Shown one piece after another: positions 1 through 64,000 of a stretch of 64,000 nt of DNA. Below the pieces are notes generated by a model. That model searched no databases. It was not told the origin of the DNA and saw only the letters and a program-made list of their open reading frames with translations. The position numbers were made by a program, and so were the translations under genes. The DNA is from Sporosarcina jeotgali. GTDB taxonomy: Bacteria > Bacillota > Bacilli > Bacillales_A > Planococcaceae. Position 1 is the first letter of the stretch. Every line of letters starts with the position of its first letter. The DNA is taken from NCBI RefSeq assembly GCF_033304595.1, contig NZ_CP116341.1:2645001-2709000 (forward strand), written 5' to 3'.

Positions 1-154
1 AGACAGGACTTGTGTCAGAGCCAATGAACCGAAAATGACGACTGGAAAAATGCAAGATAAGGCTTGCTCACGCCCAAAGTACAACAGTTGCGTGAGGAAA
101 CGCTTTAGAAGGATAAAATAACCAGCATCAAGAGACGGGACCTCTCTCCATCCA

Positions 155-379
155 TTAGCCATCTCGATGGTCCTTTTCACTTCGGTATTCTAAAATGTCG
201 CCTGGCTGACAATCCAGCGCCTTACAAATCCCTTCTAACGTTGAAAACCGAACCGCTTTCGCCTTGCCGTTTTTTAAAATGGATAGATTCGCCATTGTGA
301 TGCCCACTTTCTCGGACAACTCCGTAACACTCATCTTTCTTTTTGCAAGCATAACATCGATATTTATAATAATTGACAT
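155..379 (-). CDS. YozG-like small XRE-family regulator
   Basis: A protein of about 74 residues that is almost entirely one helix-turn-helix domain of the Cro/CI type (AKRKMSVTELSEKVGI, then a recognition helix with NLSILKNGKAK and the GICKALDCQPGDILEY ending typical of the YozG family). It should bind DNA as a small repressor. I start it at the ATG at 379 because GAGGTGAATTCT sits just upstream; a GTG nine bases earlier lacks spacing. It follows the DUF2975 gene by about ten bases, so the two are co-transcribed. B. subtilis has the same pair (yozG-yoaS). The target is unknown and is probably its own operon. Confidence 0.85.
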   Translation of the reverse strand: MSIIINIDVMLAKRKMSVTELSEKVGITMANLSILKNGKAKAVRFSTLEGICKALDCQPGDILEYRSEKDHRDG

Positions 380-389
380 AGAATTCACC

Positions 390-869
390 TCACACCGTCA
401 AGTCATTTTCAGATTTTATGACGATTGCATTCTGTAACAATCTCTGCAGGACAGCTGCAAAAACAGCGATGACTACGCAGCCAAAAATAATGCCCGTGCC
501 AATTACGATAATTCCTGGCGCATCATCCGCATCCCCCATCTTGAAAAGCAGCGGCATGAATAACACATAAAGCGTTCCTATGGAGACCGCGCACAGTTTA
601 ATCTTTTTCAACACACTGACCGAAGCCTCTGAAAATGCAGTGTTCCTGTCGATGTAAGTTAAAAGTTTCATCGTCTGATAAAGTGCCGCGAAATAAATAA
701 GAGCAGTTGCATACAATCCTACTAAAAAAGGATATTGCAAAACCGACCATTCCGGGACGAGTTCTACAAAGAATTTTGAAATCAGCGGCACTACAAAGAT
801 ACAGAGTGCAAGAATAGGTAATGCCATAATCACAAGTGTCACCTTTAAAAATAACGTTTCTCGTTTCAT
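390..869 (-). CDS. DUF2975 family membrane protein (YoaS-like)
   Basis: About 159 residues with four predicted membrane segments, near residues 10-32, 48-70, 95-115 and 125-148 (hydrophobic runs seen in the translation). This is the DUF2975 layout, and these genes are normally paired with a YozG-type regulator, as here. The ATG at 869 has GAGGTG at good spacing. It is first in the operon; the HTH gene follows. The function of DUF2975 proteins is not known. The pair resembles other regulator/membrane-protein pairs in which the membrane partner may hold or sense for the regulator, but that is inference. Confidence 0.8.
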   Translation of the reverse strand: MKRETLFLKVTLVIMALPILALCIFVVPLISKFFVELVPEWSVLQYPFLVGLYATALIYFAALYQTMKLLTYIDRNTAFSEASVSVLKKIKLCAVSIGTLYVLFMPLLFKMGDADDAPGIIVIGTGIIFGCVVIAVFAAVLQRLLQNAIVIKSENDLTV

Positions 870-1062
870 AAAATACACCTCGTTTGTCTAGTATAGAAAT
901 AATAGATCCAGCTTATTTATCGAATATCAATAAATTATTACCGATTAATAATATAACATTACTTATTTAGACGATCAAGAGGCAAAAAAGCTCCTCAATT
1001 TTCGGAATAAAAGAGTGACTATATAATTGTTGACTTTTTGTTTCATAGACAGGTTAACAAAA

Positions 1063-1090
1063 AAGCAGCCGGAAGATTCTCCGGCTGCTT
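1063..1090 (-). terminator. Terminator after glpK
   Basis: A ten-base-pair stem (AAGCAGCCGG / CCGGCTGCTT) with an eight-base loop, followed on the minus strand by a T run. It lies eight bases past the glpK stop codon and ends the glpFK transcript. Confidence 0.9.
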
Positions 1091-1097
1091 GCTCCAT

Positions 1098-2603
<1,506 letters not shown>

Positions 2604-2618
2604 CTATACTTTTACTTC

Positions 2619-3464
2619 TTAAAACTTGTTGCTCGCCGCACGACTTGTTGACGTTTTGACATGCCCTGAAGTTGTCTCTTTACGAATTGAGTATTGTGCA
2701 GCTACTAACAATGCCAGCACAACAGCACCAACTACCCAGAATGCGATACTATTTTCGCCAATAAAGAATTGCTTATAAAATAGTGCCCCCATTGTTCCGC
2801 CTAAAATCGGGCCAACTACAGGAACCCATGCATAACGCCAGCCGGATGATCCTTTTTTAGGGATTGGCAGGAAAAAGTGTGCAATTCTCGGGCCAAGATC
2901 ACGTGCCGGGTTAATCGCATAGCCGGTCGTACCGCCAAGAGACAGCCCAATTGCGATAATCAGCGCACCGACAATTAGAGGATTGAGTCCTTCAGTAAAT
3001 TCATTGGCACCGATTGATAATAAACCAAGCAGCAAAATGAAAGTTCCGATGACTTCACTTGTCAGGTTGGATAGCGGATGCCGAATCGCTGGAGTTGTTG
3101 CAAATACATCCCGTTTTGCGATTGGATCTTCTGTTTCTTTCCAATGCGGCAGATATTGAAAATAAACCAATACAGCCCCAAGTATTGCACCGATCATTTG
3201 AGCAAGGATGTACGCTGGCACATCCGCCCAAGGGAAATCACCGATTGCTGCAAATCCAATTGTCACAGCTGGATTTAAGTGTGCCCCGCTTGCTTGGCCG
3301 ACTGCATAAACGCCAAGTGCAACCGCTAATCCCCAGCCTACTGTAATCACAATCCACCCCGAGCCTTCTGCCTTGGACTTTTTCAGCGCAACGCCCCCGA
3401 CTACACCGCCGCCGAACAAAATTAAAATCATCGTTCCAATCAACTCTCCTGCAAATGGAGTCAT
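2619..3464 (-). CDS. glpF: Glycerol uptake facilitator (aquaglyceroporin)
   Basis: A major intrinsic protein of 281 residues that passes glycerol by facilitated diffusion. Both NPA-type pore motifs are visible: HLNPAVT near residue 64 and the second as INPARDLGPR near residue 185, whose DxxPR is typical of glycerol channels rather than water channels. Six membrane segments fit the hydropathy. I start at 3464, where TTAGGGGGAAATTGT precedes ATG; an upstream in-frame start would run through the leader hairpin side without a ribosome site. The C-terminal tail of about 25 polar residues is longer than in E. coli. It is first in the glpFK operon. Confidence 0.95.
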   Translation of the reverse strand: MTPFAGELIGTMILILFGGGVVGGVALKKSKAEGSGWIVITVGWGLAVALGVYAVGQASGAHLNPAVTIGFAAIGDFPWADVPAYILAQMIGAILGAVLVYFQYLPHWKETEDPIAKRDVFATTPAIRHPLSNLTSEVIGTFILLLGLLSIGANEFTEGLNPLIVGALIIAIGLSLGGTTGYAINPARDLGPRIAHFFLPIPKKGSSGWRYAWVPVVGPILGGTMGALFYKQFFIGENSIAFWVVGAVVLALLVAAQYSIRKETTSGHVKTSTSRAASNKF

Positions 3465-3517
3465 ACAATTTCCCCCTAAATAATATTTGATAACATGGAT
3501 CATTGAGGCAAGCGCAC

Positions 3518-3570
3518 AAAAAAAGTCCACAATTAAAATCTTGCTGGGTGCAAGAAATTAACTGTGGACT
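3518..3570 (-). promoter_or_regulatory. glpF leader terminator, GlpP antitermination target
   Basis: Between the glpFK promoter and glpF the transcript can fold into a long hairpin with arms AGTCCACAGTTAA and TTAATTGTGGACT, with a smaller inner stem (CTTGC/GCAAG), followed by seven T residues. In B. subtilis, GlpP with glycerol 3-phosphate prevents termination at such leaders. The hairpin is seen in the sequence; its control by GlpP is from family knowledge. Confidence 0.85.
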
Positions 3571-3605
3571 CCTCAACTCAACCACGTTTTATGAACTTGT
3601 CCCCA

Positions 3606-3634
3606 AGTATAAAGCGGTTTCATGAGTCTGTCAA
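3606..3634 (-). promoter_or_regulatory. glpFK promoter with possible cre site
   Basis: TTGACA and TATACT boxes separated by 17 bases, as good as a SigA promoter gets. The spacer contains TGAAACCGCTTTAT, which matches most of the CcpA cre consensus (TGWAANCGNTNWCA) except the last two bases. This would allow catabolite repression of glycerol uptake; the cre call is tentative. Confidence 0.7.
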
Positions 3635-3642
3635 CAATAGAT

Positions 3643-4212
3643 TCAGAAAGTTCTCTTTTTCTTAAAAGACTTCCATAGTTCATGGTCTGAGGTCGTCACT
3701 GCAACAGCACCTGCTGCAAGCGCATCTTCGATATGCTTTTCAGTACGAATGAGACCGCCGTTAATAATCGGGATTCCTGTGCGTTCATAGACTTCTTCTA
3801 TCAGTTCAGGGATAACACCAGGCAACATTTCAATGAAATCCGGCTGGGTCTGGTCAATCAGGGAATAACTTTTTTCCAAAGCAATCGTATCTAGCAAAAA
3901 CATTCGTTGAATGGCAAGGATGTTTTTAGCTTTTGCCTTCATTATCATATTGGAACGAGTGGAAATAATACCTGCAGGCCGAATATCATTACACAAGAAG
4001 TCCGCAGCATAGTTATCTGTTTTCAGACCTTGAATAAGATCCGCGTGAATGATTAGCTTTTTGCATCTCTTATCTGCTTCACGCTTCACTGTTTTCAAAT
4101 TACTAATATGCACTTCTAATAACACAACATATTCGAATGGACTGTCCAGCATCTGCTCAAACTGTTTTAACGTCCGGGCAGCTGGTAAGATTTTTTGATT
4201 GTGAAAAGGCAT
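3643..4212 (-). CDS. glpP: Glycerol uptake operon antiterminator
   Basis: A 189-residue RNA-binding antiterminator with a TIM-barrel fold. The family signature is clear: KILPAARTLKQFEQML at the start, KKLIIHADLIQGL, AGIISTRSNMI, FLLDTIAL, PDFIEMLPG and GIPIINGGLI for phosphate binding, then TSDHELW. It senses glycerol 3-phosphate and lets RNA polymerase read through the hairpins upstream of glpF and glpD. It lies between its two targets. The 45-base gap after glpD contains GATAGTATAATACTAT, a likely -10 region, and AGACGGGGGT as ribosome site, so glpP may have its own promoter as well as read-through from glpD. Confidence 0.95.
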   Translation of the reverse strand: MPFHNQKILPAARTLKQFEQMLDSPFEYVVLLEVHISNLKTVKREADKRCKKLIIHADLIQGLKTDNYAADFLCNDIRPAGIISTRSNMIMKAKAKNILAIQRMFLLDTIALEKSYSLIDQTQPDFIEMLPGVIPELIEEVYERTGIPIINGGLIRTEKHIEDALAAGAVAVTTSDHELWKSFKKKRTF

Positions 4213-4257
4213 TTGTTAAAAACCCCCGTCTATCAGTATAGTATTATACTATCTTAA

Positions 4258-5901
4258 TTAGACAACCGAAGTCGCTTTTATCATCTCTTCATCCAATTCT
4301 TTTTCATAATTTTGCTGCTCTATAGACGTCCAATTGAAAATCTGTGCCATCTCGTTAAGCACATCTTTCTTAGCATCTACAACATTTTTTATATTAAAAT
4401 AAAGATCACCTGTCCGACGAATGAAGAAATCCGTTGGTTTCACGGTCATTTCCTTTTCAATGGCATAGCGCAGTTTCACGTACAAAATTCGCGGCATCGC
4501 CTGGTTTTCATCATACGGAATCATAAAGACCTCATCGACATTTGTGCCATATAATGCAGCCAAGTGTCTGCTTTCTCTTTCAGTAAATCCAAGCAGCTGT
4601 CCTCGCTTCACCGCTTGCTCCGTGTATCGATTATAATTAACAGATCCGCCGAAATCACCGCCAGAGATAGGAATCTTTTTCGTACTGCAACGTCTGAACG
4701 TCAACCCTTTTTCTTGTTGAAGGAGCTGGGCAATCTTGTTGACCACGGTCTCCGCCATTTTACGGTAGCCCGTCAGTTTCCCGCCGGCAATAGTAATTAA
4801 CCCCCGTTCCGACTCCCAAATTTCATCTTTTCGTGAAATCTCAGAAGGATTTTTTCCATCTTCATGGATAAGCGGACGTACCCCTGCCCAACTCGATTCT
4901 ACGTCTTTTTCAGACACTGATACTTCTGGGAACATGTAGTGGATCGCATCTAAAATGTACGTACGGTCTTCCTCCGTAATTTGCATTTCTTTTGGGTCAC
5001 CGTCAAAAAATGTATCTGTGGTCCCGACATATGCTTTCCCATCACGGGGAACCGCGAAAATCATGCGCTTATCGGGGGTGTCAAAGTAAATTGCCTGATG
5101 CAGCGGAAATACACTTTGGTCGAACACTAAGTGGATACCTTTTGAAAGGATCAGCTGTTTTCCATTGGAATGTCCGTCAATTTCTTTCACTTCATCTACC
5201 CATGGACCTGCAGCATTGATCACTTTCGAAGCATGAATGGCTGTCAACTCTCCAGTCAGCATATCCCGCACTTGTACACCTTCAATTTTGTTGGTCTCGT
5301 CATATAGGAACGATTCCGCTTTTGCATAGTTAACAAGTGTCGCACCTTTGGAAGCTGCAGCTTTTGCCACTTCAATGGTAAGGCGTGCATCGTCCGTACG
5401 GTACTCAACGTAATATCCGCTGCCTTGAAGTCCCTGTCTTTTAATGAGCGGAGCTTTTTGAATTGTCTGGTCCAGGTTCAGCATTTTTCTTCGCTCTGAG
5501 CGTTTTACCCCAGCTAAAAAGTCATACACCTTTAGTCCAAGAGCTGTGGAATAAGGACCGAATGTGCCTCCTTTGTGGAAGGGCAGCAACATCCATTCAG
5601 GAGTTGTTACATGAGGTCCATTCTCATAGACAATTGCCCGCTCTTTTCCAAGCTCCGCTACTTCTTTGATTTCAAATTGTTTTAAATATCGCAGTCCGCC
5701 GTGTACTAGTTTTGTGGAACGGCTCGATGTACCTGATGCAAAGTCTTGCATTTCAACAAGCGCAGTTTTCATGCCCCGAGCGGCTGCATCTAATGCAATT
5801 CCAGCTCCTGTAATCCCCCCGCCGATTACTACCACGTCAAACTGATCTGAATTCAACTGGCTGAATTGTTCGTTTCGATTCAATGCTGAAAATGTTGTCA
5901 T
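4258..5901 (-). CDS. glpD: Aerobic glycerol-3-phosphate dehydrogenase
   Basis: A 547-residue FAD enzyme at the membrane face that oxidises glycerol 3-phosphate to dihydroxyacetone phosphate and passes electrons to quinone. The FAD-binding VVVIGGGITGAG lies at residues 24-35, followed by ARGMKTALVE, then SSRSTKLVHGGLRYL, YRTDDARLT, VGTTDT and the C-terminal GLITIAGGKLTGYRKMAE. The length and domain order are normal. GAGGAGACGAGACAG precedes the ATG. It is transcribed from its own promoter and leader, so glycerol catabolism is under GlpP at two points. Confidence 0.97.
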   Translation of the reverse strand: MTTFSALNRNEQFSQLNSDQFDVVVIGGGITGAGIALDAAARGMKTALVEMQDFASGTSSRSTKLVHGGLRYLKQFEIKEVAELGKERAIVYENGPHVTTPEWMLLPFHKGGTFGPYSTALGLKVYDFLAGVKRSERRKMLNLDQTIQKAPLIKRQGLQGSGYYVEYRTDDARLTIEVAKAAASKGATLVNYAKAESFLYDETNKIEGVQVRDMLTGELTAIHASKVINAAGPWVDEVKEIDGHSNGKQLILSKGIHLVFDQSVFPLHQAIYFDTPDKRMIFAVPRDGKAYVGTTDTFFDGDPKEMQITEEDRTYILDAIHYMFPEVSVSEKDVESSWAGVRPLIHEDGKNPSEISRKDEIWESERGLITIAGGKLTGYRKMAETVVNKIAQLLQQEKGLTFRRCSTKKIPISGGDFGGSVNYNRYTEQAVKRGQLLGFTERESRHLAALYGTNVDEVFMIPYDENQAMPRILYVKLRYAIEKEMTVKPTDFFIRRTGDLYFNIKNVVDAKKDVLNEMAQIFNWTSIEQQNYEKELDEEMIKATSVV

Positions 5902-5938
5902 CTGTCTCGTCTCCTCTTTGTATGCGAGTTAAAACAAC

Positions 5939-5995
5939 AAAAAAGAGACCCCAAGAAAATAATTGCATTAACTGCAATTATTTCTTGAGGTCTCT
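5939..5995 (-). promoter_or_regulatory. glpD leader terminator, GlpP antitermination target
   Basis: A long hairpin on the minus strand: outer arms AGAGACC / GGTCTCT, then CAAGAAA(A)TAATTGCA pairing with its complement around a TTAA(T) loop, followed by a T run. It sits about 40 bases before the glpD start and resembles the glpF leader in layout, as expected of a shared GlpP target. Confidence 0.85.
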
Positions 5996-6030
5996 CAGTA
6001 GCTCAAACCCGATATATTAACTTGTTTACT

Positions 6031-6058
6031 AGTATAGCACATTAAAATTTAAATACAA
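6031..6058 (-). promoter_or_regulatory. Probable glpD promoter
   Basis: TTGTAT and TATACT boxes 16 bases apart on the minus strand, about 35 bases upstream of the leader hairpin. The rest of the gap up to the plus-strand gene at 6344 shows no further feature I can support. Confidence 0.6.
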
Positions 6059-6343
6059 AACGTCTGATTTACATGTATCTCTATATACTATTCCGTATTT
6101 CCTCAAACCCTAAGGCGCTATTGCTCTTGCAACTTTCTTTTACGCATAGACCTCATCGATAGAATCGATAATAATCTGCCATGGAATAGGTTGCAGTGCA
6201 CCCCTTTTCCTTCTGCACGCTCCCATTTAGAAATTCCTTCTGGACTCTTTCAAATTATCGTTTATACTAAAAAAGCATCTTCATAGAATATACGTTCTAT
6301 TACCGATTAGGAAATTCAAACTTACAGCTAAAGAGGGTTTCAG

Positions 6344-6985
6344 ATGAAAGGCAGTTCACACTTAGGAATCGGGATTGCGGTTGGCGCAATCGCCGGGTAC
6401 ATCACACAACCAGACTTCATGACTGTCGCGATCTGCGCAGGCATCGGCGGCGCGTCTGGGGTGGCACCAGATTTAGATACAAATGGCCTCGCAACCAATC
6501 GCATCACCTTATCGAAAAAAGTGAGTAAAGTACTCATGGAAGTTGCCGGTATCGGGATTTTACTCATGCTCATTTATCAGGTGATGACTCAAGGAATGAG
6601 CCGTGAAATTTACATATACGGAGGAATCGGCCTGGTCCTGCTGATTGTCTCACGCGTTATTACCCAGAGACGGATGCTGACGATTACAGGAGTTCTAGTC
6701 ATGTTGCTTGGATTTGTATTGGATAAATCCATTGGCATTTTGCTCGCGGGAAGTTATATTACTTTTGCTTCATTTTTGCCTCACCGGTCTTATACACATT
6801 CACTTATAGGGGTTGCATTTTATGCGCTGATTTTAAAGTATTTGTATATAGAATGGCCAATCGAAGGGATGATGGCTGCCGGACTGGCTGGTTACATTAG
6901 CCATTTAGTGGCGGATATGAAAATGCTTCCCGTGAATCGAAGAGGTGTGAAATGGTTTGCACCATTGTGGAAGCAGGTGTTCTGA
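6344..6985 (+). CDS. YdjM-like membrane-bound metal-dependent hydrolase
   Basis: A 213-residue protein of the YdjM/DUF457 family of integral membrane hydrolases. The metal-ligand motifs of the family are present: SSHLGIG at the N-terminus, APDLDT near residue 43, HRSYTHS near residue 147 and GYISHLVADM near residue 184. Hydrophobic segments between them give about four or five membrane passes. AAAGAGGG precedes the start. It stands alone between opposed terminators. Its substrate is unknown; in Bacilli relatives are often only annotated as hydrolases, and some E. coli members are LexA-controlled. Confidence 0.8.
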   Translation: MKGSSHLGIGIAVGAIAGYITQPDFMTVAICAGIGGASGVAPDLDTNGLATNRITLSKKVSKVLMEVAGIGILLMLIYQVMTQGMSREIYIYGGIGLVLLIVSRVITQRRMLTITGVLVMLLGFVLDKSIGILLAGSYITFASFLPHRSYTHSLIGVAFYALILKYLYIEWPIEGMMAAGLAGYISHLVADMKMLPVNRRGVKWFAPLWKQVF

Positions 6986-6996
6986 TTGACCAACAA

Positions 6997-7034
6997 AAAA
7001 CGAGTATCCGTAATTAAAACGGCATACTCGTTTT
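6997..7034. terminator. Bidirectional terminator
   Basis: Arms AAAACGAGTATCCG and CGGCATACTCGTTTT with runs of A and T on both sides. It can stop both the plus-strand hydrolase gene and the minus-strand membrane gene, which converge here. Confidence 0.85.
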
Positions 7035-7050
7035 GTGATCTATAACTTTG

Positions 7051-7545
7051 TCATACTGAAGATATAAACTTCTTAATGGTTCGATAGTAAATCCAGTATT
7101 GACCTGCTGCAAGAAGTAAAACCCCTACAGTCATCCACACCTTACCAATCGGAAGCATTAAATAGACACCCGCCATTATAGGTAACGCCCAAGCGAAATA
7201 CGTGTAAACTTTTTTGGTCGCCTGTTTGGTTACATCTTGAAACAGCTCATCATCTTCTAAATACTCTTGTGGCTTATAGGTGGTCATTGAAATCTTGTGT
7301 TTAGGCATTCTTTCATTGTGTTTCTTGATGTTGTAAAAAAACAGAATCAAATAAAGGACGACTATCACCAACATTACATTCAGCAAGATGCCTGAATTCC
7401 CACTAATGCTAAATTCAAATCCAAATCCGCCATCTGAAAAAGTATTCACTGTAGCCGCATAGCCCACCAGCAAGACGAACCCCATAATAATAAAAATCCC
7501 AGCCATCTGCCAAAGCGGATAGGTAATTCGCATATCATTCTTCAT
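7051..7545 (-). CDS. Membrane protein paired with XRE regulator
   Basis: About 164 residues with an N-terminal pair of membrane helices (residues 10-32 and 48-70), a polar middle (a stretch rich in Lys, His and Glu near 75-110) and another hairpin of membrane helices (about 112-150). I do not recognise a named family. The start at 7545 has AAGGGGAGG and overlaps the end of the regulator gene by eleven bases, so the two are translationally coupled. Short XRE regulators with a cotranscribed membrane protein are common in Bacillales; the membrane partner's job is usually unknown. Confidence 0.75.
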   Translation of the reverse strand: MKNDMRITYPLWQMAGIFIIMGFVLLVGYAATVNTFSDGGFGFEFSISGNSGILLNVMLVIVVLYLILFFYNIKKHNERMPKHKISMTTYKPQEYLEDDELFQDVTKQATKKVYTYFAWALPIMAGVYLMLPIGKVWMTVGVLLLAAGQYWIYYRTIKKFISSV

Positions 7546-7750
7546 GTTCTTCCTCCCCTTCCAGCCAAAAAATTTCATTAATATCACAGTTGAGCGCCTT
7601 CGCCAGCTTCAGTGACAGTGTAACGGATGGTGAAAACTCACCTTTTTCGATGAATCCAATCGTCTGTCTGGTTACACCGACTTGCTTTGCCAATTCTATT
7701 TGTGTGAAGCTGTAGCGCGCTCGCAGCTCCTTTAACCGATTTTTAAGCAT
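7535..7750 (-). CDS. Small XRE-family transcriptional regulator
   Basis: 71 residues forming one helix-turn-helix domain (RLKELRARYSFTQIELAK, then VTRQTIGFIEKGEFSPS and LAKALNCDINEIF). This is the compact type seen in Bacillales regulator/membrane pairs. The ATG at 7750 is preceded by AAGAGGTG. It is first in a two-gene operon with the membrane protein. The two direct repeats upstream are the obvious candidate operator for self-control. Confidence 0.88.
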   Translation of the reverse strand: MLKNRLKELRARYSFTQIELAKQVGVTRQTIGFIEKGEFSPSVTLSLKLAKALNCDINEIFWLEGEEEHEE

Positions 7751-7779
7751 CACGACACCTCTTCACTCAAATGTACACT

Positions 7780-7811
7780 ATTCTTAACATAGTGTATAGT
7801 ATTCTTAACAT
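7780..7811 (-). promoter_or_regulatory. Direct-repeat operator candidate
   Basis: Two exact copies of ATTCTTAACAT start 21 bases apart, i.e. two helical turns, 30-60 bases upstream of the regulator gene. This spacing suits side-by-side binding of a small HTH protein. Confidence 0.5.
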
Positions 7812-7829
7812 TATATTTCTAGTACATGC

Positions 7830-7870
7830 AAAAAACACTCAAATTGTCAGGGCATTTGAGTGTTTTTTGT
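7830..7870. terminator. Bidirectional terminator
   Basis: Arms AAAAAACACTCAAAT and ATTTGAGTGTTTTTT, with T runs in both directions. It ends the DoxX-family gene on the minus strand and insulates the regulator promoter. Confidence 0.85.
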
Positions 7871-7888
7871 ATGTTAAATGTGATGTTA

Positions 7889-8239
7889 CTATTTCCGAAC
7901 TTTAAGTACCCACCAAATGAGCACAAGTTGCAATGGCAAACGAATCCATAACGCTGCTGGTGACAAATCAAAATTCTCAGGGGTCAGCGCCATATAGATG
8001 TTGACCGGAAACACAAGCACTAAAAAGATGGAGATTAACATGCCCGCTCGTTCCCGTGTTTGTTTTAGGAACAACCCAAGTGCCAGCAAGATTTCCATGA
8101 TCCCTGAAATGTATACAATCGCAGGCCGGAACGGCACCCATTCGGGCATAGCCAAAATGAAAAATGAATCCAGTAAGAAGTGGCCAACTCCCGCAGCAGC
8201 AAAGAACAGACAAAATGCGTATAATGCAATTTTCTTCAT
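7889..8239 (-). CDS. DoxX-family membrane protein
   Basis: 116 residues, four hydrophobic segments, and the DoxX-like pattern of a gly-rich first helix (FAAAGVGHFL), WVPFRPAIVYISGIMEILLALGL, and a C-terminal LPLQLVLIWWVLK. These proteins are small quinone- or redox-linked membrane proteins of unclear function. The start at 8239 has AGGAG eight bases upstream; earlier in-frame starts run into the repeat region and have no ribosome site. It stands alone. Confidence 0.75.
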   Translation of the reverse strand: MKKIALYAFCLFFAAAGVGHFLLDSFFILAMPEWVPFRPAIVYISGIMEILLALGLFLKQTRERAGMLISIFLVLVFPVNIYMALTPENFDLSPAALWIRLPLQLVLIWWVLKVRK

Positions 8240-8306
8240 TGATAAAACTCCTAACTTGGGTGCAAGTGAGTTTGTTAGTTGAGTTCCCCGGTTCAAGACT
8301 GGATTG

Positions 8307-8399
8307 TGCTCATAAATCACGAATTCCGCTCATAGGCCTGGACATACGCTCATAAATCCATAATTCCGCTCATAACCCTGGGATTACGCTCATAAATCC
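8307..8399. repeat. Left part of CGCTCATAA tandem array
   Basis: Two full 40-base units and the first 13 bases of a third. Each unit is two 20-base halves that both open with CGCTCATAA. The array is cut at 8399 by the ISL3 element and resumes after it. Confidence 0.9.
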
Positions 8400-10116
8400 G
8401 GTTCTTACGCGAAAACGGGGAGTATCCCTCTAACCTATTACGTCTTAAATGATTACTTTTTGAAAATAATTACAGGTGATACAATACTCTCTTTTCCAAG
8501 ACCCTAAAGCTTGCTCGACCATACATTAACCGCTTAAGTGTCTTTAACCGATTGACATTTCCCTCTGTCGGACCATTGCTCCAATGCAAACGTATCCCAA
8601 GCAGAATGGCATCTAAATCATTTTTCACTCCTTGGAAAAACGATTGGATAGATTTATTTTCAAAACCCTTATGATTTTCTATCCATTGTGGCAATTGGTC
8701 AGCTGCTTTTTCTTTGATCAATGATCGAAATGAATGAATCAATTTACTTAATTCTTTTATTTGAGGAAATGTAGACAAAAAATCTGGATGGAAGCTTTGT
8801 AGTTCTTCAAGAACGTCTTCATTATCAGGATTCCATAATAACCGTAAGGTCTTTTGCCGAAAAGACAGACCCGGGGTTTCCAAGTTAGCAGAGCGATTAC
8901 GTGCGCTTGTAATCATTCCAGTCAATGTATCCAGGGATCCAGTATATCCTTGAGATCGGCATGTCTCCTCAATTTGGTCGGAACTCATTTTATCTTTCAC
9001 CAGTGAAGAAACCAAGGGATAGTAGGCGGTATCGGGCGAAGCACGTTCCTCATAAGGAGACACTGTCTGATTTAAGTCGGAGTAGACAGTGTTCCTTACA
9101 ACACCGAGTTTCCGTGCGATCGTTGCGACACGATATCCCTCTGAAAATAACTGCTGGGATTGTTGAATACGCTGCCATCTTTCTTCAGACCGGTTCCATG
9201 GAACCGAATCAGATTCTTGAGCTAAAGTCGTTTCAACTTTTTTATCCACGGTTATAGAAGATGCGTTCCACTTCCTAGGGATACACGAATAAATGGCTTT
9301 TTTTGACGCTTCGAACAGCTGATGAAGTACATGCCAGCGATCAGCCACCTGCTGAATAGTAGGCGAAGCATCATGAACTGCCTTGGCATACCCTCTTGAT
9401 CCGTCCCGAGTAATAAGACAGATTTCCGGATGGCCTAAAAGCCACTTCGTTACTTCCGCTGAATCTCGTGTCGGTATCAACCCTAGCGGCTTGTTTGTCT
9501 CCAAATCAATAAAAATCGTTCCATAAGATAGACGCTTCTTGAACGCGAAGTCATCAATTCCTACAAAAGGGAGAGCCCTCAGGGTTCTCTGGGGTAAATG
9601 ATTTGTTTTTTATGGATCGTAAAATCGTGTCATGACTGACTGGAATGTGAAGAGAGCGGCAGATCTTTTCCGCAGCTAGGCAACTCGTCGAAAAACCAAT
9701 AGTCTCAATTACTCTTTCTAATCGTTCTGTTCTTCTGTGATAAGGTTGTAGCCATGGGATTCGCTCAGTGAAAACCCGTGCGTTACACTCGGTATTTTCG
9801 CAGAACCATTTACTTGTAATCACCTGAATTTCGACCGGAGTATCCGCATTAGCTAAATCTTTCACCAATCGAGTGTATCGGCTATGGCGACGATGGGAAG
9901 TTGCCTGGCACTTTGGGCATTTGGAAGAACTAGAACGAAGTTCAATAATAAGAAAAATCACATCATCTGTCTGTTTGAAATACAAGAGTTGATCTTTTTC
10001 TATGAACGGAAGTGTTAAATTCGTTAGCAATTCCATAGGGAGCCACCCTTTCGTTTTTTCTAAAACTATACCCAGAAAATGACGAAATGAAGCCTCCCCA
10101 AACCACCGTAAGAACC
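8400..10116 (-). mobile_element. ISL3-family insertion sequence
   Basis: A 1717-base element. Its ends are inverted: GGTTCTTACG at the left, and the same ten bases on the other strand at the right, with GGGGAG conserved further in. It is flanked on both sides by ATAAATCC, an 8-base target duplication as expected for ISL3. Removing the element and one copy restores a perfect unit of the surrounding tandem repeat. Its single transposase gene is frameshifted, so the copy is probably dead unless helped in trans. Confidence 0.92.
8470..10036 (-). pseudogene. Frameshifted ISL3 transposase
   Basis: The first part (ATG at 10036, GGTGG upstream) has the ISL3 zinc-finger region, with CPKC and later CENTEC, and runs to a TGA near 9554. 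The second part continues in the +1 frame with FVGIDDFAFKKR, YGTIFIDLE, the DDE-like TRDGSRGYAKA and ADRWHVLHQL, ending at 8470 with RLMYGRASF. Neither part alone has all catalytic residues. The switch falls near 9565-9590 in a C/T-rich stretch. A mutation is more likely than programmed shifting, since the family normally uses one ORF. Confidence 0.85.
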
Positions 10117-10470
10117 ATAAATCCATAATTCCGCTCATAACCCTGGGATTACGCTCATAAATCCATGATTCCGCTCATAACCCCGGGCATTCGCTCATAA
10201 ATCCATAATTCCGCTCATAACCCAGGGATTACGCTCATAAATCGATAATTTCGCTCATAACCCCGGGATTACTCTCATAAATCCATGATTCCGCTCATAA
10301 CCCCGGGATTACGCTCATAAATCCATAATCCCGCTCATAACCCCCGGGCATACGCTCATAAATCCATGATTCCGCTCATAACCATGGGCATACGCTCATA
10401 AATCCATAATTCCGCTCATAACCCTGGGATTATGCTCATAAATCCATAATTCCGCTCATAAACCTGTGAC
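10117..10470. repeat. Right part of CGCTCATAA tandem array
   Basis: About nine more 40-base units. The first half of each unit reads CGCTCATAAATCCATAATTC with small changes; the second half reads CGCTCATAA followed by a C/G core such as CCCCGGG and then ATTA or CATA. One unit has 21 bases in its second half. The sequence is AT-rich apart from the GC core, and the unit length is not a multiple of three, so it is not coding. From 10471 to 10594 I see nothing else. Confidence 0.92.
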
Positions 10471-10594
10471 GGTCACCTTTAAATTTCCCCCGTCGCACGC
10501 GGAACAGCTCAATTTGCGCAATCGGAACTCCCCCAAGCCATGATTATCCTACCCAATCACCAGTTCAACCGCTCTAACAAATCCCTCACTGCAT

Positions 10595-11098
10595 TTATTC
10601 CCCTGCTCTAAACAGTTCCCTATCCATGTTTTCCGGAAACGTGCTCGTCACATACACCCTGAACACCGGACCGCTGGTAAGCCTCACATATACGTTCTCT
10701 AATTTAATAACGATTGATGTCAAAAATTCTTTTTCCTTATCTTTGTAACCATGCACAAACACACGTTGAACACGAGTATTTTCCAGATGAATTGACGAAC
10801 TCACGATTACCGATTCACCAAACCCTTCCACTTGCTGGAATTGAGAAAGCGAGTCGGCATCATGCGTCTCGTCAATCAGCAATTGATCATCGCCTTCTTC
10901 TGTTTCTGCCCATGATAGAACCCAATATACCGGCCGCCCGAAATTTTTCAGGTGTTGAAAACGCAGAACTGGTTCTGAGCAGAGATATTCCCATCCCTCT
11001 CCTGTTTGATAAACCGTGAGCTGCTCCACTAGAATTGTTTTCAAATCCATTCCAATAATTGATTGCAGACTTGCTTTCTTCACCCGAGCACTTTCCAT
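10595..11098 (-). CDS. Hypothetical protein, first of an unknown cluster's distal end
   Basis: About 167 residues, soluble, no signal peptide. It is rich in beta-type segments (YWVLSWAET, VIVSSSIHLENTRVQRVFVHGY, IVIKLENVYVRLTSGPVFRVYVTS). I do not recognise a family. I use the ATG at 11098 because AAAGGGGG lies at proper spacing; an ATG six bases earlier would touch the ribosome site. It is the last gene of a same-strand run (13649 to 10595) of unrecognised genes, about 46 bases after the previous one. Confidence 0.65.
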   Translation of the reverse strand: MESARVKKASLQSIIGMDLKTILVEQLTVYQTGEGWEYLCSEPVLRFQHLKNFGRPVYWVLSWAETEEGDDQLLIDETHDADSLSQFQQVEGFGESVIVSSSIHLENTRVQRVFVHGYKDKEKEFLTSIVIKLENVYVRLTSGPVFRVYVTSTFPENMDRELFRAGE

Positions 11099-11144
11099 AA
11101 GCATCCCCCTTTATTTGTTATCCAGGAAAACGATTACTCACCAA

Positions 11145-11633
11145 TCAGTCCAGCTCAACAACTTTACGCAGCGGAATTCCGAAGTATCGGTACTCAATAT
11201 TCACGGTTTGAATCGGCAGATCATTCTTCACGGTCACCCCGTAAATCAAATCCTCTTTCGTAACCGTCCCCTCATCGTGTTTTGCAAATGTTTTGGCAGG
11301 AGACGTTCCTTTTTTAATCACAACATCTTTTAAATCACGAACCCCACAACCATTTAGCTCTTCTGTTCTATAATCGTCAGTAAGTGTGAATCCTGTTAGC
11401 GCATCACAGGTTTGAACTTTCGCTTCAGTTGGCGTTTCCTCCACATTCACGGTTACATTAACAAGTTGAATTGTACCCAGCCCACGGTTCCCGACTCCTA
11501 CGAGGTACAATGTCTGATCTAAGTTTGAAGCGATTGTTCCTGTCTCTAATGGCGGATACAGCTTTAGAAAGGTATAGATTCCGGCAATCAGGACGAGTAC
11601 GCTCACTATAGGTATCCATAGTTTTTTACTCAT
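11145..11633 (-). CDS. Hypothetical membrane-anchored protein
   Basis: 162 residues with a single N-terminal membrane anchor (residues 5-24, WIPIVSVLVLIAGIYTFL) and an outside domain of about 135 residues with two Cys (QTCDALTGF and NGCGVRDL) that could form a disulfide. No family recognised. It starts five bases after the upstream membrane gene ends, so they are co-expressed. The anchored domain suggests a cell-envelope role; nothing more can be said. Confidence 0.65.
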   Translation of the reverse strand: MSKKLWIPIVSVLVLIAGIYTFLKLYPPLETGTIASNLDQTLYLVGVGNRGLGTIQLVNVTVNVEETPTEAKVQTCDALTGFTLTDDYRTEELNGCGVRDLKDVVIKKGTSPAKTFAKHDEGTVTKEDLIYGVTVKNDLPIQTVNIEYRYFGIPLRKVVELD

Positions 11634-11637
11634 TCTT

Positions 11638-11952
11638 TCATCCCCCCAGCAAATAAGACAGCGCCGTCATTCCTAATGTAAGGAAGATTACTCCGAGAAA
11701 CACTTCCCCGTAATACGTTTTAGGTCCTTCATACTCCGCTTTACTCATTCTCCAGCCAATGAACATTCCAATCAAAGTCCCCATCGCGCCATAGCGCAAC
11801 ACCGAAATCACATATTCATAAACTGGCAAGTACTCTTTCATTTCAACTCCATCTTCTAACGTAAGATGTTTGTAATTAGCAAAGAAAAGCCCCAGGGATA
11901 AGGAAATCATTAAACCATACAGTGCGCCATTGCGAATTCGTCTGTCCATCAT
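11638..11952 (-). CDS. Hypothetical membrane protein
   Basis: About 104 residues with three hydrophobic segments (GALYGLMISLSLGLFFA, YGAMGTLIGMFIGW and VFLGVIFLTLGMTALSYLL). The start is one of two adjacent ATGs at 11952 or 11949, after GGAGG. It is tightly packed with its neighbours on the same strand. No family recognised. Confidence 0.6.
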   Translation of the reverse strand: MMDRRIRNGALYGLMISLSLGLFFANYKHLTLEDGVEMKEYLPVYEYVISVLRYGAMGTLIGMFIGWRMSKAEYEGPKTYYGEVFLGVIFLTLGMTALSYLLGG

Positions 11953-11975
11953 CGCGCCTCCATTCTTTTTTAGTC

Positions 11976-12146
11976 TTAGTTCCACTTTAAATACCAATAT
12001 AAAACGTCCGCACGTTCGCCTTTCAACCAATAAGTCGACTCAGCTGTCACTTTCGCCAACAGTCTTTCGCCTGAACGTAAAATCTCTATTCTTTCCGGCT
12101 GTAAATTATAGTTTTCACAGATCGCTGAAACTCTTTCAGTATTCAT
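11976..12146 (-). CDS. Short protein resembling the N-terminus of a CotS-type kinase
   Basis: 56 residues starting at the ATG at 12146 (AGGAAGGA upstream). The text ERIEILRSGERLLAKVTAESTYWLKGER resembles the first beta strands of the aminoglycoside phosphotransferase/CotS fold, where a glycine-poor loop leads to a conserved Lys. The rest of that fold is missing. It is therefore either a truncated relic or an unrelated small protein. I lean towards a relic, with low certainty, because the ribosome site is still good. Confidence 0.4.
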   Translation of the reverse strand: MNTERVSAICENYNLQPERIEILRSGERLLAKVTAESTYWLKGERADVLYWYLKWN

Positions 12147-12177
12147 AATTCCTTCCTGAGTAATCATTTCCGTACAC

Positions 12178-12927
12178 CTACTCTAATTCACGTTCGTTAA
12201 TCACCATCATGAACTGATAATCACTTGATCCGTAAGAATATTGTGGACTCTTGAACAAGATTTCTTGTGAGACCGATTTACCATTTCCGTCCACTGCATC
12301 CCACCCGAATTCGAATTGCATAGCAGCTGACGAATAACCATCGAACCAAGAAAATGGTTCTGTCTCCTCTAGGCGAATAGCAGATTGCATCACTTCCAGC
12401 CAAGTTGGAGGAAGAGGCATTGCACCGAACGATTCTTCAGCTAACACGATTTCCCTGGACATTTGAACTCGCGGGCTGTAATAATTCTTCCCGTCCGTCA
12501 TTCCATAATCTCTCCGACGGATGATATACGCATTCAATTTCTCTGCAGCTATTTCAGGCGCAATATTCCATGTTAAAAAATAAGAAGTCGGCTCGTTTCT
12601 GTCAATCATCCAGAGCCTGGGTTCTCCATTCGACTCCAAACTGGTTAACTCCCAATTCCACTTTCTCCAAGTCCAAGTACTCATCCCATAATTGCCATTC
12701 TCTGAAATATAAGGAACTGCAACGTGACGGCGATCTGCATGGATTACCTTTTGAATTTCAACTGCCTGGTCACTAGTCCCATATTGGTCCAGCGCGTCGT
12801 TCATTTCCCGCAGAAGCTGGCGCTCATCCGGAAACTGGGCAGGCGGAGAATAATTCCACCACATGAAGACTAAAAGGAGGACACTCGCTAAAGAACCCCA
12901 TATCCACACTATGTGATGTCTGCTCAT
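12178..12927 (-). CDS. Hypothetical membrane-anchored protein
   Basis: 249 residues with an N-terminal anchor (residues 7-25, VWIWGSLASVLLLVFMWW) and a Trp- and Tyr-rich outer domain. No family recognised. Its ATG overlaps the TGA of the upstream gene by four bases, so the two are translationally coupled and probably work together at the membrane. Genes of this kind, unknown and clustered, are often involved in envelope stress or sporulation, but nothing in the sequence proves it. Confidence 0.65.
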   Translation of the reverse strand: MSRHHIVWIWGSLASVLLLVFMWWNYSPPAQFPDERQLLREMNDALDQYGTSDQAVEIQKVIHADRRHVAVPYISENGNYGMSTWTWRKWNWELTSLESNGEPRLWMIDRNEPTSYFLTWNIAPEIAAEKLNAYIIRRRDYGMTDGKNYYSPRVQMSREIVLAEESFGAMPLPPTWLEVMQSAIRLEETEPFSWFDGYSSAAMQFEFGWDAVDGNGKSVSQEILFKSPQYSYGSSDYQFMMVINERELE

Positions 12928-13649
12928 TTTTCCTCACCTCCCAAAACGAATGATTGAGTGGAACGGAAATACAGCGATTCAGACGGCGTTTGGATGAGCA
13001 GTCCTTTCCCGTCCTTTTCTACAAAAATCGCCGCACGTGCGCCACTTCCCCATTTCGGTTTCGCATCCAGTAACACGTATGGAAAACGTTCATATTTCGC
13101 TTTTTCTTGGTAAAACGTTTCCTCATACCAAGAATCATCGAAAATTTGTGACTGCTTCAATGTTTGAATTTCTGAATTCAACACCTTCACATTCAGTGCA
13201 GCATCCTCATTTCCAGTTGGATGAACAGATAGAATCGATGCTTCTCTCACATCCGATACAAACGTCTCCGCATGATCTGCCGGATAAACAAAATGTCCAA
13301 TCATACTTGCCACGAGCGCGCTTAGTAAGAAAATATAATTTGCCCCGAACCCTAGCCATGCGAATTTACGATACCTCTTCCATCGCCCTTCTTTTCGATT
13401 AAGAATGAAATATAAAATCCATACACCCAGCGGTAAAACAGCAATTTGAATCGCTGTATTCGCCACCGTCCACGTGAATGAAAACGACAACAAGCCGATT
13501 ACTAATATCAGAACGGCTTTCCAGCCAACCTGCTGGTCAGGATTTCTTCTATATAATTTGCAGGCAAGGGCAGCAATCACACCCCACGCTACAATGGTTG
13601 CTGCTGCAGATAAGAAATCAAAAGATCCATACTCGTCGATTTCGTTCAC
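12924..13649 (-). CDS. Hypothetical membrane protein
   Basis: 241 residues. Four or five membrane helices fill the first 125 residues (AAATIVAWGVIAALACKLY, AVLILVIGLLSFSFTW, AIQIAVLPLGVWILYFIL and YIFLLSALVASMIGHF), followed by a soluble C-terminal domain of about 110 residues ending in GKGLLIQTPSESLYFRST. No family recognised. It is the first gene of the minus-strand cluster running down to 10595 and overlaps the next gene by four bases. Confidence 0.65.
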   Translation of the reverse strand: MNEIDEYGSFDFLSAAATIVAWGVIAALACKLYRRNPDQQVGWKAVLILVIGLLSFSFTWTVANTAIQIAVLPLGVWILYFILNRKEGRWKRYRKFAWLGFGANYIFLLSALVASMIGHFVYPADHAETFVSDVREASILSVHPTGNEDAALNVKVLNSEIQTLKQSQIFDDSWYEETFYQEKAKYERFPYVLLDAKPKWGSGARAAIFVEKDGKGLLIQTPSESLYFRSTQSFVLGGEEK

Positions 13650-13777
13650 TCCTCTTCCTCTTTGTTCACTTTCACCTTTTTTAACTATAATTCAATTCAG
13701 TCAATTCATCCTATGATTATCATACACTATTTGGAAATCATTAGGGAATATTTTTTCAAATTGAAGAGACGCAAAAA

Positions 13778-13807
13778 AGCCACTTACAAACAGCGTGTAA
13801 GTGGCTT
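13778..13807 (-). terminator. Terminator after SET-domain gene
   Basis: Arms AAGCCACTTACA and TGTAAGTGGCTT with a short loop, followed by a T run on the minus strand. Confidence 0.9.
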
Positions 13808-13830
13808 CTCTTCATCTATTCATTCAGTGC

Positions 13831-14226
13831 TTAATCTTCAGTCGGTGCATAATCTTTGTTAAACCACAATTGCTCCTGATCATCCACTTCACCATTGTAG
13901 TTGATGAAGATTTCTTCTCCGGCTGCAATTGCTTTATGAGCAAAGAAGTCAAATGTCTGGTTATCAAAGTTGATGTCATACCACGCATTCGGCTCATAGG
14001 AATGGTTGAACAGCATGCCATATCCTAAGAGGATTGCGGAGTGGTTCACTCCATATTCAAATGCGTAATCGCCAAGAATCGTTTTCTCAATATGCTCGTG
14101 CTGATCGTTCGGATAAGAAATGACTGGTGCCGCATGCAGCAACTGGCCTTTTTCAATATCACATGTGGCAAAAACGCCTCTGTTGAATTCGCCATCACTA
14201 ATTTCTGAGGTTTTTACTTCTATCAT
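13831..14226 (-). CDS. SET-domain protein
   Basis: 131 residues that make up one compact SET domain, the fold of protein-lysine methyltransferases using S-adenosylmethionine. The motifs are in order: GVFATCDIEKGQLL, then MLFNHSYEPNAWY (the family's NHS-PN signature) and AGEEIFINYNG (the GEELxxxY signature). Bacterial relatives of this length are found in many Bacillales; their protein substrates are unknown. A single gene with its own terminator. Start chosen at the ATG preceding IEVKTSE, with an AGAAGGCG site upstream. Confidence 0.85.
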   Translation of the reverse strand: MIEVKTSEISDGEFNRGVFATCDIEKGQLLHAAPVISYPNDQHEHIEKTILGDYAFEYGVNHSAILLGYGMLFNHSYEPNAWYDINFDNQTFDFFAHKAIAAGEEIFINYNGEVDDQEQLWFNKDYAPTED

Positions 14227-14384
14227 TCATTCGCCTTCTCGCTTTTGTATTTACTGCCCCACTATAGCACAAGTGGTACATCCAATGCTTTGGATAGACA
14301 CATATCCTGAATGGTTTTTCGTCTTCAAATAGTGATCTTTACCAAATAAGCAGAAAACATCGGCTTAACATCTCCTTTTAAAAT

Positions 14385-14416
14385 AAACCGCCATCCGCTA
14401 GTAAAGATGACGGTTT
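14385..14416 (-). terminator. Terminator after DsbA-family gene
   Basis: Arms AAACCGTCATC and GATGGCGGTTT (one G-T pair), ending in a T-rich stretch on the minus strand, eight bases past the stop codon. Confidence 0.75.
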
Positions 14417-14424
14417 CCTATGCA

Positions 14425-15153
14425 TTACTTCTTTTCCTCAGGAACCGCACAACTGCCATCTGTACACGTTGCATCTACCCCATTATCAGGTGACAAGTTT
14501 TCAAATGCGGAAACTGGCTTTTCTTCTTCCAGGATTTTCTCCATTGTTTGTAAAAATGCTTCTGGGGGCTGCGCACCTGAGATTGCATATTTCCGATTGA
14601 ACACGAAGAATGGAACGCCTGTGACACCCAGCTGTTTTGCTTCTTCGATGTCTGCCCGTACTTCATCAGCATAAGCTTCCGGGTTACTGGCAACAGCAAG
14701 TGCTTCCTCTTTGGATAAACCTGCTTCAACCGCAAGTTCAACAAGAATCACTTCGTTGCCTACGTCTTTGGATTGTGTGAAATTAGCATAGAGTAATTTC
14801 TCTGCGAGTACAGCATCTTTGCCGTGCACTTTTGCAAACTTCGTCATGCGATGTGCATCAAACGTATTTGTCGGTTTCATCGTGTCAAAATTGAACTCAA
14901 GACCGACTTCTTTCGCTTGATCAGTAATTGAAACCATCATCTGTTTCGCTTTCTCAGCACCGCCAAACTTTGCCCCCATACTTTCGTAGAAGTCCTGCCC
15001 GCTATATTTCGGAGAGTCCGGGTCCAATTGGAAACTTTTAAACTCGATCTCTATGCGGTCCTTCCCTCTGATTTCATCCAGCGCCAGTTCCAACTTTCGT
15101 TTTCCGATGTAGCAGAACGGGCATACAAAATCCGACCAAATCTCAATTTTCAT
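14425..15153 (-). CDS. FrnE/YwbO-like DsbA-family oxidoreductase
   Basis: 242 residues with a thioredoxin fold carrying a helical insertion, as in FrnE. The active-site motif CPFC is at residues 11-14 (SDFVCPFCYIGK). The cis-Pro loop is visible as GVTGVPFFVFNRKYAISGAQPPE near residue 170. There is no signal peptide, so it acts in the cytoplasm as a dithiol/disulfide enzyme. The C-terminal tail adds CTDGSC, two more Cys that could take part or bind metal. Stands alone. Confidence 0.9.
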   Translation of the reverse strand: MKIEIWSDFVCPFCYIGKRKLELALDEIRGKDRIEIEFKSFQLDPDSPKYSGQDFYESMGAKFGGAEKAKQMMVSITDQAKEVGLEFNFDTMKPTNTFDAHRMTKFAKVHGKDAVLAEKLLYANFTQSKDVGNEVILVELAVEAGLSKEEALAVASNPEAYADEVRADIEEAKQLGVTGVPFFVFNRKYAISGAQPPEAFLQTMEKILEEEKPVSAFENLSPDNGVDATCTDGSCAVPEEKK

Positions 15154-15297
15154 GTGTGTTCTCCCCTTTTATTGAAGTTTGTTCATTGTGACAACTATAC
15201 CACTCTATAATCTGGAAACGAATTAGTACGCCCCATGAATTTATACAATTAGCTGACTATGTATAGAGGATTATTTTAAAACGCTTTCAATTTTTCA

Positions 15298-15348
15298 TTG
15301 ACAATACCTTGAAACTATTTTAAATTAAAGAGAATGATAATCATTATC
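15298..15348 (+). promoter_or_regulatory. Promoter and Fur box of siderophore operon
   Basis: TTGACA (15298-15303) and TAAATT (15321-15326) are 17 bases apart. A near-perfect 19-base Fur box, GAGAATGATAATCATTATC, follows directly at 15330-15348, one base off the GATAATGATAATCATTATC consensus. Fur bound here would cover the start of transcription and shut the operon when iron is plentiful. Confidence 0.9.
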
Positions 15349-15426
15349 AGTTAGTTTAGGGGGCCATTGGTTCTACATGACTATCATGCAAACCCAAATA
15401 TCAGATCAGAAAAGGAAGGTACAATC

Positions 15427-16509
15427 ATGCATTCAAAACGCAAACTCTCAATTACCGCTTTACTCATTTCAGCTCTAGTAATGCTTATGCTGGCAGCATG
15501 TTCTGGAGGAAAATCTACAGATTCTAAATCCGATGAAAATGCAGCATCTGATAAAGACACAAATTCAACAGATTCATCTGCTTCAGAAAAAGGAGAATAC
15601 CCAATTACTATCAAGCACGCTTTCGGAGAAACGGTCATTGAAAGTAAACCGGAACGAGTAGCTACTGTACAATGGGCAAATCATGATGTTGCTCTTGCAT
15701 TAGGTGTGGTGCCTGTAGGTTTCTCAGCTGCCAATTACGGTGTGCAAGATGACAGCGGCATGCTGCCATGGACTGCTGAGAAGGTGAAAGAACTTGGTGA
15801 ATCTGATCCGAATATCTATCAGGACACGGATGGTCTCGATTTTGAAGCCATTTCTGACTCTAAGCCGGATGTCATTCTGGCAGCATACTCAGGAATTACA
15901 CAAGAAGACTACGATACTCTTAGTGAAATCGCTCCAGTCGTTGCTTACCCGGACAAGCCATGGGCTACCACTTGGCGTGAACAAGTCCTCATGAATTCTG
16001 AAGCAATGGGCATGAAAGCTGAAGGAGAACAGTTGATTAAAGACACAGAAGAGGAAGTTAAAAAAGCAGCAGAACAGTATCCACAGCTTGAAGGCAAGAA
16101 AGTTGCCTGGGTTAACTTCTCTGCACAGGATATGTCAAAACTGCACCTTTACACACCAGCTGACCCCCGCGGTGCGTTCCTGAACGAACTTGGCATGGAG
16201 TATCCTAAGAGCATCACGGATGAAATCACTGATCCTGCGAGCTACTCATTTGAATTCAGTGCAGAGAACGCAGATCTTTTGAATGATGCGGATATCATCG
16301 TCGGTTATGGCAGTGATGAGCTTTACAAAGCTGTAAAAGCGGATCCGCTGTTTGGTAAGATTCCTGCGATTGAACGCGGTTCTGTCGTATTCATCGGAGA
16401 TAATACGCCACTTGCAGCATCTGGTAATCCGAATCCCCTATCCATCTCATACACTCTCGATGAGTATGTGAAATTATTAGGGGACGCTGCGGATAAGGTC
16501 AATGACTAA
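15427..16509 (+). CDS. Iron-siderophore ABC transporter substrate-binding lipoprotein
   Basis: A 360-residue binding protein. It has a lipoprotein signal with lipobox LAAC (Cys at residue 25), then a Ser/Asp-rich linker and a class III binding fold (TIKHAFGETVIESKPERVATVQWANHDVALALGV). It captures ferric siderophore outside the membrane and feeds the two permeases. The ATG at 15427 has AAGGAAGG; an in-frame start 60 bases upstream would precede the signal peptide. It is first in a four-gene Fur-controlled operon and overlaps the next gene by eight bases. The precise siderophore cannot be read from sequence. Confidence 0.92.
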   Translation: MHSKRKLSITALLISALVMLMLAACSGGKSTDSKSDENAASDKDTNSTDSSASEKGEYPITIKHAFGETVIESKPERVATVQWANHDVALALGVVPVGFSAANYGVQDDSGMLPWTAEKVKELGESDPNIYQDTDGLDFEAISDSKPDVILAAYSGITQEDYDTLSEIAPVVAYPDKPWATTWREQVLMNSEAMGMKAEGEQLIKDTEEEVKKAAEQYPQLEGKKVAWVNFSAQDMSKLHLYTPADPRGAFLNELGMEYPKSITDEITDPASYSFEFSAENADLLNDADIIVGYGSDELYKAVKADPLFGKIPAIERGSVVFIGDNTPLAASGNPNPLSISYTLDEYVKLLGDAADKVND

Positions 16510-17542
16510 TCCAGTCATTGCAAAGCAAAAGCCGCTCAATTTCCACTTCCCTAAATACTTTTGGGCCGTATTGGCAGGCAGCCTGGTTCTGATTGCATTA
16601 AGCTCTATCGCCTCCCTGGCCTATGGATCAAGATCAGTCGGCCTTCAGGAGATCATGGATGGTTTGTTCCATCCTGAAGTTCACTCTTACGGAGCGGATG
16701 TTGTCCGGAAACGAGTATCCAGAACTGTGTTCAGCTTATTCTGCGGCGCAGCTTTAGGCGTATCTGGTGCTCTCATGCAATCTGTCACTCGTAACCCTAT
16801 TGCTGACCCGAGTATACTGGGCGTCAATACGGGCGCTTCCCTATTCGTTGTATGCGGAATTGCATTTCTGCACATCAGCACTGCAAGCCAATACATCTGG
16901 CTTGCGCTTGCTGGTGCTGCGATCACAGCGGCGTTTGTTTTCGGTATCGGTTCACTCGGAAGAAGCGGAGCCACCCCTATAAAGTTAGTCCTGGCAGGAG
17001 CCGCCACCAGCGCGGCCCTGTCTTCGCTCGTTTTAGCTATCCTGATTCCGAGATCGAACGTCATGGACCAATTCCGCTTTTGGCAGGTCGGAAGTGTCGG
17101 GTCCGGTTCATGGAGTGCAGTTTCCACTTTCGCTCCTTTTTTGATTGTCGGTTTGTTTCTTGCCATCATTTCAGGTCCGGCACTGAATGCCTTGGCACTT
17201 GGTGATGACGTTGCGACCAGTCTAGGTGTACGAACCGGATTCCTTCGAGTGATTGCGGCTCTGGGTGCAGTTTTGCTGTGCGGGGCCTCGACAGCGCTTG
17301 CAGGACCTATCGGTTTTATCGGACTGCTTGCTACTCACGTCATGCGGCTCATACTCGGGCCGGATCTTCGTTTTGTAATTCCGATGTCTGCCTTAGCCGG
17401 CGCCATTATTCTCACCTTTTCAGACGTCGCAGGCAGGCTGCTTGGAAGTCCGGGTGAGTTGGAGGTCGGTGTCATAACAGCGTTCATCGGCGCTCCGCTT
17501 CTAATTCTATTAGCTATGAAATCGAAAGTGCGGTCATTATGA
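16502..17542 (+). CDS. FecCD-family iron-siderophore permease
   Basis: 346 residues with about ten membrane helices of the FecCD/BtuC fold. Family stretches include SRTVFSLFCGAALGVSGALMQ, RNPIADPSILGVNTGASL and GPIGFIGLLATHVMRLILG near the C-terminus, which contacts the ATPase. It forms the channel as a heterodimer with the next gene. The start overlaps the end of the binding-protein gene and its stop overlaps the next start (ATGA), so expression is coupled. Confidence 0.95.
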   Translation: MTNPVIAKQKPLNFHFPKYFWAVLAGSLVLIALSSIASLAYGSRSVGLQEIMDGLFHPEVHSYGADVVRKRVSRTVFSLFCGAALGVSGALMQSVTRNPIADPSILGVNTGASLFVVCGIAFLHISTASQYIWLALAGAAITAAFVFGIGSLGRSGATPIKLVLAGAATSAALSSLVLAILIPRSNVMDQFRFWQVGSVGSGSWSAVSTFAPFLIVGLFLAIISGPALNALALGDDVATSLGVRTGFLRVIAALGAVLLCGASTALAGPIGFIGLLATHVMRLILGPDLRFVIPMSALAGAIILTFSDVAGRLLGSPGELEVGVITAFIGAPLLILLAMKSKVRSL

Positions 17543-18570
17543 AAAGTGAATCTTTGAAGTTCATACAAACAGGAAGAAAGAAAAGACAGCTTCGCTTCCG
17601 TCTCGTAACAGTCAGCCTTGCCGTTTTGGCAATTCTGCTGTGCGGAGCTATGCTGATGCTTGGAAATACAATTTATCCGGTTGGAGTAGTACTGCGCGCT
17701 TTGTCGGGTGAACAGATTTCCGGAGCTTCGTTCGCTGTATCGACAATCCGGCTGCCGCGTATGCTTGCCGGTCTATTCGCAGGCTTTGCTTTCGGACTTG
17801 GGGGCACCGTCTTCCAGACAATGCTGCGCAATCCTCTTGCCAACCCGAATGTGATCGGAATCACGTCAGGGTCCAGTGCAGCTGCAGTTTTCTTTATTGT
17901 GATTCTGCATACAAGCGGGGCGATCGTTTCTGCTGTGTCAGTAGCGGCTGGCCTTGTTACAGTTCTGATTATCTATCTTTTATCTAGAGGAAAATCGTTT
18001 TCAATCGGCCGGCTGATTTTGGTTGGAATTGGGATTCAAGCGATGCTCGATGCGATGATTTCGTACCTGCTGCTCATTGGAGCAGAGCAGGATTTGCCAG
18101 CTGCATTCCGCTGGTTAAGCGGAAGCCTGAACGGATCTAAAATGGACCAGCTGCCTCCTCTTTTCATTTCGGTTCTTATTTTGACACCCGTTGTGCTGAT
18201 GCTCAGCAAGCAATTGAACATCTTGGAATTGGGCGAACAGGCCGCGACTTCTTTAGGCGTCAGAACGGACATGACTCGTGTGCTGCTCATCCTCAGTTCA
18301 GTCATTATGATTTCAATCGCTACAGCGATGACTGGCCCCATTGCATTTGTCGCATTCCTATCGGGACCCATAGCAAAACGACTGATTGGTGCCGGATTTT
18401 CAAGTGTCATTCCCGGCGGACTGGTCGGGGTGAACTTGGTATTAGCGGCAGATCTAATTGGCCAGTTTGCATTTACAGTACGATATCCAGCAGGCATCAT
18501 CACAGGGATTTTAGGTGCACCTTATTTGATTTACCTGCTCATCCGCATGAATCGAAAGGGGGAATTATGA
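17539..18570 (+). CDS. FecCD-family iron-siderophore permease
   Basis: 343 residues, the second FecCD permease of the pair. The same motifs recur: RLPRMLAGLFAGFAFGLGG, MLRNPLANPNVIGITSGSS and TGPIAFVAFLSGPIAKRLIG. A basic N-terminus (GRKKRQLRFR) precedes the first helix. It overlaps genes on both sides by four bases, the usual packed layout of these operons. Confidence 0.95.
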   Translation: MKSESLKFIQTGRKKRQLRFRLVTVSLAVLAILLCGAMLMLGNTIYPVGVVLRALSGEQISGASFAVSTIRLPRMLAGLFAGFAFGLGGTVFQTMLRNPLANPNVIGITSGSSAAAVFFIVILHTSGAIVSAVSVAAGLVTVLIIYLLSRGKSFSIGRLILVGIGIQAMLDAMISYLLLIGAEQDLPAAFRWLSGSLNGSKMDQLPPLFISVLILTPVVLMLSKQLNILELGEQAATSLGVRTDMTRVLLILSSVIMISIATAMTGPIAFVAFLSGPIAKRLIGAGFSSVIPGGLVGVNLVLAADLIGQFAFTVRYPAGIITGILGAPYLIYLLIRMNRKGEL

Positions 18571-19388
18571 TGAAACCCATACACCGTTTCCAAGCGGACC
18601 AGCTTCATGCTGGCTATGACCATAAAACCATTCTTCACGGAATCAGCTTGGAGATCCCAAGCAACAAAATCAGCGTAATCATCGGTTCCAACGCTTGCGG
18701 GAAGTCCACGCTTTTGAAAACATTGGCAAGACTCATCAAACCTTCAGCAGGCACTGTTCTGCTGGATGACGAACCCATCAGCAAGATGCCTTCGAAGCAA
18801 TTGGCACGTGTCCTCGGGATGCTTCCGCAGTCCCCCATTGTCCCAGAAGGTATAACGGTTGCGGATTTAGTCGGCCGCGGGCGTTACCCTCACCAATCAT
18901 TGCTTAGCGGATGGACAACATCGGACTATGAAGCCGTTGCAGAAGCGATGGATATTATGGACATTACCGAACTTGCAAACCGCAACATTGATGAACTCTC
19001 AGGCGGACAAAGACAGCGTGTCTGGATTGCCATGGCACTTGCACAGCAAACGGATATCTTATTTCTCGATGAACCTACTACTTTCTTGGATATCACGTAT
19101 CAGGTTGAAATTCTCGATTTGCTGACAGATCTTAATCGGAAGCATGGAACGACGATTGTCATGGTTCTCCACGACATTAATTTGTCCGCGCGCTATGCAG
19201 ATTATATTTTTGCACTTAAGTCCGGCAAACTGCTTTATGAAGGCGATCCTGAAGATGTCATCACTGCAGATTCCATCTTAGATATCTTCGGACTGGACTG
19301 TATGGTCATTAAAGATCCCATCTCAGGATCACCCTTCACTATTCCTAAAGGCCGATATCATGTGAATGAAGTTCCAGCGACTCGATAA
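18567..19388 (+). CDS. Iron-siderophore ABC transporter ATPase
   Basis: 273 residues, a FepC/FhuC-type ATPase that powers the two permeases. Walker A is present as GSNACGKST near residue 36 (Ala where most have Gly), the Q-loop as LPQSPIVPEG, the ABC signature as LSGGQRQRVWIAMALAQ and Walker B as ILFLDEPTTFLDI, followed by the switch His in VLHDINLSARYAD. Either of two adjacent ATGs may be used. Last in the operon and followed by a terminator. Confidence 0.95.
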   Translation: MMKPIHRFQADQLHAGYDHKTILHGISLEIPSNKISVIIGSNACGKSTLLKTLARLIKPSAGTVLLDDEPISKMPSKQLARVLGMLPQSPIVPEGITVADLVGRGRYPHQSLLSGWTTSDYEAVAEAMDIMDITELANRNIDELSGGQRQRVWIAMALAQQTDILFLDEPTTFLDITYQVEILDLLTDLNRKHGTTIVMVLHDINLSARYADYIFALKSGKLLYEGDPEDVITADSILDIFGLDCMVIKDPISGSPFTIPKGRYHVNEVPATR

Positions 19389-19399
19389 TCGCATACTGC

Positions 19400-19436
19400 A
19401 ATCCCCTTCTTTTGCTTCTGGGCAATGAAGGGGATT
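19400..19436 (+). terminator. Terminator of siderophore operon
   Basis: Arms AATCCCCTTC and GAAGGGGATT with a 17-base loop, then a T run. Confidence 0.88.
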
Positions 19437-19626
19437 TTTGATGGTCTGCATATCCTGTAAAAATGCTGCTAAATACGATTTTGCAGCTGTTCCCTATCCC
19501 CCTGTTAGGATAAAAAGGTTAGTTAGACTGTATTTCCGGGTATAGATTATATAGATATAATTTCTTCCCAGCTGATAGTGAACTGTGGAAGATTTTAAAA
19601 CGTGATCTATAGAGAGGTTGGATAGT

Positions 19627-20280
19627 GTGAAAGTACTTGTTATTGGAGCAAACGGACAAATCGGTAAAGAACTGGTTTCATTAATTCAGAAGAGTGATTC
19701 ATTGACAGCCAAAGCAATGATCCGGAAACAAGAACAGGCTTCTTATTTTGAAGACATAGGAGCCGAAACAGTTTTAGTGGATTTAGAAGACGACACGAAG
19801 AAAATTGCAGAAGCGGCTGAAGGCGCAGATGCGATTGTATTTGCAGCCGGATCCGGACCGAAAACCGGACCGGACAAAACGATGCTCATTGACTTGGATG
19901 GCGCAGTGAAGTCAATCGAAGCTGCAAAACAAGCGAACGTAAAGCGTTTCGTATTGATCAGTTCGTATGATACGACTCGTGAAGCAATCCAAGAAGCGGA
20001 TTCTTCATTCGCTCCTTACGTTGCAGCGAAACATTATGCAGACGACTGGCTCCGCAGAACGGATTTAGATTATACAATCGTTCACCCAGGTATGTTAACG
20101 AACGATGACGCAACTGGTAAAATCGAAGCTGCTGAGAAAGTCGAAGCAAACAAAGTACCTCGGGATGACATTGCTCAAGTACTGCTTGCTTGTTTAGAAG
20201 ACAACTCAACAATCGGTAAGGAGTTCCAAGTAATTGCAGGAGACACTCCTGTGAAAGAAGCGATTTCCTCACTTAAATAA
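19627..20280 (+). CDS. YhfK-like NAD(P)-binding SDR protein
   Basis: 217 residues of the atypical short-chain dehydrogenase family (SDR_a5). The nucleotide-binding motif is VLVIGANGQIGKEL at the N-terminus; then ADAIVFAAGSG, KRFVLISSY, the catalytic-type YVAAKHYADDWL and DYTIVHPGMLT. Relatives include B. subtilis YhfK and YwnB; the substrate is unknown. I choose the GTG at 19627, which has AGAGAGG seven to eight bases upstream. A TTG at 19618 lies inside that ribosome site and is unlikely. Single gene with its own terminator. Confidence 0.9.
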   Translation: MKVLVIGANGQIGKELVSLIQKSDSLTAKAMIRKQEQASYFEDIGAETVLVDLEDDTKKIAEAAEGADAIVFAAGSGPKTGPDKTMLIDLDGAVKSIEAAKQANVKRFVLISSYDTTREAIQEADSSFAPYVAAKHYADDWLRRTDLDYTIVHPGMLTNDDATGKIEAAEKVEANKVPRDDIAQVLLACLEDNSTIGKEFQVIAGDTPVKEAISSLK

Positions 20281-20288
20281 TTCACTTT

Positions 20289-20330
20289 AAAAGCCGTATT
20301 CCAAGTTCACAACTTTGGAATACGGCTTTT
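20289..20330 (+). terminator. Terminator after SDR gene
   Basis: A strong stem: arms AAAAGCCGTATTCCAA and TTGGAATACGGCTTTT around a ten-base loop. The stretch from 20331 to 20547 holds no gene I can support; a short open frame on the minus strand there has no start and may be a relic. Confidence 0.9.
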
Positions 20331-20547
20331 GAATGCTGACTTCTAAATTTCTATTACTCCCTGTACAGGTTCATTTCAATCACAGCGCCAGTTTCATAAC
20401 AAAATCGAATGATTCCTGCATTGAAATCTCATTCTCGGTCGGCAGAATTCGTTTTAACGATTATCCCAACATCCACTTTCGGAGCAGTACTCTGTTTTTT
20501 GATAGTGACATTAACGGGCCTAACAGTCTCTTGAAATGGCTGGTATC

Positions 20548-20910
20548 TCACTCTGAGCTAGGAATAATATGCATGCTCTCTAACAGCGCCCTAGCGTCCT
20601 GATTCAAATATGTAAGTGTATCTTCTCTGCTGACTAGTCCTGCATGATCTTTTACCATCAGTTTAAAGGATCGAATGTTAAAGTGAATCGCATAATCATT
20701 AATCGCTTGGATTACTTTTATTTCTGATTGCGTCAATCGTCTTCCATCCGAATTCAAAACAAATTCCAATAGATCTTGTGAGTTCCGCTGAAGATGGTGC
20801 TTATGCGCTTTTACGACCTCTAAATTATCTTCCATATACTTTCTAGCAGTTATAAAATCCATCTCTTCCACACATTGATTAATCATTTTAAACAATTCAT
20901 GAGAATTCAT
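20548..20910 (-). CDS. Hypothetical helical protein
   Basis: 120 residues, soluble and mostly helical (MINQCVEEMDFITARKYMED, LTQSEIKVIQAINDYAIHFN), with no transmembrane segment. The ATG has AAAGGAGCGG at correct spacing, so it is a real gene. The first 50 residues could form a helical hairpin of TPR type, but I do not assign a family. It stands alone between convergent neighbours. Confidence 0.7.
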   Translation of the reverse strand: MNSHELFKMINQCVEEMDFITARKYMEDNLEVVKAHKHHLQRNSQDLLEFVLNSDGRRLTQSEIKVIQAINDYAIHFNIRSFKLMVKDHAGLVSREDTLTYLNQDARALLESMHIIPSSE

Positions 20911-21077
20911 AAAACCGCTCCTTTACTTTGCCATCACTACCACTATACCATTTCACTATTAGTTATACGCAAATCCCACAATCTCATTGATATAATAGCT
21001 CTTTTTGTCTCTCATATAATAACCTCAAGATTGCCTGTATATCATGAAAACTTCTTTGTTTATAATTCCCCCCATAG

Positions 21078-21130
21078 AAAAACACTTTCGATTGCAGATA
21101 CATTAAGTGTATCACTTCGAAAGTGTTTTA
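21078..21130. terminator. Bidirectional terminator after GMC operon
   Basis: Arms AAACACTTTCG and CGAAAGTGTTT, with T runs on either strand, 60-110 bases past the GMC oxidoreductase stop codon. Confidence 0.75.
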
Positions 21131-21191
21131 GGTTTGAATCATTTAAATCGACAATCATTTGACTTCTTATTTCGCCGTGCTCGCAGCATTC

Positions 21192-22964
21192 TTATGCATT
21201 TTTCTTAAGTTCTGCTTGTGTAAGCAAGCCGCCGGATTTCAGATACTTATTCATTCCTTCTGCTGCCAGATAGGCGAACGCCCCAATTGTTCCAGTCGGG
21301 TTGTAGTTACTGTTATGAGGGAATGATGAACCTCCCACAACAAACAGGTTTTCCATATCCCACATTTGTGAATACGTATTGACCGCAGAGTTGTCAGGAC
21401 CATCTCCCATAATGGCACCGCCAAAGAAATGGTCTGTATAAAACTTATGATCGAACTCGATATCATCCTTTACTACATCGACGTTCATCGTATCAGCGCC
21501 CATTTCTTTCATAATTTCTGCACATCGAGCGACACCGGCTTTTGCTCGTTCACGATCCTGCTGATCATAAGTAACTGTTACCCGCAGAAGCGGATTTCCC
21601 AATGCATCTTTGTATGTGGGATCCAAATCCATATACGTATCTTTGTTCGGCAGGAACCCGCTTTGGGCGGTGATGAATAAATTACGATTTGCATATTTCA
21701 GCGATTTTTTTTTGAACTCTTTCCCCCAGGCAGGCGTTCCTTCTGGCACTTGGTTATTCGCAATGGGGCGAGTTCCCAGCTGGCCATAGTGAACTTCGTA
21801 TCCATGCAGGAATTTCAAATCAGTATGATCTTCGTTATCCCCGCTAAAATCGTCAATCGTAGCACCCAATGCTCCAGTGCCCATAAAATTATTAAATTTC
21901 TTGTCCTCGAAGAAACCGCGCGCACCAATATAGGTCGATAAGTTATTATAATGGCCGGTAAAGTTTTTTCCGATGATGCCTTGTCCTGTTTTCGGATTAT
22001 AAGGTTTCCCGATTTTTGAAACTAGCAGCAATTTGGTATTTGTGAATACAAATCCTGCAAGCACGACAATATCAGCAGGCTGCTCAAATTGCTCACCAGT
22101 CATCGTATCGGTATAAACCAGTCCTCTCGCACGTTTTCCATCATGAGTTACTTGCGTGACGTTCGAGTTATTCCTAAGTTCCAAGTTTCCTGTTCTCCCT
22201 GCAGTCTTAAGAACGGTTCCGATTGGATCGGCTTTTGCTCCAAAATCGCAGCCATATTCTTCACAAAAAGCACAGTAAACACAGCCATTTAATTTTTCCC
22301 CATCCGGATTTTCATAATTCTGAGAGAGATTTGCGGATGGCATATGATATGGATGATAGCCTAAATCAGTTGTCGCTTTTTTGAACAGCTTAATCGTCGG
22401 TGTCTCTTTCATAGGGGGGTTCGGATATTTATCGGATCGCGGTGGTCCAATCGGATTTTCCTCCCCTGAAATTCCTGCTGTTTTTTCATACTTGTCATAG
22501 TAGGGTTCTAACTCGTCATACGTAATGCCCCAGTCCTGCATGGTAGATCCTTTAGGTATTTTATCTTTACCATATCGTTCTACTGTCTTACTGTAAATTT
22601 CGAAATCATACGGCAGCCAGCGGAACGACATCCCATTCCAGTGGACACCCGCACCTCCCGTATTATTTCCCAATCTTGCCTTTGAATTGTTTCTAACGGG
22701 AAGTGCTGTCTTGTCCATGGAATTCCTGGAAGTAATGGTTTCCTTATTAAGATCTTGCATCAAGTCATAGCGTTTAGAATATCTAAGCTCATCTTTAGTT
22801 CCGATAAAGTCTTCATGTTTTTTATCACGGCCACGTTCAAGTATCACTACCCTATGTCCCGCTTTAGTAAGTTCAGCCGCAGCAATCCCTCCCGCCCATC
22901 CTGACCCTACAATAACCGCATCTACTTTAGGCAACGTTTTAACTAATGCAGTTCCTCCTCCCAA
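21192..22964 (-). CDS. GMC-family FAD oxidoreductase (gluconate 2-dehydrogenase large-subunit type)
   Basis: About 590 residues. The FAD motif VDAVIVGSGWAGGIAAAEL is near residue 14, followed by GHRVVILERG, the substrate-side GGAGVHWNGMSFRW, CAFCEEYGCDFGAK (a Cys cluster of this subfamily), and a C-terminal FFGGAIMGDGPDNSAVNTYSQ and NYNPTGTIGAFAYLA. It should oxidise a sugar, sugar acid or alcohol at the cell surface together with the Tat-exported partner upstream. No cytochrome subunit is nearby. The start is unclear: GGAGGAGG is spaced seven bases before a TTA, not a normal start codon. The given TTG lies upstream of that site and another TTG lies 19 bases beyond. Confidence 0.85.
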   Translation of the reverse strand: MGGGTALVKTLPKVDAVIVGSGWAGGIAAAELTKAGHRVVILERGRDKKHEDFIGTKDELRYSKRYDLMQDLNKETITSRNSMDKTALPVRNNSKARLGNNTGGAGVHWNGMSFRWLPYDFEIYSKTVERYGKDKIPKGSTMQDWGITYDELEPYYDKYEKTAGISGEENPIGPPRSDKYPNPPMKETPTIKLFKKATTDLGYHPYHMPSANLSQNYENPDGEKLNGCVYCAFCEEYGCDFGAKADPIGTVLKTAGRTGNLELRNNSNVTQVTHDGKRARGLVYTDTMTGEQFEQPADIVVLAGFVFTNTKLLLVSKIGKPYNPKTGQGIIGKNFTGHYNNLSTYIGARGFFEDKKFNNFMGTGALGATIDDFSGDNEDHTDLKFLHGYEVHYGQLGTRPIANNQVPEGTPAWGKEFKKKSLKYANRNLFITAQSGFLPNKDTYMDLDPTYKDALGNPLLRVTVTYDQQDRERAKAGVARCAEIMKEMGADTMNVDVVKDDIEFDHKFYTDHFFGGAIMGDGPDNSAVNTYSQMWDMENLFVVGGSSFPHNSNYNPTGTIGAFAYLAAEGMNKYLKSGGLLTQAELKKNA

Positions 22965-22972
22965 TTTTTAGT

Positions 22973-23776
22973 TTAGTGTCCTTGATAGTCCCTTAAACTG
23001 ACAGGTTCCAATTTCTTGAACTCATCTTGTTCGATATAGCCTGCGTAAGAAGCTTGCGCGCCAGGGAACTCTTTCATCTTCCATCCTTCCATATTTTTGT
23101 TTCCGCCATAAACCGGATCGGAGTATGCCCCTTCCAATGTGGATTGGATCAGCAATGCCATAAATTCAGATGCGACTAGTCCGGTCATTTTCACTTTATC
23201 GTTTTCAAAATCCTGTAATATTTCTATTTGCTGCTCTGCTTCAGCTTTGTCAAATGTCGTCTTAAACCGTTTTTGACTTTCATCATCCATCTTCCTCAAT
23301 CCTTGAAGGAAAATGTCGCCCCGATCCAAAATGGATTGTTCTCCAGCAGGGCCTGCAGATTTATCAGTTGCATCTAAAACGGCTGTATATGGACCATGTC
23401 TGTAATCTCTTCCGTTGATTCCCCAACGGCCAGCCAATTGTTTGTCAATATAATAAGGGACATCTAATTTAATAGCCCCTGGTCCATCCTCGTCCTCAGG
23501 ATAGATTTGTTCCGTTGCAGCCATCAATACCATAAAATCCTGATGCCGAGTAAAGAATTGCATCGCTTCATGTACGTCAATTTGTGCATCCTTACTCTGC
23601 GCAATCTGTTGTTCTTTTTTAGAATCAAAACTATTCGTCAGCAAGCCTCCAAATATGGAACCTCCGACTAATCCACCCGCCACTAAACCTGAATTCTTCA
23701 GGAACTTCCGGCGACTCATATCTTGCTGCTTTTGTTTTTCTGCATTCGCATCATCGCTTGGATTATTTTCCGCCAT
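22973..23776 (-). CDS. Gluconate 2-dehydrogenase subunit 3 family protein, Tat-exported
   Basis: 267 residues. A twin-arginine signal is clear: SRRKFLKNSG near residue 20, followed by a glycine-rich hydrophobic stretch to about residue 50. The family signature follows (QFFTRHQDFMVLMAATEQIYPEDEDGPGA and SEFMALLIQSTLEGAYSDPVYGGNKNMEGWK). It serves as the small subunit that is exported folded and carries the GMC flavoprotein with it. GGGGAGGT precedes the ATG. The GMC gene begins within ten bases of its stop. Confidence 0.9.
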   Translation of the reverse strand: MAENNPSDDANAEKQKQQDMSRRKFLKNSGLVAGGLVGGSIFGGLLTNSFDSKKEQQIAQSKDAQIDVHEAMQFFTRHQDFMVLMAATEQIYPEDEDGPGAIKLDVPYYIDKQLAGRWGINGRDYRHGPYTAVLDATDKSAGPAGEQSILDRGDIFLQGLRKMDDESQKRFKTTFDKAEAEQQIEILQDFENDKVKMTGLVASEFMALLIQSTLEGAYSDPVYGGNKNMEGWKMKEFPGAQASYAGYIEQDEFKKLEPVSLRDYQGH

Positions 23777-24184
23777 GTTAAGACCTCCCCAATTCTATGG
23801 TTTTTTGTACTTGTTAAGCATTTAATTTAATTACAATTCTGCAAATACAGACATTCACAAGTATGCATCCATAAAAAATAGTGAATTATGATTTCGAACA
23901 GAGTATTGACGAGTCTTAACAAAACTAGTCATTAATTTACAGCTAGCATTCACAGCATTCTAGGAACTTCATGGATATCCCATGTCGATCCTTTCGCTAT
24001 TTTCTATAAGTGGACCTAACTGGTTTGTACTGCTGGCAAAGTCGTTTTTCCATCTGGACCCGTTTGCTTTATTAGCGCAAATGGCACAATTCATGATAGA
24101 GTATTAGATAATACGACTGGCTTTGTCAGTCCATCTTTATGATTTTTTCAGGAAGTTACACACTATGAAAGAGGAGTGAGTGGA
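23777..24184. other. Intergenic region without a supported gene
   Basis: About 400 bases between the GMC operon and the aldolase. It should hold both promoters. A 41-codon open frame on the minus strand (about 23963-24105) has no ribosome site and I do not call it. Confidence 0.5.
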
Positions 24185-25069
24185 ATGAATGAAAAACAAT
24201 TTGACAAGGTGAAAAACGGAAAAGGGTTCATTGCAGCGCTTGACCAAAGCGGCGGCAGTACTCCTAAAGCACTTGCAGCATACGGTGTGAATGAAGATGC
24301 GTATTCAAACGAAGATGAAATGTTTACACTGGTGCATGATATGCGGACAAGAATCATCACCTCATCCGCTTTTGACGCACAGCACATTCTAGGTGCGATT
24401 CTTTTCGAACAAACGATGGATCGTGAAATTGACGGTATGTATACCGCTGATTATTTAGCTGAAAAGAAAGGAATTGCTCCTTTCCTTAAAATTGATAAAG
24501 GTCTTGCAGATGAAGCAAATGGAGTCCAGCTCATGAAGCCTATTACTGATTTGGATGACACATTAAAACGTGCAAACGAGCGTCATATTTTCGGGACAAA
24601 AATGCGTTCTGTCATTAAAGAACCAAATGAAGAAGGCATTAAAGCTGTTGTCGATCAGCAATTTGAAGTCGGGAAGCAAATTATTGCTGCCGGTCTCGTG
24701 CCGATCATCGAACCGGAAGTGGACATTAACAGCGCAAACAAACCAGCTTGCGAAGAATTATTGAAAACGGAACTTCTTAATCATTTGGATCAGTTGAAAG
24801 ATGATGAAAATGTCATGTTGAAACTGACGATTCCTACCGAGGCAAACTTGTACAGGGAACTGATTAAGCACCCTAGAGTGGTACGAGTTGTCGCACTTTC
24901 TGGGGGGTACTCGACTGATATTGCCAATGAAAAGCTGAAAGAGAATGAAGGTCTGATTGCCAGCTTCTCAAGAGCTCTCAGCCAGGACTTGAATGCGAAC
25001 CAATCAGACGATGAGTTCAATGATGCTCTCGGAAAAGCGGTTCAATCGATTTACGAAGCATCTATTTAA
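24185..25069 (+). CDS. fda: Class I fructose-bisphosphate aldolase
   Basis: 294 residues of the bacterial class I (Schiff-base) FBP aldolase family, as in Staphylococcus Fda. It cleaves fructose 1,6-bisphosphate to glyceraldehyde 3-phosphate and dihydroxyacetone phosphate. Motifs: [18 protein letters not shown] at the N-terminus, [24 protein letters not shown] with the Lys-containing strand, [17 protein letters not shown] (candidate Schiff-base Lys) and ALSGGYS for phosphate. The ATG at 24185 has GAGGAG eight bases away; a GTG nine bases earlier is too close. Single gene with its own terminator. Confidence 0.93.
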
Positions 25070-25072
25070 GTG

Positions 25073-25119
25073 AAAAGCCTGTGCAAAGACCAATTCTTTT
25101 GGTTTTTGCACAGGCTTTT
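25073..25119 (+). terminator. Terminator after aldolase gene
   Basis: Arms AAAAGCCTGTGCAAA and TTTTTGCACAGGCTTTT form a 15-pair stem. From 25120 to 25408 I see no gene. Confidence 0.9.
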
Positions 25120-25408
25120 AAGGTTACTTTGTTCTTTTGATGAAACCAGCTATCTCGTATTCAGCGTCCCAAGCCTATTTCCAGAACCGTCGTTTGAAGC
25201 ATCTTTTGTTGGATTCACTGTATTCCCTCCAGTTTTTAATCTTCCAAAATGTGACGAACTATTTTCCAAATTCAACGATTCATTTATTCGAGATTTTTTT
25301 AACCTTATAATAGTTTATCAAACGGATAGGAAAAAGATCCGCATCTGATAAGTTCAGCAGACTGCGAATCTTCAAGGGAACTATACAGGGATGACCATGG
25401 AGTCTCCT

Positions 25409-25822
25409 TTACTTCACAAGTGTCACAGGACAACTCATGCGCTTAACTACTTTCTCACTGACACTCCCAAATATAAGCCCTTTAAACGCCGTCAGCCCCC
25501 GGCTCCCGAGTATTAGCTGATCAACTTCACTTGCATTCACATATTTGATAATTGCAGGGCCCGTCTGCCCTTTCAACAACGTAACTTTCGGTTCTACCCC
25601 GGCTTCACGTGCTAATTTCACAACAGGCTGGATATTTTTCTTTTGATACGCAGCAAGATTTTTAGGACTTTGCGATAAAAGCCGTTCGTCTTCCACCTTA
25701 CTAAAATCGGTTACAAAAATAATTTCCAAATGCGTCTCCGGCAAATACTGAACAAGCATCAGTGCGTGTTGCGTCGCACGTAATGCACTCTCCGAGCCAT
25801 CCACAGCCACTGCAATATTCAT
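25409..25822 (-). CDS. UspA-family universal stress protein
   Basis: 137 residues, one Usp domain. The start NIAVAVDGSESALRAT and the C-terminal ATP-binding pattern LILGSRGLTAFKGLIFGSVSEKVVKRMSCPVTLVK are complete (GxRG-x9-GS-x). It should bind ATP and help in stress survival; the partner is unknown. I start at the ATG at 25822, seven bases after AGGAGGG. Single gene. Confidence 0.93.
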   Translation of the reverse strand: MNIAVAVDGSESALRATQHALMLVQYLPETHLEIIFVTDFSKVEDERLLSQSPKNLAAYQKKNIQPVVKLAREAGVEPKVTLLKGQTGPAIIKYVNASEVDQLILGSRGLTAFKGLIFGSVSEKVVKRMSCPVTLVK

Positions 25823-25974
25823 AATCACCCTCCTAAAATTTGCTCGCTAGTCAAAGAGTCATACAAGTAATACCACCGATTCTACCAGACCTTAAACAGA
25901 ATACAATGAATGTGCTAGTACTTTTTCAGTTTAACTTAAACTATTTGTTCAGACGGGGTGAGCGCTAAAAAATG

Positions 25975-26444
25975 TCATTGTACTTCTTCTGCACAAACAG
26001 CCAATGTTTTTCTAATTTCAGCACGCACATCATCTTCTTGATACTTTATAATCGGCATCGTTTCATTGGGGTCAATAAAGGCTTCCCGATTTTGCATTTC
26101 AATTTGTTTTCCTAAATGAATTGCAAGTTCTTTTCCTTTTGCTGCGACCCTTTTATCCATTTCCAGTGCTGAGGGTTTCAGTTGGTTTACTGGCACTGTC
26201 ACGATTGTCGTTTCAGTTTGACCTAAGCTCTCCGCAATCATTTTATAAAATTCGTCATATTTCATATATTTGTTCATCGGTCATTTTATTAATGTCTCCG
26301 GTCTTTCACTCGTTCCGGCATTACATCCTCCATCACTTACTTGTTGCGTGAAATTGTAGTAACCTCGTAATATTTACGGAGCAACACTGTGATGGTTTCA
26401 AGCCCAAGCAACCCGGTCCGCCTAAAACAAATACTTTTTCCATT
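25975..26444 (-). pseudogene. Decayed NAD-dependent epimerase/dehydratase
   Basis: From the ATG at 26444 the frame reads EKVFVLGGPGCLGL, the N-terminal Rossmann motif of an epimerase. One frame further on the text continues as ETITVLLRKYYEVTTISRNK and stops at 26337. Downstream, a 100-codon open frame (26277-25975) reads MKYDEFYKMIAESLG and VVTVPVNQLKP-like text, then IKYQEDDVRAEIRKTL, which fits the C-terminal part of the same kind of protein. The middle is missing. I take this as one gene with a frameshift and a large deletion; the C-terminal match is weaker than the N-terminal one. Confidence 0.5.
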
Positions 26445-26586
26445 TTGAAAAACGTCCCTTCACACAGTGTCCAAGTATTCTACCCTTTCGCTGAACGGAG
26501 TAATCTATCTGCGAAATAGTTTCAAAGCATGGAGGGGATGAATAGGACCTTTCCATTAGAGATGAAAAACGTTCACAACGAAAAAA

Positions 26587-26613
26587 GACACGACCCGTTG
26601 ATAGGATCGTGTC
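26587..26613 (-). terminator. Terminator after chemoreceptor gene
   Basis: Arms GACACGATCC and GGGTCGTGTC with one G-T pair, then a six-base T run on the minus strand. Confidence 0.88.
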
Positions 26614-26626
26614 ATCGATTACATGA

Positions 26627-27565
26627 TTATTTTACAGACAATTGGCGAATACCGTTTTCAAGACGCTTGTCGACTTCCTTGGCATCTTCAATATGGTCAA
26701 TGATGAGTCCATGTGCTTGTGAGAAGAGTGTTTTAGCATCCAGCAATTCGCTTTTCACTTCAGCAGATAATTGTTTTTGCTCTTCAATCATTTTCTGAAT
26801 CGAACCTATATCGCCTTGGCTCTTTTCGATTGTAGTTAAAATACGTTCAATTTTCTCAGCTGTCGCGAGACTGACTTGAACGCCTTTATCTACAAGTTCA
26901 GCACTTGTTCTTGTAGAATCCAAAGCTTCTTTAATCTCTTCACGCAATGACGAAGTGAGCGTTTGGATGCTTGCTGTACTCTTCGCTGTACTTTCTGCCA
27001 GATTACGGACTTCCTGTGCAACAACCGCGAATCCTTTTCCAGATTCCCCGGCTCTAGCTGCTTCGATGGACGCGTTCAAAGCCAGTAAATTCGTTTGTGT
27101 CGCAATTCCATCGATAACACCTACAATCGATTGAATCTCATCCGAACGCTCACTTAAGTTGGTCATATTTTTCTCGGATGCCTGGATTTGTTCCCCAAGA
27201 GTTTTGATGACTTCTGCTGTAGCGTTGACTTCTCTTGTACCTTCAGTAGCTTCAGTAACCATCACATTCGATTGATCTTCCAAAGAACGGCCTTTTTCAT
27301 ATAGTTCAGTTGACTTTTGGGTCGTTTGTGCACTTAGCTGGTCAATGTTCTCAAACCGATCTTCGATTCGGCCAACCGCATCACCTAGTACATCATGCTG
27401 GCCATTTACTTTCTCATGCTGCATTACAGCAGCCGCTAACTCGTCTCTTAACTCCAGCAAACGGACCTGATCTTGCTCTTCTTTTAAAGCTTGGCTTTCT
27501 TTTAAGGCCGTTAACTCTTCTTGGAAATTATCTATTTCTGCTGGTCTGCTTTTACTTTTAAACAT
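26627..27565 (-). CDS. Soluble methyl-accepting chemotaxis-type protein
   Basis: 312 residues with no membrane segment. The first 90 residues are a charged coiled coil. The rest is an MCP signalling domain with the conserved tip [41 protein letters not shown] near residues 165-205, which docks CheA and CheW. No sensor domain such as PAS, globin or Cache is visible, so it may sense through a partner or report an internal state. Single gene; chemotaxis genes are not in the window. Confidence 0.92.
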
Positions 27566-27951
27566 ATGAATTCCTCCAAGTTATCTTTATGTTCATAATT
27601 ATAGCACAGAATGACCTATTCTCTTTAACTATTTTAGGGTCAGAAGTCATGTTTCGGACTTTTTGTGAACGTTGACATCCGTAAATAGGTTCATGCTTGC
27701 AACGAGATACTGAACAAATTTCCCTGACACTGTTTTTTTGTCCAAAGAACGTTTGATATAATCATAGAAAGGTATGGTTTAAGTATGACTTTCAATTCAT
27801 AAGGCAACACTTCAATAATAATCAGATTCATCAAACAGTAAAATTGAGATGAAGACGAGAAACCTCTATTATATAAAGAATGTCAGGTCCGGATTTCATT
27901 TTAAAACGTGTTTTAGGATTTGCTAATCCAAAATGAGGTGATGAGAAGCTA
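27566..27951. other. Intergenic region upstream of the MFS pump
   Basis: About 390 bases. A TATAAT near 27757 is the only promoter-like element I see, with a poor -35. No gene or regulator is recognised here. Confidence 0.4.
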
Positions 27952-29367
27952 ATGGTCAATTCACAAACGCTGGGTGATTCCCAGTCGTTCGATTTAAAAA
28001 AACATATCCCGCTGCTTGCTGTGTTATTGTCTGGTGCGTTCATTACAATCTTGAACCAGACGCTTCTGGCAACTGCACTCCCCCCGATAATGAGAGATCT
28101 CAAAATTAATGAAAGTACTGTTCAGTGGCTGCAGTCGATTTTCATGCTCGTGAATGGGATCATGATTCCGATAACAGCTTTTTTAATCGGGAAATTTTCT
28201 ACTCGAAGTTTGTTCCTGACGGCTATGGGGACATTTGCCGCTGGGACACTTATTGGTGCCCTCTCCCCTAACTTTTCCTTCTTGTTAGTGGCGCGGGTGT
28301 TACAGGGCGCGGGCGCTGGAATTATGATGCCGCTCTTGCAGACCATCATGTTCCTTATCTTTCCGGTTTCACAACGCGGGAAAGCAATGGGGATGTTTGG
28401 CCTCGTAATTGCATTCGCTCCCGCCATCGGTCCAAGTTTGTCCGGCTATCTCGTCGATCACTACCCATGGCGCAGCGTATTTTACGTAGTATTCCCTATC
28501 GCTCTTGTGATTATCATCGCTGCATCCTTCTTGTTGAAAAACGTAACAAAGCAAACAAATCCAACAGTGGATTACCTGTCAATCGTTCTTTCCACATTAG
28601 GATTCGGCGGCCTTCTATACGGTTTCAGTGTTGCAGGCAACTTAGGCTGGCTAAGCCCTAACACACTTATTTCACTCGCAGTCGGCGCAGTTTCACTTTA
28701 CCTGTTCATCACCAGACAGTTAAAACTGGATGAACCCATTCTTGAATTCCGTGTATTCAAATACAGCATCTTCTCACTTGCGACAGGACTCGGAATGATT
28801 GTATTCGCATCGATGATTGCAACAACTGTCATACTGCCGCTTTTCATGCAGAACTTACTTGGGTTCAACGCACTGCATTCAGGGCTTATGCTGCTGCCAG
28901 GTGCGATTGTAATGGGCTTCATGAATCCATTAACCGGTACATTGTTCGATAAGTATGGAGCAAAATGGCTTCTGCGCATTGGATTCACGATTTTAACCGT
29001 TACTACATTCTTCTTTGCGAATTTGTCGCAAGACACGACATTTACGTATTTGGCAGTTCTGAACGCCGTTCGTATGGTCGGAATAGCGATGGTCATGATG
29101 CCTTCAACAACACTCGGTCTGAATCAGCTGCCAAATCACCTGATTTCTCATGGTACGGCGATGAATAACACCTTCCGCCAAATTTCTGGAGCTGTCGGAA
29201 CCGCAGTGCTCGTTACAATCACCATCACTGCAGCAAGCAGTAATTCAGTTGCCGGCGCTATTCACGGTGTCAATATCGCCTTCTTAGTAGCAGGCTTCAT
29301 CGCAGCATTTGGATTGCTGCTGTCGTTTGCCATCCGCGATCCGAAAAAACAATCGGCGGATGCCTGA
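27952..29367 (+). CDS. MFS drug efflux transporter, DHA2 (14-TM) family
   Basis: 471 residues with about 14 membrane helices, as in EmrB/QacA. Motif D1 is visible in TLLATALPPIMRDL and motif A in GKFSTRSLF; motif C (antiporter) appears as GLVIAFAPAIGPSLSGYLVD near residue 145. This should export toxic compounds in exchange for protons. AATGAGGTGATGAGAAGCTA precedes the ATG. No TetR or MarR regulator is adjacent. Single gene, followed by a bidirectional terminator. Confidence 0.93.
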   Translation: MVNSQTLGDSQSFDLKKHIPLLAVLLSGAFITILNQTLLATALPPIMRDLKINESTVQWLQSIFMLVNGIMIPITAFLIGKFSTRSLFLTAMGTFAAGTLIGALSPNFSFLLVARVLQGAGAGIMMPLLQTIMFLIFPVSQRGKAMGMFGLVIAFAPAIGPSLSGYLVDHYPWRSVFYVVFPIALVIIIAASFLLKNVTKQTNPTVDYLSIVLSTLGFGGLLYGFSVAGNLGWLSPNTLISLAVGAVSLYLFITRQLKLDEPILEFRVFKYSIFSLATGLGMIVFASMIATTVILPLFMQNLLGFNALHSGLMLLPGAIVMGFMNPLTGTLFDKYGAKWLLRIGFTILTVTTFFFANLSQDTTFTYLAVLNAVRMVGIAMVMMPSTTLGLNQLPNHLISHGTAMNNTFRQISGAVGTAVLVTITITAASSNSVAGAIHGVNIAFLVAGFIAAFGLLLSFAIRDPKKQSADA

Positions 29368-29375
29368 CTTCACGC

Positions 29376-29415
29376 AAAAAGACTCCCACATCATTTGAAT
29401 GCGGGAGTCTTTTTC
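29376..29415. terminator. Bidirectional terminator
   Basis: Arms AAAAAGACTCCC and GGGAGTCTTTTT between the converging MFS and acetyltransferase genes. Confidence 0.9.
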
Positions 29416-29418
29416 GTT

Positions 29419-29949
29419 TCATAAGAATAACGCCATACTTAAGCTGTCATAGTAAGTTCCGCCGTCGTAAAAGTCTTTGCGGAAAAGCCCTTCCCGCTCA
29501 AATCCTAGACTCACATAAAGTGCGATGGCATGCTCATTATCAGCACGCGTGACAAGCGAAACTTTTTTTGTTTGTCCATTATCTTTGGACCAGTCAATCA
29601 GTGCATTCATCAGCATGCGGCCAAGTCCTTTTCCTGCATGCGATTGACTTATCACAATTCCTAAAGTTCCCACATGACGAAACCTGCTTTTCGAACTGGA
29701 CTCAATCGTACCAATTCCAACGATTTCTTCTCCATCCATCATTAGAAGCATACAGTTTCCATGTGAATCTTTCATACCTTCTATGGTGTCAGCCATTTCT
29801 TCAGCGGATAGAGGGTATTCATCTTGACCGAAAGACAAGTAATCCGTCTCCCCGCCGACCTTATTGTAGAACTTGACAATCTGACTGGCATATAAGGGCT
29901 GGGCGCTTAGGATTCTAGTTCCTTCTATTGACGCTGATTGCATGGACAT
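29419..29949 (-). CDS. GNAT-family N-acetyltransferase
   Basis: About 176 residues, a GNAT fold using acetyl-CoA. The acetyl-CoA loop is ISQSHAGKGLGRMLMNALIDW (the Q/RxxGxG/A motif), followed by VSLVTRADNEHAIALYVSLGFEREGLFRKDFYDGG, like the RimJ/YhhY group. The substrate is unknown. I use the third Met cluster (29949) because AAGAAGGA lies six bases before it; two earlier Met codons overlap that site. Confidence 0.88.
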   Translation of the reverse strand: MSMQSASIEGTRILSAQPLYASQIVKFYNKVGGETDYLSFGQDEYPLSAEEMADTIEGMKDSHGNCMLLMMDGEEIVGIGTIESSSKSRFRHVGTLGIVISQSHAGKGLGRMLMNALIDWSKDNGQTKKVSLVTRADNEHAIALYVSLGFEREGLFRKDFYDGGTYYDSLSMALFL

Positions 29950-30215
29950 ACTCATTCCTTCTTTCATAATCACGGGCAGTTCGTTTCAAAGTTCATTAAA
30001 TGGACATGCCTTTAGTTGTTCTGCATTTGAAATCATCGTTATCTTCATCAAATTTCATTTGCAGCTACTTTGATTGCACTTTTAATTATATTAATTTAAT
30101 CAAGTGAATTCACCTTACACATCTTACTGAATTGCGTATAATTAGAAACAGCTGCTCGTGTGTATTGCATAACTATTTTTAAGTACTGCAAACTACAGTA
30201 CAGGGGGTGTTCAGA

Positions 30216-30324
30216 TTGAACGAAATTTATGATTTTCATTGCGGGTACCGCATGGTCTGCGGTTCTTCTTGGAATGCTTTATCATCTATATGTTAATTTT
30301 AAAAGGTACCGTAAAATAGGATAA
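30216..30324 (+). pseudogene. Frameshifted small membrane protein
   Basis: AGGGGGTG stands six bases before a TTG (30216) whose frame soon stops. One base out of frame, the ATG at 30229 opens a 31-residue protein with one membrane helix (FIAGTAWSAVLLGMLYHLY) and a basic tail (KRYRKIG). Removing one T from the ATTTATG joins both into a neat single-helix protein. It is probably a broken small-protein gene, or the internal ATG is used weakly. The rest of the 29950-30402 gap shows nothing else. Confidence 0.45.
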
Positions 30325-30402
30325 GATAAACTCCAACTTACCGCACATTAAGGAGTGCCAGGCATTATACAGGTTTCCGGGTTAACAGCATAACCGGATA
30401 GA

Positions 30403-30910
30403 CTAGCCTCGGAACACTTTCACTTCCATTATCGCGAATTCAATGTTTGGATGATCATTGAGTTGAGGCAAGACCTTTCGCTGCAACGCTGTTTTCACAC
30501 GTGTACCATGCTGGTAATCCACCAAATACCGTAAAATCAATACAATGCCTGCATCATTGGTATCTACTGAAAAAACAGGTTGCACTGCTGCTTGATCCCC
30601 TGGCAAATGACCATTGGTCTCATACAGAGTCTCTTCAAAATATGCCTGTCCAGCTTCAGTCATAACCTTTTCAGCTGCATGCCAGTCGCTATCGAAAGAC
30701 AGTACGTACTTCAATTCATGCCAGACAAATGAATTCGTTGATGGCCTGAACCCATATAAACAGAAATGAAAGTAATGTCAGCGTTGACAGCGTATTTTTC
30801 AGTACTTTGCGCGTTCTAATCCGTCTTTTAAAATCTTTTTCATTTCTGGTTACAATCTTTTTCAAGATCATATATATGAGTACACCAATGAGAATCTGGC
30901 ATACGGTCAC
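30403..30910 (-). pseudogene. MscS-type mechanosensitive channel with deleted centre
   Basis: The first part (30910-30716) encodes an N-terminal membrane segment, a basic loop (KRRIRTRKVLKN) and a second helix ending FIWVQAINEF. The second part (to 30403) begins VWHELKYVLSFDSDWHAAEKVM and continues as the C-terminal alpha/beta domain with LILRYLVDYQHGTRVK and a final HPNIEFAI. Both ends match the archaeal/cyanobacterial-type MscS proteins, where about 100 residues (pore helix and beta domain) normally lie between. Here these are gone and the joint is out of frame. No channel can form. Confidence 0.65.
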
Positions 30911-31019
30911 ACTCCTTGTAAATCCTTAGGTGTAGTATACCTTATCTACCGATACTATGACGGCAGATTCACTTGGTAGAAATCTAGATACATAACAGCA
31001 GGAGAGGAAGGTGTTTTTT

Positions 31020-31193
31020 GTGAAAATCATCGCTATGGCAATTTGGAGCGTTCTAGTTCTTTATTTATACAATACTCTTCATCTGGAAAAATCTATTTTT
31101 AATTATGTAATCCTTTTCCTGATTCTTTTAGTTGGATCATCTGCGATCGACTGGCTGGGTAATCGAAGTAAAAGAGACCAGAAGAAGTCCTGA
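31020..31193 (+). CDS. Small membrane protein
   Basis: 57 residues with two hydrophobic helices (IIAMAIWSVLVLYLY and FNYVILFLILLVGSSAIDWL) and a polar, basic C-terminus (GNRSKRDQKKS). The GTG at 31020 has AAGGTG six bases upstream; a GTG nine bases earlier is nearer to GGAGAGG. No family recognised. Start and function uncertain. Confidence 0.6.
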   Translation: MKIIAMAIWSVLVLYLYNTLHLEKSIFNYVILFLILLVGSSAIDWLGNRSKRDQKKS

Positions 31194-31244
31194 CACTGCG
31201 TTGAGTTTTTGAGAGGGTGCAGGGGAATATAAACAGAATCCTAT

Positions 31245-31409
31245 TCACCCTTTAGCTTTCGCAGTCCAATTGACGAGAAAAATTCCCGAAAAGATACATA
31301 AACCGTCATTCATGAGTGTCGGTCCAATCGTTTCATTCAGCAGCAGCCAGCCTGTGAGAACGCCAAAAAATGGACGGATGTATTTGAGGAAGTATGGATT
31401 CAAAGTGAT
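31245..31409 (-). pseudogene. C-terminal fragment of an EamA-family transporter
   Basis: A 54-codon open stretch without a start that reads NPYFLKYIRPFFGVLTGWLL, then NETIGPTLMNDGLCIFSGIF and LVNW before its stop. This is the last two helices of a DMT/EamA permease, with the usual PxxxxxxxxxxLxE pattern. Upstream of 31409 the frame is closed and no more of the gene is seen. Confidence 0.6.
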
Positions 31410-31435
31410 TCAGAAGAATGGATGAACTGATAATA

Positions 31436-31480
31436 AAAGCGCACTCGCAATGTTTAGGTAAACAGTGCGAGTGCGCTTTT
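31436..31480 (-). terminator. Terminator after dus
   Basis: Arms AAAAGCGCACTCGCA and TGCGAGTGCGCTTTT with a 15-base loop that can pair further (TGTTTACC/GGTAAACA). T runs on both sides. Confidence 0.88.
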
Positions 31481-31512
31481 TCGTTCCAAACTAAAGGCCG
31501 TTATAACCACCT

Positions 31513-32496
31513 TTATTCGGGTAGTTCTTCCGTATTCTGCAGCTCAAATTCATTGAGTATTTTACGTACTTCGTCGGTCGTTTCCGTGCTCATCAATTGG
31601 TTTCTCAATTCGCCTGCTCCCCGCATGCCTTTCACATAGATCTTAAAGAAGCGGCGAAGCGGTTTGAAAGGAAGTTCCTCGATCTCTTGTGAATATTTAT
31701 CATGAAGGTCGAGCTGCAGCCTTAAGAGATCCATCAATTCCTTACTGCTGTGTTCTTTGGGCTCTTTTTCGAAAGCGAACGGATTTTTAAAGATGCCTCG
31801 TCCAATCATGACGCCATCGACACCGTATTTCTCGACAAGTTCTAATCCCATTTGACGATCGAGGATATCTCCGTTAATCGTTAATAACGTATCCGGGGCA
31901 ATTTCATCACGCAATTTCTTAATTTCCGGGATAAGCTCCCAGTGCGCTTCGAAATTACTCATTTCTTTTCTTGTACGCAAGTGGATCGACAAATTGGCGA
32001 TATCTTGTTCAAGTACATGCCGCAGCCACCCATGCCATTCTTCTATATCCGTGTAGCCAAGTCGTGTCTTCACGCTGACTGGCAATCCGCCTGCCTTCGC
32101 AGCTTGGATGATTTCCGCCGCGTTATCCGGATAATTGATCAGCCCGCTGCCTTTTCCTTTCGCAGCGACATTCGGGACAGGACAGCCCATGTTAATATCG
32201 ATGCCTTTAAATCCTTGTTCTGCCATTCCGATACTCATGTCCCGGAAGTGTTCGGGCTTATTTCCCCAAATATGTGCAACCATTGGCTGTTCGTCTTCCG
32301 TAAACGTCAAACGTCCGCGCACGCTGAAGATTCCTTCAGGATGACAATAACTTTCCGTATTTGTAAACTCCGTAAAAAACACATCGGGTCTAGCTGCTTC
32401 CGCCACAACATGGCGAAACACAACGTTCGTCACATCTTCCATGGGTGCTAATATAAAAAACGGCCGTGGTAATTCACGCCAGAAATTCTCTTTCAT
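31513..32496 (-). CDS. tRNA-dihydrouridine synthase family protein
   Basis: About 327 residues of the FMN-dependent Dus family, which reduces uridine in the tRNA D-loop. [15 protein letters not shown] opens the TIM barrel; the catalytic Cys lies in [45 protein letters not shown] and [15 protein letters not shown] complete the FMN site. It carries the C-terminal helical domain. The region around the usual HGRT motif reads HLRTRK, a variant seen in some Firmicute members. Start at the ATG at 32496; a TTG six bases upstream is also possible. Confidence 0.9.
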
Positions 32497-32791
32497 GTTC
32501 AAATTCCAATCCTCTCATTGTGGAATGCCAGTCCATTCCTTTATCTAAACATCTTAGCGCAGTAATACTGGGAATCTAATCAGGCAAGTTTCATTTCCCA
32601 ACTATCCATTATTTCTTACCGTTCACTATTTTACATGACTAAGGGATATGTGGGAAGAGACAGGTTCTTATTAGGCAGTATCCATAGAGAAACCATTTTA
32701 AGTTGGAGGCCGGTTCCAAAGTAAACCACTCTTAACAAAGTGAAGGTTTCGGGATGATACCTGGCTCATCTGCCTCTAATTCTAAGATACA

Positions 32792-32838
32792 AAAGCACGC
32801 CTGCTGATTCCATTTTTCGAAATCGGCAGGCGTGCTTT
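32792..32838. terminator. Terminator after YceI-family gene
   Basis: A long stem: AAAGCACGCCTGC(TGATT) pairs with AATCGGCAGGCGTGCTTT. The T run is on the minus side. From 32503 to 32791 I see no gene. Confidence 0.85.
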
Positions 32839-32883
32839 GCAGTGCTTAGGTTAAGTATCCTCTTATCTATTTCAACCTTCTAT

Positions 32884-33408
32884 TTATACAGGATTTACTT
32901 CCAATTCAACTTTGATTTTGATGTCTTTGCCGACGAGTACCCCGCCAGTTTCAAGAGCAGTATTCCAAGTCAGACCAAACTCTTCTCGGTTGATCTTCGC
33001 TTCCGCTTCAAAACCATATACTTCTACACCCCATGGGTTTGTTCCTTTGCCGCCAAATTCCACGTCAAAAGTTACTGGTTTGGTGATTCCCTTAATTGTT
33101 AAGTCACCCGTTACTTTGTAATCGTCACCTTTTTTCACAATAGAACCAGATTGGAATGTGATGTTCGAGAAATTCTCTACGTCAAAGAAATCTGCTGCCT
33201 TCAAGTGATTATCCCGATCTGCTGAATGTGTATTAATGCTTGAAACGTCAAAATCGAAAGCAATTGAAGCCGTTGTAAGATCCGTTAAGTCGGCCGCTTC
33301 TACTGAAGCTGTGTACCCGTCAAACTGGCCTTTCACTTTAGATACCATCATGTGTTTCACTTCAAAACCTACTGTTGAGTGCGATTGATCTACTGACCAT
33401 TTTGTCAT
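32884..33408 (-). CDS. YceI-family lipid-binding protein
   Basis: 174 residues, one YceI beta-barrel (WSVDQSHSTVGFEVKHMMVSKVKGQFDGY at the start; DNHLKAADFFDVENFSNITFQS; LTIKGITKPVTFDVEF; INREEFGLTWNTALETGGVLVGKDIKI). These bind isoprenoid or fatty-acid-like ligands. There is no signal peptide, unlike E. coli YceI, so it works in the cytoplasm, as in other Firmicutes. The ATG at 33408 has GGAGG eight bases upstream. Palindromes further upstream suggest control by a MarR-type repressor. Confidence 0.92.
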   Translation of the reverse strand: MTKWSVDQSHSTVGFEVKHMMVSKVKGQFDGYTASVEAADLTDLTTASIAFDFDVSSINTHSADRDNHLKAADFFDVENFSNITFQSGSIVKKGDDYKVTGDLTIKGITKPVTFDVEFGGKGTNPWGVEVYGFEAEAKINREEFGLTWNTALETGGVLVGKDIKIKVELEVNPV

Positions 33409-33512
33409 TTGTATTTCCTCCAATTTATAGTTGATTCTCTTGAATCCTTACTGAAAAATTTGTTCATACCAAGGCTTTGCTGACTCTACTTCGACCATTC
33501 TCACCCAGTGAA

Positions 33513-33532
33513 ATATCTCGAATTCAAGATAT
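33513..33532. promoter_or_regulatory. MhqR-like palindromic operator
   Basis: ATATCTCGAATTCAAGATAT, a 20-base palindrome with one mismatched pair, about 105 bases before the YceI gene. It closely resembles the operator of MhqR, the MarR-type quinone-sensing repressor of B. subtilis (ATCT-GAATTC-AGAT). Binding is inferred. Confidence 0.55.
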
Positions 33533-33670
33533 ATAAGCAAAAAATAAATAGCTCGAATGTACAAGCTAATTTCTCTGATTATTTAACTCATGCACGCACA
33601 AATGGGTTGCCGCTCTTATGTGTAAGTAATTATCCAGCCAAATTTATACGAACTCGATGTGGAGGATGAA

Positions 33671-33690
33671 TTACCTTGAATTCAAAGTAA
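33671..33690. promoter_or_regulatory. Second GAATTC-centred palindrome
   Basis: TTACCTTGAATTCAAAGTAA, again a near-perfect 20-base palindrome around GAATTC, but with different arms from the one at 33513. It may be a second, weaker or different MarR-type site. Confidence 0.4.
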
Positions 33691-33752
33691 TAATAACACA
33701 TCATTTTTTCTCGGTCAATTAGTTTGTTTACCTTGTTGCAGGGAGATAGTTT

Positions 33753-33833
33753 TCAGAAACTGGCCAGAAGCACAAAAAGCGTAACCCCCACAAAGGAGTT
33801 GACGCTTTTTAAGTTTGGACGGCTGACTTCCAT
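33753..33833 (-). CDS. Possible 26-residue peptide overlapping a hairpin
   Basis: AGGAGG lies exactly six bases before the ATG at 33833, which opens a 26-codon frame with a polar start (MEVSRPNLKSVNS) and a hydrophobic end (FVGVTLFVLLASF). The same bases form the hairpin at 33773-33811, which could simply be the terminator of the gene upstream. The ribosome site argues for translation, the hairpin against. Undecided. Confidence 0.3.
   Translation of the reverse strand: MEVSRPNLKSVNSFVGVTLFVLLASF
33773..33811 (-). terminator. Terminator candidate after SF0329-family gene
   Basis: Arms AAAAAGCGTcAA and TTACGCTTTTT around a loop of about 17 bases, with T bases following on the minus strand, 60 bases past the stop of the gene upstream. 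Confidence 0.6.
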
Positions 33834-33872
33834 CATCATCCTCCTGCTATGAAAGTGTGTACGAGCTGTTTA

Positions 33873-34442
33873 TCACACCGCACTGAGCCGCAGCTCATAA
33901 AAATACTGCACAATTGGATGCTTGTACTTTATCTTCTCGGCCATGTTTATGATCCGTTTTTTTCCTACCCGTCTGTCCACCAAAGCTAAAATATTCAATA
34001 GGAGCTCATTGCTCTCTAAACTCTCCTCTATAGGAGTAGTTAAAAACGTATTCGCTGCAACAGTAAAATTAGATTTACTTAATGATGATTGAGCTGACAT
34101 AAGCTCCTTAGCATATTCTGATAATTTTCTGCTCCTCGCAATTACTTGCAGCCGCTCTTCGGGAACCATCCCTTTCGTTTCGTTTCTTACCGCTTCAATC
34201 TCCTCAGTGCTGATTGGAATTTGGATAGTTGAATCATTCTTAATTTCCTGCTCTGTCTGATACCATCTGATTAAAGTAGTTCGATCACTCATTTTGAATA
34301 CATTCTTTTTATCAACCGCAATATAACAAGTTCCCGATTTATCAGGTAAATAACGATAGCTGCTTGCACGGTATTCAACCCGGTCCTTTAATGCAGGGCA
34401 CAGAAAACTCTCCAGATTTTTCTTCAATTTGCTCCAGGTCAT
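33873..34442 (-). CDS. SF0329-family protein
   Basis: 189 residues. The opening TWSKLKKNLESFLCPALKDRVEYRASSYR with later YIAVDKKNVFKMSD, and the C-terminal FLTTPIEESLESNELLLNILALVDRRVGKKR, match the SF0329 family found in Bacilli and some plasmids; its function is unknown. I start at 34442, where AAGGGGAA precedes the ATG; twenty further N-terminal codons are open but have no ribosome site. Single gene. Confidence 0.72.
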   Translation of the reverse strand: MTWSKLKKNLESFLCPALKDRVEYRASSYRYLPDKSGTCYIAVDKKNVFKMSDRTTLIRWYQTEQEIKNDSTIQIPISTEEIEAVRNETKGMVPEERLQVIARSRKLSEYAKELMSAQSSLSKSNFTVAANTFLTTPIEESLESNELLLNILALVDRRVGKKRIINMAEKIKYKHPIVQYFYELRLSAV

Positions 34443-34777
34443 GGTATTCCCCTTTACGTTCATATTAAAAATATTTATTTCGGCAGATGTTCTATTATCC
34501 ATCTTACAATAACCGTCACAACGGGCCTACTAAATACATGGTTTAGGTGTAACTAGTTGCATAGGTACCTTTCAAATTCAATCCAGTTTGTAAGGATTGT
34601 GTGATGGATCATTTGTTGGTATCAGTGAATTCTGGAAATAAAGTTACGTATTTGTCAAAACTCACTGGTAAGTACCCTATTCTGTCAATTTATAGTTATG
34701 TACTGCTAGTGGATCCCCCAAACACCAAGTTAAACGAGCACGAAGTTATCCAAGATACCGGGATGTCCTCTCCTTTT

Positions 34778-35479
34778 TTATTCATCCCCATATCTCAACA
34801 TACGATACCCCACACGTATATGCGTTTGAATAATTGTTGGCTTCGCGGGATCATCCTCTATTTTTTTGCGTAACGTGGCCATGAATACTCGCAAACTGGC
34901 TACGTCGGATTGTGATACATGTTGCCACACCTCCTTCAATAGGAAGTTATGTGTCAGAACTTTACCGACATGGTGTGACAGGGCAACCAATAACTTATAC
35001 TCAATCGGTGTCAAGTGAATGATTACATCATGTTTAAACACCGTATTCGCCAAATAATCAATGCGTAAATCGCCGTTTATGAATACAGCCTCTTTGCTAT
35101 CCAACTGGCTATCACTCGCAATTCTTCTGAACGCCACACGAATGCGCGCTAATAGTTCGTCTACACTAAACGGTTTCGTTACATAATCATCAGCCCCCGC
35201 GTCCAATGCGCTGATTTTATCGCGCTCCTCGTTCCTTGCACTTACTATAATAATCGGTACGTTCGACCAGCTGCGAATTTTAGCAATAACATCGATACCA
35301 TCCATATCCGGTAACCCAAGATCTAAAATAATCACATCGGGTTGCATCGATAACGCATTTTGTAAAGCGGTTTGACCATCCAATGAAATCACATATTCGT
35401 ACTGATTCATACTCAATGCCATCTTGATTAAGTTACCGATCGCGATATCATCTTCCACTACAAGAATGCGGTTACTCAT
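34778..35479 (-). CDS. kdpE: Two-component response regulator of the Kdp system
   Basis: 233 residues, an OmpR-type response regulator. The receiver domain has the acidic pair VVEDD at residues 7-10, the phospho-acceptor Asp in VIILDLGLPDMDG (about residue 53) and the Lys in DYVTKPFS. A winged-helix DNA-binding domain follows (HLTPIEYKLLVALSHHVGKVLTH, SLRVFMATLRKKIEDDP). It activates kdpFABC when K+ is low. Its ATG overlaps the end of kdpD by eight bases. Confidence 0.96.
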   Translation of the reverse strand: MSNRILVVEDDIAIGNLIKMALSMNQYEYVISLDGQTALQNALSMQPDVIILDLGLPDMDGIDVIAKIRSWSNVPIIIVSARNEERDKISALDAGADDYVTKPFSVDELLARIRVAFRRIASDSQLDSKEAVFINGDLRIDYLANTVFKHDVIIHLTPIEYKLLVALSHHVGKVLTHNFLLKEVWQHVSQSDVASLRVFMATLRKKIEDDPAKPTIIQTHIRVGYRMLRYGDE

Positions 35480-38183
35480 TTACATGGACATCTCCTTTTT
35501 CTAGCGTAAAACTAAAGATCGCACCTGTTGGCACATTGTCTTCAACTGTGAGCTCACTGCCATGGACTTTGACGATAGCTTGGCACAGTGAAAGTCCGAG
35601 TCCAAGACCACGCCGACTGTCACTACGGTAGATTTTATCCGTTGTGAAGGGTTCAAACAATCGATCTTTTATTGTGTCACTAATTCCAGGTCCATTATCA
35701 GCTATTCTAATACGCACAAAGTTGCCTTCTTCCTGCGCTGTCATTGTGATTTCACTTCCAATAGGTGTATAGGTCAATGCGTTATTAATAATATTGATAA
35801 TTGCCTGGATCATAAGCCGCGCATCCATCACCGCAAATATCAAATCAGGCTCAACTTGGCAGTGAATATGATGCGTTTTGTCGTTTTGGGTCACATGCAA
35901 AAGTGATTCTTGCAAAATCTCTTCAACTAGCTCCGGCTGCATTTCAATTGACAGTTCTCCTCCATCTAATCTCGATACAGCAAGCAGATTTTCGACCATC
36001 TGTAAAAGCCACTTTGAATTACTATTTATATCGCGATATAGCTGAACTTTTTGTTCTTTATTAATTTGATCCCCGCTAGTAAGCAACATATCCGAGTTAC
36101 CTGAGATACTCGTTAGTGGTGTTCGTAAATCATGCGAAATCGCACGTAAAAAGTTGGCACGCATTTGTTCAAGCTCGGCTTCACGAACGACTTCTTCATT
36201 CGACTTTTGTAAATACCATTTATCAAGCGCAAATGAGAATTCATTAATGAGGGCATCTAGAATATTTCGTTCAAAAGATGGGATCGGATCACTTTTTGTT
36301 AGCATAATTCCAACAACCCCTTCAACGTTCCCACTTGATATGACAGGTATATAGTACGCACTTGCTTCGGGGAAAGTATCTGTCGAAACGCCGGCAGTCT
36401 GCTTGTTTTTTGCGACCCATGTTACTACGCCCCGTTCGTTTACATTATCAAACAGTGCTTCCATCGACATGTTTTCTGCAGAGGTCATAACAGTAGTTCG
36501 GAAATACACTTTCTTCATGATTAATTGATTGTCCAGATGAAAAAATACGGCTGGTTTTTCAACGAGTTTGACAATTTGTGTCATTCCTTCTGAAATGATT
36601 TCCTCAAGTGATTTCGCATGCTGTAATTTACGATTTGTCTCAAGTAGCACTTCCATCCGATAAGACTTGCGTACTGCACCAACAGCTTGCTGTTTTACTT
36701 TCCGTGCCAAGCTACTCGTAATTAACCCGGAGATGAACATGATCAGAAACGTCATAGGGTAATCCCAATGATAGGCTTCAAATGAAAACCTCGGTTCAGT
36801 GAATAAAAAATTGAAAATCAGCACCGCAACTAACGAACTAACAATGCTGATTTCCCATCCCGTCGACCATATTGCAAGTACAAGCACACCTAAAATATAG
36901 ATAGTAACGATATTTGTTTCACTCACACCAAGCATAAAGAAGAACATTCCTATCAATGATGCTACGAAAAATATAATTGCCATTTTCAATAAGTCCATCC
37001 AATGGAACTTAGGTCGAGGGATCATTCCCTGAAAACGGAGCGGTTCGTTTTCCCTATCAGGCACAATGTACATTGCCAAGTTTGGCATGTACATACTAAG
37101 TCGATCACTTACTTTGGAATTCGACCTCCACCATTGAGATTTCGTCGCAGTTCTTCCGATAACTAGCTTCGTCACACCACTTATTCGGGCATAATTGGCT
37201 AGGGCAGCCGCTACATCTTCCTCCTGAACGCTTACGACATGGCCACCAAGTTGCTCTGTTAGTTTGATGTGCTGTTGCAATCTCTCTGAATTCGCATCAC
37301 TACCGAGATTTATTCCTGATTTCTGTACATATAACGCTGTGAACTTACCGTGTAACGCTTGGGCCAGTCGTGCGGCGGTCCGGATAACTTTTGCATTTGT
37401 CGGTGAACTACTAATCCCCACTAGCAAATGATCCTCCACTTGTGTGCTTTGAGTTAGAGACATATTCTCTAGCGTTTTTTTGTGATAAATCGTATCAGCT
37501 GTTCGGCGTAATGCAATTTCGCGGAGCGCGACTAAATTCGATTTTTGAAAAAATTGTTCCATCGCCCTTTCGACTTGTGGTGCACGATATATTTTCCCTT
37601 CCTTTAAACGCTGGATTAAATCCTCCGGTTCAATATCAACGAGTTTAATTTGTGCTGCGTTATCTATTAAATAATCCGGTATATGCTCACGCACTTTCAC
37701 GCCGGTGATTTCCTCCACCAAATCATGAAGGCTTTCAATATGCTGGATATTTACAGTTGTGTAAACGTGAAACCCTTTGGCAAGCAGTTCCTCGACATCA
37801 TTAAATCTCTTTGAATGGCGCATTGACGGTACATTGGTATGTGCCAATTCATCAATCAAGACAAGTCCAGGTTTTCGTTCAAGCACTGCATCGATATCGA
37901 ATTCTTCAAATGTCTTTCCTTTATAAAGAACTTTCTTAGTAGGTATCTTCTCAAGCCCTTCAAGTAAGGCCGTTGTTTCAGGGCGGGCATGTGGTTCAAC
38001 ATAGCCGACGACCACATCTATACCCAGTTTTTTTGCTTGTTGGGCAGCGTCAAGCATGGCGTATGTTTTTCCGACTCCTGCTACATACCCCAGAAATATT
38101 TTCAACTTGCCGATTCCGGCTCTTTTTTCTAACTGTTTAATTTTCTCTAAAATCGCATCTGGACTTGGACGACTATCTACCAT
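35472..38183 (-). CDS. kdpD: Sensor histidine kinase of the Kdp system
   Basis: 903 residues, full length. The N-terminal KdpD domain has Walker A GYVAGVGKT at residues 32-40 and ELAHTNVPSMRHSKRFNDVEELL; a Usp-like domain follows around 250-370; four membrane helices lie near 395-490; then a GAF-like region and the kinase core with the phospho-acceptor His in RAISHDLRTPLTSISG (about residue 680), N-box IINNALTYTP and DNGPGI / GLGLGLSLC ATP motifs. It senses low K+ or osmotic stress. In Firmicutes the Usp domain of KdpD can bind c-di-AMP, which is family knowledge. Divergent from the kdp structural genes. Confidence 0.96.
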   Translation of the reverse strand: MVDSRPSPDAILEKIKQLEKRAGIGKLKIFLGYVAGVGKTYAMLDAAQQAKKLGIDVVVGYVEPHARPETTALLEGLEKIPTKKVLYKGKTFEEFDIDAVLERKPGLVLIDELAHTNVPSMRHSKRFNDVEELLAKGFHVYTTVNIQHIESLHDLVEEITGVKVREHIPDYLIDNAAQIKLVDIEPEDLIQRLKEGKIYRAPQVERAMEQFFQKSNLVALREIALRRTADTIYHKKTLENMSLTQSTQVEDHLLVGISSSPTNAKVIRTAARLAQALHGKFTALYVQKSGINLGSDANSERLQQHIKLTEQLGGHVVSVQEEDVAAALANYARISGVTKLVIGRTATKSQWWRSNSKVSDRLSMYMPNLAMYIVPDRENEPLRFQGMIPRPKFHWMDLLKMAIIFFVASLIGMFFFMLGVSETNIVTIYILGVLVLAIWSTGWEISIVSSLVAVLIFNFLFTEPRFSFEAYHWDYPMTFLIMFISGLITSSLARKVKQQAVGAVRKSYRMEVLLETNRKLQHAKSLEEIISEGMTQIVKLVEKPAVFFHLDNQLIMKKVYFRTTVMTSAENMSMEALFDNVNERGVVTWVAKNKQTAGVSTDTFPEASAYYIPVISSGNVEGVVGIMLTKSDPIPSFERNILDALINEFSFALDKWYLQKSNEEVVREAELEQMRANFLRAISHDLRTPLTSISGNSDMLLTSGDQINKEQKVQLYRDINSNSKWLLQMVENLLAVSRLDGGELSIEMQPELVEEILQESLLHVTQNDKTHHIHCQVEPDLIFAVMDARLMIQAIINIINNALTYTPIGSEITMTAQEEGNFVRIRIADNGPGISDTIKDRLFEPFTTDKIYRSDSRRGLGLGLSLCQAIVKVHGSELTVEDNVPTGAIFSFTLEKGDVHVNE

Positions 38184-38219
38184 GATCCCTCACCCCCACC
38201 TCATTATAGTCCCGATTCA

Positions 38220-38253
38220 CATTAAGACGGCATTAAGATTTTCCGTCTTAATG
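38220..38253. promoter_or_regulatory. Candidate KdpE operator
   Basis: Between the divergent kdpD and kdp structural genes: an 11-base inverted repeat (CATTAAGACGG / CCGTCTTAATG) that contains three ATTAAGA words, two direct and one inverted, at 38221, 38232 and 38246. It has no T run, so it is not a terminator. It is the obvious regulator-binding site of this control region. Confidence 0.55.
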
Positions 38254-38344
38254 CCACCTTTATAAGAATCCAATTTCTCTAATACTACATTAATCTAAAC
38301 TTCATTATGATGAAACTACTCGCTAAACAGAAAGGATGGGACAC

Positions 38345-38437
38345 ATGATGGATGTAATTATGATTGGTGTATTAATCATAAGTTTTGCAAGCCTATACGG
38401 ACTCACAATCTGGTGTTACAAACTAGTAAACAATTAA
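38345..38437 (+). CDS. Conserved-looking small membrane ORF before kdpF
   Basis: 30 residues: MDVIMIGVLIISFASLYGLT then IWCYKLVNN, one membrane helix with two aromatic/Cys residues at its end. A Met doublet gives two possible starts (38345 or 38348), with AAAGGATGGG upstream. Small ORFs of this kind with a DVxM opening often precede kdpF in other bacteria, from what I recall of kdp loci. It may be a second accessory subunit. It is first in the operon. Confidence 0.6.
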   Translation: MMDVIMIGVLIISFASLYGLTIWCYKLVNN

Positions 38438-38449
38438 GGAGGAAACGTT

Positions 38450-38530
38450 ATGTGGATCGTATTGTCGATTGTCCTAGTATTGTTATTTGGCTATCTAGTT
38501 CACGCATTACTCTATCCTGAAAATGATTAA
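38450..38530 (+). CDS. kdpF: KdpF small subunit of K+-transporting ATPase
   Basis: 26 residues: MWIVLSIVLVLLFGYLVHAL then LYPEND. It is one membrane helix ending in the YPE motif typical of KdpF. It stabilises the KdpABC complex. AAGGAGGAAACGTT precedes the ATG, and kdpA begins 23 bases later. Confidence 0.85.
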   Translation: MWIVLSIVLVLLFGYLVHALLYPEND

Positions 38531-38553
38531 TAAGCCTGTAGGAGGTAACGGAT

Positions 38554-40248
38554 ATGTGGCAAATTGCCTTGGTGATTGGAATTTATCTACCGATAGTCAT
38601 TGTTGCTGGTCATTATTTATACCACGTAACCATGCAACAAAAAACTTGGATTGATCCGGTCATGAACCGGATCGATCATGTCATTTACAACGTATGTGGC
38701 ATTAAGCAGGGCAATATGACTGGGAAACAATATTTGCTGGCATTGATTTTATCAAATGCCATAATGGTGTTCATTGGATACATTATTTTACGTATTCAGT
38801 CAGCGCTGTTTCTTAACCCGAATGACGTCGGGAATATGGAGGCGACACTGTCATTCAATACGATTATTTCTTTTATGACGAATACAAATCTACAACACTA
38901 CAGTGGTGAATCAGGGTTAACTTATTTAGGACAGATGCTTGTCATCACGTTTATGATGTTTACTTCAGCAGCAACCGGCTATGCGGCATGCATGGCGTTC
39001 TGCCGTCGTTTAGTTGCTAATACAGATACACTTGGTAACTTTTTTGTAGACTTTGTGCGTGTGACGACACGTGTATTGATTCCAATTTCTTTTATCGTAG
39101 CCCTGTTTTTAGTATCCCAAGGTTCGCCTCAAACGTTCCATGCAAACGAAACCATCCAAACAATAGAAGGGAATATGCAAGATATTGCACTCGGACCTGT
39201 TGCCTCACTCGAGTCAATTAAGCATGTGGGTACAAATGGAGGCGGTTTCAACGGTGCCAATTCATCAACACCTTTTGAAAATCCAACCGTCATTACAAAC
39301 ATCGTGGAAATGCTCTCCATGATGCTACTCCCTGGTGCTAGCGTTGTGACATTTGGTCTAATGGTCGTTAATCGAAGGAAGAAAGCACTTTTCGGCAAAC
39401 AAGGATTCGTCATTTTTGCAGCGATGGGTATTCTTTTCCTTATTGGTCTAACGACTTGTTATCTTGCGGAACGTGCAGGAAACCCTATTATTGATGAGCT
39501 TGGTATTACACAAGATCTAGGCAGTATGGAAGGTAAGGAAATGCGATTTGGCGTACCACAATCTGCTTTATTCACGGTTGTGACGACAGCTTTTACGACA
39601 GGAACAGTCAATAATATGCATGATACCTTAACGCCGATTGGGGGCATGGTGCCCCTGTTCAACATGATGTTAAACGTCGTATTCGGTGGTAAGGGAGTCG
39701 GTTTGATGAACATGATGATGTACGTCATGTTAACGATTTTCATCGCTTGTTTAATGATCGGTCGTTCCCCCCAGTTTTTAGGGAAGAAGATTGAAGAAAA
39801 AGAAATGAAGCTAATTGCGCTTTGTATTTTAATCCATCCTGCCATTATTCTAGGGTTCTCAGCGCTCGCTGCTTCGACTGTTGCGGGAGTTCAAGGAATC
39901 ACGAACCCTGGTTCACATGGATTATCGCAAGTACTTTATGAATACGCCTCATCATCAGCAAACAATGGCTCTGGATTCGAAGGGCTCTCTGATAATTCAA
40001 CTTTTTGGAACGTCACGACTGGTCTGGCGATGTTCTTTGGGCGCTATTTATCAATCATTATTCAACTTGCCATCGCCTCCCTACTTGCGAAAAAGGTATG
40101 GCACAGTGAATCAGTTGGTACTTTGAAAACTGACAACGCGATGTTCACATTTTTGCTTGTCTCAATTGTATTAATGATTGGCGCATTGACATTTCTACCT
40201 GCGTTAGCACTCGGTCCGATTACAGAACATTTACAAATACGTTCTTGA
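38554..40248 (+). CDS. kdpA: K+-transporting ATPase subunit A (channel subunit)
   Basis: 564 residues, about ten membrane helices. It selects and carries K+. Selectivity-filter type stretches are visible: TNTNLQHYSGESGLTYLGQM near residue 110, HVGTNGGGFNGANSSTPFENP near 225, FTTGTVNNMHDTLTPIGG near 350 and SSANNGSGFEGL near 470. The length is normal. TAGGAGGTAACGGAT precedes the start. Third gene of the kdp operon. Confidence 0.97.
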   Translation: MWQIALVIGIYLPIVIVAGHYLYHVTMQQKTWIDPVMNRIDHVIYNVCGIKQGNMTGKQYLLALILSNAIMVFIGYIILRIQSALFLNPNDVGNMEATLSFNTIISFMTNTNLQHYSGESGLTYLGQMLVITFMMFTSAATGYAACMAFCRRLVANTDTLGNFFVDFVRVTTRVLIPISFIVALFLVSQGSPQTFHANETIQTIEGNMQDIALGPVASLESIKHVGTNGGGFNGANSSTPFENPTVITNIVEMLSMMLLPGASVVTFGLMVVNRRKKALFGKQGFVIFAAMGILFLIGLTTCYLAERAGNPIIDELGITQDLGSMEGKEMRFGVPQSALFTVVTTAFTTGTVNNMHDTLTPIGGMVPLFNMMLNVVFGGKGVGLMNMMMYVMLTIFIACLMIGRSPQFLGKKIEEKEMKLIALCILIHPAIILGFSALAASTVAGVQGITNPGSHGLSQVLYEYASSSANNGSGFEGLSDNSTFWNVTTGLAMFFGRYLSIIIQLAIASLLAKKVWHSESVGTLKTDNAMFTFLLVSIVLMIGALTFLPALALGPITEHLQIRS

Positions 40249-40263
40249 CGAGGAGATACGAAA

Positions 40264-42330
40264 ATGGAAACCACATCAAAAAAAAGTTTAATAACCGGTG
40301 AAGTTATGAAAAGTTCAATCTTAGGAGCTTTTAAGAAATTAAATCCCGTCTACATGGTGAAAAACCCGGTAATGTTTGTTGTAGAAATTGGGTTCATCTT
40401 TGTCCTTTTGTTAGCCATTTTCCCAAATTTAATGGGCGATGGTACAGGGTCACATTTACGCCTATACAATTCAATTGTCGCTGTGATTCTGCTAGTCACA
40501 CTTTTATTTGCGAACTTCGCTGAATCCATCGCGGAAGGCCGGGGTAAAGCACAAGTCCAGACGCTTAAGAAAACAAAAACTGTGACAGAAGCTCGTGTAC
40601 TCCTTTCTGACGGAACTCAAATAATGAAACAGGCTAATGAGCTTGTTAAAGGGGACATCGTAATCGTTCGTACGGGCGAAGTCATTCCGAATGATGGTGA
40701 AGTGATTGAAGGAATAGCAACTGTGGACGAATCGCCAATCACTGGTGAATCAGCACCCGTCGTGAAAGAAAGAGGCGGTGACTTTTCTTCAGTCACGGGT
40801 GGTACTACGGTGACAAGTGACTGGCTGAAAATTGAAATCACCTCGCTACCTGGCGAATCGTTCTTGGATAAGATGATTGCGCTTATAGAAGGTGCAAGCC
40901 GTAAAAAAACACCAAATGAAATCGCCTTAAATACGCTATTAGTCAGTTTAACGATTATATTTTTACTAGTCGTTGTCACACTTTACCCTATGACTACGTA
41001 TCTGAATGTAACCATTCCAGTTGCGACACTTATTGCATTGATAGTCTGCTTAATCCCTACCACAATTGGCGGTCTGTTGTCAGCTATCGGGATTGCTGGA
41101 ATGGACCGTGTCACGCAATTCAATGTCATTGCAATGTCTGGAAAAGCTGTCGAAGCTAGCGGAGATGTGGATACATTGATTTTGGATAAAACAGGAACCA
41201 TCACTTATGGTAACCGGATGGCAGAAGAATTCAAACCGATAAAAGGGGTAAAAGAAATTGACCTCATTCGTGCGGCATGGTTGAGTTCTTTAAAAGACGA
41301 TACACCAGAAGGAAAGTCGATTTTATCGCTTGCCGTCAAATTAAACGTCGATTCAACTGATGAGAAAAGAATTGTCGAGACCAGTGAGGATATTCCATTT
41401 TCAGCCCAGACACGCATGAGTGGACTGGATATGCAGGACGGAACAAAAATCCGAAAAGGTGCTTATGATTCTATTAAAGATCGAAGTATCGCTGCAGGCC
41501 GGGCTTTACCAAAAGATTTGGAGGAGCTAGTGCATCAAGTATCATCACTTGGCGGTACACCTCTAGTAGTGGCTGAAGACGATCACATCCTTGGCGTCAT
41601 TTATTTAAAGGATATTGTAAAGCCGGGTTTGAAAGAACGTTTTGAACTGCTTAGGTCGATGGGGATTAAAACAATAATGTGTACAGGTGACAATCCGCTA
41701 ACTGCCGCAACAATCGCCAAAGAAGCAGGTGTTGACGGATTTATAGCTGAAAGTAAGCCGGAAGACAAGATTAATGTGATAAAAGAAGAGCAATCGCAAG
41801 GTAAAATTGTTGCTATGACTGGTGACGGTACGAACGATGCACCCGCCTTGGCTCAGGCAAACGTTGGTATGGCTATGAATTCTGGAACAAACGCAGCGAA
41901 AGAAGCGGCGAACATGGTCGATTTAGACTCAAACCCGACCAAAATCATTGAAGTTGTGGAAATCGGAAAACAATTGCTGATGACACGCGGTGCGTTAACA
42001 ACATTTAGTATCGCAAATGATGTAGCTAAATACTTCGCAATCATTCCTGCGATGTTGATGGTAGGCGTACCTGAAATGAGAGCGCTCAACATCATGCATC
42101 TAAATTCACCGACAAGTGCCATTCTCTCGGCATTGATTTTTAACGCCATCATCATTCCGCTACTGATTCCAATCGCTATGAAGGGTGTTCAATACAAACC
42201 CATGGCCGCTTCGAAATTGTTGAATCAAAACTTACTAGTTTACGGACTTGGCGGGATCATCACCCCCTTTGTTGGAATAAAACTTATCGACATGATTATC
42301 GGGCCTATTTCACAGATGACAGGACTATAG
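40264..42330 (+). CDS. kdpB: K+-transporting P-type ATPase subunit B
   Basis: 688 residues, the ATP-hydrolysing subunit. The phosphorylated Asp is D308 in [12 protein letters not shown]; the actuator loop is [10 protein letters not shown] near 162 and the hinge [21 protein letters not shown] near 520. Membrane helices flank both. The set of K+ ATPase motifs is complete ([15 protein letters not shown]). GAGGAGATACGAAA precedes the ATG. Confidence 0.97.
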
Positions 42331-42343
42331 GAGGGAACTTTGT

Positions 42344-42982
42344 ATGAAGGGATTTTTCCAATACACGAAACAGGCAATGCTCGTTACTTGTACAATGTTC
42401 GTATTATGTGGTTTGATATACCCATTTGCGGTGACAGCGGTGGCAAAAATGGTATTCAACAAGCAAGCGAATGGCAGTTTAATAGAAGTGGACGGTCAAA
42501 TTGTTGGATCTGAAAAGATAGGCCAACGTTTTAATGCCCCAGAGTATTTATGGGGACGGGTATCTGCCGTGAATTACAATACCTATACAAAAGAAGATAT
42601 AGTAGCTGATGTAAATGGGAAAACAGCATACAGCGGAGTCAGCTCAGGTTCGTTCAACTACGCTCCTTCCAATCCGGAACTACTAACACGAATTGAAACA
42701 GATATTGAATCTTTCTTAAAAGCGAACCCAGATGTGAAACGTGAACAAATCCCGGCAGACTTGTTGACCGCCTCTGGATCAGGTCTTGACCCACACATCA
42801 GTGTAGAGGCTGCACGCATTCAGATGAACCGCATTTCACAAGCGAGCGGTATCCCGCTGGATAAGGTTGATGCAATTGTGAAAGCCAATACAGAAGACCG
42901 AGTATTTGGGGTGTTTGGCGAAGACAATGTCAATGTTTTGGGTACGAACCTTGCAATTTATGAAATAATGAATGAGAAATAA
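42344..42982 (+). CDS. kdpC: K+-transporting ATPase subunit C
   Basis: 212 residues with one N-terminal membrane helix and an outside domain. Family stretches: GQRFNAPEYLWGRVSAVNY, SGVSSGSFNYAPSNPEL, and the terminal SGSGLDPHISVEAARIQMNRIS, complete. It works with KdpA and KdpB. GGAGGGAACTTTGT precedes the start. Last gene of the operon; the terminator lies some 200 bases downstream. Confidence 0.96.
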   Translation: MKGFFQYTKQAMLVTCTMFVLCGLIYPFAVTAVAKMVFNKQANGSLIEVDGQIVGSEKIGQRFNAPEYLWGRVSAVNYNTYTKEDIVADVNGKTAYSGVSSGSFNYAPSNPELLTRIETDIESFLKANPDVKREQIPADLLTASGSGLDPHISVEAARIQMNRISQASGIPLDKVDAIVKANTEDRVFGVFGEDNVNVLGTNLAIYEIMNEK

Positions 42983-43043
42983 CTGATAGATGTTGGATAC
43001 TTAACAATCATGTGTCGTTAAGAAATATCGTTAAAGCTTTATT

Positions 43044-43180
43044 TTCGTGCAGAAGACTTTACTCTTTCACAAGACCGTTAATCGAAGTAGACGATAGCAA
43101 TTCCGGAGCGGAGGAATTAGCGAAGATCCTGGACTGAGCGCAGCGAGGAAATCTGCTGAGGACGAACCCTTCGGAAACAT
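43044..43180. repeat. Degenerate copy of a Bacillales interspersed repeat
   Basis: Text such as CAGAAGACTTTACTCTTTCA, then AATCGAAGTAGACGATAG and CGGAGCGGAGGAATTAGCGA aligns along its length with the better kept copy at 58640-58800. It is non-coding and lies between kdpC and its terminator. Confidence 0.6.
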
Positions 43181-43189
43181 ACTAACATT

Positions 43190-43229
43190 AGTAGCACAAA
43201 CCATGGCCATGGTTTGTGCTACTATTTTT
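43190..43229 (+). terminator. Terminator of the kdp operon
   Basis: A perfect 34-base palindrome (43190-43223; arms AGTAGCACAAACCATGG and its complement, with no unpaired loop in the DNA) followed by six T. In RNA the centre opens to a small loop. Confidence 0.9.
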
Positions 43230-43413
43230 TATGGTAGAAGTGAAGCGAAGTCATGCGGACGCTGGAATCTAAGAATTTGTTTAAGGAAATCGACTCACTT
43301 CACATCCTTAGTTGAAACAGTTTAGTATGTTGAATCTTCGAGATCGTGTATAAGAAAATGGAATCGATAAGGCGCTGTGAAGGCTTCTATAAACCAAATG
43401 AGGAGGAGACATA

Positions 43414-43612
43414 TTGAATTATGTAATTGCGTTTAACGTAAGCATGGGGAAAAGTACAATGGTCATATATGATCACAGCCAGCGTTGTTTGTATGAAGGT
43501 GAACTGAAACCTACAGCGAATGGATACAGCTGGCTCAAAGAGAATAGTAAATTCATCAAAGGACAAGCCTGCCAATTATCTGAAATTGTATTCGAAGCGA
43601 CGGGTATCTTTT
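43414..43612 (+). pseudogene. N-terminal fragment of an IS110-family transposase
   Basis: Starts after AGGAGGAGACATA with NYVIAFNVSMGKSTMVIYDH, LKENSKFIKG and IVFEATGI. This is the IS110 RuvC-like N-terminus. The first catalytic residue of the DEDD set should be Asp in AFDVS; here it is Asn. The match ends after FEATGI, where another transposase fragment takes over. Not functional. Confidence 0.75.
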
Positions 43613-43786
43613 GGCATCGGAAGATCACTAAGTATGAAAGGATGCCCGTACGACAATACGGTAGCAGAATCGATGTTCAATGCGGTCAAAATAGAGTTCA
43701 TGAAGCATATGACCTTTTCTTCTATCAGCCAGTTAGAGCGTGAACTACAGGATTATGTGAAGCTTCGTCAATTAGTTGATTTTTAA
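43613..43786 (+). pseudogene. C-terminal fragment of an IS3-family transposase
   Basis: In a different frame from the IS110 piece: SLSMKGCPYDNTVAESMFNA then VKIEF, the region around the last catalytic residue of IS3 OrfB (GCPxDNAxxES), then ELQDYV and a frame end without the usual RPHxSLGY ending. It is fused to the IS110 fragment within a few bases. The stretch 43787-43934 shows no gene. Confidence 0.75.
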
Positions 43787-43934
43787 ATTCCTTGGTATAG
43801 GTCTACCTTACTCGTTTTTCAGTCATGTAGATTCTCCTCATCTCTATGGTTGTATTCTACAAGACCTTAATTTTATTGTCCAAGTAAGTGTAGCCTACAC
43901 AAAAAGGATAAAGGTTGCTTCACGTTGGAAGACA

Positions 43935-44921
43935 TTACCCTATCTCCTGATAGTGAATCGAGCAATTGCGGCCATTTTCTTTCGCCCTATAAAGCGCCAA
44001 ATCCGCGCAATTTAAAATAGTGACTTCTGTGTCGCTTTCTGAGAATGTAGACGCTCCAATACTCACGGTTAATCGATCGATAATTTCCCAGTTGGCATTT
44101 TCTACTGCCTTATTAAGCTTAACAGCAAGTTTAAGTGCCTCTTCAGCATTTGTTTCTGGCAGAATGATGACAAACTCTTCACCGCCCAAACGTGCTACCC
44201 GATCGTCAGGACCCATTTCTTGTGTCAGCAGTCCCGCCAGTTGAACCAGAACGCTATCGCCAGCCAGATGCCCATATGTGTCATTGACCTTTTTGAAGTG
44301 ATCAATGTCCACCATCAATAACGAAAATACACTTCCCTCTTTTGTATATCGATCAATATGACGTTCCAATTCTTCCTGGAAAAAGCGTCTGTTCGAAATA
44401 TTCGTCAGCTTATCTGTATTGGATAATTTCAAGAGTTCATTATTCATCTCTAAAATCTCGTTTTGCTTCCTAGCAATTTCCGCATACACTTTTTCTAGTT
44501 GAACAAATGCCTCTTCCCGGTCTTGATACGCCTTTTCAGTTGTCTTCTGAAGCGAACGCAGTTCCAGTTCATAATCGATTCGCTGTTTCATCTGGATGAA
44601 CATACAGTCAATGACAGCTAGACCCTCTTGCATATACCGTCTCGCATTTAAAAGAAACGGTATGGATTCACCCGCCGCCGTTGTTAGATTGATATAAAAT
44701 TCTTCCACAGAGTTATGCAGCTGTATCGTTGGAAAAAAGTACGTATGGATGAACATACGATTGACTCGCGTTAAGAAAGTCTCCATGTGCTTTCCAACCA
44801 CTTCATCTTCCTCATAGCCCATCCATGTAAGGAAGCGATTATTGACTTCAAGGACACAGCCGTTTTCATCAATACTAATAAAACCGCATGGTGCTTCTTT
44901 TAACCGTTCTTCCACTGCCAT
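43935..44921 (-). CDS. PAS-coiled coil-GGDEF diguanylate cyclase
   Basis: 328 residues. A PAS domain fills about 5-110 (GFISIDENGCVLEVNNRFLTWMGYEEDEVVGK), a long coiled coil 115-168, and a GGDEF domain 165-328 with signature LGGEEF (246-250), NTDKLTNISNRRFF and DIDHFKKVNDTYGH. It should make c-di-GMP. The inhibitory I-site RxxD five residues before GGEEF reads GPDD here, so product inhibition is probably lost. The ATG has AGAGG and lies inside the end of the upstream RsbQ-like gene (22-base overlap). In B. subtilis RsbQ is coupled to RsbP, PAS-coiled coil-phosphatase; here the output is GGDEF instead. Confidence 0.92.
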   Translation of the reverse strand: MAVEERLKEAPCGFISIDENGCVLEVNNRFLTWMGYEEDEVVGKHMETFLTRVNRMFIHTYFFPTIQLHNSVEEFYINLTTAAGESIPFLLNARRYMQEGLAVIDCMFIQMKQRIDYELELRSLQKTTEKAYQDREEAFVQLEKVYAEIARKQNEILEMNNELLKLSNTDKLTNISNRRFFQEELERHIDRYTKEGSVFSLLMVDIDHFKKVNDTYGHLAGDSVLVQLAGLLTQEMGPDDRVARLGGEEFVIILPETNAEEALKLAVKLNKAVENANWEIIDRLTVSIGASTFSESDTEVTILNCADLALYRAKENGRNCSIHYQEIG

Positions 44922-45733
44922 TCATCCTCTTCAGTATTAATTAGAAAAAATTCTTCTATCAGTTGTCTCGTTTCTGTCGGTTTGCTCATATGAGGGTAAT
45001 GACCTTTTACTTGCATAACGTGCAGCGTGCTCGCTGGCAAATGGGCATGCAAGTAGTCGCCTACTTCGATAGGCACAATGCTGTCATCCGAACATTGAAT
45101 AATAAGTGTCGGCACAGTCATCGATGCTAACCCTTTGCGATGATCGGACATAAATGTCATTTCAGCAAATTCCCGTGCAATTTGAGGATCTACTGAAACA
45201 AAACTCTGCTCCATGTTTTTTGTCAGCTGAGGATCTTTCGCCGGATCCGTTACGACAGGCGCTAAATAGTTTGCCCACCCGGTAAAATTCATCTCCATCA
45301 TCGTCAGCAATTCTGCAATGTCACTCGCTTCGAACCCGCCCGTATACCCTGGCTCATTGATGTAGCATGGTGATGGACCAATCATGACAAATTTCTTAAA
45401 GCATTCCGGTCTTTCAATAGCAGCGAGCATGCCGATCATTGAACTTACTGAATGCCCCACAAAATGGATGTCCTTCAATTCCAACTCGTCAATGATGTCT
45501 AAGATATCTTTCTTATAGCCATGGGCCGAACTGTACTTTTCTGATTGATAAGCGGTAATATCAGAATCCCCTGCACCCACATAATCGAAAAGTATGACCC
45601 GGTAATTCTCTGCTAAAGCAGGGGCTATGTACTGCCACATACTCTGATCGCACCCAAATCCATGAGCTAGTAGGATGGTTTGTTCACCTTTCCCTATTAC
45701 CTTCACGTTATTGCGCTGCTGAATGGTTTTCAT
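44900..45733 (-). CDS. RsbQ-like alpha/beta hydrolase
   Basis: 277 residues, an alpha/beta hydrolase close to RsbQ, which is needed to report energy stress to the PAS phosphatase RsbP. Catalytic Ser95 lies in FVGHSVSSMIG, Asp in IIQCSDDSIVP and His in VKGHYPHMSKP. Text such as LLAHGFGCDQSMW, FDYVGAGDSD and GPSPCYINEPGYTGGFE is RsbQ-like. It is translated just before and overlapping the PAS-GGDEF gene, which is its likely partner. The ligand it processes is unknown. The start has AAAGGAGCGGATTATT. Confidence 0.88.
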   Translation of the reverse strand: MKTIQQRNNVKVIGKGEQTILLAHGFGCDQSMWQYIAPALAENYRVILFDYVGAGDSDITAYQSEKYSSAHGYKKDILDIIDELELKDIHFVGHSVSSMIGMLAAIERPECFKKFVMIGPSPCYINEPGYTGGFEASDIAELLTMMEMNFTGWANYLAPVVTDPAKDPQLTKNMEQSFVSVDPQIAREFAEMTFMSDHRKGLASMTVPTLIIQCSDDSIVPIEVGDYLHAHLPASTLHVMQVKGHYPHMSKPTETRQLIEEFFLINTEEDEWQWKNG

Positions 45734-45967
45734 AATAATCCGCTCCTTTACTAATCTCTACCCTCATTATAGATTTAAAAGTGATTAGTTGATAGATATA
45801 GATTGAGTGAAATACTGCAAAGACAGCCTATACCGTGTCTATCGGGTTCTTTGCTAATATTTCATATGGGATTTAGGAAGTTTTTATGATTGTTTGCAGG
45901 TGCTCGTGGAAAGAAGTTCGTTTACTTGGAATTGTGAAGGGAATGAGGGAATAAGAAGGAGATGGAG

Positions 45968-46246
45968 ATGCCTAAGCTAGTGAATAAGCAGCAAGAATAT
46001 GAAGTAAAAGTCGGCAAGCATATTATTTTCTTCAATAAAAATTATCAATATATCTTTATCGTCAATGAATTACTGCTGGGATTGGAATTCGTCCTCGGCA
46101 GTGTATTCTTCTTTTTCGAATCCCTTAAGACAGCCGGAATTATTCTCTTTATAATCGGAAGCACACAGCTTTTCATAAGACCTGTGCTGAAAATTGCACA
46201 TGCAGTTTCCTTAAAAATCAGTTCGCAGCATTCTTCGGAGCAATGA
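45968..46246 (+). CDS. YrhK-domain membrane protein
   Basis: 92 residues matching the YrhK domain: GKHIIFFNKNYQYIFIVNEL, then FVLGSVFFFFESLKTAGI and IGSTQLFIRPVLKIAHAV, with two membrane helices. Function unknown. The ATG at 45968 is six bases from AAGGAG; an ATG six bases earlier touches it. The region 45734-45967 holds only promoters. Confidence 0.75.
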   Translation: MPKLVNKQQEYEVKVGKHIIFFNKNYQYIFIVNELLLGLEFVLGSVFFFFESLKTAGIILFIIGSTQLFIRPVLKIAHAVSLKISSQHSSEQ

Positions 46247-46305
46247 CAGGCGAGCATTTCCAGTATACTTTAGCGTATTTTTAAATAGAAAGGACGTTAC
46301 GACAT

Positions 46306-47103
46306 ATGACCGACTCATTCATTGGACAATTGAAACTGAAAGGCTCCATGCTGGAAAAAATTAGCCACGTTCAGAAGTTCTTCGCACAGCAATTCGAATT
46401 TGAGAACCTTGACGTCTTGCTGGCGAACGAAGAAACGATTTCCGAGCAATACCTTCGAGATAAAATGCTCAAACAAGGTCGCGGCGGTCTCTGTTACGAG
46501 CTTAATGGGCTGCTTTTTATCGTTCTCAGAGATCTTGGCTTCCCTGTCCGGCTCGCCGCCGCAACGATTTGGGTACAGCCGCAAGAAAGCTACGCGCTTG
46601 ACCGCACGCATGTCGTCAACTTGCTTGAACACGAAAATGTATGGTATCTGATCGATAGCGGTTTTGGCAACAATCTCGCGCTGCAGCCTGTCGCATTGGA
46701 TGGCGATTCCGTCACTTCACCAGCCGGTACATTCCGCTTGCGGACGGAAAAGACGGAAAAAGGCAGGATGGTTTTCGAACAGCTGACGGACAGCGGTTGG
46801 GAACGCCGTTATGGCTTGTATCCGGATGAGATTGACTGGGCGCATTTAAATCATGTGAAACAGCAGATCCACCATAGCCCGGAGTCTTCATTCAACAAAG
46901 CGTTGCTCATTGCCAAAGTGACAGACGATGGCACGTATTCCATTAACGACAAACGCTACCACAGCAAGCATAGCGGCACTGAAGAAACGCTGCCGTTTCA
47001 ATCCCCGGATGAATTGCTGGAACGAGTCAGGCAGCATTCGGCGCCTGCTGTGTATGAATCAGTCAAAGAATATGTCCAGCGACAAAAATCTACCCGCGAC
47101 TAA
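46306..47103 (+). CDS. nat: Arylamine N-acetyltransferase
   Basis: 265 residues. The catalytic triad can be read as Cys63 (GRGGLCYELN), His102 (RTHVVNLL) and Asp117 (LIDSGFGN), exactly the family spacing. It transfers acetyl from acetyl-CoA to arylamines or hydrazines. Relatives are sometimes part of antibiotic clusters; here it stands alone. AAAGGACGTTACGACAT precedes the ATG. The DNA is GC-richer than its neighbours, which may point to transfer, though I have not measured it. Confidence 0.93.
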   Translation: MTDSFIGQLKLKGSMLEKISHVQKFFAQQFEFENLDVLLANEETISEQYLRDKMLKQGRGGLCYELNGLLFIVLRDLGFPVRLAAATIWVQPQESYALDRTHVVNLLEHENVWYLIDSGFGNNLALQPVALDGDSVTSPAGTFRLRTEKTEKGRMVFEQLTDSGWERRYGLYPDEIDWAHLNHVKQQIHHSPESSFNKALLIAKVTDDGTYSINDKRYHSKHSGTEETLPFQSPDELLERVRQHSAPAVYESVKEYVQRQKSTRD

Positions 47104-47118
47104 ATATTAGGTATCTTC

Positions 47119-47168
47119 GCAACAAACCTTTGTGTTTGGTCAACCATTCATAGTTGTTTGTTGTACAG
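47119..47168. repeat. Short interspersed repeat, copy 1
   Basis: Reads AACAAACCTTTGTGTTTGGT then CAACCATTCATAGTTGTTTG. Similar sequence occurs at 50163 and 58567. Weak palindromic character (CAACAAAC / GTTTGTTG), so this copy may also act as a terminator between the convergent genes. Confidence 0.5.
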
Positions 47169-47173
47169 GTGCC

Positions 47174-48022
47174 TTATATCACCTTGACATAAAGAGAACG
47201 AAAGATATCTTCCAGCCTAACCGCATCTGCCAATCTCATCGCTTGCAGCGCTTCATTTACCATTACGGTCCCTTGCTCGACTTTCCCACTTTTTAAGTTG
47301 ACTAATCCTTTTGTAAATTTCAACAGCACTCTTTCCAGGATAAAAGTTTCGTCTATAGGAAGTTCATCTAGCACAATAATGAAATCTTCAGCAACTCTCA
47401 CTCGCGCTTGCTGGATACAAACCAACGTTATGTTGATTAAGGTATTAATGAGTGTTTCAAAACTTTGTCGATCCTTATGGAACAGTTCTGTCTTTCTAAT
47501 AAGTTCTTTCGATAAAACAATAGACGTTTCAATAGGAAGATAAGATATGGAATTTCCGAATAACACCAAGTCAAATTGTGTCCATAATTCGGACTGAAAC
47601 GAGTAATCCGTTAAATAGTTAATATCACTTTCGTTTATTTCTTTCTTATTACCAGCAAGACTTTTGAAATGAGCGTCTAATACAATCGCGGACAACTTCG
47701 AATAACTGCTGCCGGTTTCGTTAAACTGCTCCCATTCTTCACGCGCTAGTTTCTGTAAGCCTTCCGAGTCATTATTTATTACAGCTTGGGGCAGCAGCTC
47801 TAACGAAGGGACAGTGCCCTCGACTGTATTCGTTAGAAATACAAATTCCCGCATCGAAACCTTTACTTTATCCAACATATGAATTAGTTTTTCTAACGTT
47901 ATATCTGCTTCAGATCGTTCAAATCTAGATATTGTGGACTTGGATACATAGTCATCCGCCAAGTTTTGTATTGTAATCCCTCTCGCTGCTCGTATCTCTT
48001 TAAAAACTTTTCCACCCTCCAC
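47174..48022 (-). CDS. Rgg/GadR/MutR-family transcriptional regulator
   Basis: About 282 residues. The N-terminal helix-turn-helix reads VFKEIRAARGITIQNLADDYVSKSTISRFERSEADITLEKLI, the Rgg hallmark, followed by an all-helical domain of about 215 residues of the peptide-binding repeat type. Members sense short peptides or act as stand-alone regulators. The GTG at 48022 has AAAGGCGG seven bases upstream; another GTG six bases earlier is too close. A small ORF starts divergently about 95 bases away and is a natural first target. Confidence 0.85.
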   Translation of the reverse strand: MEGGKVFKEIRAARGITIQNLADDYVSKSTISRFERSEADITLEKLIHMLDKVKVSMREFVFLTNTVEGTVPSLELLPQAVINNDSEGLQKLAREEWEQFNETGSSYSKLSAIVLDAHFKSLAGNKKEINESDINYLTDYSFQSELWTQFDLVLFGNSISYLPIETSIVLSKELIRKTELFHKDRQSFETLINTLINITLVCIQQARVRVAEDFIIVLDELPIDETFILERVLLKFTKGLVNLKSGKVEQGTVMVNEALQAMRLADAVRLEDIFRSLYVKVI

Positions 48023-48115
48023 TCGCACACCGCCTTTCCCTTATACGGGAATAATTCTGTACTATCAGTTTACTTATGTAATGATGATAATACAACAATA
48101 CTAAGGAGGAGAATT

Positions 48116-48268
48116 ATGCTAAAACATTTGACGTCAGTGATTGGTTATATCTTTTCGCGGATTGAGATTATTAATCCGACGAATGCTACTAAGGATGAGA
48201 TGTTTAAAGAGATGAAGAAAGAGTTGCAAGAAGAGGTTGCGGAGATTAAGCAATTAAAAGGGCGATAA
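48116..48268 (+). CDS. Small protein divergent from Rgg-type gene
   Basis: 50 residues after a perfect AAGGAGGAGAATT. The first half is mildly hydrophobic (LKHLTSVIGYIFSRIEIINP), the second is a charged helix (KDEMFKEMKKELQEEVAEIK). Not a typical secreted signal peptide of the SHP type, which are shorter with a hydrophobic C-terminus. Could be a small target gene, a processed peptide or an unrelated protein. I do not recognise a family. Confidence 0.65.
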   Translation: MLKHLTSVIGYIFSRIEIINPTNATKDEMFKEMKKELQEEVAEIKQLKGR

Positions 48269-48309
48269 ATACTTTCGTGCAAGAGTGAATGTATGGCAAC
48301 AAAAAACTC

Positions 48310-48337
48310 TCTCCTTTAATAATCAGGAAGAGAGGTA
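48310..48337 (-). terminator. Terminator between small ORF and toastrack gene
   Basis: Arms CCTCTCTTCCT and AGGAGAGAG, with a T run on the minus strand. Confidence 0.75.
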
Positions 48338-48360
48338 AAATAATTTCATCGTTTTCTTAT

Positions 48361-49077
48361 TCAGTTTACAAGTTTAAACTTCAAATCGCCCACTCCAACA
48401 TCAACTTTCATATCAATCATAACATCACTACTCGCATAAGCATCATTCACGTAAATGCCTTTTCCTTGTGATGTAAAACCTTTCGTCTCAAGGTCTGTAA
48501 TCCCTTTTGAAACGAACAGTTTGACACCAGTATCAGCGGGAAGAAGGATCGTCGCATCGCCGACTCCAAGGTCAATATCTGCCTTGAAGCTATCTTTCCA
48601 GTCCCCACTTAAATCGATGGTTGCATCGCTTACACCTGCATCGATCGATAACTGGCTGAGTTGGATACCTGATAGGTTTAGTGTCGAGTCAGAGACGCCC
48701 ATTTCAATATTCAAGTTAACAGGCACCTCATTTGTCAGCTGAAGGTTCCAATCGTTACGTACGTTTCCTAACCCTGAAAGCATTTTTCCTTTTTGCTTTA
48801 TGTCAGCGGTGCCGACAGTTCCTTTCTTCTTATAAGAAACTGTCGGTCTCAATTTCTTCTTATTCGTATCAACTGTGCCTCTGATCCACGCATCCTGACC
48901 ATCTTTAATAGTCACATCCCCGTAACCGGTCTGTATATTGGCATTTAGTGATTTCACGTCATCTTTTTCAATTAAAATGTCACTGACCCTATTCTCCGAA
49001 AAAAACCAATTATATCCCCAAACCCCAGCAGCACCTAGTATGCCCACTGCCATTATAACTACAATAATCTTCCGCAT
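48361..49077 (-). CDS. Toastrack-type (DUF4097-like) membrane-anchored protein
   Basis: 238 residues: an N-terminal membrane helix (IVVIMAVGILGAAGVWGY) followed by a repetitive beta-solenoid, where short strands recur as IQTGYGDVTI, MGVSDSTLNL, AGVSDATIDL, LGVGDATILL and VGVGDLKFKL. This regular V-G-D/S-D-T ladder is the toastrack fold of DUF4097/LiaF-like proteins, which act in cell-envelope stress sensing. The ATG at 49077 has AAAGGGGTG; the in-frame region further upstream is not hydrophobic and has no ribosome site. Confidence 0.75.
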   Translation of the reverse strand: MRKIIVVIMAVGILGAAGVWGYNWFFSENRVSDILIEKDDVKSLNANIQTGYGDVTIKDGQDAWIRGTVDTNKKKLRPTVSYKKKGTVGTADIKQKGKMLSGLGNVRNDWNLQLTNEVPVNLNIEMGVSDSTLNLSGIQLSQLSIDAGVSDATIDLSGDWKDSFKADIDLGVGDATILLPADTGVKLFVSKGITDLETKGFTSQGKGIYVNDAYASSDVMIDMKVDVGVGDLKFKLVN

Positions 49078-49316
49078 ATAGAACACCCCTTTCCCTCTGA
49101 CTTCATCATATCCAATTCCTTGCACAAATTTGCCAGTCGTTTGCCTGAAATTCAAATCAAACTTAAGTCTTAGTATACTTAGATCATGCAATTAAATGGA
49201 AAGTAGTTTTTGTGTAGACTTTGTTGTCCGCTGTTTTCCTGTAGCTGTGCAAAAACTTTCAAGATTGTTTTATGAACAGGTATCTAATATCCAGGACCCT
49301 ATACCATATATAAAAA

Positions 49317-49344
49317 GACACCCTGGATAGGATGCCTTGGTGTT
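49317..49344 (-). terminator. Terminator after Ltp lipoprotein gene
   Basis: Arms AACACCAAGG and CCAGGGTGT (imperfect) with a T run on the minus strand, directly past the stop codon. Confidence 0.65.
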
Positions 49345-49795
49345 ACTTATCTAAGTTATCAATCGCGTATTGTGCTTGCTCTTGTGTATACTTATCACCT
49401 GCGTCTGACGTAAGTTGATTTAATAGCTCTTGGTCAGACATTGGCATTATACTTTGATAGTTTTTAGCAGCTTTTAGCGCTTGCTCGTTATAGTCTACTT
49501 TTACGTTATCTATTGCATATTGTGCTGCATCATCCGGGTACTTGTCTCCAGCTTCAGAAGTGAGTTGTTGGTATAAACTTTTCTCCGAGAATGCCATGAT
49601 GTTCAAATAGTTCTGTGCAGATTTCAAAGCGTTTTTATGTTCACGCGGTACATCATCTTTCTTTTCTTCTTTCGACACCGTCACTTTTTCCGTTGTATCC
49701 GCTTTAGTAGAAACATCTTCCTTCTTATTTACTTCATTGTCGCTACACGCGGTTAATAATGATGCTGCTATTATTATAAATATTATTCGTTTCAT
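49343..49795 (-). CDS. Ltp-family lipoprotein
   Basis: 150 residues. A lipoprotein signal with lipobox LTAC (Cys at residue 17), a Lys/Glu/Thr-rich linker, then two tandem Ltp repeats of about 48 residues: ALKSAQNYLNIMAFSEKSLY through AAQYAIDNV, and ALKAAKNYQSIMPMSDQELL through AQYAIDNL. This is the host-cell-surface-exposed lipoprotein family. The founding phage Ltp of Streptococcus phage TP-J34 blocks DNA injection by other phages. The ATG at 49795 has GGAGGGG six bases upstream. Confidence 0.85.
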   Translation of the reverse strand: MKRIIFIIIAASLLTACSDNEVNKKEDVSTKADTTEKVTVSKEEKKDDVPREHKNALKSAQNYLNIMAFSEKSLYQQLTSEAGDKYPDDAAQYAIDNVKVDYNEQALKAAKNYQSIMPMSDQELLNQLTSDAGDKYTQEQAQYAIDNLDK

Positions 49796-50242
49796 GTTTT
49801 CCCCTCCACTTTTCAGTATACTATTATTCCCTTTTTTTAATGAACCCAATTTTTCAGACCCGCCACATAATCTCATCACTCTTGTAACCGGGTGTTCTAT
49901 CTTCATTGCTTATTGCCTGGTCTTGCATGAATGGCTGCTTGACGAAGTCTATAACCATATTTTTTACTTATCAGTAAGTCAAAATGTTGATATTGTTGAG
50001 CGCTACGGTGCCCGATTAGTTTATTAAATATAGCTTGACGATACCCTTCAAATTCTTTCATTATATCAGTGTCATATTGGATAAAATTTGTAATGACGAT
50101 TCATTTCTTATCTTCCAATTTAATTAGTAACTCCTTGCGTTTCAGCACCAAGTACCTGAGCACCAAGCTTTCATGTTTGTTAAAACGTTCATAACTGTTT
50201 TACACACAACGTTTCACTAACCTCCCTTAACTTTATGTCCTA
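49796..50242. other. Intergenic region with a short repeat copy
   Basis: About 450 bases with no supported gene. Near 50163-50206 it contains CAAGCTTTCATGTTTGTTAA then AACGTTCATAACTGTTTTAC, a second copy of the short repeat at 47119. The rest is AT-rich without clear signals. Confidence 0.5.
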
Positions 50243-51050
50243 TCATCTTTTCCCCATACCTTTAAGCGCCCACTCCATCCGACTGAGCAACATGTTCCTC
50301 GTTAATTCCCCTGTCATATTAAACACTTGTAAGCTGAATAAAGGCTGTTTTTGATCAGAGAAGTTCTCCCACTGATCAGCCACGTATTTTAAGTCTGAAG
50401 CTTTAATTAATGCTATATCTGTATCTTCTTCAGAAAAGGCTTTTAGTTTTTGAGCCTGTGCCACTGCTTCTTTCGTATAGTCTTGAACCACGATTAAAAA
50501 CAATGTAACTCTCATTTTCTCTGAACGAATGTATCTTAAAAATTGATTGAAATGATTATCGGGAAAATGGTAAGGAGCCTCTGTACTTTTATTATCCCAT
50601 AAGACCACTTCCTGTTTGCTAAATGGCAATTTTCCGTCGGCATGCCTGGTACCTTCCATAGGCAGAACATCTAATCCAAATTTCCGTTCAAAAATATAAC
50701 GTGTCGCTTCCTCAAAGTAATTATCTACCTCAATATCTTTATCAATCACTTTATTTACTCGGAGTGTTTTATAATCTCTAGCCGCTAATTCTTCATAAAA
50801 ATCAAATAATCGAGATCTGTCATCCGTTGGATCTGAAGACATAGGTGACGATAGCATTTCATAATAATCAATGATGTTCTGAATTTTTTCTTTCTTAGTG
50901 CCACTTACTTTTGCTCCTTCTAACTTTCTCAGTACATCTGATAACTCTTTCATACTAAAAACTTTTAAAGTAAGCCCCCAATTAAATAACGCATAGGCAA
51001 CGCAGCACCCCGCTTGGTACGATATTCGTATCAAACAGGAGGTGCTTTCT

Positions 51051-51239
51051 TTGTTTTTAAACCCTTTAACGATAGTCCCCGTTTCCTTACAACCCACCAA
51101 AAGTGAACAAACTCCAGCAAATCCAACGAAGACCTCCGGTCACTGTCAAATCAAGATTGGTAGCGCTGAAGTCACACTCCAGAATGGCGTGGATGAACGG
51201 ATTATCCAAGTCATTATACGGGAGCTGATGAACCAATGA
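51051..51239 (+). CDS. tnpA: IS66 TnpA
   Basis: About 62 residues, the small accessory protein of IS66, recognisable by its C-terminus IKIGSAEVTLQNGVDERIIQ and ending in IIRELMNQ. The TTG at 51051 has AGGAGGTG at correct spacing; a GTG nine bases earlier lies inside it. Its stop overlaps the tnpB start by four bases (ATGA). Confidence 0.8.
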   Translation: MFLNPLTIVPVSLQPTKSEQTPANPTKTSGHCQIKIGSAEVTLQNGVDERIIQVIIRELMNQ

Positions 51240-51589
51240 GGCAAGATTATACAGATGTTCAGAATATCTATATTGTCTGCGGAAAAACAGACATGCGAAA
51301 AGGAATTGATGGACTCGCTACACTCATTCAAGATTCCTTTGATTTAGATCCATATGGTGATTCTATTTTTCTGTTCGCAGGTGGAAAAAAGGATCGATAT
51401 AAATGTCTATATTTCGATGGTGATGGTTTCGCTATGTTGTATAAAAGACTCGATGCCGGAAAACTTCAATGGCCACGTAGTGAGCGGGAAGTGAAAAATC
51501 TAACGCAGCAAGAACTTCGTTGGTTGCTCGAAGGGTTAGCTATTCAGCAGCCAAGAGCGATTGCTCCTTCATTAAAAAGCTCCTTTTAA
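51236..51589 (+). CDS. tnpB: IS66 TnpB (Orf2)
   Basis: 117 residues of the IS66 Orf2 family: IYIVCGKTDMRKGIDGLATL, IFLFAGGKKDRYKCLYFDGD and FAMLYKRLDAGKLQWP. Needed for IS66 transposition; biochemical role not known. Coupled to tnpA. Confidence 0.95.
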   Translation: MRQDYTDVQNIYIVCGKTDMRKGIDGLATLIQDSFDLDPYGDSIFLFAGGKKDRYKCLYFDGDGFAMLYKRLDAGKLQWPRSEREVKNLTQQELRWLLEGLAIQQPRAIAPSLKSSF

Positions 51590-51647
51590 AAACTTCTGTT
51601 CATGGGCTCCGCTATCCGGTATACTACGTTCAACAAGAAAGAAAGCG

Positions 51648-53228
51648 GTGAAGGAAATGGCCAATCGTACCTCTGAACAAGCATTGGAAAAAGTCATCAG
51701 TATGTTGGAAGAGCAATTGGCGCATTCCAATCAACAGAATGAACAGCAGTCCAAGCAAATCGAAAAACTAACTGAGCAGGTTCAGCACTTGACGAAGATG
51801 CTTTTTGGATCAAAATCCGAGAAATCAAGATACAATGTGCCCGACGGGCAAAGCTCTTTGTTCGATGAGGAAGAGGACCCTTTTCACGATTCTGAGCAAA
51901 CAGAAGATCAAAGCCAACAGGTGATTTCTTACACTGTTGTTCGTAAAGCATCGAAGAAGAAGCGGAATGACCATTTTCATGAAGGTGTGGAAACGGAAGT
52001 TGTTCATCATTATCCTGACCTACTCACCTGTAGCTGTTGTCAAAATGATTTGGCAAGAATCGGTGGGATAGTCGTTCGAGAAGAAGCAGAATTCATCCCT
52101 GCCAAACTGAAACGTATTCAGCATATGGAGCACTCCTATGAATGCAAACACTGCAAACTAGATAGTTCTATAGCAGCCAACATCGTGCGCGGAAAGGCAC
52201 CTCAACCGGTGATTCAACGGAGTCTCGCAGGTCCAAGTGTGCTAGCCAAGGTCATATCAGACAAATATAATCTTTATCTTCCTCTATATCGTCAGGTAAA
52301 AGAATGGCTTCGTCATGGGTTGGAAACGAATGATAAAAATCTATCCAACTGGGTGATCAAGGTTTCAAATGAGTGGCTATTGCCTTTATACCAACGGATG
52401 ACTTCACTAGCGATGCGAAGGACTGTCCTACATGTTGACGAGACAACAGCGCAAGTGATTTATCGGCCTGATGGAAAGCCTGGGAACACGAAGGCATACA
52501 ATTGGGTCTACAAAACTGTTCCCTGCCAAGGACCTGTGATGGTGCTTTTCCATAGTTCGCTATCGCGAGCACGAGAAGTTCTGAAGAACTTCCTTGGTGA
52601 TTACAAAGGAACAATCATTTGTGATGGCTATTCTGCATACGGCGGTTTACCAGGTGTCACCTTTGCCAACTGTTGGGCGCATGTTCGTCGTTATTGGCTG
52701 AAAGTCGACAGTAAGAATGGTAGGATTGGCGTCGACTATTGCAATCAACTCTATCGACTTGAGAACAAATTCAGAGAAATGCGTCCTGGCAAAAGGCGAC
52801 GAATGCGAAAGAAGTATTCCAAACCGATTGTGACCGCCTTTTTTAAATGGATAGAAGAAAGTCATTTCTATGGGAAGAATGCGATTGCCACTGCAACTGA
52901 CTATACATTGAAAAGAAAAGATGAACTCCAACGTTTTCTTTTCGATGGGCGGATTGAAATTGATAATAATCCAGCTGAAAATGCCATCCGTCCCAATGTT
53001 CTGGGTCGGAAAAACTGGCTTTTTTCTGTCAGTGAAGCAGGTGCTCAAGCAAATGCGATCTGTTTGAGTTTGGCTGAGACTGCAAAAATCCATGGAATCG
53101 ATTTCTATGCATATTTGAAAAAAGTATTAACGGATTTGCCGTCTCTTCATTTCCAGCAGACTTCTGAACTATTGGATGCTTATTTTCCGTGGTCGCCGCA
53201 AATTCAAGAAACATGTAAATTGAGATAG
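51648..53228 (+). CDS. tnpC: IS66 transposase TnpC
   Basis: 526 residues, full length. An N-terminal coiled coil (residues 10-50) precedes KMLFGSKSEK; a zinc-binding region has CSCCQNDL and ECKHCKLD; the DDE catalytic residues are in LHVDETTAQV, IICDGYSAYGG and EIDNNPAENAIRP. Either the GTG at 51648 or the ATG nine bases later is the start. Confidence 0.95.
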   Translation: MKEMANRTSEQALEKVISMLEEQLAHSNQQNEQQSKQIEKLTEQVQHLTKMLFGSKSEKSRYNVPDGQSSLFDEEEDPFHDSEQTEDQSQQVISYTVVRKASKKKRNDHFHEGVETEVVHHYPDLLTCSCCQNDLARIGGIVVREEAEFIPAKLKRIQHMEHSYECKHCKLDSSIAANIVRGKAPQPVIQRSLAGPSVLAKVISDKYNLYLPLYRQVKEWLRHGLETNDKNLSNWVIKVSNEWLLPLYQRMTSLAMRRTVLHVDETTAQVIYRPDGKPGNTKAYNWVYKTVPCQGPVMVLFHSSLSRAREVLKNFLGDYKGTIICDGYSAYGGLPGVTFANCWAHVRRYWLKVDSKNGRIGVDYCNQLYRLENKFREMRPGKRRRMRKKYSKPIVTAFFKWIEESHFYGKNAIATATDYTLKRKDELQRFLFDGRIEIDNNPAENAIRPNVLGRKNWLFSVSEAGAQANAICLSLAETAKIHGIDFYAYLKKVLTDLPSLHFQQTSELLDAYFPWSPQIQETCKLR

Positions 53229-54334
53229 CCCTTCGTCTTCAAATTATTGAAGAGAAGGGCTATTTGTAGAGCATGCCGAAAGGCTGTGCTTTTTTATATT
53301 ACGGGCTTACCTTTTAAAGCAGTTGAAGGTAGGATGTTATGCTTAATAATTCTTGCAACTATAGCTTCTTTTACTCCACTTACGTTAAAATCGAGGTGAA
53401 GCAAAATTTCTCTTAGCTGGCTTACACTTAAATCATTCAACAATGTTTCGTATACTTCATTTCTTAGTTCTCCACCCATTTGGTAACGTAAAACACGAGC
53501 GATATCTGTTGGAATTATGTAGTAAGAGGCATCATCTTTAAACCTTAAAATAAGTCCGCGGGTCTGCAAGTTAATTAACGACTTACTAATTTGCTGGTGC
53601 GTATGCAATACATTATTCTTTTGTGGGAATCTGCCAATTCTGCTCTCTATTAAATAATGATCGCGCTTCGTTAAATCAAGCTCTCTTCTTAACACTTCCA
53701 AAATGTTAATCTCATGCTCATTTAAAGATTCATCTTTTTTCCATGCTTCATCAAGTACCGCACTGTAGATTCTATTGACATCTTGGGGGATAAACCGATT
53801 CATGTAACTATCATCTTTACTTTGTTTCAAAATCGCCTTTTCCATGTCTTCTACCTCTTTGTAGAGATTAGCTTCTGTTAGTAAATAGCCTTCCTTTTCC
53901 ATTAACGCCATTAGTATAAGTTCATTTAACAATGCTAAGTCACGTGGTTCACGACTGAAATCCAAGTAATTTTTTACACGCTCTTTGTTTTGAAACTCAT
54001 CAATATTCTTCAGAATCACTTCGCGCATTTCTTCCTCTGTCTCCATGTGGACATCTTTCAAAAAGCTATCTACAATCCTTCCTAGATAAAGCTTTGACAT
54101 CTTTGGTAATATATCTTGTAAATACATTTTCCATCCCCCTCATTACATTTTTGCAAGAGACAAAATTGAGTTGTATAATTAAATAGATGATAAATAATTC
54201 AGATATTTCAAATCAATTATGTCACACAAATATTGGAACATGTAAAGAATGGATGAATTTGAATTGAAAGTTTAGTAAATCTTGAATATCAAGTGTTTTA
54301 TCCAAATTTTTTCAGGCTTTTTACTATATTATTT

Positions 54335-54409
54335 AACAAAAAACGCCAACTCCATCTTCCGGAGTCGACGTTTTTCTATTTCAGACGGATGACTTACATC
54401 ATGCCGCCC
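54335..54409 (-). repeat. Direct repeat A: groEL 3'-end-like site with terminator
   Basis: On the minus strand: ACGGGCGGCATGATGTAAG, reading (T)GGMM-stop as in a GroEL tail, then a hairpin AACGTCGACTCCGG / CCATCTTCCGGAGT region ending in GGCGTTTTTTG. The same 75 bases, with few changes, lie at 58829-58902. The pair brackets the DUF262 island. Likely attachment-site copies. Confidence 0.7.
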
Positions 54410-54758
54410 GTAAGGTGAAATCGTGTAATATCATTTACGAGAGTTGCAAAAAGTGCGGTACATCAACGTTTTCGGGGTTACGTTCTGTAACATCTTTAAC
54501 GGGGATTTACCGCTTTTTATGGGATTGCGTTAGCAAAATGTTAGCGATTCATGCAGATAGTCTGCACGGATGTTCACGCTCTCATGGTGTGCGGTGTGTA
54601 TGTGGCAACACATTGGTGCTGGTGGGTTTAATTATTTTGGCTCAAGTTCCAGTTTATATGGAATGAAGCCACCGATATGATTTTGACGATTACTCGAAAG
54701 GACTCAATGCTACTAAGCATCAATTGTATTACTCATCATTCACGCAAGTTCCTACCTG
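54410..54758. other. Gap between attachment-like repeat and DUF262 operon
   Basis: About 350 bases, no supported gene. A plus-strand open frame of 83 codons lies here but has no ribosome site and no family match I know. Confidence 0.4.
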
Positions 54759-56531
54759 TTATTTTTTTAGAATTCTGAACATTTCCTGTTGATGTTTTTT
54801 AGCTTTGATTTTTGTCCAAGTATCTCCGTTCGTCATTGCTTTCATAATTTTCAGCTTTAAGCTTTGACTAACAATGTAATCATATTTAATTTTACCTTCA
54901 GGAGGCATATTAGAAAACTTAGAGTTCCCTGAAACTGTAATCAAAGCCAAATTTCCAAAGCAGTTTAAATCTTCGCTATCCCATACTTCAGTAGCATCTG
55001 GATGTTGAGGATAGAAATGTTCAATTGAACTTCTGAATTGGAACTGCCAATCATCACGCAATGGTGATATTATCTCTTTTCCATCAAAACTGTAACCATC
55101 ACGATAGAGCAAATAATCTAAATATGAAAATACAATTCGTTCAATTCCAAAATCACTTTGATTTCGATAATCAGAAGCAATAACTTTTTTCTTACAATAT
55201 CCTTCAAGTAAACAAATCAAATTTACAGATTCATTATTTAACAATTCAGCTAATAAAAAAGTTATCCAATGCATTGTTTTTGGTGACGTATAGGTGATAC
55301 GTAACGCCGATTGTAATGTTCGAAGCTGCTTATTTATGCTGTCTTCATCGCCAAATGTGCCAACGTATTTAGGCTTACTCCCTTTTTTATCAGTGTATTT
55401 TTCCAAGCGTTGAAGTGACCATTTTCCTATTTCTTTATAATCACGTGCAAATTCGCGTTTCAAAATATATTTATCAAATAAAACTCTACATTTAAGCAAA
55501 TAATATAAAAACTCTTTTGCTTTTTCAGTTGTTGACCACGCCCAGGATAAATTATCTAAAAAGTTTTTATCATCTAAACTAGAATCCTCTTCTCCTAATT
55601 CACGTACTACAGCACTGACCTGAAGTAAAAAGTTTGGAAATGAAACCGTTGATTCGAATCGTTCATTTTCCATATCGGTACCTTTGCTAGGATCATTTAA
55701 ATTCAATAGTTTATTTTCAACGAGTATATCCTGTAAAGTCTTCTTATCTGAATTACCTCCATCACCAGTTATCTTTTCTTTGACTGCATCGAAGCCTTGC
55801 AATTCATTTTTTAAACTAGTCCAATCATTAGTAAACAAATTCATACGCACGGATGCATCAAAATTCATCTGTACGTATGAATTCATGTCAGAACACTTTT
55901 CCCAAATCTCTGCTGCCGCCTTCTTCTCATCATCGTTCGATAAGACTTCCAGAATTTTCGCTTTCGCAATTTCATGCAATTCCAACTGTTCACCACGCGT
56001 ATTCATGATTTCAAAGTAATGATTCAAATCAATATTTTGTGGTACTTGAACCCTAATCAAAAATACTTTTTTCAACTTTTTAGCGAATTCCGTTTTATCA
56101 AATTGTTTATTGTTAAAGTAGTCATTTATAATTTGAAATCCTTTGGTAATCTCTTTTGCAGTCAACTCTTCCAATAAATCATTGTCACCAGATTCACTCA
56201 CAATAGCTAACGTTCTTGCGTATTTTTCACGTGCTTCAAATTTCAAAGCCTCTTTCGCGAATGGCAACCCAAGAAATCTTTCGAGAAGATAAAGAGTGGT
56301 TAATCGTTGTTGCCCATCAATCACTTCATATAGATTGTTGTCGGTTTGATTTACAATTAAATTCCCCAAAAAATAGTTCTCTTTTCCGTGACCGATTGCT
56401 CCATCAATATCCTCAATCAGCTGATCTATTTGCTTTTCTTCCCAAGCATAATTTCTTTGATAGATTGGCACTATATAATTGTATTTCATAAAAATATCAT
56501 AAACAGGTATTATTTTTAAGTCACTAGCCAT
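54759..56531 (-). CDS. DUF262/DUF1524 GmrSD-like protein
   Basis: 590 residues. The N-terminal DUF262 (ParB/Srx-like NTPase) has VPIYQRNYAWEEKQIDQLIED, YFLGNLIV and VIDGQQRLTTLYLLERFL. The C-terminal DUF1524 HNH-like nuclease has SIEHFYPQHPD near residue 503 and LNCFGNLALITVSGNSKFSN. In GmrSD this pair cuts modified phage DNA using NTP; related proteins serve in BrxU and SspE. It begins three bases after the other DUF262 gene. The ribosome site is GGTGG. A defence role is inferred from family and place. Confidence 0.88.
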   Translation of the reverse strand: MASDLKIIPVYDIFMKYNYIVPIYQRNYAWEEKQIDQLIEDIDGAIGHGKENYFLGNLIVNQTDNNLYEVIDGQQRLTTLYLLERFLGLPFAKEALKFEAREKYARTLAIVSESGDNDLLEELTAKEITKGFQIINDYFNNKQFDKTEFAKKLKKVFLIRVQVPQNIDLNHYFEIMNTRGEQLELHEIAKAKILEVLSNDDEKKAAAEIWEKCSDMNSYVQMNFDASVRMNLFTNDWTSLKNELQGFDAVKEKITGDGGNSDKKTLQDILVENKLLNLNDPSKGTDMENERFESTVSFPNFLLQVSAVVRELGEEDSSLDDKNFLDNLSWAWSTTEKAKEFLYYLLKCRVLFDKYILKREFARDYKEIGKWSLQRLEKYTDKKGSKPKYVGTFGDEDSINKQLRTLQSALRITYTSPKTMHWITFLLAELLNNESVNLICLLEGYCKKKVIASDYRNQSDFGIERIVFSYLDYLLYRDGYSFDGKEIISPLRDDWQFQFRSSIEHFYPQHPDATEVWDSEDLNCFGNLALITVSGNSKFSNMPPEGKIKYDYIVSQSLKLKIMKAMTNGDTWTKIKAKKHQQEMFRILKK

Positions 56532-56534
56532 TCT

Positions 56535-57845
56535 CTACCACCTATTCCAAATACAAAGCTTTTCGTATATTTTGTTGTATTTTTCTATACTCTTTTCATC
56601 AGCTTCTGGCCGTTCTAAAACAATTAGTTTCAATTCTTCAGGTCCCATCATCTCATTAATTTTTGAAAACATATCAAGACCTGCATTAATTCGGTGGTGA
56701 TTTCCTCTGGCATATTTATTTATGGTTTGTGGATACACAGCATTCATAGACAGTCGCAACGAGTAACTCCAAGAATAAAACTGCTGTAATACTGGTTTTG
56801 TAAGACTATCTATGCCAAATCTGTCAGCAAAGAGAAGTAACACACATTTGTACAGCTGCTTAATATAGATGTCTCCAGATCGTTTGCTTGGCAATTCAGT
56901 TTCATCATGAAACTGATTAATCACCTTTTGGACTTTCTCAAGCAAATCTCCGTAATGCAATGTATAATAAAAAAATCGCTTTCCGGCAATCAACGGTTGC
57001 GTCAGTTGAAACTGATTTAACTCATTTGATGATAACAGCTCATTACTTCCGCTAGAATTGAACTGTTCTATAAATAAATTACTCGCCTTATGATAGATGG
57101 CATAATTGAAAATATTTGAGCTTTTAATTCCCTTAAAGGCATCAATTTTGTTTGATGAATAACCTAATCCTTCTTTACGCTTGTACCACTGAGTCACAGG
57201 GTATAAGTAATTTCTAAATAAATCTCTAAGATCATTCTGACTCAAATCTTCCCAACGATTAATTATTTTCATTTTTACATATTCATCGTCATTTACCATC
57301 TCACGCAAATGATAGGATTTTAATAAATCATGTGGATCTAATTCTTTTCCTCGAGAATTTTGCGAATCAAAGAATTGGAATGCTTCTTGTTCACCATCAG
57401 TTACAATTTGAACTGTCGTGCATTGATTCATAAGATATTCTTTATAGTTTTCAAGTTCATCTTTATCAAGTTCACCAGTACGCTTAGCTAAAATCCTATA
57501 ATTCATTACAATGGCGTCATTGGACAATTTATTATATTTCTCTTGAAGCAGGCTTTGTGTTACGTCACCTAGACAGTACAACAAGATAGACAAAGATGTT
57601 AAACGCTGTTGTCCATCTACAATGTTGTACTTTGCACCTCCGCCTTTTATTTCCTTATGCAAGATTACAGATCCAAGTCTATATTCATTTGTACCTTCTT
57701 TAAATGCTCCATAGGTGTCTAAAAACAATGTGTTTGTTGATTGAACACTCCAACTGTATGGGCGTTGATATGATGGCAAGGTTAATTCTTTATCGAGCAA
57801 TTCTTGGATTTTCACAATCTTTAGTTCTTCTTCAATTAATGGCAT
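56535..57845 (-). CDS. DUF262 protein, first of a tandem pair
   Basis: 436 residues. DUF262 domain at the N-terminus (LPSYQRPYSWSVQSTNTLF, YRLGSVILH, YNIVDGQQRLTSLSILLYCL, FFDSQNSRGKELDPHDLLK), then a helical C-terminal part with MNAVYPQTINKYARGNHHRIN. No HNH motif is visible, unlike its partner. The ATG at 57845 has GAGGGAGAG upstream. The two genes are one operon; a split of roles, with one as sensor or NTPase and one as nuclease, is plausible but inferred. Confidence 0.85.
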   Translation of the reverse strand: MPLIEEELKIVKIQELLDKELTLPSYQRPYSWSVQSTNTLFLDTYGAFKEGTNEYRLGSVILHKEIKGGGAKYNIVDGQQRLTSLSILLYCLGDVTQSLLQEKYNKLSNDAIVMNYRILAKRTGELDKDELENYKEYLMNQCTTVQIVTDGEQEAFQFFDSQNSRGKELDPHDLLKSYHLREMVNDDEYVKMKIINRWEDLSQNDLRDLFRNYLYPVTQWYKRKEGLGYSSNKIDAFKGIKSSNIFNYAIYHKASNLFIEQFNSSGSNELLSSNELNQFQLTQPLIAGKRFFYYTLHYGDLLEKVQKVINQFHDETELPSKRSGDIYIKQLYKCVLLLFADRFGIDSLTKPVLQQFYSWSYSLRLSMNAVYPQTINKYARGNHHRINAGLDMFSKINEMMGPEELKLIVLERPEADEKSIEKYNKIYEKLCIWNRW

Positions 57846-57909
57846 AGCCGCTCTCCCTCGAACCAAGTATTACTATAATTATATCATTAGATAGATGAAT
57901 GAATTTTAA

Positions 57910-58520
57910 ATTAGTCATCGGAATAACTCGTGCTGCACTTCCTTGTGAGCTCGTATATTCTAGGATGTTGTTTTCTCCAGTCGTAATGAACACAGATTGC
58001 CAGTTACTCGTACACCTACTACCGTCTAGACTGCCCCTCATCTTGCCTGTACCTTTGCCAAACATATAGATCATTTGCTGTAGCGCTTTTGGATCGTGCG
58101 CTGTATTCGTGTCATCAAGGATTAAGGGGAATACATTTAAAAATGCTGCCATTCGCTCAATCGCTATTTTTGTTGTTAACATAGAACTTATATATTCATT
58201 CGGCTTACCCCAAACACTCGCACATGCTTTTAAACGCTTGTTTTACCACTCGATGATACACCAGAAATATCTACAAGTACCGGCGTTAGATCATGCGGTT
58301 TGAAGAGAACAGATGCAAACGATGATACCTACAGGAAATAATGCTTTTGGATTGTCGGAAAGTGCCGCCATGACGTTTTCTATCCTCCCCTGAACACTAC
58401 CACTTCATTGTATGGCATTTAATCGCTGTACTTCCCCCTCGTCTGGGGGAACAATACGAAAATTCGATTCCAATAAGGGATGAATGAAGTTCTTCCCTAC
58501 ATAACCAAGATGAACGACAA
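57910..58520 (-). pseudogene. Decayed DUF927-family helicase-like gene
   Basis: Read in pieces on the minus strand: HLGYVGKNFIHPLLESNFRI then VPPDEGEVQRLNAIQ and an in-frame stop, SVQGRIENVMAALSDNPKAL, LVDISGVSSSGKTSV (Walker A) and a second stop, then KACASVWGKPNEYISSMLTT, FPLILDDTNTAHDP and SWQ-like FITTGENNIL. This is the DUF927 protein of phages and integrative elements. Two stops and frame changes mean it is dead, and its C-terminus is gone. It marks the DUF262 island as former mobile DNA. Confidence 0.75.
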
Positions 58521-58566
58521 CAAGAGTCTAGAAATAAATCGAAATACTTGGATTTCACATGCCCGT

Positions 58567-58610
58567 GCACAAAACTTTCGTGTTTGTTTAAACATTCATG
58601 TCTATCTCAC
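58567..58610. repeat. Short interspersed repeat, copy 3
   Basis: ACAAAACTTTCGTGTTTGTT then TAAACATTCATGTCTATCTC, matching copies near 47119 and 50163. It lies directly before the larger repeat. Confidence 0.5.
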
Positions 58611-58639
58611 AATTAGATACTGCTATCGTTAAAACTTAT

Positions 58640-58800
58640 TTTAGTGTAAAAGACTTTAATCTCTTCTTAAATCCGTTGAACGAAGCGGAAGGTGGCGACT
58701 CCTGCGGAATAAGCGAAGCGCGAAGACCCCGCAGGAGCGAAGCGACGAGGAGACTGAGGGCGAGCCCGCGGAAAGCGTCCACCTGCAGCGCAGATCAACA
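58640..58800. repeat. Bacillales interspersed repeat (GC-rich)
   Basis: A well kept copy of a repeat common between genes in Bacillus, Lysinibacillus and Sporosarcina genomes: GACTCCTGCGGAATAAGCGA, GACCCCGCAGGAGCGAAGCG, then GAGGAGACTGAGGGCGAGCC and CGGAAAGCGTCCACCTGCAG. CTCCTGCGG and CCGCAGGAG can pair into a hairpin. Strongly GC-rich against AT-rich surroundings. Non-coding. Confidence 0.8.
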
Positions 58801-58828
58801 ACCGTCAACTCCCCCCCGATTTTATCCA

Positions 58829-58902
58829 AACAAAAAACGCCAACTCCCTCTTCCGGAGTTGACGTTTTTCTATTTATGGGGATGACTTACATCATGCCGC
58901 CC
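58829..58902 (-). repeat. Direct repeat B: groEL 3'-end-like site with terminator
   Basis: On the minus strand ATGGGCGGCATGATGTAAG reads MGGMM-stop, exactly the end of many GroEL proteins, followed by a terminator hairpin (AACGTCAACTCCGG / CCCTCTTCCGGAGTT) and T run. It matches repeat A at 54335. The rest of groEL is not next to it in this window, so this looks like one att copy with groEL displaced to the right. Confidence 0.7.
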
Positions 58903-59032
58903 ATTCATTAATTGGTTTTATATCATGTTATGACAGGTTTAAAACGTTGATTTAAAAGTATTCCCCAATTATTCACCATATAGTTTTATGCAATTCAGCA
59001 ATTGATTGTTGCCCGATTGTTGCCCCACTCAC

Positions 59033-59176
59033 GATGAGGTAGTTAGTAACGACCCCATCGCTATGTTCTAACTTCAATTCAGGAAAACCGGATGAGGTGA
59101 TTAGTAATCACTCCATCGGAAGGACGTATGTGCCGCATACTCCCCTAGTGAGGACGTGATTAGTAGTCATCCCTTT
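59033..59176. repeat. Three spaced copies of a palindromic 28-base motif
   Basis: Copies at 59033 (GATGAGGTAGTTAGTAACGA...) and 59091 (GATGAGGTGATTAGTAATCA...) are alike over 28 bases and share the ending CCATCG; a third, more changed copy starts near 59149 (TGAGGACGTGATTAGTAGTC). Start-to-start distance is 58 bases. The core GTGATTAGTAATCAC is nearly palindromic. No gene is seen between 58903 and 59437. Confidence 0.65.
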
Positions 59177-59437
59177 TGCATGGAACTTTATCAGTATGTC
59201 CAAAATTGGACAGACCTTTGTTACTACAGAAAATTAAGCAGTGAGATCAGCTCAAAACTGGACACATCTTTTTCGCGGCTCACTTTTGAGCCGTCAGATT
59301 TCACTCCCGGATTTTCGGTAGTGAGGTTTCCTCATAATTGAGGACACACTTTCAAACCTCACACAAGCCATACAGTGAAGCAGTGAAGCGTTAGTTCTTT
59401 ACCCAGCATTGAAACTAGTGTTACAACCGTAAAAAAA

Positions 59438-59462
59438 CACCCCCTCCACAGTGGAGGGAGTG
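59438..59462 (-). terminator. Terminator downstream of Abi gene
   Basis: Arms CACTCCCTCCA and TGGAGGGGGTG around a three-base loop, then seven T on the minus strand. Confidence 0.85.
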
Positions 59463-59586
59463 ACGTATCGCATTTTTAAAAGGGAACCAGACGCATCCGG
59501 TTCCCTCAAGTGCTAGCCTAAGCTATGCACCGCTATTAGTTAACTTTATGTTAACACTTAACGTAGTATGTGTAAAGTATTTTTAA

Positions 59587-60561
59587 CTATACATATCTCA
59601 ACAATCTAGTTATCTTTGTTCTAAAATCCGTACCTAAAATTGCCGAGTATGCTTCGCGAGGAATAACTTCCCCAAAATGTTCACATTCTCTAGAGAAATC
59701 TTTAATGATTTTTTTCAGCTCTGTTTTAGTCGCTCCGAAATTCTTTTTTAAATAAATCACCAGTACCAGATAATCAACAATATTGTCGAATGTAACATCT
59801 CTTACACCTGTCTCGGAGGATAGAAAAGCTTTTAATTCGGCAGCTGGTTCCCCTTGTTTAAACCTACAATCAAAAATCACTGAGTTGTGTGCTACAGCAT
59901 TTCTCAAGTCTTTAATTGCGAATACCATCTTTTCAACCAATCTACCATTATGATTATGATTAGTTGATTTGAGTCCTATTTCATTCGCTATTTCCAACCT
60001 AGTTTCTTCATTCAAACAATGGACGAACGATCCAAAACTCCCCAATGTAATAACTTCAAAAATCGCCCACAAGGGGATTGGTTCATTCTTGTGAAAGAAG
60101 TGCTGAATAACAGGCTTATCACTCGCAAAGCTTCTGGAAATAGTATCATATATATGATCTCGTAAATTCAACCTACTTTTCATCTTCTTCTTATATTTCT
60201 TGCTCCCCGCATTTTCTTTTTTATAGTCATTTAATAGATTCGTGAACACGTGTTCAAAATCGGCAGACCCTTTTTTTATAATAACTTCGAGTACATGGTT
60301 CTTCAATGCTGTTTCAAGCATCATTAAATTAGGATAAAAAATAGTTTTCAGCATCATATCAAATTCATATATAGCGACTACCTCACTGAAACTTTGAAAC
60401 TCTATCGTATTTTGTGGAATTTTTATGTACCGATATCCCTTGTAACCGTGGTAATACCCCATATTCATGAGATTTTTCTTATCTTTGCTACCTTGGATAT
60501 CTATATTATGGTTATCTCTTAAATGACGCATTAAACTATTCGTATTCTTTCCTTTTACCAT
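59587..60561 (-). CDS. Abi-family (AbiD/AbiF) abortive infection protein
   Basis: 324 residues of the Abi_2 family. The N-terminal part has LMRHLRDNHNI, MNMGYYHGYKGYRYI, and EVVAIYEFDMMLKTIF... YPNLMMLETALKNHV. A HEPN-type RNase motif R-x4-H is seen in DLRNAVAHNSVIF near residue 230. Such proteins stop phage growth by cutting RNA or shutting down the infected cell. The ATG at 60561 has GGGGTGGTG close by; longer in-frame starts give an unlikely hydrophobic leader. It is the last gene of the phage-type block. Confidence 0.85.
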   Translation of the reverse strand: MVKGKNTNSLMRHLRDNHNIDIQGSKDKKNLMNMGYYHGYKGYRYIKIPQNTIEFQSFSEVVAIYEFDMMLKTIFYPNLMMLETALKNHVLEVIIKKGSADFEHVFTNLLNDYKKENAGSKKYKKKMKSRLNLRDHIYDTISRSFASDKPVIQHFFHKNEPIPLWAIFEVITLGSFGSFVHCLNEETRLEIANEIGLKSTNHNHNGRLVEKMVFAIKDLRNAVAHNSVIFDCRFKQGEPAAELKAFLSSETGVRDVTFDNIVDYLVLVIYLKKNFGATKTELKKIIKDFSRECEHFGEVIPREAYSAILGTDFRTKITRLLRYV

Positions 60562-60652
60562 TGCTTTCACCACCCCTGCATAATTCTTAGCAATAAATAC
60601 ATTATAACCTAAAATATGAAAGTATGTATGACACATAAAAATTAAACAAGAA

Positions 60653-60682
60653 AAACACCCTACCCATAGTGGATAGGATGCT
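60653..60682 (-). terminator. Terminator after excisionase/XRE gene
   Basis: Arms GCATCCTATCC and GGGTAGGGTGT (imperfect) with T run on the minus strand. Confidence 0.65.
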
Positions 60683-60688
60683 ATCTGT

Positions 60689-61198
60689 TTAATCATCCTG
60701 AAACAAGTCATTCAGCGTGCAGTTGAAGTATTCCGCTAACTTCTTTGCTTCACTGAGAGTGAAATCATGAACACCACGCTCTTTCCTTGAGTAACTTGTC
60801 CAGTGGATATTTAACAACTTCGCAAGCGCCTTTTGTTCTATTCCAAGCTCTCTTCTCGCAGCGTACAAATTAATAACATGGACTGGTTTCCCTGAAGAAC
60901 CTCCCTCGTTCTTAACAGTACTCCCTTCATTAAATATTTTAAATTCATCACTACTTGAATCCACTGACCTGCGGGAGCTACCTAATTCCACAGCACCTTC
61001 TAACTTCTTCACATTGTATGGATCAGTTAAATCTTTTCCTGCATTCCTTTGTAAGAAATCCTCTATCTCAATAGTAGATACTTTCATACGACCAAGTTTT
61101 AATCCCATGAGCTGACCGCTTTTTATTAATTTGCACACGATATCTGGATTAACTTTCAGCAGCCTAGCCACTTCTGAAACTTCTAATAGTTCATGCAT
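60689..61198 (-). CDS. Two-domain regulator: excisionase-type HTH plus XRE HTH
   Basis: 169 residues. Residues 1-50 form an excisionase/HTH_17 domain (LLEVSEVARLLKVNPDIVCKLIKSGQLMGLKLGRMKVSTIEIEDFL), a Ser-rich linker follows, and residues 105-165 form an XRE domain (AARRELGIEQKALAKLLNIHWTSYSRKERGVHDFTLSEAKKLAEYF). The pairing of both on one chain is unusual. It could control the Abi gene next to it. The ATG at 61198 has GGGAGG. Confidence 0.82.
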   Translation of the reverse strand: MHELLEVSEVARLLKVNPDIVCKLIKSGQLMGLKLGRMKVSTIEIEDFLQRNAGKDLTDPYNVKKLEGAVELGSSRRSVDSSSDEFKIFNEGSTVKNEGGSSGKPVHVINLYAARRELGIEQKALAKLLNIHWTSYSRKERGVHDFTLSEAKKLAEYFNCTLNDLFQDD

Positions 61199-61238
61199 GG
61201 TTATCCTCCCTAATGGATAGGGTGTTAAAAAGGTTTTC

Positions 61239-61832
61239 TCAACTAAGAATAATAACAACAATCATAATCAAAATGAATACCATAAGTCCGCAGCCTAAAC
61301 GGCCAGCCATTTTAGCTTTAGGTGATCCGTCGCCGGCTTTTAGGAATGGATTGTTCTCAGTCAGTTCCACAACGTCTACAGTGTGTAGAATAACTCCATA
61401 GTTTTCTGAGTAAGTGTCAATGTATTCATTCTCGTCATCATCAATATCTATTGCCTTGTATTGACCACCTGTAAACTCAACATCAATCCGGTTCAGGGTT
61501 TTCATAAGTCGTGATACTTCAGCAGTTTTCTCTTTGGGGATGTAACCAACATGGTGTTTCTTTCGTTCAGCATCAATTAGAATTACCTTAATTGCATTTG
61601 GATCATGGGGATTATTCGGTTCTTTCACTAATCGCGCAGCTGCTTTCACCACTTGATTTTCGTACTCATGCCCTTCTGCACCATCCGCTATAATTTGTTC
61701 ATCCGTTAGGTTATCCCACGGTTTGAGTTTACCTTTGGATTTATAGGAGTTAATTACGTGTCGAATAACTTCTTGCCTGTTGGTTCCGTCTGGATTGTCG
61801 TAAATCACACCCACTACATTAAGTTCAGGCAC
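61239..61832 (-). CDS. HIRAN-domain protein with C-terminal membrane helix
   Basis: 197 residues. A HIRAN domain (LNVVGVIYDNPDGTNRQEVIR, ARLVKEPNNPHDPNAIKVIL, HHVGYIPKEKTAEVSRL) that in other proteins binds 3' DNA ends or stalled forks; then a linker and a C-terminal membrane helix (LGCGLMVFILIMIVVIIL). A membrane-tethered HIRAN domain is uncommon. It lies just after the phage tape measure gene and may be a moron. Good AGGGAGG ribosome site. Confidence 0.85.
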   Translation of the reverse strand: MPELNVVGVIYDNPDGTNRQEVIRHVINSYKSKGKLKPWDNLTDEQIIADGAEGHEYENQVVKAAARLVKEPNNPHDPNAIKVILIDAERKKHHVGYIPKEKTAEVSRLMKTLNRIDVEFTGGQYKAIDIDDDENEYIDTYSENYGVILHTVDVVELTENNPFLKAGDGSPKAKMAGRLGCGLMVFILIMIVVIILS

Positions 61833-61960
61833 AGCTTTACCTCCCTGATTCTAATTTTCAGATAATTATACCATGTGTTATCTATTTTGCGGCATTTAAA
61901 CTGTGAATACTTGTAAGGAAAGGAATAAGCACCCGTCCATTTAGGATAGGTGCTTTTTTC

Positions 61961-63928
61961 TTATGCCATATTGAAGTTTGCTCTTTCAATCTTTCTTACC
62001 ATCTCGTTCATGATTTGGTCAACTGTTAGATTGTGACCGTTTATATTGATGTTAAACACGTTGTTACTGCCTTTGCTGCTACTCGACTTAACTTGCACCG
62101 GTCGCACTGGACTTTCTTTCTGCTTGTCGATGTTGTTAATGTTTATACCTTGCTTACGAGCGTTCCGAGACTGTACGGCTGGTACAATCATTTCATCCTT
62201 GTGGATTTGCGCCACTTGGTCATGAGTTACACGGTTTGTACCCACGGCGAAAGAATCCATAGGCGCTCTACCGCCGGCGATACCTCTTACTTTTTCTGCT
62301 GCACCAGCTAGTGTTTTACCAATTGTGGCAACCCATTTAGGTAATACGAAATTCTTGATAGTCTCTTTGAACGCATTGAAAGTCGCCTTGATTTTGTCGA
62401 AGTTTTTATAAAGTGTTACACCAGTAGCAACAAGCACGCCCATTGGACCTAATGCGAGCGCCATTAGAGGGTTATCTTGCAACTTCTGCCATAATTCAGC
62501 GGTTTTCGCTTTGACGGTGTCCCAATTCTGGTAGAGTGCAATACCGGCAGCTACCACTCCACCAATAGCGAGCGCTACCCATCCCAATGGAGAGAGTGTC
62601 AACGTACCATTTAATAATGCTGTTGCGACTTCTACCGCGATGGTTGCGGCTTGCCACGCTTTCATTGCTCCCTCGACTAGAACGACTGCCCCCTTAAACG
62701 CCAGCACTGTGGTTGTGACACCAGCGACAATCGGAGTCAGAAGCGGCAAATTGTCTTTCACAAAATTATATAAATCCGTGAATCCTTCAACGACTGTTTT
62801 TGCGGCTTCCACAATCGCCGGGAATGCATTATCTTTAATCCATTCCAAAACCGGGCGGGATGTTTCAAACGCACTTTGCAATTCAGTTTTAATAGCCGGG
62901 AATGCTGTATCTTTCAACCAATCCAATCCTGGTTTAACAGCGGTGTACATTCCCACAATTCCACCGGATAGCAGAGGAATCTTATCAGAAGCACTCAAAA
63001 GTACACTTTCAAACTTCTTACCAAAATTACTTACCATCGAACGCATATCTGGCAATCCATTTGATACGAGCATTTTATCAACGTTCTTTATAATATCTTC
63101 CACTCCGCGAGTTACACTAGCCCGCATATTAGTCCATGTATTCCCCCATGATGCACCAGCTTCCTTGGCAGCACCGGCAACCTTCTGAACACCGTTCGTT
63201 CCTTCCATCATGGCTGTTCCAACAACATCGAAAAATTCTTCTGCGGAAATCTTACCTTTGGATAAATCCTTTGCTACAGATGTGGAATCTCGTCCAACTG
63301 CTTTCGCATACATATCTGTTGCGTTAATTCCTACGTCCGTCAATCGGTTTAATTGATCTAACGAAACTTTACCGGATGAATACATCTTACCAATAGCATC
63401 CGAAACAGTTTCAAACTGCTCGTTACTACCATCACCATAGAACGCTACTGCATCGCCCCATTGCGCGACTGTCTTCGTTGCCTTGTTTATATCCATCCCA
63501 CGGGTTACGAAGTTCTGAACGCTTTGTGCCGCCGTATCTAGTCCGTATCCCGTACCTGTTACTGCATCACGAGTTGCTTCAAGTGCCGCCTTTACTTGCT
63601 CTGAAGAACCTGTGATAGTGGTCATAGTTCGTTCAAATCTTTCCATCGTATCGATTCGGTCAAACGCTGACGTAACCGAAGACCTCACCATATTGAACGC
63701 ACCGGATAATGCTTTGGTAACTCCGATTGCAGCAACGATACTGCTCGCTCCAGCTGCTACGCCTTTCAAGCTAGCCGTTGCAGATTTACCAAATTTAGAT
63801 ATGGTGTTACCAGAGTGTTTCGTTTTACGTTCTAAATCCTTCATTGCTGATGCAGATTTCTGTGCGGTTGTTCCGAAGTCTTTATCTTTCAGCGTTAAAA
63901 CTGCGGATATAACTCTGTTTCCTGCCAT
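61961..63928 (-). CDS. Phage tail tape measure protein
   Basis: 655 residues. The tape-measure domain (residues 75-290) is plain: TMERFERTMTTITGSSEQVK, LDTAAQSVQNFVTRGMDINK, IGKMYSSGKVSLDQLNRLTDVGI and GASWGNTWTNMRASVTRGVEDII. Membrane-active helices follow near 400-470 and 500, and the C-terminus NVFNININGHNLTVDQI is typical. It sets tail length and helps DNA entry. It is short for the family. AAGGAGGTGAG precedes the ATG, and the upstream gene ends just before. The next tail genes expected downstream are missing. Confidence 0.9.
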   Translation of the reverse strand: MAGNRVISAVLTLKDKDFGTTAQKSASAMKDLERKTKHSGNTISKFGKSATASLKGVAAGASSIVAAIGVTKALSGAFNMVRSSVTSAFDRIDTMERFERTMTTITGSSEQVKAALEATRDAVTGTGYGLDTAAQSVQNFVTRGMDINKATKTVAQWGDAVAFYGDGSNEQFETVSDAIGKMYSSGKVSLDQLNRLTDVGINATDMYAKAVGRDSTSVAKDLSKGKISAEEFFDVVGTAMMEGTNGVQKVAGAAKEAGASWGNTWTNMRASVTRGVEDIIKNVDKMLVSNGLPDMRSMVSNFGKKFESVLLSASDKIPLLSGGIVGMYTAVKPGLDWLKDTAFPAIKTELQSAFETSRPVLEWIKDNAFPAIVEAAKTVVEGFTDLYNFVKDNLPLLTPIVAGVTTTVLAFKGAVVLVEGAMKAWQAATIAVEVATALLNGTLTLSPLGWVALAIGGVVAAGIALYQNWDTVKAKTAELWQKLQDNPLMALALGPMGVLVATGVTLYKNFDKIKATFNAFKETIKNFVLPKWVATIGKTLAGAAEKVRGIAGGRAPMDSFAVGTNRVTHDQVAQIHKDEMIVPAVQSRNARKQGININNIDKQKESPVRPVQVKSSSSKGSNNVFNININGHNLTVDQIMNEMVRKIERANFNMA

Positions 63929-63929
63929 A

Positions 63930-64000
63930 CTAACTCACCTCCTTCACTAATAATTTTTCTACCTGTACGAATATGTCATATGGAGAATGACCGACAAACT
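63930..64000 (-). CDS. C-terminal end of a phage gene at the window edge
   Basis: The last 22 codons (FVGHSPYDIFVQVEKLLVKE VS) of an open frame running out of the window, stopping one base before the tape-measure ATG. In tailed phages this place belongs to the tail assembly chaperone; the fragment is too short to confirm. Confidence 0.55.
   Translation of the reverse strand, partial: FVGHSPYDIFVQVEKLLVKEVS

Follow-up and report, generated by a model that had tools for sequence, protein, structure and literature searches.

The window, a stretch of 64,000 nucleotides from Sporosarcina jeotgali (NZ_CP116341.1), contains a minus-strand gene for a predicted nuclease (54127→50243) that is split by a 2,341-bp insertion sequence (Table 1). 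The element is assigned to the IS66 family by its TnpB and TnpC genes, its matching ends in the form of GTAAGCCC inverted repeats, and an 8-bp target-site duplication, CTTTTAAA, on both sides. Upon removal by script of the IS66 and one CTTTTAAA copy, the resulting empty site presents one open minus-strand frame of 511 codons between the same outer positions. Thus, the proposal of the preliminary description, that IS66 split a single 511-codon gene whose halves rejoin perfectly without the element and one repeat, is borne out by the ends, the duplication, the transposition genes, and the restored frame. The genome has four full copies of the IS66, all 100% identical, which indicates that the element moved recently, and only the broken copy of the nuclease gene. 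Measured against two Sporosarcina orthologs, the split copy has no excess of replacement changes (dN 0.055 and 0.065, where the two orthologs themselves differ by 0.067; saturation at synonymous sites), implying that the knock-out is recent, in agreement with the earlier suggestion of recent silencing. Accordingly, an active IS66 has recently parted the first SAP module (SAP1) from the second (SAP2) and the nuclease domain, and the function has most likely been abolished.

Table 1. Features of the split-gene locus and of loci with related genes (window coordinates unless a genome or locus is named).
Feature	Location	Strand	Evidence or remark
5′ half of split gene: predicted winged helix with helical insertion, and SAP1 (~residues 1–270)	53319..54127	-	Frame, Pfam, model, intact orthologs
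3′ half of split gene: SAP2 and FokI-type nuclease domain; includes one CTTTTAAA copy	50243..50969	-	Frame, alignment, model
IS66-family insertion sequence, 2,341 bp, four identical genome copies	50970..53310	+	Ends, duplication, TnpB/TnpC matches
IS66 TnpB	51236..51589	+	PF05717, NF033819
IS66 transposase TnpC	51648..53228	+	PF03050, NF033517
Target-site duplication CTTTTAAA, left copy	50962..50969	.	Sequence
Target-site duplication CTTTTAAA, right copy	53311..53318	.	Sequence
groEL 3′ end itself	Genome 2719343–2719358		GGGCGGCATGATGTAA copy
Second (middle) groEL 3′-end copy, bounding the DUF262/GmrSD element	58887..58902	-	Exact GGGCGGCATGATGTAA copy
Outermost groEL 3′-end copy, attachment-site-like	54394..54409	-	Exact GGGCGGCATGATGTAA copy
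DUF262/GmrSD_N gene pair, neighboring element	54759..57866	-	Domain matches
116-codon ORF upstream of DUF262 pair	57832..58182		Last part of DUF927 only
Kv-type ion channel, L030	9597–10394		Gap 27 bp
Kv-type ion channel, L035	9499–10299		Gap 4 bp
Kv-type ion channel, L037	6594–6992		Gap 187 bp
Kv-type ion channel, L055	6023–6340		Gap 83 bp
Ion_trans gene, Halorubrum virus Humcor1 (L088; L122)	L122 8148–8978	Other strand	~500 bp downstream of nuclease
Catalase, L031	6404–7879		Directly upstream, co-directional
Catalase, L032	5959–7608		Directly upstream, co-directional
KatG, L026	11292–13475		~1.8 kb downstream; locus near-identical to L027
KatG, L027	11268–13454		~1.8 kb downstream; locus near-identical to L026
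SAP-rich protein, BrxC/BrxD-type ATPase and DEAD-box helicase, L114	6248–11135		Overlapping frames

In this lineage, the nuclease gene lies close to a hotspot of integration. The genome contains exactly three exact copies of GGGCGGCATGATGTAA, which forms the final codons of groEL; the outermost copy lies just upstream of the nuclease gene, leaving that gene just outside the repeats. The stretch from groEL to the middle copy contains an Abi_2 gene and phage genes, among them an integrase next to groEL, and that between the middle and outer copies contains a DUF262/GmrSD pair; the whole is a tandem integration hotspot at groEL, with a prophage followed by the DUF262/GmrSD element. The short ORF upstream of this pair, which matches only the last part of DUF927, appears to be a truncated remnant. 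In another Sporosarcina genome (G211; locus L029) the nuclease gene also lies just past a groEL 3′-end copy, ~18 kb from groEL, and G228 has in common with the present locus a downstream arylamine N-acetyltransferase gene and not groEL. The preliminary description had counted the nuclease gene as part of a defense-rich stretch alongside the DUF262 pair; this membership is not supported, with the pair falling into a separate element bounded by groEL 3′-end copies. As a partner the pair is ruled out, being part of that separate element and absent beside the nuclease in L029, L032, L089, and L090.

Full-length open orthologs were recovered from two other Sporosarcina, with identities of 91% (L002/L029) and 89% (L003/L089), which supplies the uninterrupted gene in related genomes that the preliminary description had asked for; identities are ~28–80% in other bacteria and 22–28% in haloarchaea. 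Among orthologs dN is 0.05–0.15 and synonymous sites are saturated or nearly so, which shows strong purifying selection. Because such uninterrupted orthologs span the full length and end at neither half, the joint is not a chance one, and a reading of the halves as orphan fragments is ruled out. In the taxonomic family, five of 261 genomes have the gene, with two other Sporosarcina intact, two more decayed, and none in other genera; any trace of it is confined to five of the 68 Sporosarcina genomes, and three of these five copies are broken. A draw of 398 genomes from the phylum added three others (relatives at 46% and 35%; one of the three without the nuclease), and a profile scan of 84,980 species yielded 68 loci, spanning bacilli, Clostridia, SAR202, Verrucomicrobiota, Lentisphaerota, Myxococcota, Fermentibacterota, an acidimicrobiian, and haloarchaea. 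Full-length members have ~500–550 residues, and fragmentary ones are found mainly at contig ends, with the exception of the decayed Sporosarcina copies and L071, which has the C-terminal half only. Homologues are also carried by a haloarchaeal virus (Halorubrum virus Humcor1) and a Natrinema megaplasmid; viral scans with single proteins gave no homologue, and the viral profile scan gave one, identical to that of Humcor1. The nuclease tree clusters by phylum.

An AlphaFold model was computed from a 50-sequence alignment with the intact Sporosarcina ortholog L029, rather than the joined window protein, as its first row (mean pLDDT 89.8, pTM 0.78). With the C-terminal part of the model, Foldseek placed FokI at the top (2fok, E 6.8e-7) and Nt.BspD6I next, and VIA-align gave Z 14.7 for FokI, 12.7–13.3 for Nt.BspD6I, and 11.8 for R.BspD6I2 (rmsd 3.2 Å over 153 of 186 residues), with lower rows such as HindIII (Z 9.8) under the FokI/BspD6I values. 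The C-terminal nuclease fold, set beforehand as a test, is hence present in the structure prediction. In the numbering of the joined protein, E356, D381-G382, and W394-D395-N396-K397 show no variation across the 50 aligned bacterial and haloarchaeal sequences, such that the active-site residues D381, D395, and K397 fall exactly where they had been predicted, with the invariant E356 in addition. The family pattern PDG...(V/W)D-x-K fits the spacing of D450, D467, and K469 in FokI. Together, the predicted FokI/BspD6I fold and the conserved D...DxK with its helix glutamate identify a FokI-type PD-(D/E)XK domain. The Pfam FokI_cleav_dom (PF09254) matches residues 346–424 at E 0.0018 and 18.2 bits, under its gathering score of 25, and 18 of the 50 members at E≤0.1 (best member E 9.7e-6); consequently, our claim is one of FokI-type fold and active-site likeness and not of membership in that Pfam family. 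A sequence search of the PDB with the protein returned weak matches only, some of them SAP-like. Predicted structure and residues make the enzyme class clear; the biological role we infer.

Preceding the nuclease domain, a SAP module (PF02037) is found at residues 230–263 (E 8e-7; 28.9 bits, over the cut-off of 23.9), and a second SAP segment is backed by the family alignment, where SAP matches 38 and SAP_new25 (PF18953) 33 of the 50 members; both of the SAP-like segments described earlier thereby stand. The N-terminal 229 residues, modeled alone (pLDDT 88.8), have winged-helix proteins as their best matches across a long insertion, with Z ~8, a value common for such models and accompanied by many ties, so that the match is only suggestive. 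The winged-helix-like stretch of the preliminary description is accordingly retained in the predicted model, not as a continuous stretch, since a helical insertion interrupts it. Visual inspection had hinted at a TerB-like N-terminus; this stayed unconfirmed, with no TerB among the matches listed.

The N-terminal module also occurs outside the nuclease family. In one relative (L114, genome G430) the profile of this module is matched at E 5.8e-45 and followed by further SAP modules, with no match for the nuclease part; this SAP-rich protein heads a run of overlapping frames coding for a BrxC/BrxD-type ATPase (PF10923) and a DEAD-box helicase that weakly matches an Lhr winged helix. In a recent BREX survey (PMC12839542, 2026), BrxD and BrxHI are presented as linked to each other, helicase loading is proposed, and SAP is not mentioned. 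The single case of L114 suggests a platform that can deliver different effectors to DNA. No second SAP/BrxD operon was found in further genomes or plasmids, and a BrxD ATPase with helicase is neither present beside the nuclease here nor recurrent in its family, which does not fit a BREX-type (BrxD/BrxHI) operon.

Clustering of the family loci revealed no obligate partner and no recurrent neighbor beyond small sets. Most matches of the 106 immediate neighbors are to housekeeping families, with a handful to PADLOC models. An amino-methylase motif in a plausible protein was seen in ~2 of 516 neighboring ORFs; thus, the methyltransferase partner that the preliminary description had proposed to look for, and that is expected of a type IIS endonuclease, does not recur across the family loci. 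In four of the 106 cases the immediate neighbor is an Ion_trans (PF00520) gene, always directly downstream of the nuclease and on the same strand. The Bacillota background of ~54 matches in 199 genomes (~0.27 per genome) gives, assuming ~3,000 genes per genome, an expectation of ~0.01 among 106 neighbors. We take the ion channel as a pointer to a second effector in certain lineages and not as a family-wide property.

In line with the earlier statement that no named system was known with this exact layout, Pfam, NCBIfam, and PADLOC have no model of their own for the nuclease family; PADLOC 2.0 has none for the window protein and gives weak, scattered matches for its relatives. The closest known proteins are the type IIS endonucleases and nickases of the FokI/BspD6I type (PF09254), with the same C-terminal nuclease fold and catalytic layout following a winged-helix DNA-binding N-terminus; however, the present family differs in its tandem SAP modules between these parts, its unrelated N-terminal sequence, the lack of a cognate methyltransferase, an identity of 9–16%, and the sub-threshold Pfam match. 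With SAP-domain proteins (PF02037, PF18953) it shares a pair of SAP-like modules, of which the first exceeds the Pfam cut-off, but joins them to a FokI-type nuclease, a combination with no entry in the three databases and no literature that we found. Its N-terminal module is common to the L114 protein, yet the likeness to BrxD ATPase/BrxHI-type helicase operons (type 2 BREX components; PMC12839542) comes from the ATPase and helicase of L114, in one genome, the nuclease genes being without either. The GmrSD/DUF262 modification-dependent restriction systems, represented by the window neighbor, are similarly methylase-free, but constitute an unrelated protein family, here on a separate mobile element and without a counterpart beside the relatives compared.

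These observations lead us to regard the intact protein as probably a stand-alone, methylase-less FokI-type DNA endonuclease, aimed by its SAP and winged-helix modules, and most likely a solitary restriction enzyme acting against incoming DNA. Its N-terminal platform, with a winged helix interrupted by a helical insertion and two SAP helix-extension-helix modules, would grip DNA, and the PD-(D/E)XK domain (E356, D381, D395, K397) would cut it, probably in dimeric form like FokI; we infer the cleavage, the dimerization, the trigger, and the defense role alike. FokI-type cutters are normally paired with a host-protecting methylase. As no such methylase is found here, specificity must come from a feature absent in host DNA (modification, structure, or context) or from regulation. 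The restriction-like role is favored by the sporadic presence, the repeated decay, the presence on viral and plasmid DNA, and the missing methylase, and the restriction or anti-element effector originally envisaged is plausible. The recurrence of the N-terminal module in a BrxD ATPase/helicase operon also speaks for our reading. The mostly housekeeping neighbors and few PADLOC matches, which are unlike those of a typical defense-island gene, count against it, as does the FokI_cleav_dom score of this protein, which falls short of the cut-off. These ordinary chromosomal neighborhoods, including those with catalase (L031, L032) and KatG (L026/L027), along with the strong purifying selection and the clustering of the tree by phylum, keep as a rival a housekeeping or stress-linked repair nuclease, whose SAP modules would bind damaged or AT-rich DNA for incision by the FokI-type domain, with foreign DNA not being the target. 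We consider this unlikely, given the very sporadic distribution even inside one genus and the recurrent decay, the presence on a virus and a megaplasmid, and the want of any conserved repair-gene neighbor.

The channel genes raise a further alternative, namely that two genes make up an abortive or anti-element system, where the nuclease would sense and cut DNA and the Kv-type channel collapse the membrane potential, the partner being lost or distant in most relatives, including here. Four channels directly downstream exceed the ~0.01 expected, their carriers fall in separate parts of the tree, and one more lies near the Humcor1 nuclease. Nevertheless, most members lack such a neighbor, among them every Sporosarcina and the other bacilli, L037 and L055 are close kin whose channel genes run off contig ends, and the background is from Bacillota only; we accordingly deem this reading improbable. 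The nearest solved folds, those of type IIS FokI and its relative BspD6I, could also point to a leftover enzyme of a former restriction-modification system, with its methylase lost or elsewhere. This is very improbable, as intact genes without a neighboring methylase recur across many phyla, and a solitary family so conserved is not expected from methylase loss in one system.

More broadly, it is conceivable, though on balance doubtful, that the solitary methylase-free FokI-type nuclease typifies an unnamed immune family of bacteria, archaea, and viruses, whose platform is common to an ATPase/helicase operon and whose second, membrane-acting effector in some lineages is the Kv-type channel. 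A FokI-type enzyme conserved, with its catalytic residues, from bacteria to haloarchaea in the absence of a methylase poses the question of which feature, lacking in the host, is recognized, and presents SAP modules as the aiming part of a FokI-type nuclease; the intact orthologs are ready material for cleavage and phage assays. One contig labeled Thorarchaeota (L066) encodes a nuclease nearly identical to those of Fermentibacterota; as it is nested among the latter on a very short branch, the label is probably a binning error, and we excluded this locus from the archaeal evidence.
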